This document shows, in pieces, positions 1 to 64,000 of a stretch of DNA of 64,000 nt. The position numbers were made by a program, and so were the translations under genes. Source of the stretch: Cylicocyclus nassatus (lineage: Eukaryota > Nematoda > Chromadorea > Rhabditida > Strongylidae); the NCBI GenBank assembly GCA_958299035.1, contig CATQJL010000305.1, positions 30,579,733 through 30,643,732 on the forward strand, written 5' to 3'. The notes under the pieces are model-generated. The model was not told where the DNA came from. It searched no databases and was given only the letters and a program-made list of their open reading frames with translations. The stretch's first letter is position 1. Each line of letters begins with the position of its first letter.

Positions 1-1906
1 CCCGCTGCACCGGCTGAAGCTCTTGCTGAAGCTACCGCTACTATCGCCGAAGCTGCTGCTACTGAAGCGGCTCCCTCGAAACCCGACGCTGAATCCACTG
101 AAACCGCCGAGGCTGCGCAAGCCGCCGAAAATGCTCCTGAAGCTGCTCCTGCTGACGCCGCAGCAGCTGAAGCTGCTCCCGCACCCGAACCCGCTTCCGC
201 CGAAGCGCCATCTGCTGAGGCTAAGCCGGATGATTCTGCTGCTCCGGCAGAAGCTGCTATTCCTACTGATTTTGTAACTCCTTCTTCTGAAGCTTCTGCG
301 CCGGCGGCGGAGTCTGCTGCCGAACCAGAAGCCCATAAGGAAGACGCCGCTGAAACAGAATCTGCTGCACCAGCTGCCGAATCTGGATCTGCCGCCGCTG
401 AAGCTGCTCCAGCAGAACCTGAGAAAGAATCTGGTAAGTATCTTCTGAGTGATCCGGATTTTTCCCTTTGACTACCCTATTTGCCCCTGTTATTACTATA
501 GAGTCCGAAGAGGAAGATGACGATACGATTGTTCTACGAAAGCCTCTAGGTCGTCCAAAAATTTCTTTTCGGGTCCGGACACCAGGCGAGATAATGAACG
601 CGTGCCGTTTACTATATTTGAAGTGAATCCTAGAGTTATGAATGAGCTTAATCTATCTCTTGCGTCAAACCAACACAACACATATGAACGGTTGCTTGCT
701 TCTATAGAAACCAACAACCCAGTGCGATATGCTGTGAAAACTTTCCTTCTGTTTTTTTCTGAGGATGCGCTTATAAAGCATCTCATACTTCTCCTGAGTT
801 TTGCTGAGATTATGCTGAATATTGGAATTTAACTTGATTGTTTTTTAGAGCCTGCCGCCGCTCCAGCAGAAGCAGCGCCATCATCCGAAGCTGCTGCTGA
901 ACCGGAAGCTCACAAAGAGGAGGCTGCACCCGCTGAAGCTGCTCCACCAACAGACTTCGCGACACCTTCGGCTGAAGTTGTAGAAAACACGGAACCACGA
1001 AAAGTCGATGATGCTCCAGCAGATACTGCCGCATCAGCTCCAGAATCAGAAACTAAGAAGGAGGAGGAAGCACCTACGGAAGCTGCACCAGCAGAAGCTG
1101 CTGCGCCAGCTTCAGAAGAGGCTACGCCAAGAGAAACTGCTTCCGAACCAGAAACACACAAGGAAGAAGCTGCACCGACGGAAGCAGCTCCTCCAACCGA
1201 TTTCGCGACTCCTTCAGCTGAGACATTAGACGAAACAGAGCCACGCAAGGTAGAAGACGCTGCCGCAGAAGCTGCTCCAGCAGCTGCAGCTGAAGAACCA
1301 GCAGCAGAAGCTGCTCCAGCAGCTGCAGCTGAAGAACCAGCAGCAGAAGCACCAAAAGAAGACGCGCCTGCCGCTGAGGCTGCTCCAGAGAAACCTGCGG
1401 AAGCTGCTCCGGCGAACGCTGCTATTCCCACTGATTTTGTAACTCCTTCTTCTGAAACTTCTGCACCGGCAACGGAAGCTTCTGCCGAACCCGAAGCCGA
1501 GAAAGTAGAAACTGCTCCAGCTGAAGCCGCTGCACCAGCGGCTGAAGGCGCTCCTGCAGGTGAGTCCGCGCCAACTGAAACTGCTGTTCCAACTGATTTC
1601 GTTACTCCATCAGGTGAGACTGCTCCAGCTGCTGAGGCTCCAGCTGCTGAAGAAGCAGCTCCCGCCGAAGCTGCAAAACAAGAATCGCAACCAGAAGCTG
1701 CTCCTGCAGCGGAAGCAGAAGCTGCTCCTGCAGCGGAAGCAGAAGCTGCAAAAGAAGAACCTTCTCCTATTGTGAACGCTCCAGTTGCGGAAGGACAGGC
1801 CGACCTTGTCGGAGAAGCTGAGGCTGCCGCTACCGCCACCGAAGGAGATTCCGCTCCTGTGGTCGACGCTGCGCTACAGCAAGCTGCACCAGCCGCAGCC
1901 AGTTAA
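1..1906 (+). CDS. Ala/Glu/Pro-rich low-complexity protein, 3' part (5' end outside window)
   Basis: Two exons are clear: 1-433, open from the window edge, and 849-1906, ending in TAA at 1904-1906. The donor at 434 reads GTAAGT and the acceptor at 847-848 follows TTTTTTAG. Both halves read in one frame as Ala, Glu and Pro with Lys and Thr. The motif PTDF(V/A)TPS recurs five times, near 262, 946, 1198, 1430 and 1585, and EPEAHKE-type blocks recur beside it. A 39-bp unit is duplicated near 1260-1340. There is no catalytic motif or membrane segment in the visible part. The composition suggests a flexible, acidic, probably structural or scaffold protein, but I do not recognise it. A perfect internal CAG|GTGAGT near 1557-1562 could act as a cryptic donor, but coding repeats continue through it. 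AATAAA at 2044 may be the cleavage signal. The minus strand is also open here (1839-910), an effect of GCT/GAA codon bias. Confidence 0.8.
502..626 (+). CDS. Alternative exon inside the intron of the Ala/Glu/Pro-rich gene
   Basis: The acceptor TATAG at 497-501 is followed by a frame that fits the phase-1 donor at 433. It reads ESEEEDDDTIVLRKPLGRPK and then a short basic tail ending at TGA 624-626. Used to its end, it gives an alternative C-terminus of about 41 residues. A weak donor, CTAG|GTCGTC at 549/550, would instead make it a 48-nt cassette that rejoins exon 849 in frame and adds 16 residues. The acidic run followed by a basic patch differs from the flanking Ala/Pro repeats. Both the exon and its splicing are inferred from phase and composition. 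Confidence 0.5.
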
Positions 1907-2496
1907 ACATATTTGATTGTTGATTGTATTACTGTACAAAGTGCCGGATAAAGTTTGGTATGAAAATAGGGGTTTATACTTTATTCAGAGCATGAGGACA
2001 CAAACTGTGAAATTATGTACCCGTGCAATACGTATTTCACAATAATAAACCCAGTGATATATAGAATAAACATTGAAAAGTTGCAGGTCAAAAAACTCGG
2101 GTGTAAAGGTATTATACGGTATACGGTTACTGTAAACAACGATTGACATGTTCAAGAATCTAAAGCTACGATCAAAGATCAAAGGTCAAAATTATGTAAT
2201 TGAAGAGATCTCTGTACATTGATGCTCTGCTTTTATAGATACTAAGGTCACAATGACGAGTTTCAAGAATCACGATGGCAGCATAAATATGCGTCCTTCA
2301 ATAACATATGTTAGGTAATGAAAGAAAGGAACAATTTTATGGATAGTGCAAAGTAGCAGAGCTTGCTTGCGCTCTCTTAGTTCTCCATGGGAGAAGTCAC
2401 AGAATCTTGACTCTACAGTAATCAAAAAATAGACGTATGGAAGAAAATCGATGAGCAAATTCAACAGATGGCTAAGTCAATTATTCCATCGATGTG
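1907..2496. other. Convergent intergenic stretch between two 3' ends
   Basis: AT-rich sequence of about 590 bp separates the stop of the plus-strand Ala/Glu/Pro gene from the stop of the large minus-strand gene. It holds AATAAA at 2044-2049 and another at about 2064 for the plus-strand transcript. No coding potential or repeat was recognised. Confidence 0.7.
2044..2049 (+). promoter_or_regulatory. Probable polyadenylation signal
   Basis: Canonical AATAAA about 140 bp after the TAA at 1906. A second AATAAA follows near 2064. Confidence 0.45.
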
Positions 2497-4236
2497 TCAA
2501 TTACTAGTAAGTTTTTCATAGCTACCGAATATTCTAGAAACAGAATTAAGTAGATCTTTCATGGATCGATTATCATCAATCGGATTCGGATCAGATTCGC
2601 GACGCATCATTTGTTCACGAACATGTGAGAGACGACGTGAGAAATCACTGGCCAATTCCATTTCGTTTCTTTCTTTCGTCTCGATCTGGAATTAAACAAT
2701 TTACAGCTATAATAGAGTCTGTCCGGAGTAATTTGTGGGTTTGCACACCATGCGCGGCATTCCACGCCTCTTTGATCGTGTCTTCTGTCACTAAGATCGC
2801 TTCAATAACTCAAATTGTTGAAATTGTTTGTACACTTGTTCGCACCTATTTATGCTTGAAGAGGGATAAAAACAAAAGATCTCAATAGAAAGAGACAATC
2901 ACAACTAGTCGTGAAATCCCCAGCATGTTGTGCAGTACAACTAATACGACTGTTAGAGTTTGACACTCTGCTTCTTTTTCTTTGGATTTCTGTAATTGCA
3001 CAAATACTCTACCTGACAGGAACTTCTTCGTCCTTGCATCATGGTACTGAGACGACGTTTCACATTCAATGTGAGCTCGGAACTATGTCGTACACCATAA
3101 ACCAAATGTGCTTTATGTCCATCGATTGGCATATCTTTCAGCTTTGTCCAAACCTATAAGACATTATATGAAACTCGCTTAGGTACCCATTCGAGATAAT
3201 CTGTACTATTATTGTATTTATTGCTTTTTGGTGGACCCTTTGCACCCATAAACGGTTTCAATTTCACTAGAAGTGGCTGAAAATCAAGATTTTGACTCGA
3301 AAAGTTAAAAAACAGATTTTCATAACGTTCAGTTTCACTGGAAGTCGCTAAAATTCACGATTTTGACTCGAAAAGTTGAAAAATAGATTTTCATGACTTT
3401 CAATTTCATCGAAAGTCTAAAATTCAGGTTTTTTTACTTGAAAAGTTAAGTGCTTTTTTAAAATCTTTTTTGTCAAATTCTGACGACTCAAGCAAAGCTT
3501 AGGTTTGCCAAATTAGTTTCTTACAGATTCGCAAAACCCTCAAGATTCACGTGAAGATGGCAAGAATTGAATGATGCCAGCTTATTTGACTTAGGAAAAT
3601 GTCCCAATTTGGGTTTTTGCTAGCAAAATTCAGATTTGTCAAAATTTAAGCTAACTATACGGAGTTGGTGCGCTAAAGATTTGCCCGTAGGTTACATATG
3701 ATTTATAAAGATGACCAAATTTTGAACTGCCTCAAAAGGTTTCTCAAATTTTGGTAAGTGGCAGGACATATATTTTCAAATCCATTTGTCCGAATTTTTC
3801 AAATTTGATTCTGTCGTACACATATAATCACTGTCTCTAAAGAACATCAAGACGAGAAACTTTTAGGGAGGGGGTCAAGCAAAAAGATGATTTTGTCCTT
3901 GTAACGAGCATTTTTTCAAGCATCTTAAGGATGTTTCGAGTGGCCCAACATACCTGGTCAATACGTTTGTCCAAAGCGAGCTTGTTGTCCATTAGTCTTT
4001 CACGGTAATTCTGAAATATCAAGAAATAAATTAGGGGTCATTTGATTAGTAAATTGAATGGTGAAAGCCTTAGATTTAGAAAATTTACCCTCTGAAATAT
4101 AGTGGTCCTTTCGGATAAAGATTCCTCTTCGCTCGGAGTAATTTCCAAAGCGTGTATGGAGCGATCTCTTTCCTCGATTAGCATTAGTAGATCTCTGTAT
4201 AGCCTCTCAGCCGCATATTCCAGTAATCGACGCATA
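2497..4236 (-). CDS. 3' exons of the large gene, coiled-coil-like C-terminus
   Basis: 4236-4089 (TTATAG/GTAAAT; MRRLLEYAAERLYRDLLMLI, then EERDRSIHALE), 4010-3954 (TTTCAG/GTATGT; NYRERLMDNKLALDKRIDQ) and 2685-2497 (TTCCAG; IETKERNEMELASDFSRRLS ... FGSYEKLTSN, stop TGA 2499-2497). All three join in frame. The regular Leu/Arg/Glu pattern suggests amphipathic helices or a short coiled coil. The final 25 residues are less charged. Confidence 0.85.
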
Positions 4237-7200
4237 CTATAAGAAATTGTATGAGGTATTGGCAGTTAAGTCTTTGAAATGTAAACATCAAAAATTCCGG
4301 GGATATTTGGAGATTACGGTTTGCTGCATGAGAGATTGCGAAAATTTGTTGATCTACATACGTCTGTTCTGTAAAAATTTATAGGCGAGGAAAGTCAAGC
4401 CATTTTTTTAAACATTAGCCTTTCTCTAAATCAGAAACCTCCCCGTATCAGTGAAAATAGTCACATGAATGAATGATGATCGGATGACCTCATACAAAAT
4501 TATTTTTTCTGTTAAGCTCAACTTGAAGAAATTCCGCCCATTATATTTTTCATCTGAGGGCATGAACGAAACGTAGAGGCCAATTTGTAAACTTTCACAG
4601 TTATTGGAACTTCGAATGTTCAGTTATCTTCGCCTTCTGGGCAAAATTAGATAAAAAATGGCCGCTCTGTTATAAAAAGTGAAATACCTGCCAAATGAAT
4701 GCTAGAAACTTTTCCTTCGCGAAAATAGAAGCATCTAGGCTCTTAAAAACGAAACCATGGATACCGCTGGCTTATTTTTGAACACGTGTGCTACTACTTT
4801 CCAATAACTCTCCCATAAGACAAAGCTCCCCACCACATCCAGCTTTGCATGGTAAGCTAGACGTAGGATCACTAAGTCTGTAAGCACACGTGGGTGCTTC
4901 TTACAGTTTTGCAAAAATCTAGCTGGCTGGACTGCACAAATTGTTTACAGACGGAAAAGAGAGCCTTTCAAGAGCGAGCAGAATTACAGTAGATTTTTCA
5001 ACTACCCACTCAAGGGGCTTAGAGACCGGCCATACTATTTCAGGAGATGATTTCTGCGACTCTAGTCATTTCTAGGATTCCTCGACTTCCGATATGCCGC
5101 ATTACGGAGCTCTTTGCGAATTTCAGTATACATTGCTTGTTTGTCTCTTTTCGCAAGATAGATTGTTACGAGACTCATAGCAATCACAGGAACCGCAGGA
5201 ATTGCAGGAGTCACAAAAATAATATGGCCGGTCCCTTACTGAAATATGTGATTACCAAAAAATTTAGAATTTTTTTGCAATTCTTTAACCTGTCTTAGCG
5301 GTATAAAGTTTGTAACGATAAAACTTTGAACCATTTCTATCTGATCGTACCGCCCTAAGGGAAACAGTTAGTTGAGTAAATCTAATGTGAAATATCTAGG
5401 AACTTTGAGAACTATGGCTCATCAAGCAAATGTGCATAAGAATTGGATCTGCGTTGGATCCAGCAAATACCAGTTCGCTTGTAAGAATACGAGCTTTTTC
5501 ACGAAGTTAATTTTTGGAAGGTAGTAGCGACTTTGCTCTAAAAAAACTCCTTATTCATTAAATTAAATTCACTTTCATCTCCAAAAATTTTCATAATGTG
5601 ACCTGAAGGGTAAACCCAGGGTGCTAGAACCATTAGGTTGGCTGGAAAAATAATTTCCATTTTGATTTGATTCTGATTTGTAAATAGGAGCAGCTTAAGT
5701 TTTATATTTGAAAATCGCGCCAAATCGCTACTCTACATCAGCTGTTGAGATTTTCGCTCTGAATTGAAAAGAACAGATAGGTATGTATAAAAGGACATCC
5801 GATTTTTTTCCACCAGCCTAATAACCTTCTATATGATCGCCCGCACTCCGGACTAAGCACTTTCTTGGCCTTTCAACTTATATTCGTTTGTAATCTGAGT
5901 TTGGAGCGTTGATGTCATGTAGTTGATTTCTTCGTTAGATTTATATTCAGCTCATAATTAATCTTTGAATCATGTCTGCAAAAAAGTAAGCCATGCTGAT
6001 ACAGAAAGATTGTTACTTTTAGAATAAGAGAAGTTATAGTGTCATAAGCTCCTCCTGCAGAACAACTGTTACAGAATTATGATGTGTAGAGAAGCACAAT
6101 CTATTTAATGTGCCAGCGATGACTAAGCTTTTTGACGTTACATATTCTCCTACTCAGACACTTCACGGGAACTTCCGCAGGACAAGCAGAATTTGTAGCG
6201 GTTTCGCAGCACTTTCCTAACCACTGAAAAAGTGCACGCTTCATTATGCAGGGTTTCCGCAGTAAATTGACGTCAAGCGATCGTAAACCGGAGCTTCCGC
6301 AGCACTTTCCATAAAGCGCTGCGAAAATGCAATAAAATCGCAAGGTTTCCGCAGCATTTTCCACAGCACAGCAATATATTCTTGATTCTTATCTAAAGCC
6401 TGGTCAGCCCAGCTTTCTCCACTTAGTCATCGCTTCTTAGCATCAACATAAATCCAGAGGTAAATCAAGATGTCACGAAACCATTACAAATTCCCGGTTT
6501 GGCCGGCACAAGTGCGTACCCTCGCTCTAAAGATAATTACCATGACGACCAGGGCTCGTCTTATTACTGCATTAGCGCCATAAATAGCAAGCACTAATCT
6601 TGCTGTTTATGCTAAGGAACTCTTAAAGTAGTACTTGAGGTCAAAAAGATTTCCTAGATCTATTTAATGCCCATTTATAGTGCTTGGCTTAGCTTTATAT
6701 GACCAAAAATGAACTTATTGCTATATTTAGGAAGTTCAAGCTCTTCTCAAACGCCTAATTTACAATTTTTCAAAATTTAGAAATGTTGTTTTTGTCATGA
6801 AATTGAGTAAAAGCTGTCAACACTCACGTTTCTCTCTGTTTATCCTCTTTTTTCAAAATCGGCTTGATAGTTAGCGTTGGATTTGGTGATGTGGGTGACA
6901 TGGATTTCTTTCGCATATCTAGAGATGTCTCCTCAACGTCGATCTAGAAAAAAACAAAATAATCACTTTTTCGCAGCAAAAAACATTTTGTAAATTCCTC
7001 ACCTGATCGCTAAACGTCACCGATTTACGATTCACAGAGCTTGGACGAGTTTCGATAGCCAGAAGATCTTCAACGGACGAGCTTTCCAGATCCGAAAAGC
7101 TAAAAATGCAAGCGACTATTGGCATTCTGAGTTTTTTAAAGATAGTTTATCATTTGCAGCACAGAGTGTAAAAGCGAAGACACTAGGAATAGTTGAGATG

Positions 7201-10200
7201 TGAGAGGAGTGTAAAGCATTGGGGTTTTTGTTATACGCAGATGGTGCTGATTGTAAGCATAGGGAGGGTATTGGGAATTGGGAACGGGGAACCGTCAGAG
7301 TGAAGGTGCCTAGGTTTTTCTTGTGGAGACTGATCGAGAAGCTTAAGCTAAATCACTGCCCAAAAACCGATGCATATAAATCAATTTTAGCCAAGAAATT
7401 CGCCTGTAAAGTCTGGCCCAAATCGTACTTTCTACCGTACTACCGTAGTCAGAAACGCTGATTGGTCTGCTAGGAAAATGATGGTCTGGACTGCTGTAGA
7501 TGGCTTTCTTAGCCACAAATGCTACTTGTGCCTGGATACTTTGATGGATTGAATTCAAGGAAAATTGAGGTGTAAAAAACAACATTGAAAGCATTGTGGG
7601 AAGAAGTCCAGGTATTGAGGATTTATATTAGGTCGTTTCAAAAGTAATTTTGCTTTTTTCAAACGGGCGCCATATTTGATGGAACAAAGGTTTCTAAGAG
7701 ATCTTGGAAGCACTCGATGCAGAATTTCAATCTCTTTCTAATGGTTATGAAATTGTTGCAAAACACTCAATGAGCTTTCAGAAAATAAACAAAATCCGCG
7801 ACCCATGCTTTTTGAGATGGTGAAGTTTCACGATTTTTCAAAACTTTCATACCAAAGCTCAGAAGGAGTTCAAGTAGCGATTCGATAGAGTAAACCTTGT
7901 AGAATACAGTACTACTTTTTCTCTTTTCCATAGCTTGTCATACATTTTTAACAGAATTTTAACTGATGCTACCGATTTCCATACTTGGACAACTAAATTT
8001 TCGTAGAACATCAGAGCAAGAGCAACTTGCGCACTATTCGATGCAGCATTTTCTCCTCTTTCTAACAGATGTTTTTTTGTTTCCGATTCGTTTAGTTTCC
8101 GGGGAGAAATCATCATAACTCATTTTTTTAGCGAGCCCCAGGCTGTGCCCGAAAAACTCGAAATTTGGTATTTCGAATCCGTAAACTCTCACTTGCTTTG
8201 TAAAATTAGTGCTAACTCATAGTACCATCTTGGTAGTCTCAAATTCCGAAAAATTTATGATGTTTGATGCGATTGTGGCTGAGCTGGGGCTGCCAAAATT
8301 CGATGGTTCTGTTGAAAAATCTTTTAAAAAATTATGGCGAGCTACGAAAAAAGAAAAAAGTAGAACTGTATTCTATAAGGTTTGCTCTATCGAACCGTTA
8401 CTTGAGCTTCTTCTGGGGATTAATATGAAATTTTTAAAAAATCGTGAAACTTGACCATTTCAAAAAACATCGGTCGAAGATTTTGGTTATTTTCCGAAAA
8501 CTCATTGAATGTTTTGCAACAATTTCATAACCATTAGAAAGAGAATGAAATACTGCATCGAATGCTTCCAAGACCTCTTAGAAATCTTTGTTCCATCAAA
8601 TATGGCGCCCGTTTGAAAAAAGCGAAATTACTTTTGAAACGACCTAATAGAAAGTGCCCAGAAAAATACTACCCGCTTACCCAGATACCTGGGTTTCTAC
8701 TTTAAAAACTGATAAAGAAGCTTTAAGAGAACCATTGTCCAAATGGTATTTCCTAAAAACTATTTGTGGGCAAAAATCGTAGGTTACCCTCAAGCCCAAA
8801 CCGTAATTTTTGTATTACCGTATCCGAAAACGTCGACTGGTCTTCTGGGAATTTCTGAGTCGGAAAGGCACAACTGCATGGACAATGCTCCTAGCGGAGA
8901 ATTTTGGGGAAATACAGTCTAAAGGAGGTTTTAAAAGCAAAAAAACCTACTGATTAAAATCCGGCAGCGAAACATCGGTTTCTGGCGCATCTTCCAGCAC
9001 CACCGTTGGCGGCTGCGGAGAATTCGATGGCGAAAACGACGTAAAAGTGGCCTGGTCCTGCATTTGCTTCACAACGATTTCTTGCTTTGGATAATCGAGA
9101 GACGGTGAAGTAGTGGTCGAGCGATCCTGTACTTCCCTTTTATAGTTGGCGTTCGCATCGGTCCGCCCATCCGCGAGCATGACGTCCATGAGGAAATCCG
9201 CCAGATCTTCCGTCGACGTCGATTCGTCCATAAGCTCGGGATGATGATGCACCTCTTGCTGTTGATGCTCTTTCTCAATAGGTTGAGGTGGCAGATGTTT
9301 GGAGTCTAAATGAGAAGCGTCATTTGATAGAGCATACGGTCACGAAATTTCGAAGGTAAAAATTGAAAGGGTACCAAAAATTATTCAAGTCTCATAGAAG
9401 AAGCTATTACATCTCAAAAATCCGCTTCTTCGCAGAAAAAGTCACGAAAATTTATTTGTCTCCTACTGTAGGGTTACGGTAGTAGTGCTAACGTAAAATA
9501 ACCTAAGAGATTACTATAGCTGCAGAAGCTAATACCACAACTATCCGAAAACGACTATTTCGTGATGGGATTTTGGAATTATATGAAGCTATTTGAATTT
9601 ATCAACAAAATATTAGTGGATCAATAAGGATACTGTGGCTACAGTCATTCAGCAAATGAGGAATACGCTATCAAAGGCTCATTTTTTTAGCATAAATTGT
9701 ATATCTGGTCTCTGGTCTACAAAGAGTTAAGCTAACCAGACTACAAGACTTCAAAAAACTAGATTCAGATGTACATTATCAAATATTTTATAATTTGAAT
9801 TTTGTACATTAAAAGATTTGCCTTTACTTGTTTTATGGATCTGTGCGTCATATTATTTGTGCATATCAGAGATTTTCTACGGATTGCTATCAAACACTAT
9901 GATTACTTTTGTGAGAAGAATTTGCCAAAATTCTCAAAATTATAGGTCCCAAAAATCAGACTTAAAATCTCTATTTTCGCGATCACACCGCTAAGCAGCA
10001 AGAAAAAGAATTATGGAAGTTATAAGCATGGTAAAATACTTGGAAATCAATGGAAGGGGACAAATAACACTAAAACAGGCTAAAGAATGGCATAAATGCA
10101 TCATCAGTGTGTGACTTCGAAGCTCTAGGGAACTCTTTTTTTGTCTTGACAAATTCCCGGTGGTGAGAGGACAACTGCTCTCAATGTCAGAATCTAGCGT

Positions 10201-13200
10201 TGAAGAGAGATACACACGGAAAGCAAGTTGCTTGTGAAAAAATCCCTATGTAGTTAGAGCCTTGAAAATAATTTGCCAAAAATTCATTAAAGTTATCATT
10301 TTTATTGCGAAAGCTGGAATTATCAATTTTATTCTGATAGACACTCTGCTTGGAGAATTACTGGAAACACTACATCCTTGAATAGAGCGCCGACAAGCCT
10401 CAGACAAAAAGTTTAGCATTTTTTAGTTTCAAAAAAGGGCAAAAAGGGCTTATTTTTCTGAGCTATAGCAAATCCATTTGCTCAACTTCTCCATTTCTCA
10501 AAATTCTCGTAACCGTGAAGTATACGGATCACACAGAATTTTTCAGGAGCAATGTGTATGTCATTTATCATATACATATCTTATACGGTACCTACCCAAA
10601 TAGATTTTTTAGGAAAAATCTACAATAAGCGTAATTAATTTTTCGCAGTTGCGCTGATTTTGATAACCAGCTTTTTTATTACTTTCCTTTTGGTAGAACC
10701 AAATACTGAAAAGCTTGCATGGATATCACTTGAATTACTGTTTGACTAAAAGAATTACGTTTTGCGCAATTTTATGAATTTTGTGACGTCCCTTTCGGTT
10801 TAACTGAGATATTGAGCAATAACTACTTACTTAGATGCGATAGTTTCTTTATATAGCTCAATTCGATGAAAGTGTTTTTTTTCTTGCATGAAGCGGTCAC
10901 TTGTTTGTTGATGCAGCTCTCTTTCAGAGATAAACTAGACTAAGCCGAATCTTGCGCAGCATTCAAGTAAAATTTAGCTGCACACGCAGCCTCAGTCAAA
11001 TCGAAAATGAAAACAGCTTAGGTACTGCATTTTAGCAAAAAAAAAAACGCTAAAATTAGCTGCTCGGTTGTGTGGCTGCAACTTTGCCTTAGTTCTCGGC
11101 TTTTTTCTGTAGAATTGCGATTTTTTTCCTCTAAGCTCACAGTTCGTCAAAAAAAAAAAGTCACGAACTCTAACAAGTGCACCAACCCGCGTTGCATCGC
11201 CATATCTTGGTTCAGAATGAATGAATTTGAATCCAAAGGCACCTTTGACTCACCTCGGCCAGGCGAATCTTCTAATATATGAAAGTGTCCATCTGGATAC
11301 GATGATTGCGCGGTAAACGGTCAGATTTCACAAATCTTTTAGATTTTTGGTTACTGTAGGTTGCTCGATGTCCTTGTTCATCGCACACTTGTTAATCGAA
11401 CGTAGGGCCTCTATATGTCAGAATATCACTTGGATTCACTTTCTTTCACTCTGAGTCAAGATATGGCGATGGGACGCGGATTTCGGTGAGCTCCGGTGGA
11501 GTTCGGTGATTTTCTTGACGAATCATAAGCGGCACCGTATCTGCGCACGCTACTGACCAAGATTTTTACATTTTTACGTACGCTAGTACAGTTATTTGTT
11601 TCAAATGACGTTTGCAGATCTCTGTTCTTAATGTGTCGTTGGTATGCCAGACAGGATGACCCAAGCACTTTGGGACAAACCATGAGAGCAAGACTACTAA
11701 AATTTCTTGCAGACGAAAACACGCGCAATGAAGACGAAAAATGTCGGATTTTCACATTATATCCCCGGTGTTGTGGTGCATGGGTCTTTTGCATTAATTC
11801 TTCCAAAACTCTGAAATTCACAGTGATGAAAACCTTTTACATATGAATCTGTCGCTTATAAGTTTGCAGTAATAGATAGCCATGTCTCTAAAAGATAATT
11901 CAGCTTCCCTGCTCACGAACAATTTATTTTAGAGTGTTGCTTACATGGCTTTCTTCCCACTTTCGCCTATTATAGTGGAGGGGGGAGATGAGTGGGAGGG
12001 GGGGATTTCTTTTTTAAGTCGCATAACTCATCAGTGCCAAACCCTTAATCACCAATAAGAGTTAAAAAAGCAAAGCTGGGCTTTTTCAAGTGAATTTAAT
12101 CTTCCTATCACTTTCGTTTATAACAAAAATATGATCCGCGTTGACAGCGGATTCAGGCCAAAGATCATATGAACTGAAAATTCGATGAATCGTTTTTTTT
12201 TTGAGAAAAAATTAGTTTAGACAATCTTTTTATGTGGTTATTAGGCTTCTTTGTACTAGTTAAACATAAAAGCCCCGGATAATTTATGATCCCGGTCTTT
12301 TCGTCACATCTACAAGCCTATTGAGAACACCTAACTCCCTCTCATCCCAGCCAATTCTTTCAAGAAATACTACTATAAAAAAATTTCCTCATTGTTATTC
12401 ATCTTCTTTTTTCCACATCGATTTTTACCACCCACTCGATCTCTAAATCACGGATGGAAACAACACATTATAGGTTCAAATCTCTATAGATATTATCGTG
12501 ATGATTACGACAGTTGAGACTTTACAATACCAATACGTTTTGCTTTCCAATTCCTTAATGCATATTATTTCGCCGACAAAACTTGCAAATGGAAAGTGAC
12601 GCAAGCTTCCATGAAAATCTTCATGAAAACCTTGACAGGAGATCAAAGACCACGGACCACCAGCGATTATGATGATGATTTTCTGTTTATTGTTGATTGT
12701 GTTTATTGAACTTCTGAGCTAACTATAGCTTCATGGTTCCTAATATAGAATGACTCTAAAGTATCTTACTGAAGCACATAAAGATAAAGATAGGCTGAGC
12801 ACATGACAAGGCGAATACGTACTCAACTTATGATTCCGATTGAAAGCTTACAAGTGCATGTAATTCTTGGCCTTTACGAGTGTAGACTGTAATCAGTAAT
12901 TATTTCGTACTATCAGGTTAGCTAAAAAATGATTTCGATTATGTTTTGAAGATATGAAAGCTTGTGTATAGAAGCAGTAGCAAAAGAAAGTGTAGGCCAA
13001 GATGAATTTGAATCTATTGAATCAAATTGAATTCAAAGTTCCGTGCCGCTTGATGAAGCATGAAATATCTCTACACAAGTCAAAAAATAGCTGTTCATCT
13101 AGTTTAAATGGAATTGCCGCGAATGATTGTATATAGAAGTAAATATCTGACAAGGAGTCACATTTTGCGAGCTGATTATTGCAAAATCAAAGTGGAAAAG

Positions 13201-16200
13201 GTAAAGAAATGGTAAGATTCTTATGCGGTTAGGATTGATTTGTTTTTTTGTTCCTGAATCTGATGGAGATATATAGCTAGTAGCTTCAAACGAATGGAGA
13301 CAGTGCTAGTTTGTAATTACAGTACAGGGTTTCTTGATAAGCAACAGTGCCGATTCAAGCGATTGCCAAACTATTCTTGTTGCTTAATTTTCATAAATTG
13401 TTTTCTTCAAGAGTTAGGAGCTTCATATATCACTTAATAGCTGCATTAAGTTGGAAAACCTCAGAAGTTTCGAAAATAGCTACTGATATTTCAAGAAGAA
13501 TGCTAGTATCAACCAGTGGCGTACCGGGAAAGGAGGCGGAGGAGGCCCTCCCCCAAAAAATGGGTTCGAAATTTTGAAAGTTACTATATGGGTTATTAAA
13601 ATGTGCAAGTGACTTGTATATACCTGCAATTGATTAAAATAAATTTACTTCCAAAAATTCAATTTACCTTAAAGAAAAAGATTTTTTCGGGAATTAAACG
13701 TCCCTTCTTTTGAAATTTCGGGGTTAGCAGCCCGAAAAATTTAGGAAGCATACCAAAAAAATCTTCGGAGTGCGTGACTAATGCCATTACCTATATCAAA
13801 AAAAATTCCCCCCTCCCCCTCCCCTGAACACGCCACATATCAACGAATAAGTTCTCCTCTAAAAAATGATACATTTTTCAAACAGCGTCTTCTTACACAA
13901 AGGCTTTCTGAAATCCCGTTGTTTATTGTCCAGTAACTTTTTTCTCATTGTCGAATGCAGAATAGGTCATTTTTAGGCGTTTACAAAACTACAAACTGAA
14001 GTTATTAAAATGTAAAAATATTCATTTTTTCTGCAAATATTGACCCGCACTAGTGACCAATGATAGATAAACCTTGTTAATAAGATCAAGACCGACCACA
14101 GATCATGCTCACATGACGTATGTACCATTACCTAACCATGCGTGGTTAAACTTATGACGTAATCCTCATCCCAGATTTAGAATACTTACTGGTTAATGGG
14201 GCTTAGTACGTGCACGAGTACTGCAGCAGCTTTTGCAGTGAATAGCTTACCACTATTAATCAACAACTGCGTCACCCAGTTTAATAAAGACGTAGTTAGC
14301 GTGGTCGGTTTTACAGGTTATTTTCGATTTTGAAAAGAAGATTAGGCTAAAAATAGATAATACGTGCTGTCATCTCTTCCACTATTGTAAACGAGCTAAA
14401 AATTGCTCAATGAAATGTTTTTTTTAGATTCAAAACATGAAAGCTAAAAAACTACTTCGATAAATACATTTATTGGTTCTTTCTGGCATAAGAGTTCCAG
14501 AAATTGAATGGGTATCACTTGGAACATAGAAAAAATGCTCGGAAAATCACTTTTTTGATGATTTTTCTTACGCATTTAATATCCTTCAAAGGAGAAACTT
14601 TTACCACAGATCAAATTTGATTGAGTCCTATAAATTTACACAATTGAAAAAGGAATACAGAGAGCTACTTGGAAGCGTATAAATGACTTTTTTGACCTCT
14701 ACATCGTGATGAGCAGCTGGCCCACTGTGATGCAAAAGATTGCACATTACAGCATGTAAAAGATAGTCAAATTTGATAAATGTTCCCGAATTTTCCTCAT
14801 CTTAAACAGGGCACGGCGCAGGTAGCTTAGCAAACAAGCTAGATTTTTGCAAAAGAGCATACCGCTGTCTTTCGATCTGCCGCCAGCATGATGCCGGCAT
14901 GCCGGCAGCATGCTCTTCCAAACAAACAAAGGGCTTGTTTACAGCGAAGTGAGTATGAAATGACACCAAAATTGGTGTATGGCAATGGAGAGTTGGGATA
15001 TGTGTGAAAAATTATGAAAAATTATGTGAGTCAAAAGCCACTCAACTTTTTTCGGAGTTAGGTGGCTTTCAAGCTACCTGGAAGGACCTGAGGTGGTTTG
15101 GGAAAGAAAAAATCACAAATTTTCCTCCCTCACATATTTTTTTCCTTCTTTTTCATAAATTTCATCTACAACCCAAACCCTACAAATTGCTTAATAAACC
15201 CTCAAAATTCTTCCTCCCCGCTTGTTTACGGCCCCCTGAAAATTTCGAATGGCGGCGAACGCTGCTTCAGGCGCGTAGTGCTGCTCGCTGGATAGATCAT
15301 GCCGCCAATCCGGAGAACACGAATATCATCGCGTTTGTTTGGTGCTTCTTTGGCATTTTTTGTTTTGCTTTGTTCCGATCCTTTTCATGTGTATTTTCTT
15401 CTAACATTTCATGGCGGATGCCGTTCATAGTGAAGTCAAAGGAGACTTCGTTTTTTGCAATTTCGGGAAGCCATGTCGCGCCGAGGCCTGGCTGAGTTTC
15501 ATAATGAGGTTGTGAGGATTTATTTTACTTTTGAACTGTTCAAATCTCCGAAACAATCGAAAAACAGATAAGGTTTTGAAAAACTTTCCCATGATAATGT
15601 TAATGGAAAGACCATAATGAGCTCTGACTAGCTTATGGCAAAGTTTCCAGCTTTTCGTGCGCTTTTGAATGACAAAGCCTTTTTTTAACAAAAATATTGG
15701 GAATCCTCCAATATTTTGAGTTTGAGTACAACTTACTATTTGTAACCACGGTTTATGTGGGCGACAATCAAAAAAAAATTAATAATCAAGCAAATAATAA
15801 ACTTTGACACTCTAGAACCTCTTGCTTTCTAATGCCGACCCGATGCTTTGGAGTTTCAACAGGATAAAATGAAATTTGACGAATGAGATTGAATTTAACA
15901 TACCTAAAACTACTACCTTCCCCTGGTCTGAGTCCTCACTGGAATTTCTGTCCAAACGGAAGAATTTCGCATATGAGGGTGGTTCCATTACTACTTCAAT
16001 ATCTTCGGGATTGCAAACTATTTCATCTGTAGATGCTTGTGTATCCATGTCTTGGTCAGATTTATTATCCTGGAACAAATTTTGAAACGAAATTTTAAAA
16101 TATTCAACATCAACAGTTTTGCCTACCTCTTCTAAGATAGGTGCAATTGTTGCAACAGTTTCTCTAACTTTCACTGACTCATCCATTGTTGGCTTTACTT

Positions 16201-19200
16201 CCACATCATCGCTATCGCGCTCCAATCGAACATTCTGCTCCGTAGGCACAACCACAACTATAGGTGCTGGGATGTCCCCTATCGGCTCCGAATTGTTAGA
16301 TTCCCGTTTGGAAAGGGGCAGTTTTGACTGTAGGAACAAGTTTCTTCCCGAATCCGAAAGCGCAGGTGAGCGTTGCGACGCGGGTTCCGGCGACGCGGAA
16401 AGTGACGACACCGTCGGTGTCAGCGACACGCGGCGATCTGTCGTGTAGTATAGCACGACTCGTTCGATCGTCGGCGTACGAGCGCGTCGTCGAAGCTCAC
16501 GAGCATCCTTCTCTTCTTGTTTCTTTTTCTCTTCTTCATTATCAGACTTTGCTTCGGGTTTGTTGTAGCGATACCGCCAAAATCGATCAATCTGGTCAAA
16601 ATCCACCTAAAAATTAAAAATACCATTCAAATGGTAAATGATTGGATCCTGGATTGAGGCAGACAAATTTGCACCCACCTATATAATCTTCAAAGTTTTT
16701 TTCAACTTCTCTACATTTTCGTCATGTTAACGTCAATAAAATTTATAAAAATCTAATTTCTATTTTTTTTGAATGGAGTTTTAATAGCTCAGGAGGTAGG
16801 CAAACTGTTTATTTCTCTCTGCAAAGCAAACGCAGACGCGGCGCTCGGACGCATATTGTCATTGGAGCGCGCGGGTGAGACTCGAGGTTGATAACCGCCC
16901 ACGCGCCGCGCCGCGTCCGCTTTGCTTATGCGGACACTCCCTTCGTTTGGTATTTTACTAAACATATGTTATGGAAACAGATAATTTACCTCTTTTCTCG
17001 CATCTTCTACAGCTTGCTGAATATTATCCTTGAATCGACACTGCATTAGGCTAACCTTGTCCATCTCAGAGCTGACCAATGAATTGGCTTCGCTCAACTC
17101 AGATGTCGCCAGCGAATCTACACGATCCATGTCGTTTTTCTGGATCTGAACAAATAAAAGTCATTCATTTGCACTTTGCCGTAATCAGATCAAAGAATGA
17201 TAAGTAAAAAATCGATAAGTAAAACACTTTTATGGTCAAGGTTTGTTTTAAAGAAGGAAGACGAAAAAAAAAGAACAAAGTAGTGCAGCAATTTTATAGA
17301 TAGGGTCACACTTGATGAAAGACTGCTGTTTAAAATTGGCTACTCTAGCCGATAGCTCTAATCCAGTGTTTAGCATCTAATATTTGAGTTTTTAAAAGCC
17401 GAGAAACAAAGGACAGAAAAGTGCATCTGTAATTACACATAAAGTACATCGAAACCATGATGCAGAGTTGGTCGAGTGGGGTGAAACTTTTGTCTACAGT
17501 TTTTGCAAAAAAAAAATTCAAAAACATGATTTATGAAGTTGTGAATGGTTATCAAGTAATTTGTACGCGATTGTAAGATTTCTAAATATGAAAGAAATTT
17601 TTCAGAAATTTTCCAAGATTCATTTTTTGAACCTATGTTGAAAGAAAGCCACAAATCTGATAACTTTTCAAGCTTTTAGCATATGGATTCTAGGTAAATG
17701 AAAGCATTTGGTTGCAGGTAGAATTATCGCTTCGGCAAGAAAAACCTCAAAATCTCTGCTCTTATCGATAACGAAAATCAGCAAATGATTTTAGGGTTCT
17801 CTGTAGCCGAAGTAGCTTGGCTTCCAGATTTTCCCATTAACAAAACAAGCGTCGTTTGGGGAGCAAAGAGTGAACAAAATGGAGTAAACTAGAGATAGAG
17901 AATAACGCCCCATCAAATCTGTTCCATTCATTATCAGAAGGAAAAAGCTACGAGATGAAATGACAACAATAAATAACTCAAAAGGTCAGCTGATAGAAAA
18001 ATAAGAGATTTGTTACAAAAATAAAAAAATACGATTAATTTGAGTGATTGCCTGCTAAAGAATGTATGGTTTGCACATGATTACGCAACTCTTCATTTTA
18101 AAAAAATTTCAAGAAATGAGAAAATGGAGCTGAAAAAACGTGCCTTAGCCGTTGGTAGAAGCTCTCCATTTATATGGATTTGAACAGACGGGGGCAGCGT
18201 TTCCTCATCGACACCCGTCGTCGACGTGGTCGTGTTGCCAGGTGGACTTGCACTTACGCTTTTTTCCGAACACTCGGACACTTTCACCTGAAGAAGAAAT
18301 TTGTAGTTAGCAACAAATCTCGCACGGCTATGTTTTTCCCCTCTTTTTTTCGGAAAAAAAAATTTTTTTTTAATTTTTACTCAGTGATTAAAAAAGGCTC
18401 TTACATGCACTATACTCCGGCAAATACTCCTTGAGCAGTAGATTTTGCAGTTGAAAAAAATTGCAAAAGTCTCACGTATACCTTTCGAGGACCAATCATC
18501 CTAGTCCCTTGTGCTTAGAATTCTCCCTCTCTTCTCCAAGATATATGGTCAAAGCTAGGCACGAGGTGGCTTTTGGAAAATGCAAAAAAGAAGTCCCTCT
18601 TGACTTTTGCGAATTTTTACGAAGTTCTCTTTGACCCTAAACCCTATACGTTAAGAAAACCACCAGAAAAACGAGACGTCGACTAAAAAATCCATTTTTG
18701 TGTCTTTTCGGCCTCAGAAACGATACCCCCTTTGCTTTATGTCCCACAAGCGATATCCAGCCTGCTTACAAGCCGCCTTAACGAGCCCTGAATACGGTCT
18801 TTTTATTTACAAACACAAATCGTACTGTTTCTAATTTTCCTCTATAACAATTCGCGCAAAAATTGCAAAAATATCTCATATGTCTTCGTCTAATACACTA
18901 AAGCCTTGTCCCCTGAGCAAAGGCTACTAACCTCAGGAACTTCCATCGAATCTTCGGAACCGTCCGCATTTGCAGTCGTTGCTTCATTTTTCTCGGCATC
19001 ACTTGGATATCCCGGCGATGTTGATTCTACCCACATTTCCGTCCGAGACCTTCGTTCTTCTTCCTCGAATGGGTCCACGAAAGCATTTGCACTGCAAAAG
19101 TAATAACCTGAGTTGATTGTTAAACTGTGGCAACAAAAGAATTTTTGTGCATATTTTGTAACATCTTAACGATATAAGAAATTTCAGTACTGCTTCGTAA

Positions 19201-22200
19201 AAACGATCAGATTTAGCGGCTAATTTTCAAAATCTTTTCACCAGTAAAACTACATATTACGATCTCTCCTTGTAGATTTTATTTCATAGCTCGTGGCTGT
19301 CAAAGTGCCTAGTTTTTTGCTGAAATCAAACAGATATACAATTTCACATTTTTTATCTTATCACATTTCCAAATAATGTTCTGGGCGGACCAGGCACAGC
19401 GAATGTTTTCTAGTCCATCACCTCGTCATTTCTTCATTTATCATCTCAAATTTTCCTACTTTTTTATAGCTAAAAAATACTCCTTCAAAATGAATCTACC
19501 GTAAGAGTTCTCGTTCTGATATCGTCTTGATAAAATCCTTTTTTCTTAATTCGACACCAGACGAAAGTATGATCAAGGAAGTTCTCTGACTGAAAAGTGA
19601 TTCTTTTCACAACCTTCGATGGTCACCCAAACATCCGGATTCGCCATGGGATCATATAATGTTCCTACGGTAACGTAATTAGTAATAACAAATTTGGTTA
19701 GACTTCTACGTATGCTTCCCAAGATGCATCAATGACTTTGAAGAATTTGAGATTACATGTGATTATGTGATCACTGGGACAGCCGTCAATTGATGTCATT
19801 GAGACGCGCATAATAATTGGCAAGCAGGATGTTTTTATACATCCTTTAGGTTTCCTCATCTCATCAGATCCTCATCGTAGTTAGAACAGAAATCACAAGC
19901 GGAAAGAGAATGCTACTAAATAACGGGATAGCCTTTATTGAGAGAGGCTCAGAAAGTTAGAAATCAACGAAGCGAAGATAAAAGTAGTTTTGTGACTGGA
20001 AAAAACACCCAAACAAATTCGCATACGTTTGAAAATTTCCATTAAGAATACAATGTTGTGAAGAGGACCATTTTGCACAGCTACAGTCTAGCATTACAGA
20101 AAGGGACGCATCCCGTAAATGCTTCATAATCAGGCCGTACATAAAGAATGCTCATTGCAGAGAATGTCAAAAAATGTATCCACTGTTTGATTTTAAATGA
20201 AGCTGTACTTTGCCTCGATGTTCTTTGTAGACATAAAGTACCAAACTGTTGATCTAGCTGCAATATAGATCACACTTAAAACAATTGGCTGTAGCTGTTA
20301 TTTAATCACCCACGGGAACTTCCTCAAGACAAGAATTTTTTCAGCATTTCCACAAGATTTTGTTTACTAATAGCACTGAATCGGCAGGAATAATGCCGGA
20401 CTAATTGAAAACCTGAACTTTCACAGCACTTTTCTTGAAGGGCTGCGGGAGTTCGTATTCTAAATGTATATCGGAACTTCCATTGTCTGAGTTTGACCGC
20501 ATCAAGGCAAGCTAACTCCTGTTACAAAACACGAAGACTTTGTAGAAGAGATTTTCAACACGCTGATGTCAAAATGCCTTCAGACACCTTTCCCAAGTAG
20601 TGTGAATGAATTCATGGCCGTTTCGGTAAGCACCTGCTAAGACATACATGGCGCGCGGCATCTATATGAAAGCGCTGTAAGGTATATCTTACTTTTAGAA
20701 AGTTGTATTGACTCGTTGATAGTATTTTCTGCTCAGAGGAAACTTTCTTGCAGCAAAGTTCAGATGCCTTCTTGAAATCTACCTAATCCTAATGGGAGCG
20801 GAAAATTTATGGAGCCAACTTTTGAGCACTTGGGAAAGGCATGGAAGAGCTGTTATCGATGAAAAAGTAGTAGTTCAAAGACATCCTTTTTTTAGAAAAA
20901 TCAAAAGGGAGCGCCAATCGTTCCTCAAAACCTGGAAAGCTGCTGGAGCATGCGACACATGTGTTAAGGGAAGCTTAAGTCACATCCATATATATCAAAA
21001 TAGAAGTTCTTCACAATTATGCGATTTTATTGCTACGAGTCATATACTGCAGTTATTTGGCAACAAGTTTCTTCAAACGATTGGTTATAACATAAGCCTT
21101 GCACCTTACAATCCCGTATTCTTCTCCAAGAAACAAATCTGCTTGGAATAATATAATTCAGAACGCGAAAACCTTATTCTTTCTGAACTTTCACGAAACA
21201 CTAAACATCATTGTCATATAGCGGCAACGGAACCTTTTGAATGCAAACACTCAAACTGCATTTTTCAAGTTTCAATCCCAAAAATGCTGGAAAACCCCGA
21301 GATTCCCAAATTTACTTTTTATTTGAGATTATAATTTATGCTTATTAACTGAAATGAGTTTGCACTGTTACGACGTCTCTACAAGAAGTTGTAGTTATGG
21401 TATTCATATTCACGAGTTTTGATATTGTATGAAATAAAATCTCTATTGTATAATACAAAATACTGCATAAATCACACGCAATGAAAAAAATACTATGAAG
21501 ATTGAAATGCTGCTCCGAGCATTTTTAGATGATTTTTATGGAATTTTTTGGTGCACCTATGTTCCAACCTAATAGTTCATAGGAATTTCTTTGCTTTCCG
21601 GTAGCAAAATAATTGATATATACGTTTCAAATGCATTTCTTGTTTTCTTCAAGTATTCATGTTATTCTTGCGGTAGAATATATGTAGAATAAAATATTGC
21701 GATATTTGTTATCGAATGACTAAAGGTCATTGAGAAATTTGCAAACCGAAAATATATACGATGACCAAAGAATGCACTCACGGCAACTTCTGCACGAATT
21801 GCTCCAAATCCGTCACATAACTCACGGAACCGAACCAACCGTTTGGAGCTGAGTCGGGCAGTTGAACAAGATCCAGATGTAGCCTATAACGAAGAGCATT
21901 TACGAGATTCTAGCATTAAGTTGTAATGTACTTTCCACATGTATACAAAACCTCAATAGCATACAATCTTTTTTCTTTTGATGAGGCTTATAGGAAAAAT
22001 GGCAGCTAAACGAATAGGAAATTACTAGTAGAAACTAATGTGATTTGCAGAATCGTAGCTAGTAATGGATTTTTTATTTCGATTGGCTCATGAAACTATA
22101 TAACTAAAGTAATCATTTGAGTTTCATAGGCCATTTTCATTTTCTTTTTTCTTGCAAATGTATGTACAACGGTTATTGGAATCATCAATTTTTTAGACTA

Positions 22201-25200
22201 GCTTCTTTGAAAAAACTTCTTGATTGATGTAATTTTTATGATAATGTCAAGCATATAAACTTCACATTAACAGTCTCAATATCTGCTTTACAGATCCAAT
22301 CTGCTAGGTTTGCAATTTTAGGAAACACTACGGATTTTACAGCAATGTTTATTTTCGTTACAACACTTGAAAATTGCTCCATAAGCCACATACCCAAGAA
22401 TTATGTAATCGAAAGGATGAAAAAATCGTCAGTTACTTTTTTTTATCACCCTCGAATCACCCTGAAAAATTGATTCAAAAAAATCTGTTATTCAGATTTT
22501 TTTCCACAAATTCTTTTCCAAATTGCTTTCACCAAGTAGGCACCAAGCAAATTGTTGCCTCTTTTTAGAAAATGTTTCGCACTAGCGGAGGGAGTGAGCT
22601 TGAGAGAGGGAGCTTTGCAGAAATCGCAAGAAAAAAAAATGGAAATTGTTACAAAACATAGGTACAGCACTTTTGTTGAGTCTCGGTCTACTCAAAGTTA
22701 AGATATCTAGAATTTGACTCCAATTTTTCGCTGTCAATCCCAAGAATAGATTCTAAAAAGAAATATACGTATGTGTGCATGTAGCTGTACATTAATTACC
22801 ATATACTTTATTAGATGGCTTACCCGGCTCCGCCCGGCCCTGTCATTATTTTATTCGTAATCAGCATGCTCGATTACCCCCCTGTGCCAACTCCCAGCCC
22901 CGCAGCTCAAATTTTGCAAAAAATCGATAAAATCGATATCGATCGATGACGAGAAGTAGCCTGCGATACTCGCCACGCTTCGAAGTGTATATGTGCAAAG
23001 TTTGGCCCGGATGGGTTCAGAAATGGAATTTTCTATTCGGAACATACGTACATACATACAGTCGCTTCATTTCATATGATCATGTGTGTCATTGCACACA
23101 GTTCACCTTTGGCGTCCCCATCCTGGATTCGTTCAAGAAATAAGCCTTAAGGTAAGTGTTTCCAAGGTGTTTTTAGCATTTTCTTTCCTTTTTAGTTACT
23201 AGTCACCTCAAATTGATGTAACCGATAACAATCGGCAAGTCTCTTGCGTTTTTGCGATTGCAAATCCAGAATGAGGACGCCAAAGTGGACTGTGTGTGCA
23301 ATGGCACACATGATCATATGAATTGAAGCGACTGTACATACAGACATTCAGCTTTATATATAAGATAGTTAATTGAAATACAAAATCCAAGGGAAAGTTT
23401 CAAAACCAAAAAAATCAATATTGCGAATTGATATAATACATGCATGGAGCCAACAATTGCTATAAACCAGCATAGCAACAATTGAACAGCCAAACATTGA
23501 CCTGACACAACTACTCATCAGTTGACTTACCGGTCAATAATCGCCGGTCGAATTTTGAGGTCCAATTTTGATAGGTCTTCAGGATCTGATGGTGTAATAT
23601 CTGAGCCTAGGCGACCGTTGTTGCAATTCACTAATGTGGCAAAGTTCGTAGGGCTGGAAAAAAACAATCAGTTTCTATTTTTATTTTCAAAGTAGAACCC
23701 AAAATCAAGCATACCTCGGTGGTGATTCCGTGGCCTGTGCCAGCTCTGGTGATGAGCCTTCTTCATCGTTAGCTCCAGAAGTGGACGTGGACATGGAACG
23801 ATCGGCCATAAGAGGCCGAATGGCGTCGGACGCCATGGATTGGAGGGAAGAAGACGATGATGATAGCTAAAAGTTCGAAAATACAGGCAACTTCCAGATT
23901 GTCAATACTTCTTTATTCAGAATGTTGAGATCAAGTACGAATTATCTTTCTTAGAAAGGGAAATGTACACAGTTTAGAAAAAAAAGAAAGAGAGTTTGTG
24001 AAAGTTACGTTCAAAAAACAAAGCAGAAAAGTTTATAAACAAAATGCGATTGTAAAGATTTTTATTTTGACAGAAAGAACAGTAGATTTTATTAAAGGAG
24101 TTCAAGTATTCCAAGGACAGTGAGCAAGAAAGTTTTTTCAGAGCTTCATGATCATAGGATGACGTATGTCACAAACAATTTTTATAATTTTGTTTATGCA
24201 GGGTAAAATAATTATATGATTCAATCTGGTAACTTATACAAGGCACTTATTCATCTTAAATACTTATACAACCCCCTCAATATAGAATGTTCTTGAATGT
24301 TTACAAAATCTGCGGAGATTAGAGGACAGTTTTTTCTAGATTTTGGAAACAAGGAACTCTACCTTCTCCAGATCATAGTTCTAGAGTTTCACCAGAAATC
24401 AATGTTTACGGAAAAGCATTTTGGATACATGTAGTCGACTAAACAGAAGCAACTACTGAGGCATAGAACTCAAGTAAACCATATTGAAGCTGGAGCCCCT
24501 GAGTAAAGAGCATCTCAAAATGAAGCGAACACTTATGAACTCCGCAAAGGGGTTTCTTTGAAAGTTCTTGACCTTTCTTAAAAGCCGAGAACCGTTGTTT
24601 TCTTTCCAGAAGAAGAATGTCGGACTAATGGAAAGTATTGGCAGAATAAAATTAGAAATAAGAAACGTAGAACAAAAAATGGAAGCAGTCAGGTGAGGTG
24701 ATGCGAAATAGCAGGGAGAAATGCTTTGATTATGTAGAAAATTGCAAGAGCTTTGTATAAATGTTCTGCAAATCGTCCATATAAAGTATTAGAATTATGA
24801 AATAGTCTTTTTGAAGAGATTTTTATTGTATTCCACAATTCTAACTAGTCCAAGATTTAACTTTTTCGCTTAGAGAAAAAGAATCATTAAAGACTTTATC
24901 AGTTATATATAAATTTTTACAAATATCTTCTAATTTGAAAATAAGAAGACAAAAACTTTTTTATGATCAAGTGTGTAAATAGTTGAAGTTCCTAAGCAAT
25001 CGTGGTAACTAAAGTTTGGAGGGTATTTTTGGAGTAAAAAAAATTAAACGCACGTTTTTTTTCAAATGCATTCAGAATTGTTACATTACCATGATGAGGT
25101 ACATTGCGGCAAAAAATTTTTTGAAAGAATATGAAAATAGTGTAAATTAATGCACAAAATAAATTATCTAAAATAATAATTTATATGAAATAATGTAAAA

Positions 25201-25306
25201 ATAGACAAGAAAGCTTTTGTAGTAAACAGAATAGTGCATCTACAAAATAACGAGATTAAATGATTTTTTTGCAAAAAATCTTCAAACTTACCAGAATTGT
25301 ATGCAT
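2497..25306 (-). CDS. Large multi-exon gene: acidic, disordered protein with coiled-coil-like C-terminus (about 850 aa)
   Basis: Exons in transcription order: 25306-25292 (tentative start), 23866-23715, 23653-23531, 21883-21782, 19091-18932, 18287-18144, 17145-16990, 16606-16127, 16069-15917, 10934-10831, 9305-8951, 7099-7003, 6943-6828, 4236-4089, 4010-3954, 2685-2497. Every junction keeps frame except 10831 to 9305, where at least one exon is unresolved. The N-terminus is Ser-rich. Residues about 57-131 look folded and include PNGWFGSVSYVTDLEQF. Then come long acidic Ser/Thr/Pro-rich stretches, a basic charged patch after RFWRYRYNKPEA, a DLADFLMDVML block, a KSVTF motif resembling the RVxF docking site of protein phosphatase 1, and a C-terminal 130 residues rich in Arg/Glu/Leu that look helical. 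No enzyme domain is visible. It may be a cytoskeletal or regulatory scaffold, but I do not recognise the family. Introns of up to 5 kb are filled with repeats. Confidence 0.85.
3256..3450. repeat. Tandem repeat, about 72-bp unit, about 2.7 copies
   Basis: The block TTCAATTTCAC...GACTCGAAAAGTT...GATTTTCAT recurs with starts near 3256, 3328 and 3399, with drift. It lies in the intron between exons 2685 and 3954. Confidence 0.75.
4237..6827. other. Intron of the large gene, mostly unassigned
   Basis: A 2.6-kb AT-rich intron. The only notable part is 6115-6365, a purine/pyrimidine-biased stretch with several GGAACTTCCGCAG / TTTCCGCAGCA motifs in both orientations. A related diverged copy lies near 20305-20465. 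The short open frames at 5047-5298 and 5538-5723 have no codon sense. Confidence 0.5.
6828..7099 (-). CDS. Two exons of the large gene carrying a KSVTF motif
   Basis: 7099-7003 (TTTTTAG/GTGAGG) encodes FSDLESSSVEDLLAIETRPS and SVNRKSVTFSDQ. 6943-6828 (TTCTAG/GTGAGT) encodes IDVEETSLDMRKKSMSPTSP and NPTLTIKPILKKEDKQRE. KSVTF fits the general [K/R]xVxF docking pattern of protein phosphatase 1 partners, and the surrounding SP/TP sites look like kinase targets. The docking role is inference from the motif alone. Confidence 0.83.
7628..8647. mobile_element. Foldback Tc1/mariner-type MITE, 1,020 bp
   Basis: The left end TTAGGTCGTTTCAAAAG (7628) and its inverse (ending 8647) are flanked by TA on both sides. 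The arms stay complementary for about 400 bp inward, so the whole element is nearly one long hairpin: 7700-7860 mirrors 8420-8580, and the Met-headed frames 8116-7859 and 8209-8454 are mirror images. It has no transposase. It sits in the intron between exons 8951 and 7099. Confidence 0.88.
8951..9305 (-). CDS. Exon of the large gene with acidic helix motif
   Basis: 355 nt, acceptor CATTTAG, donor GTAGGT at 8950. It encodes a Gln/His-rich start, then STEDLADFLMDVMLADGRTD, then a Ser/Pro/Thr-rich part ending in DVSLPDFN. Read straight on, the frame hits TAG just past the junction (CAG TAG). Splicing at CA|GTAGGT joins to 7099 in perfect phase and gives DFNHFSDLESSS, so I treat the stop as intronic. 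Confidence 0.8.
10831..10934 (-). CDS. Isolated helical exon of the large gene
   Basis: The acceptor GTCTAG at 10935-10940 and the donor GTAAGTAG at 10830 bound a 104-nt exon with no stop. It encodes FISERELHQQTSDRFMQEKK followed by HFHRIELYKETIAS. Entry phase 0 matches the 15917 donor. The exit leaves two bases, whereas the next recognised exon at 9305 needs one, so another exon of 3n+2 nt is expected between them. Confidence 0.6.
11140..11525. repeat. Foldback repeat, family J copy 1
   Basis: The left arm (GTTCGTCAAAAAA...CGCCATATCTTGG...GAATCCAAAG) is inverted at the right (CTTGGATTC...CAAGATATGGCG...TTTTCTTGACGAA). The same structure and centre (TTACTGTAGGTTGCTCGATG) recur at 35541-35980, with a fragment near 55360-55440. 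The frames at 11456-11846 on both strands overlap this repeat and its 3' flank and have no gene-like support. Confidence 0.75.
13514..13838. mobile_element. hAT-like non-autonomous element
   Basis: The left terminus CAGTGGCGTACCGGGAAAGG and the right terminus CCCCTCCCCTGAACACGCCAC are inverted with mismatches. The flanks read TATCAAC and ATATCAAC, compatible with a 7-8 bp duplication. CAGTGGCG-type ends with an 8-bp duplication are typical of the hAT superfamily. There is no transposase. Confidence 0.6.
15432..15490. repeat. Fragment of the CAGGGCTCGG hAT-like MITE
   Basis: GTCAAAGGAGACTTCG...GCCATGTCGCGCCGAGGCCTG matches the right end of the complete copy at 44554-44824. It lies inside the long but unconvincing plus-strand frame 15004-15495. 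Confidence 0.6.
15917..19091 (-). CDS. Middle exons of the large gene
   Basis: Five exons: 19091-18932 (PFEEEERRSRTEMWVES and acidic tail), 18287-18144 (Thr/Ser-rich, VQIHINGELLPTAK), 17145-16990 (Ser/Glu-rich, helical), 16606-16127 (160 codons; VDFDQIDRFWRYRYNKPEA, a charged Lys/Glu/Arg stretch, then Ser/Pro-rich) and 16069-15917 (51 codons; DIEVVMEPPSYAKFFRLDR). Consensus acceptors precede all five. Donors are GTTAGT, GCACGT (see the GC-AG finding), GTAAAT, GTAGGC and GTAGTA. The phase is 0 at the last four junctions. The PPSYAKF text resembles a proline-rich ligand motif, but that is only suggestive. Confidence 0.82.
16821..16927. repeat. GC-rich inverted repeat, about 107 bp
   Basis: GCAAAGCAAACGCAGACGCG at the left pairs with CGCGCCGCGTCCGCTTTGC at the right, around a central GC-rich spacer. 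It is sharply GC-rich against an AT-rich intron, so it is probably a short MITE. It lies in the intron between exons 16990 and 16606. Confidence 0.65.
18551..18790. mobile_element. CAGGGCTCGG hAT-like MITE, inverted copy
   Basis: GGCACGAGGTGGCTTTTGG at the left and ...AACGAGCCCTG at 18780-18790 match the reverse complement of the complete copy at 44554-44824, including AGTCGACGT and the GATATCCAGC segment. The left terminus has decayed. Confidence 0.7.
19092..21781. other. Intron of the large gene with an unassigned open frame
   Basis: A 2.7-kb intron. The plus-strand frame 20792-21151 (119 codons) follows acceptor-like TTTCTTGCAG at 20753 and has reasonable codon sense, with FLKTWKAAGACDTC and TIGYNISLAPYNPVFFS. 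It could be a transposase or gene remnant, but I cannot place it. A CACGGGAACTTCC-type repeat at 20305-20465 resembles 6115-6365. Confidence 0.4.
21782..25306 (-). CDS. 5' exons of the large gene
   Basis: Four pieces. 25306-25292 encodes MHTIL and is a tentative first exon, because its phase-0 donor GTAAGT fits the next exon but it codes only five residues. 23866-23715 (acceptor TTTTAG, donor GTATGC) encodes a Ser-rich segment with an internal Met (MASDAIRPLM) that could be the true start. 23653-23531 (TTCCAG/GTAAGT) encodes ATLVNCNNGRLGSDITPSDP. 21883-21782 (TTATAG/GTGAGT) encodes LHLDLVQLPDSAPNGWFGSV and then SYVTDLEQFVQKLP. The last two read as the most protein-like, probably conserved, segment of the gene. 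Further upstream exons beyond 25306 cannot be excluded. Confidence 0.75.
22742..23370. repeat. Interspersed repeat interrupted by a MITE
   Basis: GGCTTACCCGGCTCCGCCCG, an ATCGATATCGATCGAT run, AAATGGAATTTTCTATTCGG and CATTCAGCTTTATATATA form a repeat whose parts recur inverted at 59096-59290 and, more distantly, in the 62766-63545 tandem pair. Between CATACATACA and CATACAGACATTCAGC a 272-bp foldback element (23061-23332) is inserted. Confidence 0.7.
23061..23332. mobile_element. Foldback MITE family F, copy 1 (nested)
   Basis: The termini GTCGCTTCATTTCATATGAT and ATCATATGAATTGAAGCGAC are inverted. Inside are CATGTGTGTCATTGCACAC and its inverse, and paired GGCGTCC/GGACGCC. Copies occur at 26815-27070 and 60974-61214. 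Confidence 0.8.
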
Positions 25307-26814
25307 TAAACTACAATTCTTTTGACGCATTTCGCACACACTGGCGACAAGTGAGTGGCAACAATTGCATAGGTTTTATGAAAATATGATAAAAAAGACA
25401 ATTTACTGTCCAGCCAGCGACACTTCATCGTCCTTCTACCGCCACCGACGACAGCTCTGCACGTGAAATTGACAGCTGTCGCATGTGAAAAGAGTGAATA
25501 AAGCTGGAATATCTACTGAAAAAAGCTTTGATGTATTGATCCAAGCCTGCTTTGTACGTTTATAATAATTATTATCAATGTTTTCTTTGTTTGTTTTCTT
25601 TTTTAACGAAAACAAAATTTCGTAAATCATTCAGATTCTTCTCCTCTGTCTAGCTGCGAATTTTTGAGCTCATAGTCTTACCAAAGTTTCAGGTAGCTAC
25701 CAAAGTTCAAAATCTAATATTTTCACATTTTTAGTTCCTTGTTGTTTACAAAGGACTTGATATTCTTCTGGACTTTTGATGAAAAGGCTGAGCAAATAGA
25801 GAAACTTTAAGCTCAATATTTGCTTTGCAATCTACTCTTTTCGGATTCTACAAAAATTCTTGAAATCTAAAAATTCGGTGTAAAAGCTTTGATACATGCC
25901 CGAGTGAAAAACTAACTTTCTCAAGAATCTAGAAGGTTTGAGCTTGGCTGTTTATAGCACTAATTATGCAGATTTCGGCTTCCAGCTTTTGACAGATAGG
26001 TTCTGAAGATTGTTGCTACCCAGCAATGTTTGCACCCAAAAAGCAGGTTTTTTAGATATGATTATCTAAGGCGAGAAATTCTGAACCAATGGTATTCGTA
26101 GCAAAAATTTTATCTGACAACTACCTGCACTTTTTTGAAGATAAAAAGCAAAATGTACATTCAAGAGGTTGCGATAGATGCAATGGAGATTATGCTTTCA
26201 AAAAAGGATAAATGTAATTATATACGATTCACGAAGGCTATCGAAGTTATAAAAAGTGCAACATATATGGTGTAGTATATTTAGGAGCAAATATTTTCCG
26301 CATATTCGTATTCGAATGATTTATTCGAACTAGAAAGGTCGAGTATTCAGGAAAGTGCATTTATTTAATTATTCGAATAGTCGAATGAATGAAAAAGACC
26401 TTTATTCGAATATTTGCTTATTAAATGAATCAAAAAACAACTTGTTCGAAATTTTATTTGAGTGTCATATTATGGAGATACCGTAACTAAAAAGTATGAC
26501 GATTTCATGAAGCCAGAGAGCGAAACCTGTAAAATGCTGTAATCCCTTTAAGTTCTTATTTTGTTATACCCTGAGACAGTTAAATGCAAACGTCTGTAGG
26601 AAATAACAACTCTTTGCCAGTCCACAAATCAAATGAGCCTTTGATATACAGAGAAAATTTCCGATAAGAAAGAATGTGTATCCAAGCAACCCAAATCAAA
26701 TTTGCTGGACATTTTTATGCCGCGACAACTGACATAAGTTGGCGGGAATTCTGTTCGAATCTCTAAGTTTCATATCTGTATACCGTGATATTTCAATGTA
26801 CAGACCAATCATTT
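25307..26814. other. Upstream flank of the large gene, no gene seen
   Basis: Very AT-rich. 26290-26470 contains repeated ATTCGAAT/TATTCGAA words (imperfect palindromes). Similar TTCGAA-rich sequence recurs near 47270-47500. No exon passes frame and splice tests. Confidence 0.5.
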
Positions 26815-27070
26815 TAGGATCATGTGTGTGATTGCACGCACTGTCCACTTTTGGTGTCCTCGTCCTAAATGGGGGAGACACCCCTTTAGGTAAATGTTTT
26901 TCTTGTTTTCTTCATGTTTTCTTACCTCTCTGTGCACCAGTTTCCATAAAGTGATGTAACCGATGATAACGATCAGTCTCTTGCGTTCTTGCGATTGCAA
27001 ATCAAAATCCATGATCCAAAATGGAAACGCCAAAGATCGACTTTGTGTGTAATGCACACATGATCATAAG
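26815..27070. mobile_element. Foldback MITE family F, copy 2
   Basis: GGATCATGTGTGTGATTGCA at the left is inverted as TGCACACATGATCATAAG at the right. The interior shares CTCTTGCGTTCTTGCGATTG with the copy at 23061. Confidence 0.75.
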
Positions 27071-27358
27071 AAATGATTCGGCTATACGTAATGACAATGC
27101 GTTACGCCAAATGTTCAGTGGTGTAGTAATGGTCTATGAGACTGCAAAGATTGTCTCATTGAGTTTTTACTAAGATCTTGAAAAGAATTCTAAAAAGATT
27201 AAGAGGAGTGCAATGCGTTGAAGTATGTTAGAACGTTAGCGAAGATAGGAAGAAGTCCTTCAAAAGAATAAGAAGCTTTCTTGAAAAAAAATCAAGGATG
27301 GAGTGAATTCTTAGCCCTTCAATTCTGGCAAAGCGAGAAAAAAATGGGCGACTAGTCT

Positions 27359-27615
27359 CAGGGCTCGGCACATGTGGCTTATAAGCAAGCTGAATATCGT
27401 TTTTGGGACAAAATGGAAAAGGGTTATCGTTTTAGAGACCGAAAAGACACAAAAAGTGTGAAGGTTTTTTTCTAGTCTACGTTTCGTTTCTTTGAAGGGT
27501 TTCTTCACGTTTCGGCTTTAGAGTCAAATGGAACTTCGTAAAATTCGCGAAAGTCGAGGGGAGCTCCGTTTTTTGCAATGTCCAAAAGCCACCTCGGAGC
27601 TTTGGTACCGTTTGG
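27359..27615. mobile_element. CAGGGCTCGG hAT-like MITE, copy
   Basis: It starts CAGGGCTCGGCAC, then GGCTTATAAGCAAGCTG and ATATCGTTTTTGGGAC, and ends near CCACCTCGGAGC. It is collinear with 44554-44824, with a decayed right end. Confidence 0.72.
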
Positions 27616-27735
27616 CTCTTAGCTAGAGCCTTACTGCTGGTCAAGAAAAAGGAAAAAACAGAGAAGAAATTTCAAGTCACTAAAATTCGAGGACGACGAT
27701 CTTCATAGGTTAAGTGCTACACTAAGGCTGCGGCA

Positions 27736-28266
27736 ATGGAAAGTGGTTGTTTTATTTTTCATTCTAATTTTCCGCTCGAAATCACCCGTTCATACCAGCA
27801 CTTTGGCAATGATGTTGATTTTGGCTTTCTGCCAAGTATGCATCAATATTCTAATCGCCTAGCTATGGTCTTTCAAGTAATTTAGTCCAATGGATATGAG
27901 TTGCACTAGTTTAGAATTTATAAATCTGAAGGAATCAAGAATTGTTGAGAAACATAGAGTACGCTGTCGTACATGTAGTGGATTCAAGAAGTACAGAAAG
28001 GCCGTAGACAATGAGGGAACTATTTACGTTTTGATCTACGATGAGAATTGAGACTATTTTTGTAAAAAAACATTATTTATATGCCCTCTACTTCGCTAAA
28101 ATTTCGGAATGCTAAACGACGATATGATGCAAAAATACTATATGACTCTGAAATAAACTCGAAAGTTTTTTGTCCAGAGGAAACGGAGAGAATCTTTACA
28201 AAGCTGATACAAACTCTACTAGAATCTGATACATACTTTGAAGATTCACATAAATTGTCACAATGA
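27736..28266 (+). pseudogene. Three consecutive short open frames, possible decayed gene
   Basis: 27736-27885 (49 codons, ITRSYQHFGNDVDFGFLPSM), 27890-28051 (53 codons, with HRVRCRTCSGFKKYRKAV) and 28081-28266 (61 codons, ERIFTKLIQTLLESDTYFED) follow one another on the same strand in different frames with only 4 and 29 bp between stop and start. All three have protein-like composition. A single ancestral frame broken by indels and stops, such as an old transposon or retrogene, is the simplest reading. No family was recognised. Confidence 0.35.
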
Positions 28267-30625
28267 TTGCATTTGAGCCCCTCTACTCGAAGGTCGCTTT
28301 AAAAAAAATTTTCAAAAATTTTTCAGAACGAGGGCCGAAGTTTTAGCTGCCTTTCGTGGCCAACTAGTCCTCTTCCAGTGTTTTGCATGTCGTTCCAGGA
28401 CCAATAGTCCGCGGAGGCGGCCCAAACTGCCGACTTTCGTTCCCCTACCCAAATTTTTCTTCTCCTGTCTCAATTTGTACTCCTCAAAAGACAAAGATAA
28501 AACCAGGATGAAAAGATATTGCAGATGCATGAATTTGCTTGAAGATATGTCGGACTAAAATTTCTTACGATGCTATTTTTCTCTGAAAGAATTGTAACTG
28601 CAGAATGCGTACATTTGGAAAAGAACCTCAGACAGTAAAATTGGGAACATAGCGGAAATTTGTATGGAACGTAACGCAACAAAATTCGCAAATCATGCAC
28701 TTCCATATGACACTCGGCATAAAAACCCGCATATTTCGTCCTACACATGATAATGATCAGATAATCCATTTATTCTACGAAAGGACTCATGTGGCCATAA
28801 CCTAGTGGAAAAACCGATCATTATCAGAGCCACTAAGCAATAACGGGCAGACAATGTGGAGGATAAGCTGCCCGGCAAATGGAATGAGAAATGGCAATAG
28901 TGGGTATTACGGGTAAATGTGCGTATCTGTAGGACACGATGGCCGTTGCTAGGCGCAACCATCGGTAGCTTCGGTGAAATATCGACGATGATATAAAAAG
29001 GGCTTAGATAATGTTTCAACGTGGTAATTGCCTTTAAGAGTTGTAAAATAAAAATGAGAAATGAAAAAAGTTTTTTTATTTGAAAAGCAGGTCTGAAACG
29101 CCTGCTCCTAGCCAAAATTGCTAATACTGGAGATGCACAGTTTCTGCACCAAAATTCTCAAAATTAGTCATTTTCTCGCGCTCTGATGAATCTTTTCGTT
29201 TAATAAACAATAGAAATCTTGCGCAGTCCACTGGTGCTTGAATCAAAATGCCTTTTCGGCATATGACAACGGTACAAGCCATTCAAAAGGGTCACTCAAA
29301 AAATGATTTTTCAAATTTGGTCGCTACAAATTGCTAAAAAGTCCACTGAAATCAAAATTTATTTTCGATATTGGTTCTATGATCTATTTTTCGACTAAAA
29401 AGAAGTTGCTGGTGATCATAAATCTCTTGGTTTGACTTATTCATTTTAATCAAATTGATCTATTGAAATGCATTGTAAAATATTACGTTTGATATGCACA
29501 AAAAGGGCATAATGCGTAAATTGAATTTATTTATTTAAAATTGAATTGTTCGTTTAAGCGTTTCTTAAGCGAATTTCCCTTAAACTTCTGGTGAAGGAAA
29601 TGCGCATCAACCTACTAGATCCAAAATTTGAAAGTTGAATCCTTTGAACAGAACCCGAAGTGTAGATTTGAAGAACTAGATGGAAGAGCTCATAGTAATC
29701 AAAGGTGCCCAAGATTTGTGCCTACTGTTCAAAAATTATGAATTCCATTGTCACGCTGTCTGCCACAAGTTCAATGGTATGGTATAAAAGAACTAGTTTT
29801 CATAAAGAAGAATAATCATATTATGCACAAAATTATCGATTTTCTTCCATCTTTCGAACTGTACGAATTGTTAGGTATAGGTTTACGAGCATTTCTGGAA
29901 CCAATATGGACTAAACTCTCCTTATAAAACCGAAGTGGTTTGGCCATTCAATAAACGAAGAAAACATCATTCTAGAGCAGAATCCAAATATATCTCAAAG
30001 GTCATTTATGCTATATTCAAAGCGCTATTCCTAGCGCCATTCTTACGTATCACACAGTCTCAAAAATAAGCCCGAAATCACTTTTCGGCTTTGGAACATA
30101 AACAACCACTTGAAATTTGGAAGAAAGCTCGAAATTTTCACTCAAATCTATACGATAAGAGCATGAGAATTACGTTCTGTAAGATTACGGTATAAAACCT
30201 TCAAGCACATTGATGCATTTCAGTATTAGAGAATAGGGTAGCCCTTCAATATCGCATATCTGAAAGATGGTATAAGAACGTACATGGCATTCTTAAACGA
30301 ATAGACTGGTACTGCAAATTCTTTAAACCAAAAATTTTTCAATTCAGACCATAATGACCCACGAAACTTTGTAGACAAAATTTTCCACATTAATTCACGC
30401 ATACGAACATAAAAGAGTAATTATGTACGTCAGACGAATGATGAGCTAATGAATCGAAATGTTTTAGATTATGAGGGTACTCATTACGTCAAATTGGTCT
30501 AATACGTGTCTGGAGCGAGCCGCAAAAAATAGCAAGTAGATAAAAACTGGTTAAAAGTCACTGATTGTACCCTAAATTCATCGAAACAACAGTAGCAAAG
30601 TTTTAAGCTTCCAACAGACTTTATA
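28267..30625. other. Gene-poor stretch
   Basis: 28312-28530 is locally GC-rich and open on the minus strand (EYKLRQEKKNLGRG...), behind a weak TTTTGAG acceptor. I could not link it to any exon. 28741-29115 is open on the minus strand with poor codon sense. The rest is AT-rich and featureless to me. Confidence 0.4.
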
Positions 30626-30933
30626 CTAGGTTGTTTCAAGAGTTCTGTCCGACTTGCGAATTTTTCATCTAAAATTTTACAATTTTACTGCGGAAGTTCT
30701 CCTCATGGAAACTTTTTCTTGGGCATGACTGCATTTTGGCAAATTTGTTTCGCGGCTTGAAATGTCATCACTGGAAGTTGATTCGCCAAGCATAGTGAGC
30801 ACTAGAAAGAGAGGAAAAGTCTTTCTAAGCGATGTTTATGACAATGGCATAAGTGCAAAAACCTAAGAAAATAGCTGCAATAAAACAAGGAAATTCAAAA
30901 TTGGAGAGAAAGAGAACTTTTGAAACAGCCTAG
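30626..30933. mobile_element. TA-flanked MITE, 308 bp
   Basis: CTAGGTTGTTTCAA and TTGAAACAGCCTAG are inverted at the ends, with TA on both sides (30624-30625 and 30934-30935). This suits a Tc1/mariner-type non-autonomous element. The ends resemble those of 7628-8647. Confidence 0.75.
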
Positions 30934-31181
30934 TACAACATGTTGAACGGCTTGGAGTTGCAGTGTTTATGTGGAAAATGTTTCGCTACCCATTAGAGTT
31001 GTTCCGAACATGGGCAGATGAAAAAAGCAAACGAGCAAGTTACGACAGATTAGGCGGCGAAGTCGCTAGGTATGACTCAATGCGCGTTCATAGGGTCTTC
31101 ACTCCTCAGTTTGGAGATCGCTACAGGGTTCTACAGGGTGTCACAGAAGTCTTTAGGCCTAATGTTTCTTCAGTTGATTGT

Positions 31182-31358
31182 AACCTTTGATTCAACTGGC
31201 TTGGCGGCCGGAAGGCGAAGCTTTGTGACCTAATTAAGGCCGTTCGCGCTCGTTATGCAGTCTGCGTCTCTCGTGAGCGCGTGCTCTCTGACCATTGCCT
31301 AGCCTCAAATAGGTCACGAAGTCCCGCCTTTCAGCCGCCAAGCCAGTTGAATCAAAGA
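31182..31358. mobile_element. MITE family H, copy 1
   Basis: AACCTTTGATTCAACTGGC...GTGACCTAATTAAGGC is inverted as TAGGTCACGAAGTC...GCCAGTTGAATCAAAG. It is a near-complete palindrome of about 180 bp. Six more copies occur in this window. Confidence 0.85.
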
Positions 31359-31792
31359 GTACGAGGCAACGTAGATTTATGAAATTCAGCATATGATTTG
31401 TGGAAAACCTCCAAACAACAAAGTGTACTCATTGTCGGATTTCAAAAAACCCTTCTTAGGCTTTTACACAGGCCCTCAGACTCCTGCGGGACGCGTACAC
31501 CGTAGCAGACAGCTATTTGGTAGTAAAAATTTCCTCATAGTTTCTGAAGCATGCATTTCCGACTATCCAAATTCTAGTGGAGAAAAGAGCAAGCTTTGTT
31601 TTCCACCACTAATCACTAAGAAAGGACTAGGCTTTTGACCAGAACGCATCAAATTGAGATGCATTTTTATGAGATCGAGCAAAATTGTTGAAATGTAGCA
31701 ATCAAGCCTTTGAGAACATCAAGAAAACAGCAATTGTGGTGTACCCGGAGTGACTTTAAAATAATATTTCGGAGAAAAAATGCAAGGCTTAC

Positions 31793-32462
31793 AGCTAGAA
31801 CTACTGATTCCGACTGAATTAATGTTGGAGATTTCAGCTTCTTCGGGTTCTCGTTTTCGAAAACGTTTTCTACTCGCTGGCGCTGCACTACTTTGAGAAT
31901 TTGCATCTAAACACTAATGAATTGAGACTAGTGATTGGTTTGTACTGCTAATGTAAAGCGAAGGTAGCTCTACAATTTGCAGTTTGGAGTTTTGCAAAAA
32001 CCCAAAAGTCAAAAAAGCTACCCTCTGATTCAAGTGGCTTTGCAGCTGGAAGGTGGGGTTTCGTGAACTAATGACAGCTAGGTAGTGATCAAAGAGCACG
32101 CGCGCGACAGAGATGCAGACTGCGCTGCGGGCGCGAGCGGCCTTAATTAGGTCACAGAGCCCCCTTCCAGCCGCCAAGCCACTTGAATCAAGGGTTATAT
32201 ATGTTTGAACAGTACATTTCGCTGACTTGACATCAACATCGTAGTATCTGATCTGAAGAACAATTTCTTGAGAATGTAAATGCAATTTTTAGAGGTTTTC
32301 TCAGTAGTTTTTTTTAGTAAATTAAATTTAGGGAATCTATAATTTTTGGAGTATTACAGGCTACCTGAACGAAGTACCCATTTGCAAGCTTTGAGAAAAA
32401 AAACCGATGAATATCAAAAAATTAATACCTTGAAAAATCAAGCTCAAAGACTTTTGCGATAC
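31793..32462 (-). CDS. Two possible extra exons, Arg/Ser-rich
   Basis: 32462-32429 is a 34-nt exon (acceptor ATACAG, donor GTATTA, VSQKSLSLIFQ). 31906-31793 (GTTTAG/GTAAGC) encodes ANSQSSAAPASRKRFRKREP and EEAEISNINSVGISSSS. They join in frame. The first exon accepts phase 0, the phase left by the Arg-rich exon at 36709, so they could be an alternative 3' end of that gene. They could also be a separate gene whose flanking exons I cannot see. MITE copy 32022-32196 lies in the intron between them. Confidence 0.4.
32022..32196. mobile_element. MITE family H, copy 2
   Basis: ACCCTCTGATTCAAGTGGCT at the left is inverted as AGCCACTTGAATCAAGGGT at the right. The interior has GGTCACAGAGCCCC and CGCGCGCGACAGAG motifs shared with the other copies. 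Confidence 0.82.
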
Positions 32463-32638
32463 CTGTATATGCGCCAGCAAACATAAATGCAAAATAAGAA
32501 TTATACAATGTAAATAACATATCGTCCAAAGAAGATAGATTCTTGCGTCGATGAGGAATTCAGTCTATATAAGCATTGAGATAAGTCTTAATATAACCTG
32601 TTTTATTTAGAAGTGGAATAGAATTCTTCACTTGTAGT

Positions 32639-32804
32639 GAAACTATGATGCTCATTTCCATTTCATATGTGGGCGTTATGTATGTACATAACTATGTGGC
32701 ATTTGATCGATACGCATCATTTGATAAGAATCGTTTCATATCAGAAAAACTGGTAATCTATGCAAATACGACACCAATGTTCATTGTTCATATTGTCATT
32801 CAAG
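32639..32804 (+). CDS. Possible isolated exon, membrane-protein-like
   Basis: CTTGTAG at 32632-32638 precedes an open stretch reading LISISYVGVMYVHNYVAFDR, then YASFDKNRF and a second hydrophobic run, TPMFIVHIVIQ, with GTAGAA after it as a possible donor. FDRY is reminiscent of the end of helix 3 in seven-helix receptors, but one motif in one exon is thin evidence. It could belong with 33723-33999. Confidence 0.22.
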
Positions 32805-33112
32805 TAGAAATGACCAGACTCTTTCGCATTCAGGATAACAGCGATTGAAGTATCTCCGGTCTGGCTATGCGAAGAAGAAAAATTTGAATTACTCAATAAC
32901 AAGAAGAAAAGTTTTTCAATTTATAATGTGCAAATAACCAAAAGGCTTCGTTTCGTTCCTGCCCTTAGAGGGAGAAAAGATTTACAGACCCCGTTGAACT
33001 TCTCAGTGATGGAGGAAGGTCTGTAAAACTTATTCTTAATGCTGAAAAGTTGCTTAGGAGTAAAATGTATATACATGAGCTTTTTGAAAAGTAAGACTTT
33101 AGGAAATTGTTT

Positions 33113-33476
33113 AAAGACACCGTCCACCCGAAGTGAGGGTTCACGAGATTCAATGGCATACTAATGTGGGCCCCCACTAGGCCAACCAGTTTCCCCTCAA
33201 AAGATTGCTTCCGGAGCGAGAAATCCGCTCTGGAAGGTACGCGATACGTGATCCAGAGCTGGTCACCCCGAGCATTTTGCAGGTTTGGGGGCTGCGGCGC
33301 TGATATACGCTGGGCGATAACCGCGCAGCAGCCCTGCAAACTGCATTTCCACCCGTCCCGCTTTCCCAAAATAGGGGTTTTTAGGATTCTCGATTTCATA
33401 TTTGAAACCAGGGCCTTCAGAAGGCTCGGAAGCGACAAAAACATGGAAATCGAGAATTTGGATGGACGGTGCCTTT
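33113..33476. mobile_element. MITE family G, copy 1 (364 bp)
   Basis: AAAGACACCGTCCACCCGAA at the left is inverted as TTGGATGGACGGTGCCTTT at the right. It is GC-richer than its surroundings, which leaves both strands open (a 181-codon minus frame and a 104-codon plus frame) without coding meaning. The related copy is 34451-34806. Confidence 0.7.
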
Positions 33477-33722
33477 GAGTAAGAAGAAATTCTTGGATAT
33501 TGTGTGTCATACACGACTCTATATGTTTATTATAATATATTAAATTAATAAAAGTAGTGGAATTAATCTAAGTTGGAACTTACGATCTAAAGACAAAAAG
33601 TGTTTGTTGCGAATTCACACGTATCTACAGTTTTAATATGTAATTTAATTTCATACAAATTGTTAAGGGAAAAGAAAAGTAAAGAAAAAATTTTAAAAAA
33701 ACCAAAGCACTGCAAGCAGAAG

Positions 33723-33999
33723 TGTGTGGATGTCTGGGGATCCACAAATAATTTCACAGTTATTGCAAGAAGATTTCACATTTACATTAATGCCAGAAAT
33801 ACTCGAAAATTATTTGTTTCACTTCTTGACTTACGAAAGCATATTCTCTGAAATAGTGCATGACTGTCTGACTCTGCAAAAATGCAATCAAAAAGAAAAA
33901 GGGAACTCCTTATCATTTTCAGCCAGCGATATGAAAACTTCTGCAAGACAGCCAAGTACGACCATAGAACTCACCGCTGCAACTCTTTTGCTTCTATTT
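33723..33999 (+). CDS. Unassigned open frame or exon
   Basis: Acceptor-like GCAAGCAG at 33713-33720 lies just upstream of MWMSGDPQIISQLLQEDFTF, then helical text (PEILENYLFHFLTYESIFSE), then a Ser/Thr-rich part ending LLLLFEV. GTAAAG at about 34000 could be a donor; otherwise the frame stops at 34038. Composition is protein-like with no recognised domain. Confidence 0.3.
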
Positions 34000-34450
34000 G
34001 AGGTAAAGAAAAGAGAAAGCGAAATGGTTTCACATTGAAAGGTCACGTCATCGCTAAAGAAAGCAATCGAGGTCATTGGCGCCTTTAATCGGCTGCAAAA
34101 TGTGATAGTTCGATGACGGAAATGCAAAAAGCGGAAGGACGTCCACACATGGATGAAATTGTGGAATTTTTATGTGTTATATGTTTGAACGGTCGCTATA
34201 ATTCGCGGAGAAAAACGACCACCTGTCACATTACTTCCCGTTACGCTTCCGTGACTAGCACCATAAATTCTGGGCTTGAATATTGATGGCATTCAAATAT
34301 TCTATGTGCAAAAGCGTAGCTAGATTTCCTCCAAAAATTTGTTTAAAAAACGTTTAAATATTAAGAGTCTCAAAAATCTATAAGGGTTCTTAACAAATCT
34401 TGGAACAACACTGCAGTGAATTTTAAGAATTCAGAGGACCACAGTACGAG

Positions 34451-34806
34451 TCAAAGGCAGCGTCCACTTAAAATTTTGTCTCCCATTTTTGCTATTCCGG
34501 GGCCTTTCCGTGGCCCTGACTACAGTTACGAAGTTCAAATAGTCCTCAAATAGTCCCCCCCCCCAAAAAAAAACGCGATTCCTGGGAACCCTGTCTTGAG
34601 AGCGCGGAGGGCTTTCAGTACATGGGTGGGCGGAGTCTGGTGGGATCTGGGCGGGGTCTGATAGCACTTTGGCTGTTGCAGGCCCCTTATCTCCATTTAA
34701 AGACAACAATAGAGGATCGATTCAACGCCGATGCCCCTCTCGTGGGGCCTACATTCAGGATCGACACTAATCGGAGTGGTTAGATTCAGCCTGACACTGC
34801 CTTTGA
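34451..34806. mobile_element. MITE family G, copy 2 (356 bp)
   Basis: TCAAAGGCAGCGTC at the left is inverted as GACACTGCCTTTGA at the right. It contains a C-run followed by an A-run at 34555-34572 and a GGGCGGGGTCTG stretch. Confidence 0.7.
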
Positions 34807-34917
34807 AATAAAATGAGTTCTGCAAAACAGTTCAATAAATAAAAATTTGGATTAAATTTGCAAAAAGCCCTGTGAAGTCCACATTCCGCAAGAATTTTGA
34901 AACCATAACTTATAAAA

Positions 34918-37900
34918 TCAGCCCGGATTCTCCCTAGCCAGCTTCCTCAATTCCTGGTCTCTTTCCTTTGTCACACCTTTCCCCACATCTACAATTTTTC
35001 CCAATTCCTCTCCCCCCTGAAAATCTGTTCTTGCAGCATTAATTTGCAGGTATTTGGCCCTGAATTCCATAACGTCTTGAATGATAAATGATTGCATATT
35101 CACAGAATTTTGAATGGGCTTGATTATGAAGTTAATCAGACTACATTTTCGATTTTTATGACGTGCACTTAGGGCGGGCTTGATTCAGAGAAGAAGCAGC
35201 AGAAGGTATTTGGTCGCCCAGGACTTCACCCGAAAATATTATTATTGAAAAAATGACCTAATAGAGGATTGTGCGTTTATCAATCCCTACAATCCTCAAG
35301 AGATCAAATAATCATGAGAAATGCTATATTTGACCGAGGAATCAAAGCAAAGAAGATGCGAAACAAGCGCTGTAGGCAGACTGAAGCAGCGTAAGTGACG
35401 TAGCCAGATGGCATGTGTGGCACCAATTGAATACATAATGACCTGCATTAATTAGGGTGGCTGCTAATTGCCATGCAAGAAAAATTAGGATATCTGAGTC
35501 CACTGTTTTGACGCTGTGTGATACGGATATACAACACCGCTCATAATTCGTCAAAAAAGTCACCTAACTTCAGTGGATTTCACCGAAATTCGCGTCGCAT
35601 TTCCATACCTTGGCTTCGAGTAGATGAATTGTGAATCCAAGGGCACCATTCAACTCAGCTCAATGGGATGCATCTTCTGATATATTGTGGAGCTTGTTTA
35701 TATACGGTTGCGGTCAGATTTCACAAATTTCCAAAAGATCTTTACTTACGGTAGGCTACTCGATGTGTATATTTTTGCACACTCTGACCTACCGTATGCA
35801 GAGCCTTTGACATCCAACCGGCCAGCGTATAGAAACGAGCAGTTCCATATACACTGGAAGATGCATCTCGCCGAGCTGAATCGAACAAAGCCCTTGGATT
35901 CCGAATCACTCCTGACTATGATGCGACGCGGATTTCGGAGAAAACTAATGGAGTTCGGTGACTTTTTTGGCGTGATATGACGACGTTGTAAGTGCTGGTG
36001 CTAACGATTTCATGTTCTCGATTCATGACGTAAATACAAATGATGGCTCGCGAGCATGACGTTATCAATCAAAAATTGCCCAATATCAGTTTGTGGTACT
36101 ACAAATGCAAGCAAGTGTAATATCTATTCTGCAATAGATTTCGTTGTTTGATAGAATATTGCGAAAGGGGTTCAACAACTCCATGATTCTCAGTTTACAT
36201 GAAAGAAAGGAAATTGAAATAGTAGTAATGATACGTTGCGGGTTAGCTCGAACATGAAGAAAGTAAAATTTTTAGAAAAATCACAAGGTATAGGAAAATA
36301 AACTTCTAGCACCTGCGAAACTCGAATGTATTCCTTTGTCTGAAATGAGTTTTTATTTTTTGCATCTCTAGATTGCTTAGCATTCTTAAATGACGGAAGC
36401 TATACTCTTTCGAGAATTTATGAACACATGCGCGATTATCCATCGCCTGTCACCCTGCTACAAGCGCTGTTTGAGAAAACATTATATAGATGCCAGCGTA
36501 TCAAACAATTTTGATAAATTTTGGTATTGATCAAATATGATGCTGTATATTGTGGATGTTGGCTGAATGGAGTCTGATGCTGCCAAATAAGAGCGATTGA
36601 CTGATAGATGCACCCAAAAAATTGGAGACATAAAAATCAAGAGGTTTTGTCGCGTATTACGTCAAGAAACGAAGATATCAAAGCGCTGAAAATGTTATAG
36701 AAGCCAACCTGAGCTTCGCGACGCCTTTGTGCTCTTTCTCGTCTCTTTTTTCGTCGTCTTAATTTCGATTCTGCTGATGAGGCTATCGAAACTGAAAACG
36801 TCAGAGTTAGAGCATATCCTGGATTAGTTTGAATGAAAGCAGTGCTCTCACTCCCCAAAAGTAAAATGAGCTTTCAACAACTAAAAAAAATCAAATGATT
36901 ACGAAAGGCATTTTATTTAATAGATAATCGAGTCCAAATAATGTTTGCCAAACCAACTTACCGACATCAACCCGTAGAGGTTTTTTGCTATCTCTACGTA
37001 CAGCTTTTGCTTCACGTAGACTACGAAACCGTACAAAACTTGAGCATTCATTACGACGAACGGGTTCACTGCGTGCACGACGTCGTGGTAGTTGAGCATG
37101 AGCTATAAATCATGAAACTATTATTTGAATTAAAGGAAAAGTTCAGGGAATCAACATGTACAAACGATACTTTAAAAAGTTATCAGCAGCAAAGTTAAAG
37201 TATTCGATTATTTACAGAAATAAACATAAACAGCGTGGTATATGTTACACATACATACCCCTTGGTTCAACTTTCTTGGCAGCTGGGAAGCGGGGCTTCG
37301 TGACCTAATCAAGGCTAGGTAATGGTCAGTGAGCACGAGCGCAGGAGAGACGCAAACTGCATCGCGGGCGCGAGCGGCCTTAATTAGGTCACAAAGTCCC
37401 GCCTTTCAGTCGCCATGCCTTTTGAATCAAAGGTTATTTCTCTTCTTCTCATTCACTGTTTTGTATCCAAAAATAAGTTTCGTAACCGAGCCCCTCCCCC
37501 TCCGAAAAGCGAAAGATCAGCATGGTCTTTCACTTTGGAAATTTCCAGTAAAATCCCATTTCTTCTTTTTGAAAATAAAATATGAAAACTGCAAATGTAC
37601 AGCGCTTTACAGACATGAGCCCCTTTTTTAGGAACCCCTTCCGGTTCACACCTGCAAAATCACCATAGTTTTCGAATGAGAAATAAAATGCGCATTATTG
37701 CAGCTATATCTACGATCAATTTTATTTCGCATAATCGCGCCATAACTTTCAAAAAAGGCAAGTTTTATGTGATTTTGTGCTGTTGCATGCACATCAAACA
37801 TGTGCTTAGACAAGCGAATATTTTTGATGGAAAAAATCCTGCAAGAGGCAAACGCTTGTTTCCAAAAACGAAAATTTTATGCTAAGAAAGTTTTAAAATG

Positions 37901-38111
37901 TTTTTTTCATTGATTGAAAGTTACTATTTTCATTTGCTAGCTTACCTCGCTTACAGGAAATACTTGAAAGTCAGTAAGAAATGATTGTTGCAGTGTGACA
38001 TATGCATATTATACATATATATGTAATGCTTGTAAAAAGAAATCCATAGCAAACTCACGAATTGAAGTGTCTACGATGAGCATATCAAGTGTGGATAACA
38101 CTGTCACTGGC
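34918..38111 (-). CDS. Arg-rich protein, last four exons (5' end unresolved)
   Basis: Exons: 38111-38059 (TTGCAG/GTGAGT, PVTVLSTLDMLIVDTSI), 37102-36962 (TTATAG/GTAAGT, HAQLPRRRARSEPVRRNECS then SFVRFRSLREAKAVRRDSKK), 36791-36709 (TTTCAG/GTTGGC, SKLRRRKKRRERAQRRREAQ) and 35016-34918 (TTTCAG, GGEELGKIVDVGKGVTKERD then QELRKLARENPG, TGA). All junctions keep frame. The exon at 38111 accepts two leftover bases, so at least one exon lies upstream. The first part has a short hydrophobic/acidic segment, then a dense basic region. A nucleic-acid-binding or nuclear role is a guess from charge only. The MITE 37257-37435 lies in the 37102-38059 intron. Confidence 0.65.
35541..35980. repeat. Foldback repeat, family J copy 2
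   Basis: TCATAATTCGTCAAAAAAGT at the left is inverted as GACTTTTTTGGCGTGATATGA. The inner pair is GCGTCGCATTTCC / ATGATGCGACGC, with GAATCCAAGG / CCTTGGATTC. It is the same architecture as 11140-11525. It lies in the intron between exons 36709 and 35016. Confidence 0.78.
37257..37435. mobile_element. MITE family H, copy 3
   Basis: CCCCTTGGTTCAACTTTCTT at the left and TTTTGAATCAAAGGTTA at the right, with the central GTGACCTAATCAAGGC / GCCTTAATTAGGTCAC pair. Confidence 0.8.
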
Positions 38112-39370
38112 CTGCAAACAAGAGATATTAATGAATGAAAAAGTCTATGAATTTTAGAAAAGCAGTGGTGCTGGAGGCTGTAAAGGTTTAACTGCTGTCG
38201 ACTTTGACCAAAGTTTTTCATGGCACTCCAAATTATATGCAATTTTCAGATTGTTCGCAGTTCGAGGAAAACACAAAAGCTTTGAAGTGGAGGACAAATT
38301 GTTACCCACAGCTTTTACCACATTTAAAATCAAAAATTCAAACTTTTTACTAGACTTTTTTTAGCGGCGTTCACTAAATGATAATAGTCTGCGTTTTCAA
38401 GGTCGAGCTGCTCCTAATCATACGGACTCATAAGCTGAGGCTGGATGGGAGTATGTTATTGACCTACAAGGGCCGAAATTTGATACTTGTGATAGGTTGA
38501 GTGCTAAACATAGATTTGAGTACACCTGCCCATTTATGATAACCAACAGGGGGGGGGGTACATGAGTGCAAATGTTAAGTAAGCGGATAGAGAAGTAATA
38601 CGGAACCTTTGAGCCTTTGTTAGCAACTACGTACGTAAGTAGCAATTACTGTTTGAGTGTTTTTGCCAAAATCTCGTAGTCTAATTACATCAAATTACTC
38701 GTTTTATTGAGCTTGGGCAGAATTGTTAGAGAAAAAAACCTAATCTCTACAGGTAGCTTCCGAAAAATTTGAATTGTATTATAGAACCTTCAGGAAGGGA
38801 CTATAGATTCTGCGGTTTTGAGTGTAATTGCAAGTTATCTGGAAAGCCGTAAGCCTGATGCGGAATGTTTGTAGAATCTTCCAGTTCTCAACTTCAGTCA
38901 AAACGCTAAGGCAAGCGCTCTTTCAAAGAAAAAAATTAAAAATTAAAATATAGTCGCTAAGTATCCAACGGTTGATTGATAGTGCAGCAGTACTTGCATG
39001 TCAAACTATTATTTATTCCACTTCTTTGATTTACGCATCAATAGAGGCATTTCTATTTGTAGGTATGCGTATCCTCGAGCCGTATATAACTTAATATGCT
39101 TATTGCACACCATGCACGCGACTTGACGGCTTGTCAAATTATAACCTGCTCATTTCCGGTGATTTCTCCTTATTTTTTTATCTTTTAATTTGATTGAAAA
39201 TCTATCAGTCAGAATAAACATTGCTATAGTTTGTCAGGCTCGAAAATGTTTTACTAGAGGATCACTAGTAAGGATGTCGTCAGTTGCCGCGCGGAGTGTG
39301 CAGGCACACATATTAGGCTACAGATGACTTGAGGATTTGCGACGGTGTTTCATTGGTAATTTTTCTGTAT
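38112..39370. other. Gene-poor flank
   Basis: The upstream exon or exons of the Arg-rich gene should lie in or beyond this stretch, but none passes frame and splice tests. A G-run occurs at 38550-38559. Otherwise it is AT-rich with no repeat recognised. Confidence 0.35.
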
Positions 39371-39378
39371 AGCATAGA

Positions 39379-39480
39379 TGATTACGGATAATGAATATTT
39401 CCGAGAGCTTGGCGACGACATGAACAAAGATGAAGAGGATATAAACAAATTTATTTCACATGATTGTTTTGAGGGTTGAA
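39379..39480 (+). CDS. Possible trans-spliced acidic first exon
   Basis: TTTTTCTGTATAG ends five bases before ATG ATT ACG, a nematode-style trans-splice layout. The frame reads MITDNEYFRELGDDMNKDEE then DINKFISHDCFEG, stop TGA. It may be the 5' exon of the plus-strand gene at 40183, but no donor with matching phase is convincing. The next open plus-strand block, about 39592-39726 (LKESICDEKTVEWSFLKG), ends at ATGCAG|GTGCAC in the phase needed by 40183. Confidence 0.3.
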
Positions 39481-40182
39481 AAATCAAATTATCCATTGAA
39501 TCATTACAAGAAGCATGAGATACGAGGATATAATCGAATTCAGTAGCTTGACTACTATACGCAAGACTCTAGAAAAACAATAGATGTGGCATAAAGCATT
39601 TCCGAACTAAATCGAGCTGGCATTGGAGCGCGCACACTAAAAGAGTCAATATGCGATGAAAAAACTGTTGAATGGAGTTTTCTCAAAGGAGCCAGTGTAG
39701 CAACGCAGCAACGCTTTCGAGATGCAGGTGCACAATACCAATACCTTACAAATTCTAATCGAAGTGTGCAGGGGGGGAGGCAGAAGAGAGGAGAAGGGGG
39801 TAAGAGATAGAAGGTGCTGCAAGATAGGCAGCGCTCCGCTTGACAGCGAGGGGATGAGGGGTGAATAATGAGTTGATTACCCTTGATAATGCGAAATAAC
39901 GAAGTAAATGTGATAAATGAACCATTCAAGAATCAGACTATTGAATGGGAGCAGCAAGAGACTGATTTTGATGTAGACTTTGATGATGAAAGCGAAAAGC
40001 GTCAAGAGAAATTGCTGATTTTTTTTTGACAAAATGATTTTTGGACTGCCTTATATAAGTAACGGATTGAAAGCTGCTAAATATCATTGGCTTGCAATTA
40101 ACTTTACCTACAATGGAAAACAATCAAGCGCATTCGTGTATTAGTCTTAATGCTAATCTTCTGTAACCTCCTCTAATGCTAG

Positions 40183-40812
40183 CTACACCTCAAGCTGCTC
40201 GTTTATCGATAAAAAGTACATGGAAGAAAGTACTGCTAGAAGAAGTAGAGAGCGTGCGATTAGAGTTTGAGCGTGTGCCTAAGAGCATGCAAATATCGAA
40301 CTTTCTGGAACTGTTTATTTGGTGTTTAATCCATTGACAGCGATGTGGACCACCGGTGGCCCATACATCTTGCAAATTCATATTATTTGTAGGTCTAGTA
40401 TTTTTTCCACATACCAATTATTTGTTCCATTTTTTGCACTTTTGGGTCTGTGGACTCGTCGTTCAAGAGAACGTCTCTAATTCTTTACTAAACAACCTTG
40501 CATTTCGTAAATAATCACAAAACCTTCCAACACAGCAAGTGTTGTCGAAATCGCGTCATTCCACAGTCCCGCCACGCAAAATTAGGCGTCGTCGTCAATG
40601 GGTTAATCAAACAGACTATCACGGCAGGGAAATCACTTGATATTATGCGCAGAAGAATTGCTTATTTCGCTCTATTTTGTATGCACAATATAATTCCGTC
40701 AAAAAATGGGTAAGGTTTCCTTTTTTCGGTGAATTGGTCCCAAATGGGTTTTTTAACTCATTTCAGGAGATTAGAAGAATATGCAAGTGAACTGTTTTTT
40801 GTTTGCGAATAA
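40183..40812 (+). CDS. Globin-like gene or globin remnant
   Basis: Exons 40183-40321, 40536-40709 and 40767-40812 join in frame (donors GTGTTT and GTAAGG; acceptors GCTAG, CACAG and TTTCAG; the last intron is 57 bp). Exon 1 reads QAARLSIKSTWKKVLLEEVE then SVRLEFERVPKSMQISNFLE LF, matching the globin helix A-C pattern: a Trp, then Phe about 31 residues later. Exon 2 contains SRHAKLGVVVNGLIKQT, resembling helix E with a distal-type His. The expected proximal-His region (RRRIAYF) has no His in register, although CMHNIIPSK follows. The last exon ends after 14 residues at TAA, far short of helices G and H, and a mariner-like end (CTAGGTTGGTCC) starts at 40821. The gene is therefore truncated or an unusual haem-poor paralogue. 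The N-terminal exon is unresolved. Confidence 0.5.
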
Positions 40813-40820
40813 TGGAATTA

Positions 40821-42161
40821 CTAGGTTGGTCCAAAGTTCGTGCAGTTTTCAGACCTACCCTCAGCTCAGTCAAATTACATAAACTCTCTACAGTACGCAA
40901 AGTTTCCTCCTTTTCTTATAAGGTCTAGGTTTTTATTTTAAGAGCTTTGATGTTGTTCGAATAGTCGTAACAACTTCCAACCCTTTCTACCATGTCTAAA
41001 TGTAACAATTTTTTTCCATTCCAGACTTTAAAAGAGCTTTGATGAAAGTTAGATATAGTAAGCCAAATTCATTACATTGGGATATTTGAAGAAATCAGAA
41101 ATTAGCACAAAAATTGTCTGTGATTAAATAATCATCAAATTTATGGGCAAGTCACTCGAAGATTCAGAGGGGGAGACACACAATTTGTGATGAACAATTC
41201 GCCACGACAAAGTCCGCTAACTTTAAAATAATCAAACAGCTTGTGAAAGGAAGAGTGCAAGCATAGATAGTGAGGGTAGTTGCAAAAATGATTTTTATTG
41301 CTTTGTTTACCATCAACCTTTTAAACAACTGGAGGGAATTCTAGCCTACTCGAAAATTTTCATTTCAAAACCGAAAACCTCATTTTTGATCAAATTGAAA
41401 GTAGTGTAAACATTTTGTGTAGAGCGAACTCAAAATTTTCGAACACATTCAGATTTGTTAAATGTTCTGCAAAATATGGCCAGAATCAAAACAAAAAGTG
41501 CACCAGAACTTATCACAAACCTGCATGCTGAATATTGAAATTTGATTATTGCGGCAACTCATAACGACAGTTAGAATCGTTTTTATCTTTTGGGTCAAAC
41601 TTAAGCTTTTTCTTTCTTGTAGCATAAGTACTTTCGCACAAAGATGAGTTAATGTCAGTGGCCTAGCGATTTTTGAAAGTTACAATGAACTATAAGATTA
41701 TGGAATTGACTTGTTCGCATTTGTAAATCATCAAAATAATCTTTGGAATTTTTCAAAAATCCAAATAATCCTCGCAAAAAGTGGGCTGCCTCCACGCCGT
41801 CTTTTCCTAATACTTCGGGACCATGGACCCGCAAATCTTGACAAGCATCAACAGAATTTTCAGAACGCGTACTTAACGCCACGCACGTTTGTTTTTGTCT
41901 TCCCCTCCCCCCCCCCCCCTCCCCCGGAACGGAAATCTTGGTAACCACTGATTGATGCGTAATACAAGAAAAAGGGTCGATCAGCCTTACGAGTGCATTC
42001 CGAATAGGTTGGCTAACAAATAATTTTTTTGACATGTAATATTGAAGCTATAATAAGTCAAGTAACTGTTATTTAGCCAGGTTTTTTTGCGAGTGGGTAG
42101 TTTCAGACCTTCGTTACATATTCATTACTAAGAATTTTCCAAAAGACAGTTATGACCTTAT
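40821..42161. other. Repeat-derived stretch without a recognised gene
   Basis: Opens with a mariner-type terminus (CTAGGTTGGTCCAAAGTTCG) with no matching right end found. A C-run lies at 41905-41926. The frames at 41655-42035 (minus) and 41711-41944 (plus) overlap and flank this low-complexity block. Confidence 0.4.
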
Positions 42162-42162
42162 A

Positions 42163-42829
42163 CAGAGTGTCCCAAAAAATGTGTACAATGTTGTTGATAA
42201 CTCGCTTGCTTCGAAGTCTTTCGCCGATCTTTAGGTACCATTCTGTAGAGCGAGGTTCAACTTAGATTTGCACTATGGAGCAAAACTTCGATCTCCCTTC
42301 ATTACTGTAGGATTACGATAAGAATTTTGAAGAGATTCTAAGCGATAAAAGTCGCATTTCGTCCCGGAGAAGGAACCAAACAAGCCGGGAACTTTGATAC
42401 TATAATTAAAGTCGCTGATTACAGATATGCAATTTGCACATTACGGTCATGCTTCCTTCATGAGTTATTTCAGAAAAACAGTAACAACTGCTTTTCCAAT
42501 GTTCTTTGAAAATGTGATTATAGCTCTGAAAAGGCTCAGAATTTTCCTTAAAAGGTGCATAATGAAATGAGCATGCTTAAAAACCCTGCTATACAAATTT
42601 TCAGAGTTTTTCGCAACTTCTCCTATTGAACGGCCTATTTAACACTGGCGTTGTGTGCTGAAAGTTGATACCGTAATCATACAGTAGCGAAAAGAGATCG
42701 GAGTTTTGCTTCATACTATAAATCTAAGTTGAACTTCGCTTTACGGAGTGGTACCCAAACCGACAATGGACCTCGAAGCAAGCGAGTTGTTAACGAATAA
42801 ACAGTGTGCACATTCTTTGGGACACTCTG
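42163..42829. mobile_element. TA-flanked foldback element, 667 bp
   Basis: CAGAGTGTCCCAAAAAATGT at the left and TTCTTTGGGACACTCTG at the right are flanked by TA. Inner arms pair over about 150 bp (CTCGCTTGCTTCGA / TCGAAGCAAGCGAG; GATCTCC...TACTGTA / TACAGTA...GATCGG). Confidence 0.85.
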
Positions 42830-42831
42830 TA

Positions 42832-44553
42832 AATGACCATTTTGAATTTTCAAAGTCCATGCATAAGCTGTAGTAGGTACACAGATGTGTTATTCTGCTG
42901 GAAACAAATAATGTCTATATGGCGAACTAAAATCAAGGTTGTAAGCTGCTGGTTGACAATTTCTACAGCCAAAATGTTGAATTTCATGGTGTTTGCGTGG
43001 AGGTCAATTTTTTTGTAGTGCAGATCGCTTGAATTTGATCCATGCAAATGGTTGGAAGTATCAAAATGTATGTGTGCGTACATTCGTGCACTTTACACCC
43101 AAAATCAATTTGTTCTTTAGAGCACGGTTTTTGGGAAATGTGAAAAACTGGCTTTTCTGCTTTTCTGCACCACTTCATCATCGAAGGATATTTTGGGCAG
43201 ACAGAGTTAAAAATCCGATTCACCTTGATTTACTCTCTGCAAAGGTACCATAAATCTATGCATAAATTTATTTGTGACATTTTTTACAACAGCTGAAATT
43301 ATTTTTTAGCCATGAATAGAACGATGTAACATTAAACATGATTTTTGACTTCTACAAATTGTATGTTATGCTTCATTTTACGACATTCTGCACCGCTTAT
43401 GAACAGCGGTTCCCTGCTCGGTTTTTCAGTACATATCAAGGGCACTATCTATTACATTGAAATTATTGGCACGGTATAGCCTAGCCTATGAAATGCGCTT
43501 CACTTGAAAGTGTATAAATACATGAAACTGAACTGCCTCTCTATAATGCTTATTTGAACTGAACAGCTTAAAATTCTAGGAAGTTTCCATCAATGTCGTG
43601 CTATTACCTTTAATTCTTTCAGATACTTCTAAGAAGATTTATTGAAGTTGTGCTCTTTTATTTGCTTCCTTTGGTGGAGTACATTAGTGCTAGGCAAGAC
43701 TAAGTATGCAATAAGTCACCTAATAATGATGACGCGATTCGAAATTTGGTGCAGCTGTAGCTGCTCCGCTGCTCGAGCTGTTTTTTAGAAGTTATGATTT
43801 TCAAGAAAAAATGTCAAAAAATCAAATTTCCTTAAGAAACTGATTTTTTAGCATTTTTTTCTCGACATAACTTTTTTTCTCGATCAGAGCGAATTATGCT
43901 CAGCCAGAAGAGCGGGTTAACAAGTTAGGTTACTGGCTGTTTTGGTTTTATGGCACAGTTTTGAATTTTTTACGGACTTGCTTCAAAATTCCAAGATTAA
44001 AGCGATTTCTTTCTTCCAATTTTATCGCTGCATTCAGCGCTTGATGGATAGCAGGGAAAGCTCCATTGGAAAGTGCATGATTTGCTCTTTTCAACGAAAT
44101 CTAGGCCACGCAAAGACATCGTGACAAGAGGAAGTTACGATTATTTGTATACGGTGCGACAGGACCTTCGGCTCAGCCATTGCCGTAGCACTACGCTGCA
44201 GACATGAAGTGTCTCAAGACGTCTCTAGTATGCTTTGGAGTAGATTATAGATCAAAGAATTTAATTTTTTCTCCTTCTCTTCAAAGATACTAACTTGACG
44301 ATTTAGAAATGGAAAAAAATGGAAACTTTTGCGCTGAGGCCCGCACGTCCGGGAAGACGGGCCATCTAGGTATCTCAGTATCTAATCTGTGAATAAATAT
44401 GACAGCTATCAGAAGGGACCCGTAAAACTATATTCGTTAAAATTTGATGAGGCATTCAGAGGAATTTGAGACCAAAACATTGGGCAGTTTTTTGTGAGAC
44501 TGTTGCAAAGTTGACGTCAATCATAGTACAGCTATAATACCCTGAGCTATAAT
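42832..44553. other. Gene-poor stretch
   Basis: No exon was supported. 43750-43920 contains CAGCTGTAGCTGCTCCGCTG and short inverted words. Open frames on both strands at 42833-43253 overlap one another, which argues against coding. Confidence 0.4.
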
Positions 44554-44824
44554 CAGGGCTCGGCACAGGTGGCTTACAAGCAAGCTGGATATCGTTTTTG
44601 GGACGAAAAGCAAAGGGGGTTTCGCTTTTGTGACCGAAGAGAGACGCAAAATTGGCGACTTGGCGACGTTTTTTTTTAGTCGACGTTTCGTTTTTTGGGG
44701 AATTTTTTACGTTTTTAGAGGAAATTTGGTTGAGGACCAAAGGGGACTTCGTAAAAATTCCCAAAAGTCAAGGGAGACTTCGTTTTTTTTCCATTTTCAT
44801 CTAGCCACCTCGTGCCGAGCCCTG
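44554..44824. mobile_element. hAT-like MITE with 8-bp target duplication (271 bp)
   Basis: It begins CAGGGCTCGGCACAGGTGGC and ends CCACCTCGTGCCGAGCCCTG. The eight bases GCTATAAT flank it exactly on both sides. An 8-bp duplication with CAGGG-type ends is diagnostic of the hAT superfamily. There is no transposase. This is the best-preserved of four copies in the window. Confidence 0.9.
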
Positions 44825-44898
44825 GCTATAATACCTTTGAAAGTAACTATCAAGGAAAGCTTGATAGTTTACTCACAAGGAAAGCTTGTTAAGTCGAA

Positions 44899-45321
44899 GT
44901 GGCCTTTCTAAATGAGATGTATACCATATTGGAAGACATAAAACGCTGTCCCCAAATCTGCCTTCCTTATCTTCAGAACATTATAGACGAGGAGTTATGA
45001 GCGTTTACTGGAGCCAAAAATTGAATGCGCATTTTGGATAGATTGAGTTGCTAAAATCTTACTAGCCCTCAAATGCAAACAAATGTGATATATTTTTTAA
45101 CTTTGAGTATTGTTTGAATAAAGTGCTCTAATGATCACCGCAGCTCCACTTAAGAGCTAGATAAAGTATTACTGCTGTTTTTGTTCTTCTTACACATTTA
45201 GTTTTTACTTAAATAAGCGCTCGTAACTCCTCGTCCATAAACTTTTTGCAGATAAGAAAGGCAGATTCGGAATCAACATTTTATGCCCTTCAATATGGTA
45301 TACATTATTTGAAAAGGCCGC
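44899..45321. repeat. Foldback repeat, family L copy 1
   Basis: ATGTATACCATATTGGAAGA...GAGGAGTTATGAGCG is inverted as CGCTCGTAACTCCTC...CTTCAATATGGTATACAT. The second copy is 46832-47240. Confidence 0.78.
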
Positions 45322-45676
45322 TCCACTAAACATGCTGTATTTGTAAGTAGGAACTTGAACTGATGCAAGTATTTGCATCAGCTCTGACTTCAGTTTCAGT
45401 CTTATAGCCAAATACTTTTGCATTCATCGACATTTTCATTTTATATAGCTTCGCTTAGATCAGTTTATCCTAATTCGAGAAGTAAGCCATTGGAGAACGA
45501 ATGATCATTGTCCATTAACCTTACAATTTTCATTCTGAGTGCTGCTACAGACCTGAAGGAGCCTGCTTCAAACCGCATTTGATTTGAGTGTTTTTCTGTA
45601 GTTACCGAAAGAATGGAAAAAGCTTCGTTTTTAGGTTCTCAACAGGATTATGCGTTTGTTATAGACAGGATTTTGC

Positions 45677-45678
45677 AG
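45677..45678 (+). promoter_or_regulatory. Probable trans-splice acceptor
   Basis: GATTTTGCAG ends 13 bases before the ATG at 45692, the usual nematode layout for a spliced-leader acceptor. Confidence 0.5.
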
Positions 45679-45691
45679 ATTCACCCGTAAC

Positions 45692-46018
45692 ATGCTTTTT
45701 CACACGCTGCTGTTGTTTGTGCTTCTACCAACTTTATGCGGTAAACCACAACCTAATCTGAGAGATTTTCGTAGCCTTCCCCCGAGGAAATTATCATCTG
45801 AGGTCAGAAATTCACCCTAGCATTCTATGATTGGTGCTAACAATTTCACTTTGCAGTGCAACGATATATGTCGGAAGAATTACACTATGCTGCTAAAATT
45901 CCTGAAAATCGACAAGTCCAAATTCTGCCTTCGTGTGTGCAACGAGAACACATTTAAAGATGGTCGCAGCCATCTCCAACCTCTCAGGGACCGGCTTCGG
46001 GAACTGTTGGAGAGTTAG
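45692..46018 (+). CDS. Small secreted protein with twin CX3C motif, paralogue A (90 aa)
   Basis: Exon 1 is 45692-45802 and exon 2 is 45857-46018, with a 54-bp intron (GTCAGA...TTTGCAG). Residues 1-17 (MLFHTLLLFVLLPTLCG) are a signal peptide, followed by a basic spacer (KPQPNLRDFRSLPPRKLSSE). The mature domain starts at the exon boundary: CNDIC, 18 residues, CLRVC, then a charged tail ending LRDRLRELLES. Cysteines are at 38, 42, 61 and 65. Two CX3C pairs 18 apart with Leu/Lys between them suggest a helical hairpin held by two disulfides, as in alpha-hairpinin-like peptides or, by shape only, twin-CX3C proteins. It should be exported to pseudocoelom, gland or host. AATAAA lies at 46092. Function is unknown. 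The paralogue is at 52552-53014. Confidence 0.8.
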
Positions 46019-46091
46019 CTTTCGAATCTCTTGAAGAACAGCCCAATGAAAGGACAGTTTTACAATTTCTCTTCTAATGGCTTCCTTGAGA

Positions 46092-46097
46092 AATAAA
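46092..46097 (+). promoter_or_regulatory. Polyadenylation signal of paralogue A
   Basis: AATAAA 74 bp after the stop at 46018, a typical compact nematode 3' UTR. Confidence 0.6.
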
Positions 46098-46831
46098 TAC
46101 ACAATCCTAAACGTCCTCCAAAACTTCACAACAATTTCCAGCATTCTTCACTGGGAATGAACTGTTGTTATATGAGAGGATTCCATTATGTGCGCATTTC
46201 CACTAGGAGACTGACAATGAGACAGTCCATCGCATTCTATATAGATTTCTGGAAAGATTAAAGGACTTTTCAAAGCTTTTGAAAACTTAGAAACAATTAA
46301 CTCGTACTCTGTCCTGATTAGCAAATGCCGCGTGCATTATGATTGAAAACTCCCTATGAAGCTTGATTGAATGGATACAAGTCCTGTCTTATTGTTGAAT
46401 ATCAAAGCACATTGTTTGCGTAGCCTTTCATTAAACCAAAAAATTGTTACCTGCAAATCAACGCTGGCAGGGCACACTATATTAGACACTTAAGAGGTCT
46501 CAGTTTACAAACAAGATGTTACTAAACAAAAGTAGTGCTGTAGTAATGCTTTGTCTTGAGTGCAAAAACAGATAGCTAATTCACCTTTGAAACAAAGTAA
46601 ACCATGTTGGAATATGACCATTTCACATGGGTAGCCTAGTATCTTGAATCTTCAGAATTCGCTCAAATTTTGTCCACAGGGGTTAACTGACATGCTAATC
46701 ATGGATATAATACGAATATCATGTTATCACTATTATCCAATTACCCAACTACACCCCCTCCCCTTTTGACTCCTCAATACGACCCCCCAGGTGTGGCGTG
46801 CCACACCCCACGCTTGACTCTGCTTACAATT

Positions 46832-47240
46832 GATAGAATATGCACTATATTAGAAAGCATAAATTGCTGATTCCAAATCTACCTCTCTTATATGCGGAAC
46901 ATTTGTGGACGAGTTATGAGCGTTCGTTGAATCAAAAAAGAAAAAATGCATCAAGCATAAAATGGGTTGCTGAAATCTCCCTGACCTTTTGTATAATGGA
47001 ACTAAATATGATATGTTTTTTTCCGAAAGTAATTACTGGATTAGGTGCTCCGATAATCAACATTGCTGAAGCGATAGAAAAAATTTTGCGACAATTTCTC
47101 TTCTATTTGCACATGTAATTTTTTTTGCTCTAATAAAAGCTCATAACTCCTCATCCATGAACGTTCCGCAATAAGCAAGGCAGTTTGGGATCAGCGTTTC
47201 ATGCTCTCCAATACGATGTACATCTCACTTGAAAGGGCTA
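46832..47240. repeat. Foldback repeat, family L copy 2
   Basis: GCACTATATTAGAAAGCATA...GACGAGTTATGAGCG pairs with AGCTCATAACTCCTC...CAATACGATGTACAT. It is collinear with 44899-45321 but more diverged. Confidence 0.72.
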
Positions 47241-47505
47241 CTGCGACCAAAGATGGTTTCTTTGTTAGGAGTATTTGAAATTTCTCCCTGAGTAAGCGAA
47301 TACCAAATGGAATCGAAAGTCGAAAATACCGAGCAAATGAATATCAAATGATAAAAATGAAATTATCAAAAGCTGAAATTGTCAAATACACTTTGATTGA
47401 ATTCCAAAATTGTTATCGAACTGAGAGAATATTCAGATAACCTATTCGAAGTTTTAGACATCCGGGATAATTCCCTCAGATGTTCAGATATTCGAATGGT
47501 GAATA

Positions 47506-49195
47506 TTAGGTTGTAACATGAGTCTTGTTACACTCTAAATTATTAAGACAGTAAGTCGTGCACTTCACTTAGTAAAGATCCGGAGCACGATTCGGTAAGA
47601 AAAGCAAGCTCTACAAGATGGTATGCACAAATGTCTGCACTATCCACCCAAAGTTTGCATCTAAAACCTGATTCATAATAAAGGCTCAAAAAATTGCGAA
47701 AAATTCATATCTTCGTTCAAAAAACAATCCTACGGATCCTCGAACTTGCTCACAAAAATTGCACTCTATATCGGACACTCATATATACCATTCCTGTATT
47801 TTTCTCTCGTTTAGAAATCGAGAAAACGAAAACTTTCTTTCTTCTACAAAAACGAAGCTATGCTGATTCCACTCATGTAATTGCATACTACATACTAGCC
47901 CTTAAGAGCCTTCATTTTCGGAAACTACTGAATTTAGCTCTTCTTACTCGGGGGTCCCATGCTAAAATCAATATTTCCTGGAAACTAGGGCTTGTGGAAA
48001 GCTGAGAACTTACGCTTATGCTTTAAAAGGCTTGTATATATTAGGTTGTCCGGAAATTAATGTCCGTTTTGAATTTCAACCGCAAAGTCATATAATTCTC
48101 AATTCTGATTAGGTTGCAAGGTAACATTTGGTAGAGCAAAGCAAGCTCTACAAAACGGCAGTCTTGTTTTTGCAGCAGCTCTCATTAACCATGAGTTTCG
48201 AGCAAAAAACTAAAAAGATTCAACTGCCCAAAAAATTGAGAACAATCGTTGTACCGTCCTCACATGGGTATTTGTATACTGCAAGCGTGTAGAAGTGCAA
48301 ACCTAAATTTTCACTCTCTACAAGCTTTAATTCCGAGAATTTTGAATTTTGGCTTGGACCTCCTGACTAGTAAAAGCCATATTCGATATTTCTTAAGAAA
48401 GCTTGTAGGGAGCTGAAAATTTAAGTTTGTACTTCTACAGGTTTGTAGTATATAACTATTATATTTATGTGCGGACAGCACAGCAATACTTTAGCACATG
48501 CGCGAAAATTTCACTTTTCTTGATCTCTAACAAAGGAAAAAATACGGCAATGGCATATATAGGTGTCTTATGTGGATAGTGTTTACGAAAGCTAGTTAGA
48601 TTTTTTGCAGGATTTCTATGAACTAGTTACGATTTTTCTCAAGTTTTCGGGCAGGTGGATCTTTTTAGTTTTTGGTTCGAAACTCAAGGCTGCTGCAAAA
48701 ACAAGACTGCCATTTTGTAGAGCTTGCTTTGCTCTATCGAATGTTACCTTACAACCTATTCAGAAATGGAAATTGTATGACTTATTGCGGTTGAAAATCA
48801 AAACGGATATTAATTGTCGGACAATCTAATACAATAATATGAGTAACAGCATACCTTCGTTTCAAGAAGAAGAAGCATGAAAATTTTCGTTTTCTTGATT
48901 TCTAAACGAGGAAAAAAATCCAGAAACGGTGCATATGGGAGTCTGATGCAGTCTGCATTTTTGTGAGCAAGTTGGAGATCTGCAGGATTTTTTGAACGAA
49001 GGTATGAGTTTTTCGCAATTTTCTAGGCCTTCAGTATGACTCGGTTTTTGGATGCAAGCCTATGGTGGGTCGAAGCTAGTGCGAACTTGTGTAAATCACC
49101 TTGTAGAGCTTGCTTTTCTCTATCGAATGGTGCCTTGGGCCCTATCGAAAATGTGAAGTGTACTTATCATTGTAAGAAGCTATAGTTTAACAAGA
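47506..49195. mobile_element. Foldback element family I, interrupted by another foldback
   Basis: The left end TTAGGTTGTAACATGAGTCT and a decayed right end near 49195 (TATAGTTTAACAAGAG) match the intact copy 59457-60403. The left arm (47506-48040) and right arm (48830-49195) are split by the separate TA-flanked element at 48041-48829. A GCAAGCTCTACAAGATGG segment and its inverse mark the arms. Confidence 0.78.
48041..48829. mobile_element. Nested TA-flanked foldback element, 789 bp
   Basis: TTAGGTTGTCCGGAAATTAA and TTAATTGTCGGACAATCTAA are inverted and flanked by TA. The arms pair for more than 200 bp (GAGCAAAGCAAGCTCTAC / GTAGAGCTTGCTTTGCTC). There is no transposase. Confidence 0.88.
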
Positions 49196-49234
49196 GTTTA
49201 TCTTACAAGAGCTAGTTTATCTTACAACTCAATA

Positions 49235-50060
49235 TATGTTATTTAGCGCTTTCATTGATATTTTCCCTCGACACTTTTAGCCGAAATTTTTTGTATCCAG
49301 CTGACTCAGGAAACACGGGAATGAAAGGATTAGTGGGGAATTGAATTCAATGGAAAAGTGAGCAGGCGATTACGTTACCAAAGATTCAGGTATCATAGGC
49401 AAAGCACTACTTTTCTTCTTGTCAAAACTAACAAAGTAGAGATAGGACAGTTAATGTAAATTTATGTTATGCTTGGAAAGCTCTTCTTCCGAGACATTTA
49501 AAGGGAATTTGTCTCTATCATGCACTCAAACTTGAAATTTTTAAACGAAGTTTCCAGTTAATAATGTGACTGCTTTAGTTACAGCATTCAGACAAGCAAC
49601 AAATGCTTATTGAGAAATTATAACACATCACGAAAGCATTTATTGGGATATGAAAGTAGAATTTCACAGAAATTTATTTATAGCGACAACTTGCAGCAAC
49701 AATCAACCACTTTCATTTTTGGGTGGAGTTCAAGCTGTTACTTTGCTTTAGCATAAGAGACAACAGCAAGAGCTCCGTTTATAGAAAGTGACTTGATGTG
49801 GGAGAAAACAAAAGGTCAATGATTTATGGTGTGCGGAAATGCTTGTAGAGTATAACAAAGTATACAGCGTAAAAGCTGTTCTAACCATACCACATCAAAA
49901 ATATTTTCCTTCTTCAGTGTTATCATAACATAAAAGTTCGAAGTTAGCGGAGCAGATGTTACGAGTGCATTAGATCCCAATCACCTGACGAGGATGGCTT
50001 GACATTACATATACATTGTGACTTCGAGAAATTCAAACAGAAATACCGTTTTAATTGAGA
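49235..50060. repeat. Interspersed repeat M, uninterrupted copy
   Basis: It is collinear with 56005-56392 plus 58253-58700: shared ATTACGTTACCAAA, GGTATCATAGGCAAA, AAAGCTGTTCTAAC, GCAGATGTTACGAGT. Its right part also matches 53920-54120. No clear termini were found, and the copies are too diverged to set exact ends. Confidence 0.7.
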
Positions 50061-50109
50061 AGCAGTAGTCTTTTATAATATTGAGTACGCAGCAAATTAT
50101 CTGTCAAAT

Positions 50110-50472
50110 TTGATGTATTCAGTTGGTATAAACTACCATCGGTGTACATTGCAAATGTATAAATTAGCGGAACTGGAGCTCAAGTACAAGCACTACTATC
50201 TACGCTTCAGGTGCTCCGATCAAGTGGGTAAAAGCCTCAATTACCTATTTTCTTCTATCCTTTCAAACGTTTTGAATTCCCCTTTGGGGAAATTAGATAC
50301 ATTTCTCGAAAAAGTAGGTAGAATTCTCGCTATATTTCGGTGCCTGATCATGCCCGATCTCGGCAGGTCGGGCTCTGTTGCCCGTTTGGGCCACTTGCCC
50401 CAAACTTTCATAAACGGTATGGCGCTCTCACCTGTCCGGACACTCGTTAATGATGGCCCAAACAGCGAGTAG
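50110..50472 (+). CDS. Unassigned 120-codon open frame
   Basis: The second half reads FLEKVGRILAIFRCLIMPDL, then GRSGSVARLGHLPQTFINGM, with balanced codon use, ending at TAG 50470-50472. No promoter or splice context and no recognised family. It sits between repeats, so it may be transposon-derived. Confidence 0.25.
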   Translation: MMYSVGINYHRCTLQMYKLAELELKYKHYYLRFRCSDQVGKSLNYLFSSILSNVLNSPLGKLDTFLEKVGRILAIFRCLIMPDLGRSGSVARLGHLPQTFINGMALSPVRTLVNDGPNSE

Positions 50473-50682
50473 AAGATTGATGAATAGCGCCCAGATGTCT
50501 CAACCCTAACTTTGAAGATGTTTTAGTAGAGTTAGAAAAATCTCAGAAAGAACAACCCAAGGATTCAAAAACTGAGCATACGATAAAAATGCTATCATTT
50601 TCATTCAAGTTCCAGCAGCTTGCGCTTGATCTAAAGAGTGACCAGATCATTCAATACGTACATACATCCGTAAACGCACTAA

Positions 50683-52030
50683 GGCCCGTATGCACGTACA
50701 TCCCCGCTGGGGAGGGGAGGGGAGCTGGATCCCCAGGGGAACGATCCCCTTCGCCGAACCCCGCCATGACAGAGGGGAGGGGAGCGATCCCCTCCCCTGC
50801 ACCTAAGCGGGGATGATGTGAATGGTTTCAGAGGTATTGATCGAGCGAACCCCAGTGCATACGGGGTTCGAATGGGGGAGGGGATCCCTTCCCTTCCCCC
50901 ACTCGAACCCCGTATGCGCGAATTCAACTCAATAACGCGGGGGAGGGGATCGACATCCCCTGCAACGAAGTAGGGGTTCGATGGTGTAGATCATGCCAGA
51001 GACGCCGATATTCTGGTTCTGCTCAGTCATTACCAAGCATTTCGTTCATTTTGACGGAGGATTTTCTTTGAAAGCCGGGTTCTTCTCTCAGCGACCTGTG
51101 GCTTGCAATTTGTCTTTCTTTTTTATATTCGCCTCTTGAGAAGGAATCCGAGCAATAATAGCAGCCAATTTCGATTATTTGTAGGAGTTCTTGATCATTC
51201 AGAAAATTTGCGCATTTTTCATATAACATAATAGTTTTAACTATATAGGCTGAGTAAACACTTTGTAACTTTCATATTTCATGACATGTTGCCATTATCT
51301 TGTTATTTTAACATAAGCTGCCTCGAAAAAATCTAGAAAGTAGCACATTTGCCTATTTCTGAGTAGAAATCCCCTGGGGAGTGATCCCCTCCCCAGCGTT
51401 CCCCTTGTGCATAGCAGGGATGGCCGCTGGGGATCATTCCCCTGGGATGAAGGACGATATGCTGCTGATAGCTACAGCGTTTATGGAGAACTGGCACAAT
51501 TTGCCGCTTCTGTTATGTGTTAAAATACTGCTTTGAGCGTCCGCGCGGCACCCCCCCCCTTTTCGGCAGCATAATGTCATCTACCCATTCCCTTGCAGAG
51601 ACACATCAACTTCTATAGTTCAACATTTTTACGCTGAAATGGGGCAGCATGAGCGAAAGTGGGCAGCATCCAAGAAAGCAGGAACATAATGGGAGTAGAA
51701 AAAATCATTTTTAGTGCCCCGAGCGCAGTCACTGCATGCGCGCATTCCGCAACCCTAAATTAAAAGTGATGAGATGAAGATGAGTTGCAGTCAAAATATG
51801 AAATAAGAAATAGTTTTTTATAGAAAATTTGAAAGCAAGGTGGTTTCCCCGCTTGATCCCCTCTTGTGCATAAGGGGGTTCACTTCCCCTCCCCACAGGG
51901 GATCCCTTGTCCGATATTGTCTTTGTGCATACGGGGGTTCGCGCGGGGAGGGGAGGGGATCCCCAGCGGGGATCATTTCAATGGTTAAGCGCACATCCCC
52001 TCCTCGCGGGGATGTACGTGCATACGGGCC
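50683..52030. mobile_element. PIF/Harbinger-like element, 1,348 bp
   Basis: The 25 bases at 50683-50707 (beginning GGCCCGTATGCACG) are a perfect inverse of 52006-52030, and TAA flanks both sides (50680-50682, 52031-52033). A TAA/TTA duplication with GG-type ends is characteristic of PIF/Harbinger. Subterminal regions (50690-50985, 51368-51450, 51845-52005) are packed with GGGGAGGGGA/TCCCCTCCCC words. The AT-rich middle (51023-51340) has no transposase frame, so it is probably non-autonomous. Confidence 0.85.
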
Positions 52031-52523
52031 TAATAATACTAATAGCTGCCATTTTTTGCGCCGAACCATAAAAAACCATGTTTTTAGTGATACAATTTGT
52101 CCCATTGAAACTGGGTGAATTCAACGCAGTGAATGTTAAAGCCAGAGCAGATAATAAGTTCTACAAGCAGGCTCTAGGTATAGAACCGTTGCTCCTCTTA
52201 AGTGGCCTCCGAAACGAGAAAATGGATATGTAAGTGGGTAGGATACTATAAGTCGTCGGTAGGCTTCAACTGTCACACATTCGTTCAGCTTAGTTGGATT
52301 TATATTAAAACTGGGAAGACGGTTGAAAGGCAAGAAAAGTGTTCTTCTCGCTGAATATGCTACGGATGTTCTTTGACGTCCCTTGCAAAATTGTAAAAAA
52401 AGTAGACCTACTCACTCTCATAAGGCAGAACATATGTAGATAAAGTTACAGTTGCTGGAAAATCACAAAAAAAAATTTGTTCTCATGTTCTAGTGAATCA
52501 CTAGATAAAGTTACTATGATTAC

Positions 52524-52525
52524 AG
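52524..52525 (+). promoter_or_regulatory. Possible trans-splice acceptor
   Basis: ATGATTACAG ends 26 bases before the ATG at 52552. Confidence 0.35.
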
Positions 52526-52551
52526 AAATCGCAAAGTCATCCGCAAACAAC

Positions 52552-53014
52552 ATGCTGTTCCTCAAGTTGTTGCTAACTGCACTTATCGCGTATGTGTACG
52601 GTGGTTACAGTGGTTACAGTCACGGTCACAGTCAATACAGTCATAACGGTTATATCCGTCGCGGTGATTACGTACCCTTCAACGGTGATTGGAATCAGGT
52701 CAGAAATTCCCCTATACTTTATGCGAGCTAATAAGAATTTTGCTTTACAGTGCATGCGCAGATGCTATTATCTGATCTACGTTTTCTATGTGAGAAATAA
52801 TGCAATACAACAACAAGATGTATACCCCTACTGCAACGATTACTGCAATCAGCAACTTCGGGAGGCACTTCAGCAAAGATATCCGTACTCATTTTACCGA
52901 CCCGGTCAGCATCCACAAGTGCCATATTCCGGGGAAAGCGCAGAAGCCGCAGAAAACAAGGCAAATTTTGAAAACGCACTTCCCTTCGCAAATGTCGATG
53001 AGTCAGAAAAATAG
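52552..53014 (+). CDS. Small secreted protein with twin CX3C motif, paralogue B (136 aa)
   Basis: Exon 1 is 52552-52698 and exon 2 is 52751-53014, with a 52-bp intron (GTCAGA...TTTACAG). Residues 1-17 (MLFLKLLLTALIAYVYG) are a signal peptide; upstream in-frame Mets exist, but only this one starts a signal sequence. Then comes a Gly/Tyr/Ser/His-rich spacer (GYSGYSHGHSQYSHNGY), CMRRC at the exon boundary, 22 residues rich in Tyr/Val/Gln, CNDYC, and a long tail with Gln/Pro/Tyr and an acidic end. Cysteines are at 50, 54, 77 and 81. Intron position, intron start and cysteine layout match paralogue A at 45692, so I assign them to one family. The Tyr/Gly/His-rich part suggests an extracellular matrix or cross-linkable secretion; that is a guess. 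Confidence 0.8.
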
Positions 53015-53078
53015 TTCCCAATTTTCCGAACAAGAATATCCCAAAACTTCCCAAATATTCCCAGCACGTGTTACTGGA

Positions 53079-53084
53079 AATAAA
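53079..53084 (+). promoter_or_regulatory. Polyadenylation signal of paralogue B
   Basis: AATAAA 65 bp after the stop at 53014. Confidence 0.6.
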
Positions 53085-53527
53085 ATGTTACTGTGTTACT
53101 GTTAATCATGCTTTCTGTACGAATACACCATCGAGATTAGGATTCCCAATGTCAGATCGCATTCATTCAGATGTCACTTCGATACTATCAAACAAATTTA
53201 TTTAGATTTTATTGATTGTGAAAAATCAATGCAAGAAACCATCTTAAGGGTAGGCATTTTGATATTTAACTTATATTTGAATTTTTGTGGGAGCACTTTC
53301 AACAACAACCTGGACCTTTTTATCTATCAGACTGAACTTGAACGTTTTTCCGCATTGTAGCGTGAGAACCGGTACTGCAAAACTTCGCTTGAAGATGGTC
53401 CAGTGCGGAAGAGAAAAAGGTCATTTTCATAAAAATGCTTAAAAATAGTACAATGATATCACGCAAAAGCAAGGAAGCCGTTTTGATTGATCTAGATCAA
53501 GACATTTCCCATTATGCATTGTGGCGA

Positions 53528-53676
53528 GGTTTCGTGAATAGAGGCTGGATAATGATCAGAGAGACGGCACGAGAGACACACAACAGGGACGCAGACTGCG
53601 TCGTGGGTGCGAGCGGCCTTAGTTAGGTCACAAAGCTCCGCCTTCCAGCCGCCAAGCCAATTGGTAAGAAGGTTAT
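53528..53676. mobile_element. MITE family H, copy 4 (degraded left half)
   Basis: The right half is intact (GCGAGCGGCCTTAGTTAGGT...CCGCCAAGCCAATTGG). The left half keeps only GTGGCGAGGTTTCGTGAA. Confidence 0.7.
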
Positions 53677-53737
53677 ATTCGAAGTAGCGCAGCGGATAAT
53701 ACGAGCGCATGAAATCTAAATTACTCGATGAGATGAT

Positions 53738-53912
53738 CCTTGATTCAACTGGCTTGGCTTCGGGAGGGTGGGGCTTTGTGGCGTAATTAAGGCCGCTCGC
53801 GCCCCCGACGCACCTGCGTCTCTCTCGCGGGGCTGCTCTCTGACCACTAGCTAGCCTTAATTAGGTCACGGAGCCCTGCCTTCCCGAAGCCAAGCCAGTT
53901 GAATCAAATGGT
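53738..53912. mobile_element. MITE family H, copy 5
   Basis: CCTTGATTCAACTGGCTTGG at the left and CCAAGCCAGTTGAATCAAAT at the right, with an internal GGCCGCTCGCGCC. Confidence 0.85.
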
Positions 53913-53919
53913 AGCTGCT

Positions 53920-54120
53920 TGACATTACATATACAATATCTGATTTCGACGAACTACATCATATTTCTCAACATTATAGTTTCACAAATATGCTACACTC
54001 TTCAGACTAAAGGACGCAGCTTAGTATATTTGCTACGCAAAAAGGCACAACCCTCACAAAGTACTAAGTTGATATAGTCTAAGTGGAATCCATGCACACT
54101 TATAAATTACGAATTCTTGG
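53920..54120. repeat. Interspersed repeat M, fragment
   Basis: TTGACATTACATATACAATA, GACGAACTACATCATATTTC and TTGATATAGTCTAAGTGGAA match 58615-58780. Confidence 0.65.
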
Positions 54121-54647
54121 AGAAAAAAACCGAGTTTGAAGTATAGTGTGGACCCTGGCCAGCCCCATAGGTACCTGCGCGACGCACGCGCAACGCACGC
54201 CTTCTGTGCGCCTTCTGTCTTAGCTTCTGATATTCCTCGCTTCCTTTTCATTTTCTAGTTTTGTTGTGCTATACTTCCTCTGTTTCAGGTATAAGTAATC
54301 AGCGATAACCGATGACGAGGTTTCACGCTCTCTAGTAGTCCTGAGAGCTTCGGTCTTGTGTAGTTGTCTTGTGTTTTTCCTTTTTTTCCCTGAGAAATTG
54401 ATATCGGAGTGAATTCTAATTGTAAGAAAATATCCCTGCAAAAACTTCTTGTACGCAATAAGCGCCCCTTTCGACTAGATTTGTAAAGCGTAGACAATGC
54501 CGCAAGTCAAAATTAAGCCTTTCGAGAAGTCGGTAGGCTCTGCTTTGAAATCCTTGTTTTTTTGGATTTTTTTCCCATTTTAGTTTCTAAATCTGCGAGA
54601 GGAACATTTTAAGAATGCTTGTATTTTTTTCTGCTCTGCGTATATAT

Positions 54648-54821
54648 ACCTTTTGATTCAACTAGCTTGGCAGCTAGAAGGAAGGGCTTCGTGACCCAGT
54701 TTAGGCTAGATAATGAGAGCACGCGCGCGACAGAGACGCAGACTGGTCGCTGGTGCGAGTAACCTTGCATAGGTCACAAGGCCCCGCCTTCCAGCCACCA
54801 AGCCAGTTGAATCAAAGGTTA
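54648..54821. mobile_element. MITE family H, copy 6
   Basis: CCTTTTGATTCAACTAGCTT at the left and AAGCCAGTTGAATCAAAGG at the right, with GCGCGACAGAGACGCAGAC inside. Confidence 0.85.
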
Positions 54822-54831
54822 CTTATTATCG

Positions 54832-55868
54832 CTTATCCATCAGTAGTTCGAAATTTGCATCCATTGATTGATTTTGAGGTACTAATGAAGGTTGCGTGCG
54901 TTTTATCCTTGTATATTCTTTCTTTCAAAAGTGAACGTATAGGTCTTCACTTATTAATTTTCGTATATGTGCGTAAATATGCTCTACTGCTCATGATGAG
55001 GTGAGAATCATCAAGAAGAGTGCTCGCTGCGGGTGCGCCGCGGAGGTCTACGGGAAACTGGCCGGGGTCCAGGTATGTTTGTCGTAGTCCAGTACCCTGA
55101 CACGCCTTCAAGCTTTTCGTACAGGACTGATACAACCTGCGCCGCATTTTGTAAAGGCAAAGTAGAGGAGAATGTGCGCGCTGATGTGTTCTCAATGGCT
55201 AAAGTTTTTTAACAAGGAATCTTGCAAATTATCCGTCTCCCATGTAACTCCCCTTCATGCATCTTACACGGCTTCACATCTTTGCGAAAGGACCTGCGCA
55301 GGAGAATTTAAGAAAACTGCAAAGAATATCGAAGACACACATCGTACCTCCACTTCCAATAAATCAGAAGATGCTCCGCGCCGAGCTGCGAATGGTAGCT
55401 TTGGATTCAGAATTCGTCCACTCTGAAGCGAGATATGGCCACGCGATTGTGATGTCCATGCATTATGCGACTGTCACATAACTCATGCAACGGTCGCGTG
55501 ACTCATGCGACCGTCGCGTAAGTCTGCTTGCATTCGCCTCTATTTTTCAAAAAATGTGAGCAGTATAGTACGTAGGGTAAAACAAACTCTTGGTGAAACT
55601 TAAACATGTAAATGACATGTCAAATTTTTTGTCATGTGGCAGAAGGTTGACACTCCTTTCCGTGAAGCTGGGACCAAATATGGTACAAGTATAGAAGCAA
55701 TACCCTATTTTGAAAAAATGGGTCCGGATAACGGAAAAGTACCGATTAAACAAATATCCAATAAAATCCGATTGACGAAGTTTGTTGACGAACTTAAATA
55801 TTCAAGGAGTTATTCGCATATCTAAAGCCGAATTCATCTGAATTTTTGAATATTCCAATGATAATTAA
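54832..55868. other. Gene-poor stretch
   Basis: 55360-55445 holds an inverted fragment of foldback family J (GCTTTGGATTCAGAATTCG...GCGAGATATGGC). 55455-55530 is a short run of ATGCGAC/GTCGC(A/G)T words. No supported exon. Confidence 0.45.
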
Positions 55869-56004
55869 TCTTCGATTCAACTGGCTTGGCGGCTGGAAGG
55901 CGGCCCCAATTAAGTTAGCTCGCGCTCGCGACGCAGGCGTCTCTGTCGCGCGCGTGCTCCCTGATTATCTAACCTTTCAGCCGCTGAGCCAGTTAAATCA
56001 AAGG
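55869..56004. mobile_element. MITE family H, copy 7 (short)
   Basis: CTTCGATTCAACTGGCTTGG at the left and GAGCCAGTTAAATCAAAG at the right. About 40 bp of the interior is missing compared with other copies. Confidence 0.78.
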
Positions 56005-56392
56005 CTCATGTTATTCGGCGCTTCCACTGATGTTTTCCCTGTGCCTTAAACATGTACTGAGCTGAGCCGGAAAGCACGGTGAGCACAGAAGATATTACTG
56101 GGGACATAAATGTGATGGGATAGTGTGTGCAAGCGAATACGTTACCAAATATGTAGGTATCATAGGCAAAACAACTACTTTACTTCCGAAAAAACAAAGT
56201 AAAGATAGAGCAGTTTACGTAAGTCTACGCTATGCTCGGAAAGTTCTTCTTATGGTGTTTATCAAGCACGTTCGGATTATGCAAAAGAAGTATCCAATTA
56301 GTGATGTGGTCTGTTTTACATACAGTGCTCAAAAATGCTTATGTTGAAAATGACATCACAGAAACGCATATAGTAAGTTGAGATATCCAATT

Positions 56393-58252
56393 TTAGTCTG
56401 TTGCAAAAGTAATGCCCGTTTTTCTAGGCCTACTTTCCAAACACTCTTTTCCTTCAAAATCCCTTTTTCAATATGGATCCTGCATATCTTTGAAAGCTTT
56501 CTTGATGTACTTTCTGACAGTAGTAAAACTAAGCTTCCACCTTATCCGTGAAAATTTCACCAGCATATCGTACAGCTGCACTCAAAATCAAAACATTGCT
56601 TTAACTTTCTCGGCCACAATTTGGGCGCAACTAAACGAATTCTTTTGAAAACATACTGTATGGGATGAATATGTATTCTTTACCTAGTGCATGCTTAAAT
56701 TAATTTTTCGAATATATTATCTGGACTGAGAAATCGACGCCTCAAAATATCAGGCTGTTCCATAAGTTCCGCCCGTTTTGATTTTCACTCGCAATAAATC
56801 ATGAAATTCTTGTTTCTAGATAGGTTCCAAGGTACTTTTCGATAGAGCAAAGCAAGCTCTACAAGAAATCTATCTCGCTTTTGCACCAGCCCTGATCCAC
56901 CTCGAATTTAAGGCGAAAACTAAAAAGATTCAACTGCCCGAAAAATCGAGAAAAAATCATAACTCCTTTTTAAAAAATCTTACAAAAATTTTAACTTTCT
57001 CGCGTATATACTATCCATTTAAGACATTTATATACGCTGTTGCCGTATTTTTTCCTTGGTTAGAAATTAATAAAACCAAGATTTTCGTGTTTTTGCTAAA
57101 GCGATGCTCTGCTGTTCCTACATAGATAGCTTCTACTAGTCTGTAGAAGTACAAATGTAACTTTTCAGCTTCCTGCAAGTTTTGGTTCGAGAAATATCGC
57201 ATACAGCTTGCATTAGTTGGTTGCCTTACGCTAAATTCCATATTTCTCGAAAACTAGTGCCTTTAGAGAGCTGAAAATTCAAATTTGTACTTCTACTTGC
57301 TAGTAGTATACAACTATCTATGTAGGGACAACACAGCATGGCTTTAGCAAAAACTTGAAAATCTTCGTTTTCTTAAATTCTAACCAAGGAAAAAATACGG
57401 CGACAGCGTATATAAATGTCTTGAATGGATAGTATATACGCGAGAAAGTTAGAATTTTTGTAGGATTTTTATGAACTGAGTTGCGATTTTTTTCGATTTT
57501 TCGGGCTGCTGAGTCTTTTTAGTTTTTGGCTCAAAACTCGAGGTGGATGAGAGCTATTGCAAAAGCGAGATAGCCCTCTTGTAGAGCTTGATTTGCTCTA
57601 TCGAATGGTACCTTGGAACCTATCTAGAAATAAGAAGTTCATGATTTATTGCGATTGAAAATCAGAACGGACGGAACTTATGAAATAACCTGATAGATAC
57701 TCGCTGGAGTATTTTTCCTGATTGAGGCAATCGCCAAAGATTCGCTCATTTCTGTATGTTAAAGTCAAGACATCTTGCCTACAATTTTTGCCGAAAAACT
57801 TATGCTTAGCTATTCAGGCATGTTGGTCAAATTACCATAATTTGGCACTTACAAGCCTATAATGTGCTCAAAAAAGTGAACATTTTGGTTATTTATCCTT
57901 TCTTTTCGCAGAACTCTTTCGTTGAAGTCTGTTATATACAAACGTATACTATTGACCTACTGCTTCAAAATAAGGTGATTGACAGCTACAGGAACAAAAC
58001 TTGAAGGGAGTTGAAAGCTCTTGGAGACAAAGTTTTTAAATGAAAAAGTTTCAGTTACTTAACTCATGGTTTTTTCCCGTTTGCGATATTAAAGTTTTTT
58101 CCCGTTTGCGTATATCAGCAAGTGCGCGCTAAATTACGAATGATTTACTGCTTCTGATAGTCTTAACTGCATTCAAGAATATGAGACTGGACAAAGTTAT
58201 AGCCTTTCAAATTGAAAATCTGCGAAACGGACATTTTTTTGCAACAACCTTA
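56393..58252. mobile_element. Outer foldback-type element, itself interrupted
   Basis: TTAGTCTGTTGCAAAAGTAA at the left and TTTTTTGCAACAACCTTA at the right are inverted, followed inward by GCCCG/CGGAC. It interrupts repeat M and contains the TA-flanked element 56749-57693. Confidence 0.7.
56749..57693. mobile_element. Nested TA-flanked foldback element, 945 bp
   Basis: TCAGGCTGTTCCATAAGTTC at the left and GAACTTATGAAATAACCTGA at the right are flanked by TA. Arms pair for more than 350 bp (GATAGAGCAAAGCAAGCTCT and its inverse; GAAAAAATACGG/CCGTATTTTTTC). Confidence 0.88.
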
Positions 58253-58700
58253 TAGAATTTCGGCGAAATTCAATTATAGTAACAGTTTGTATCAACAATT
58301 GACCCAATTCCATTTTTAGATAAAGTCGGAGCTGTTCCTTTCCCTTAATAGAAGATACAATAGCAACTCCGCTTGTGCTCGCTTGTAGATATTCAGTTAA
58401 TGTGGAAGGAACAAAAGGTCAGTGATTAATGGTGTACAAGAATACTTGGAGAGTATAACAAATTATACAGCTAAAAGCTGTTCTAACTAAACCGCATCAA
58501 AATATTTCCCACTCTTCAATGTTGTATTAAAACATGTAAGGTTCAAAGTCATGAGGAGCGGCAGATGTTACGAGTACATAAGATTTGAATCAATTGATGA
58601 GGATTCTGTTTGACAACTACACATATAATGTTTGACTTTGGCGAACTACATATGGTTATTTCTCAATACTACGACTTGACAGATATGCTATACCGTTTTC

Positions 58701-59456
58701 AAGAGAGCAGAAGTTTATGCTCATTTGGTAAAGGACAGTTCAACAGGCAAGTACTGTTGATATAGTCAATCCTTAAATAAACTTACAAAACGTGTAAATT
58801 TGTGGCTTTGAAGCCAACGTACAGCACTGTCGCCTACACTTCTCCAAAACATCCAGGTGGGTGAATGCGATTCCAGTTACCAATTTTCTCCTCTCTCACT
58901 CCACAAATACAAATTTTGTTCTGCGAAATATTAGATACATAAGCTCAACTTAGGGAAGTATATAGGATCCATAACTGACTTCTTTGGAATCCTGCATTTC
59001 ATTAGAGCGTAATTTACATATATACCCAAACATCAGCTACTTTCATCCATTAATTTTGGTGTTTTTATTTTCCAAGTTTTACCTTTGAACGAGCGACATC
59101 TTATATATAAAGCTGAATGTCTGTTCGTATGTATGTCTGTCTGTCTGTCTGTGTGTACGTATGTTCCGAATAGAAAATTCCATTTCTGAACCGATCGGGA
59201 CCAAACTTGGCACACATACACTTCGGGCCCCGGCGGGTGTCATAGGCTATTTTTCGTATCGATCGATATCGATTTTATCGTTTATAATCAAAACGTAAAT
59301 TTGCTAACGGTATGCAAAACTCAAGTGAACTGAGATATTAACCATCAACTTCAAGGAAAAAAGAAAGGAAACACAAGAAAAAGGCCCTACCAAGCATAAT
59401 GCGTATCATTTCTGTGATCAGCATGCCAAATAGCCCCCGTGGAGCATGTTTTAGTA
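58701..59456. other. Repeat-bearing stretch without a gene
   Basis: 59096-59290 is the inverted copy of the 22742-23370 repeat (TATATATAAAGCTGAATGTC, a CTGT microsatellite, TTCCGAATAGAAAATTCC, ATCGATCGATATCGAT). No exon was supported. Confidence 0.55.
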
Positions 59457-60403
59457 TTAGGTTGTTACATAAGTCTTGTTACACTTTAAATTCTTACGGC
59501 GTTAAGTCGTAAACTTCATAAATTTTATTAGCTCTCCAGGGTACCTTTCGATAGAGCAAAGCAAGCTCTACAAGATAGTCTGCAAAAGTTCGCACCAGCT
59601 TCGACCCACCGTAAGTTTGCATCCGGAATATGTGTCGCACTGAAGGCTCAAAAAATTGCGAATAATTCATATCTTTGTTCAAAAAAATCCTCCGCATCTA
59701 CAACCCGTTCACGCAGACTGCCTAATATATCAGACACTCATTTGTACCGTTGCGTATTTTTTCCTCATCTAGAAATCGAGAAAAGGAAAATTTTTAAGAT
59801 TTTACAAAAACGATGCTATGGTGTTTCTATTCATGTAGCTATATACTACAAACCCTTAGGAGTATAACCGTAAATTTTCAGCTCTCAAGAAGCCCTAGTT
59901 TTCGAAAATTACCTAATTCACCATTGAACGCCCGATTGAGAGCAACTAAATTCGTTATTTTTTGAAAAGTAGGGCTTCTGAAAAGCTGAACATTTACGGT
60001 TATACTTCTAAGGGTTTGTAGTATACAGCTACATGAATAGAAACAGCAGAGCTTCGTTTTTGTAAAAACTAAAAAATTTTCCTTTCCTCGATTTTTAGAT
60101 GAGGAAAAACAGTAACGGCACAAATGAGTGTTTGATATAGTGGGCAATTATTATGGGAAGTTGGAGATTCGTAGGATTTTTCTGAGCAAAGATATGAATT
60201 TTTCGCAATTTTTGAGCTTTCACTACGACTCAGATTTTGGATGCAAAATTACAGTGAGTCGAAGTTGGTGCGAACTTTTGCATAGCGTCTTGTAGAGCGT
60301 GCTTTGCTCTATCGAATGATATCCTGGAGCACTGTAAAGAATTTGATGTGCATGACTTATCGCCGTTAGAAGTCAAGGTAACAAGACTTATGTAACAACC
60401 TAA
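59457..60403. mobile_element. TA-flanked foldback element family I, intact copy (947 bp)
   Basis: TTAGGTTGTTACATAAGTCT at the left and AGACTTATGTAACAACCTAA at the right are perfectly inverted with TA outside. The arms pair over most of the length, so the transcript would be one long hairpin. It is the parent-type copy of the interrupted 47506-49195. Confidence 0.9.
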
Positions 60404-60973
60404 TAGTTTCTGCAGTTACCACATACGTAATGGCTTACATACTTAGCTGAGATGGTTAATCAGACATGATTAATTTTCTTTTAAAGGTAAGCCAGTTACC
60501 TCTTTCGCATCCAACACGAAGCACTACTCCTTGACGCAGCTTAGATCCTATTTGAAATGACGCCATTCTAAGGAGACAAAAGCTCAGCCAAATTCTCCTT
60601 TATTCGCTTTCAATGGTCATGGTTCGAGCGACCAGTACTCAGCTCAGTGAAGACACCAAGCTCAAATCAGCTCCGCGAAACCTGGGAGTTCTACAGATAA
60701 GGAAATAATCACATTCGAAAGAAGTCCTGGTGATGTATCGTCGATTTGTTGACCGCACGGACTGCTCAATGTTGCGGACTACGCGCGGCGCGGCCGAAAT
60801 GTTGCGAGAGCAGGACTTTTCAAGGGGGAATTCGTAATGGAGCGTATATTAATCTGCAGCGCGTGCTCCGCAGTGATGTCCAGTCCGTTCAGTCAACGAA
60901 TCGAATTAGCTAGGTGTAGGTCGTTTCACACCCGTAACCTGCGTCGTAGACAAGAAATCACAGTCGAATCACT

Positions 60974-61214
60974 TCATAGATCATGTTTGCATTGTACACA
61001 TCGCCCATCTTTGGTGCCTTTATCCTAGATTTTCACTAACAAAAACCTTGGAGATTGACCGATAATTATCGCTTCTTCACTAAGAGGTGATTAGTACCTA
61101 AAAAGAAAGCGATTATTTAGAACACATCCAAAACATTCACTAGGAGGGCTGCCTGCTCCAAAACCCAGGATGGGAAAGATGGACGGCGTGTGTAATGACA
61201 CACACGATTATTTG
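60974..61214. mobile_element. Foldback MITE family F, copy 3
   Basis: TTCATAGATCATGTTTGCAT at the left and GTGTGTAATGACACACACGA at the right, with CATCTTTGGTGCC and its partner inside. Confidence 0.65.
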
Positions 61215-61222
61215 GAACCATA

Positions 61223-61935
61223 CTCAGACACTGGGAGCGGCGAGCCGCGGACCTTTTCCGACTGGAATTTCGCAGCGTTCGCGGCCCGGCCGGAAAACAG
61301 CCTCCGCTCGTCCGCTTTTGGGCCGCGGCTCAGCCGATTGTGGGCCTTGGCTCAGCCGGAGCTGGTTGTCGGGCCGTCTAGTTCATTCTAGCTCGGATGC
61401 AGAAGAACTGTTTTTTTATTCACTGGCACACAAAATATACACAGTAAAAAAGACAAAAATTGAAGCTAATGATATAGCGGCTTCGGAAACCAAGTCCGAC
61501 TTCAACATTGGAAAAACAAGTTGCTATCCAAGGTTGTGCAACATATTGATCTTGTTCCCGCCCTGGAGGCTGGAAAACAATGAAGGCTATGGACATTGAG
61601 GGCAGCCTGACCATGCGTCGTACATCACGCAAGTATTCTTTATGTTCAGGTACTGGGAGCGGCCGAGCCGCGCACCTTATCTGACATGGGCCGCGGCTCG
61701 GCCGGGTTTATTATAGAGATTGGTCCGCGGCTCAGCCGTTACAATGCTCCACCCCATCATTAAGGCCGCGGCTGAGCCGGTAATCCATATTCAGTCCGCG
61801 GCTCGGCCGGTGCAATGATACCGCATGAATTAAGGTCCGCGGCTCGGCCGCACTCCGGCCACGCCCACAAATTAAGGCCGCGGACGGGCCGGAAAGGCCT
61901 TTTGAGGCCGCGGCCCGCCCGGTCTCAGTGTCTGA
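61223..61935. mobile_element. Inverted-terminus element with a CCGCGG motif array (713 bp)
   Basis: CTCAGACACTG at 61223 is inverted at 61925-61935, and the next 20 bases are GC-rich and partly inverted. About ten copies of a word close to GGCCGCGGCTCGGCCGG occur at roughly 61241, 61319, 61664, 61690, 61720, 61765, 61795, 61832, 61877 and 61907, mostly 30-45 bp apart. The middle (61391-61640) lacks the motif and is AT-richer. No coding frame is convincing. Confidence 0.72.
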
Positions 61936-61953
61936 GATATGTTCAAAAGAAGG

Positions 61954-62084
61954 TAGGCGCCAGACTTATCCGGTTCAATCGGTTCACGCGGTTCAATCTC
62001 TCGCTATTGGTCAAATCATTAGATTGACTAATAGCGAGCGGCTGAACCAGGATGAACCATTGAACCGGGTAAGTCTAGCGCCTG
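61954..62084. repeat. Palindromic MITE, 131 bp
   Basis: TAGGCGCCAGACTTATCCGG at the left and CCGGGTAAGTCTAGCGCCTG at the right. The centre also pairs (CTCGCTATTGGTCAA / TTGACTAATAGCGAG). Confidence 0.8.
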
Positions 62085-62765
62085 TCGGACTAGTGATGTT
62101 GTACATCAGGGTTTGGTAAACACGCTGTTGTCCGAGGAGGACTGCATGGAAAACGGCGCCTTACGGGTATAAATCAAGCTGCCCCAAACCCTGAATGTTC
62201 CTCATCAGGAGCTCTTTTGAAGACGATTGTTTGCTTATCTGCGAAGGCACTTTTATAAGTGACACATCTCTGCTTTCTCTAAGCAAATCAAGTGGAGAAT
62301 GAGTGTGGTTTCTGCAAAACAACCACAGTTACTGTAACATATTGCCATGGGTATTCCTCCTCCACTGAAGAACAGATTATGTGTAAACTTCAGTTATTCT
62401 TACTTCGATCACTAGAAAGGTTGCCTACCGAATATCTAATACTACTTGCATCGAAACAATCCTAGCATTTGAGACATTACCTTCCCTACAAAGAGGCAGT
62501 CTCTGATATGGTGCTAGTCGCCAATAGTAACTACAAGCCTTAACTTCCATTTGCTCCTGCAATGACGAGTTCATGTTTTTTGTAACTGACTTAGAATTTA
62601 TTAAGTATCTAACTAACTTTCTTAAATTTACTTTTTTCTTCGTTCTCCGTTAATCTCATTGAAGTTGAAGGGCGAAAGTCTACAGTAAATAGTAATGACC
62701 ATGCCAATCCCCTTGACTTTTTTTGCTAAATGCCCATAACTGGATCATTACTTATATACTAAACT
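62085..62765. other. Gene-poor stretch with a short hairpin
   Basis: CATCAGGGTTTGG near 62105 and CCAAACCCTGAATG near 62195 are inverted over about 100 bp. The rest is AT-rich with nothing recognised. Confidence 0.45.
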
Positions 62766-63545
62766 AGTTGGCTTTCCCGGTCCAGCCCGGGCCATTTTCA
62801 TCTGCACTGCGAGCTCCCCTCCCCCCCTCTTATATGTTATGGATGACTTACCCCGGAACATCCGCTTCGATACCGCATCCTCGCGATCCCGAGGTAAAAA
62901 ATGAGCTTCACCGCCCTCCTTTACATGAAATGGGAAAATGCTCGATTAAACATGATAAGCTTTCAATTCCTTAGAAAAACGTAAACAAATCAATAAATCG
63001 ATAGAAGGACCCCTTGAATCGCCGCGAAAAGTAGCCTATCATCTGCGCAGGGGTCGAAAACATAAGTGTGTAAAGTTTCAGATGAATCGGTTGAGCGGCG
63101 CGCGTTTCTATAACGCACATACCCTCCAAACTGACAATTTTTGAGTTTTATATATATAATAGTTGGCTTTCCCGGTCCAGCCTGGGTCATTAGTCACCTG
63201 CACTGCAAGTCCCCCCCCCCTTCTTATATGTTGTAGATGACTTACCCTGGAACCCGCTTCGAAACCGCATCCTCGTGATCCTGAGATGAAAATGAGCTTC
63301 ACCGCCCTTCTTTACAGACTATGGTAAAATGCTTGATTGAACATGATAAACCCTCAATTCCTTAGAAAAACGTAAACAAATCAATGAATCGATAGAAGGA
63401 CCCAACGAATCGCTGCGAAAAGTAGCCTATCATCTGCGCAGGGGTCGAAAACATATGTGTGCAAAGTTTCAGCTGAATCGGTTGAGCGGTGCGCGTTTCT
63501 ATAACGCACATACCCTCCAAACTGACAATTTTTGAGTTTTATATA
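62766..63545. repeat. Tandem duplication of a 395-bp repeat
   Basis: AGTTGGCTTTCCCGGTCCAG begins both copies (62766 and 63161), and both end in TTTTTGAGTTTTATATATAT. They share AAGTAGCCTATCATCTGCGC and GGTTGAGCGG. Part of the unit resembles 22790-23030. Confidence 0.85.
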
Positions 63546-63547
63546 TA

Positions 63548-64000
63548 TTAGGTTGGCACGAAAGTTCTTGCGTAATTCAAACAAAATTCAATAACTTTCC
63601 AAAGACTTAACCTAAATTCATAATCTTGTATGCTAAAAATATTAGAAGTCTTACGCTTCATGATGGATGTTTAAGCATAAGATTCCGTGAGCTGGACATC
63701 AAGAACGAAGCTCTCGAATATGGGGCTTCAATTTTCGCGATTTTGAGTTTGGAGCCAGAAAATCGCAGAGTGCCGCTAGCTAGCCGAAAAAAATTTGCAG
63801 AATTTAGTTACACAACAAAAGTCCATATGTAACTTTGGAAGGCTGTGATCTTGCACGGTGAAGCAAAAACAAAAAATTCGTGAAATAAGTCATTTTGTGG
63901 AAAAAACCCCTCATGTCCGCAGTTTTCAGGCGAAAACACTTTTTTACAATCGAGAAAACGTCGCAAGGCTCTAAATAGGCACTATGTCTAATTTCTGGTT
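63548..64000. mobile_element. Mariner-type element, left end, runs off the window
   Basis: TTAGGTTGGCACGAAAGTTC, preceded by TA, has the typical sequence of a mariner terminus. No transposase motif is readable in the 450 bp present, so it may be another internally deleted copy. Confidence 0.6.

Follow-up and report, generated by a model that had tools for sequence, protein, structure and literature searches.

Two divergent genes for predicted secreted proteins that share a leader, a short intron and a twin CX3C cysteine frame

The stretch of DNA analyzed here (the window) is 64,000 nucleotides long and contains two small genes on the same strand, each with two exons, which are referred to below as gene 1 and gene 2. 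Judged by the evidence in their sequence, both are real genes. Their features are as follows.

45692-45802, + strand: gene 1 exon 1 (111 bp), encoding a hydrophobic leader of about 17 residues and a pro-segment with an RK dibasic pair
45803-45856, + strand: phase-0 intron of gene 1 (54 bp), a homologue of its gene 2 counterpart
45857-46018, + strand: gene 1 exon 2 (162 bp including the stop codon), encoding CX3C-X18-CX3C and a tail with a predicted amphipathic helix
46092-46097, + strand: AATAAA poly(A) signal of gene 1, a consensus match only, 74 bp beyond the stop codon
52552-52698, + strand: gene 2 exon 1 (147 bp), encoding a hydrophobic leader of about 17 residues and a Gly/Tyr/Ser/His pro-segment with an RR dibasic pair
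52699-52750, + strand: phase-0 intron of gene 2 (52 bp)
52751-53014, + strand: gene 2 exon 2 (264 bp including the stop codon), encoding CX3C-X22-CX3C followed by a 55-residue tail with a net charge of -3
53079-53084, + strand: AATAAA poly(A) signal of gene 2, a consensus match only, 65 bp beyond the stop codon

The predicted products have 90 (gene 1) and 136 (gene 2) residues, and possible acceptor sites, TTTTGCAG and TTACAG, are present 5' of the ATG codons. The leaders were judged by hydropathy, their length of 17 residues being set by eye, and the hydrophobic N-termini of the two proteins are alike (p 0.0015). Beyond the leader each protein has four cysteines, all encoded by exon 2. The gene coordinates, the stop codons and the phase-0 introns of roughly 53 bp that were proposed in the initial annotation agree with these models (54 and 52 bp, both phase 0), and so does the description of a second exon that opens on a cysteine, with a loop of 18 residues in gene 1 and of 22 in gene 2. 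The contrasting compositions that it reported were also recovered: the 73 post-leader residues of gene 1 include eight Lys, nine Arg and 12 Leu (net charge +8, pI 9.8), whereas the 119 post-leader residues of gene 2 include 16 Tyr, 11 Gln, eight Gly and four His (net charge -2, pI 6.1). Both introns open with an in-frame VRNSP (45803-45817 and 52699-52713) that is followed by a stop codon, and these 15 bases differ between the introns at two third positions only. It is conceivable from the sequence that intron retention gives a short product.

Between the two genes lies an element (50683-52030) with 35-nt terminal inverted repeats that are 89% complementary (arms 50682-50716 and 51997-52031). 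It is rich in GGGGAGGGGATCCCC-like stretches and is flanked by TAA on both sides, and it resembles a non-autonomous DNA transposon of the Harbinger type. A repeat family with nested inverted repeats (47504-49208 and 56747-60411; copies 61-74% identical) makes up a large part of the sequence between the two genes and beyond them, and a dispersed repeat is found at 31181-31362, 32019-32217, 37251-37439, 53523-53678, 53738-53913 and 54642-54826, with 64-80% identity between copies in alignments of at least 93 nt. The window also contains an open frame at 833-1906 (+ strand) of 357 codons, with Ala/Pro/Glu-rich repeats of the PTDFATPSAE-like type, for which no Pfam match at E<=1 was obtained.

The architecture of both genes is not due to chance. 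Acceptor-adjacent exons with a twin CX3C occur twice in the window, compared with a mean of 0.01 and a maximum of one in 100 dinucleotide shuffles of it. The combination of a twin-CX3C exon with an upstream hydrophobic leader exon was obtained in none of 100 dinucleotide-preserving shuffles, in a test that was devised after the pattern had been seen and whose script used another gene 2 donor (last base of exon 1 at 52671, giving a 79-bp intron). The donor at 52698, which results in the 52-bp intron, is preferred because it is supported by the matching gene 1 intron. When only the cysteine pattern was searched for, under looser conditions, five matches were obtained in six frames, three of them outside both genes, and thus it is the gene architecture, not the cysteine pattern by itself, that is significant. 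Given four cysteines in exon 2, the combinatorial chance of the cysteine frame is 1.5e-4 for gene 1; for gene 2 it is 4e-6 with a loop within four residues of 18, a tolerance that was picked afterwards.

Several comparisons indicate, at the level of sequence, that gene 1 and gene 2 are paralogues. The two introns are identical at 39 of 52 positions (z 8.5 against base shuffles), a feature that is absent from the initial annotation. When six donor and eight acceptor bases are trimmed, the remaining intron core is identical at 26 of 38 positions (z 4.2), and a tighter trim of 10 and eight bases leaves 21 of 34 (z 2.8). The two introns score 20.0 against each other, while the top score among 62,850 other 52-base pieces of the plus strand of the window is 10.75, and the best among 459 GT...CAG pieces scores 7.0 against intron 1 and 8.0 against intron 2. 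The leaders share 30 of 51 bases (z 4.7). The 60 bases upstream of the genes are weakly alike (z 2.5), and the 150 bases downstream show no likeness (z -0.1). The paralogy claimed earlier is therefore borne out by the introns and the leaders.

The exported domain presents a different picture. In a Cys-anchored codon alignment of the hairpin, which comprises 32 codons and in which the gap position was chosen for maximum identity, 35 of 96 bases and seven of 32 residues match, and without the four cysteine columns identity falls to 24 of 84 bases. Both proteins retain the frame; hence, the earlier description of a fixed cysteine frame in a strongly diverged remainder stands. The leader (30/51) is better preserved than the non-Cys hairpin (24/84; Fisher p 0.0006), and so is the intron core (26/38; p 0.00005), with p 0.38 for the leader compared to the intron core. 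Thus, divergence is greater in the exported domain than in either the leader or the intron. The Nei-Gojobori pS is 0.75 for the leader and 0.84 for the hairpin, so that synonymous sites are near saturation and dN/dS is not estimable; positive selection on the exported domain is suggested by the contrast in identity. An identical divergence picture would result from gene conversion of the leader and the intron, or from constraint on the intron. Exon 2 homology between the genes is undetectable at the DNA level (whole exon z 1.2, p 0.12; hairpin part z 0.2) and, therefore, the case for it rests on the cysteine frame. The best local protein match in exon 2, CNDIC/CNDYC (p 0.03 against shuffles), pairs the first motif of gene 1 with the second motif of gene 2 and may be due to chance. 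The gene pair resembles those toxin families that retain the leader while the mature part is replaced. The title of PMC3853724 reports accelerated evolution for the BDS cDNAs of sea anemones.

The initial annotation had put forward a two-helix hairpin. AlphaFold models of the second-exon peptides, built without an alignment, place helices at residues 2-15, 20-30 and 41-52 in gene 1 (mean pLDDT 72.8, pTM 0.51) and at residues 2-16 and 25-43 in gene 2 (mean pLDDT 63.5, pTM 0.38, with a tail of low confidence). Blocks of pLDDT 80-85 cover residues 1-30 of gene 1, and blocks of 67-84 cover residues 1-40 of gene 2. In both models helix 1 begins right after Cys1 and contains Cys2, and helix 2 contains Cys3 and Cys4. 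Hence, two helices over the CX3C motifs are predicted in both cases, as anticipated, but the turns (residues 16-19 in gene 1, 17-24 in gene 2) are displaced from the point midway between Cys2 and Cys3. The modelled register consequently does not obviously unite the cysteines, and the stapling of the hairpin is something that we infer. A two-helix hairpin in both proteins is weakly supported by the models. Foldseek searches with the two models gave no credible match, nor did a comparison with the PDB.

No relative at E<=1 was found for either protein among about 5.8 billion proteins, in a search that depends on shared five-residue words and that yielded two and eight word-sharing candidates for the two proteins, none of them scoring. 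As a coverage control, the major sperm protein of C. elegans gave 283 candidates, 280 of which scored at E<=1e-5, and among the matches listed were many named nematodes, including Ancylostoma, Necator, Haemonchus, Nippostrongylus and Oesophagostomum, which indicates that nematode proteins are well represented in the searched set. The absence of relatives in such a nematode-rich set would fit a pair that is lineage-specific, although the source species itself, or the annotation of such small genes in it, may be missing from the set. A clade V nematode is a plausible source of the pair. A Pfam scan likewise gave no match above the cut-off for either protein, the only sub-threshold hit being HEPN for gene 1 (12.1 bits compared to a cut-off of 27), with none for gene 2.

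Mitochondrial small TIM proteins also have twin CX3C helices, with shorter loops and no signal peptide. They were rejected because both proteins have a hydrophobic leader and gave no Pfam match above the cut-off. The plant alpha-hairpinins resemble the gene pair in having a twin CX3C, four cysteines, secretion, low conservation outside the cysteines and two helices (predicted here). As set out in passages of PMC7191063, the alpha-hairpinin has two CX3C motifs, two antiparallel helices with a loop, and the disulfides Cys1-Cys4 and Cys2-Cys3, and the scaffold has antifungal, trypsin-inhibitory and ribosome-inactivating members. However, its loops are given there as 12 (BWI-2c) and 13 (EcAMP1) residues, compared to 18 and 22 in the gene pair. 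The same passages (PMC7191063) describe two precursor types, both multi-module and one of them vicilin-like, a single-module type being still sought, whereas the genes analyzed here encode a single module directly preceded by an intron. Since the loops, the precursor type and probably the kingdom differ, the pair may work like an alpha-hairpinin without being one. A helical hairpin scaffold, again predicted here, is also shared with the kappa-hefutoxin-type scorpion peptides, and kappa-hefutoxin 1 is stated to resemble an alpha-hairpinin structurally (PMC7191063, in part); these are, however, venom peptides of another phylum, likened to our pair by description and not by sequence. The nematode antimicrobial peptide (AMP) groups, like the pair, consist of small secreted peptides, and several of these groups have a cysteine frame. 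According to sections of PMC10506718, nemapores have three disulfides, diapausins six cysteines and CS-alpha-beta peptides at least six, while mature GRSPs have a glycine content above 17%. With four post-leader cysteines each, the two proteins were rejected as nemapores, diapausins or CS-alpha-beta peptides, and with 1.4% (gene 1) and 6.7% (gene 2) glycine they were rejected as nematode GRSPs. The hookworm Secreted Clade V Proteins (SCVP) and SL4P are, in sections of PMC6497320, families named for being secreted or strongylid only; they were considered by description only, and an undetected identity with one of them is possible.

Based on the sequences, the pair most likely represents a secreted scaffold that is specific to one lineage, is braced by disulfides and has a surface that changes rapidly. 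We regard it as an evenly balanced proposition that an old duplication gave rise to two secreted proteins in which the leader, the intron and the four-Cys frame were kept, and the exported part was changed nearly completely. Gene 1 and gene 2 would then have arisen by an old gene duplication on one strand. The leader would be cut off by signal peptidase, and a prohormone-type protease may cleave ahead of the first cysteine, at the RK pair in gene 1 or the RR pair in gene 2; such dibasic pairs often occur by chance, most of all where the pro-segment is basic, as in gene 1. The bonds Cys1-Cys4 and Cys2-Cys3 would staple both helices together as a small scaffold outside the cell. The free surface of this scaffold would bind an extracellular target and would be rebuilt in each copy. 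The targets probably differ by copy, gene 1 being basic and gene 2 Tyr-rich and near neutral, and rapid change would fit an interface with a moving partner, such as a host, a microbe or the other sex. Of these elements, the paralogy, the hydrophobic leader, the shared cysteine spacing and the unequal divergence can be read directly from the sequences of the two genes.

Other explanations have to be weighed against this one. The functions named in the initial annotation, those of effectors, antimicrobial peptides or gland products, are speculative. It is unlikely that the two proteins are antimicrobial peptides that disrupt microbial membranes. Such a role would suit gene 1, which is basic and whose three predicted helices have hydrophobic moments of 0.47, 0.38 and 0.57, and sections of PMC10414684 describe the helminth AMP-like set of one pipeline as dominated by peptides with more than two cysteines. 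Gene 2, however, is near neutral, with moments of 0.31 and 0.19, and the different net charges of the two proteins (+8 for gene 1, -2 for gene 2 and -3 for its tail) make one shared membrane-lytic role unlikely. Moreover, neither protein belongs to any of the four known nematode AMP groups whose definition rests on cysteines or glycine, and cecropin, whose signature is that of a linear amphipathic helix and which was looked for by Pfam only, gave no match above the cut-off. A reproductive or body-surface role, as seminal or epidermal secreted proteins, in which the Tyr-rich copy might become cross-linked within an extracellular coat, is also unlikely: fast divergence is often seen in reproductive proteins and 16 of the 119 post-leader residues of gene 2 are Tyr, but gene 1 has a single Tyr in 73.

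It would be quite improbable, in our judgement, for homology to be confined to the leader and the intron, either because one leader exon came to precede second exons of unrelated origin, or because gene conversion homogenized the leader and the intron alone. The DNA similarity of the second exons is indeed near the shuffle level, in contrast to the z of 8.5 for the introns, but both of these exons start on a cysteine and encode a twin CX3C with similar loops, for which the combinatorial chance is about 4e-6 given four cysteines. Secreted protease inhibitors, acting like the plant alpha-hairpinin trypsin inhibitors through a reactive loop between the helices, are very improbable, as the proteins have no loop motif in common and the single Arg in each loop adjoins Cys2 in gene 1 but lies ten residues past Cys2 in gene 2; in favor of this role are the presence of that Arg in both loops and a twin CX3C frame in common with the plant scaffold, which in passages of PMC7191063 includes trypsin inhibitors with a functional Arg.

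We advance a broader proposal tentatively, as doubtful: that the pair represents a family of animal helical hairpins, stapled by disulfides, whose leader and even whose intron persist longer than the domain that is exported. Such a family would evolve like the conotoxins, with a fixed leader and cysteine frame, a replaceable surface and a separate partner for each copy. We found no description of such an animal hairpin family. Small, fast-changing secreted cysteine peptides as a kind are already well known; what appears unusual in this orphan pair, as far as its sequences go, is the clarity of the contrast between the leader and intron on the one hand and the exported domain on the other. If confirmed, the pair would clearly illustrate how a family of secreted proteins with a cysteine frame escapes homology searches. 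The gene structure itself, that is, a leader exon, a phase-0 mini-intron of the GTCAGAAATTC type and a cysteine at the start of the next exon, could then serve as a handle to reveal members whose exported domain has no detectable similarity.
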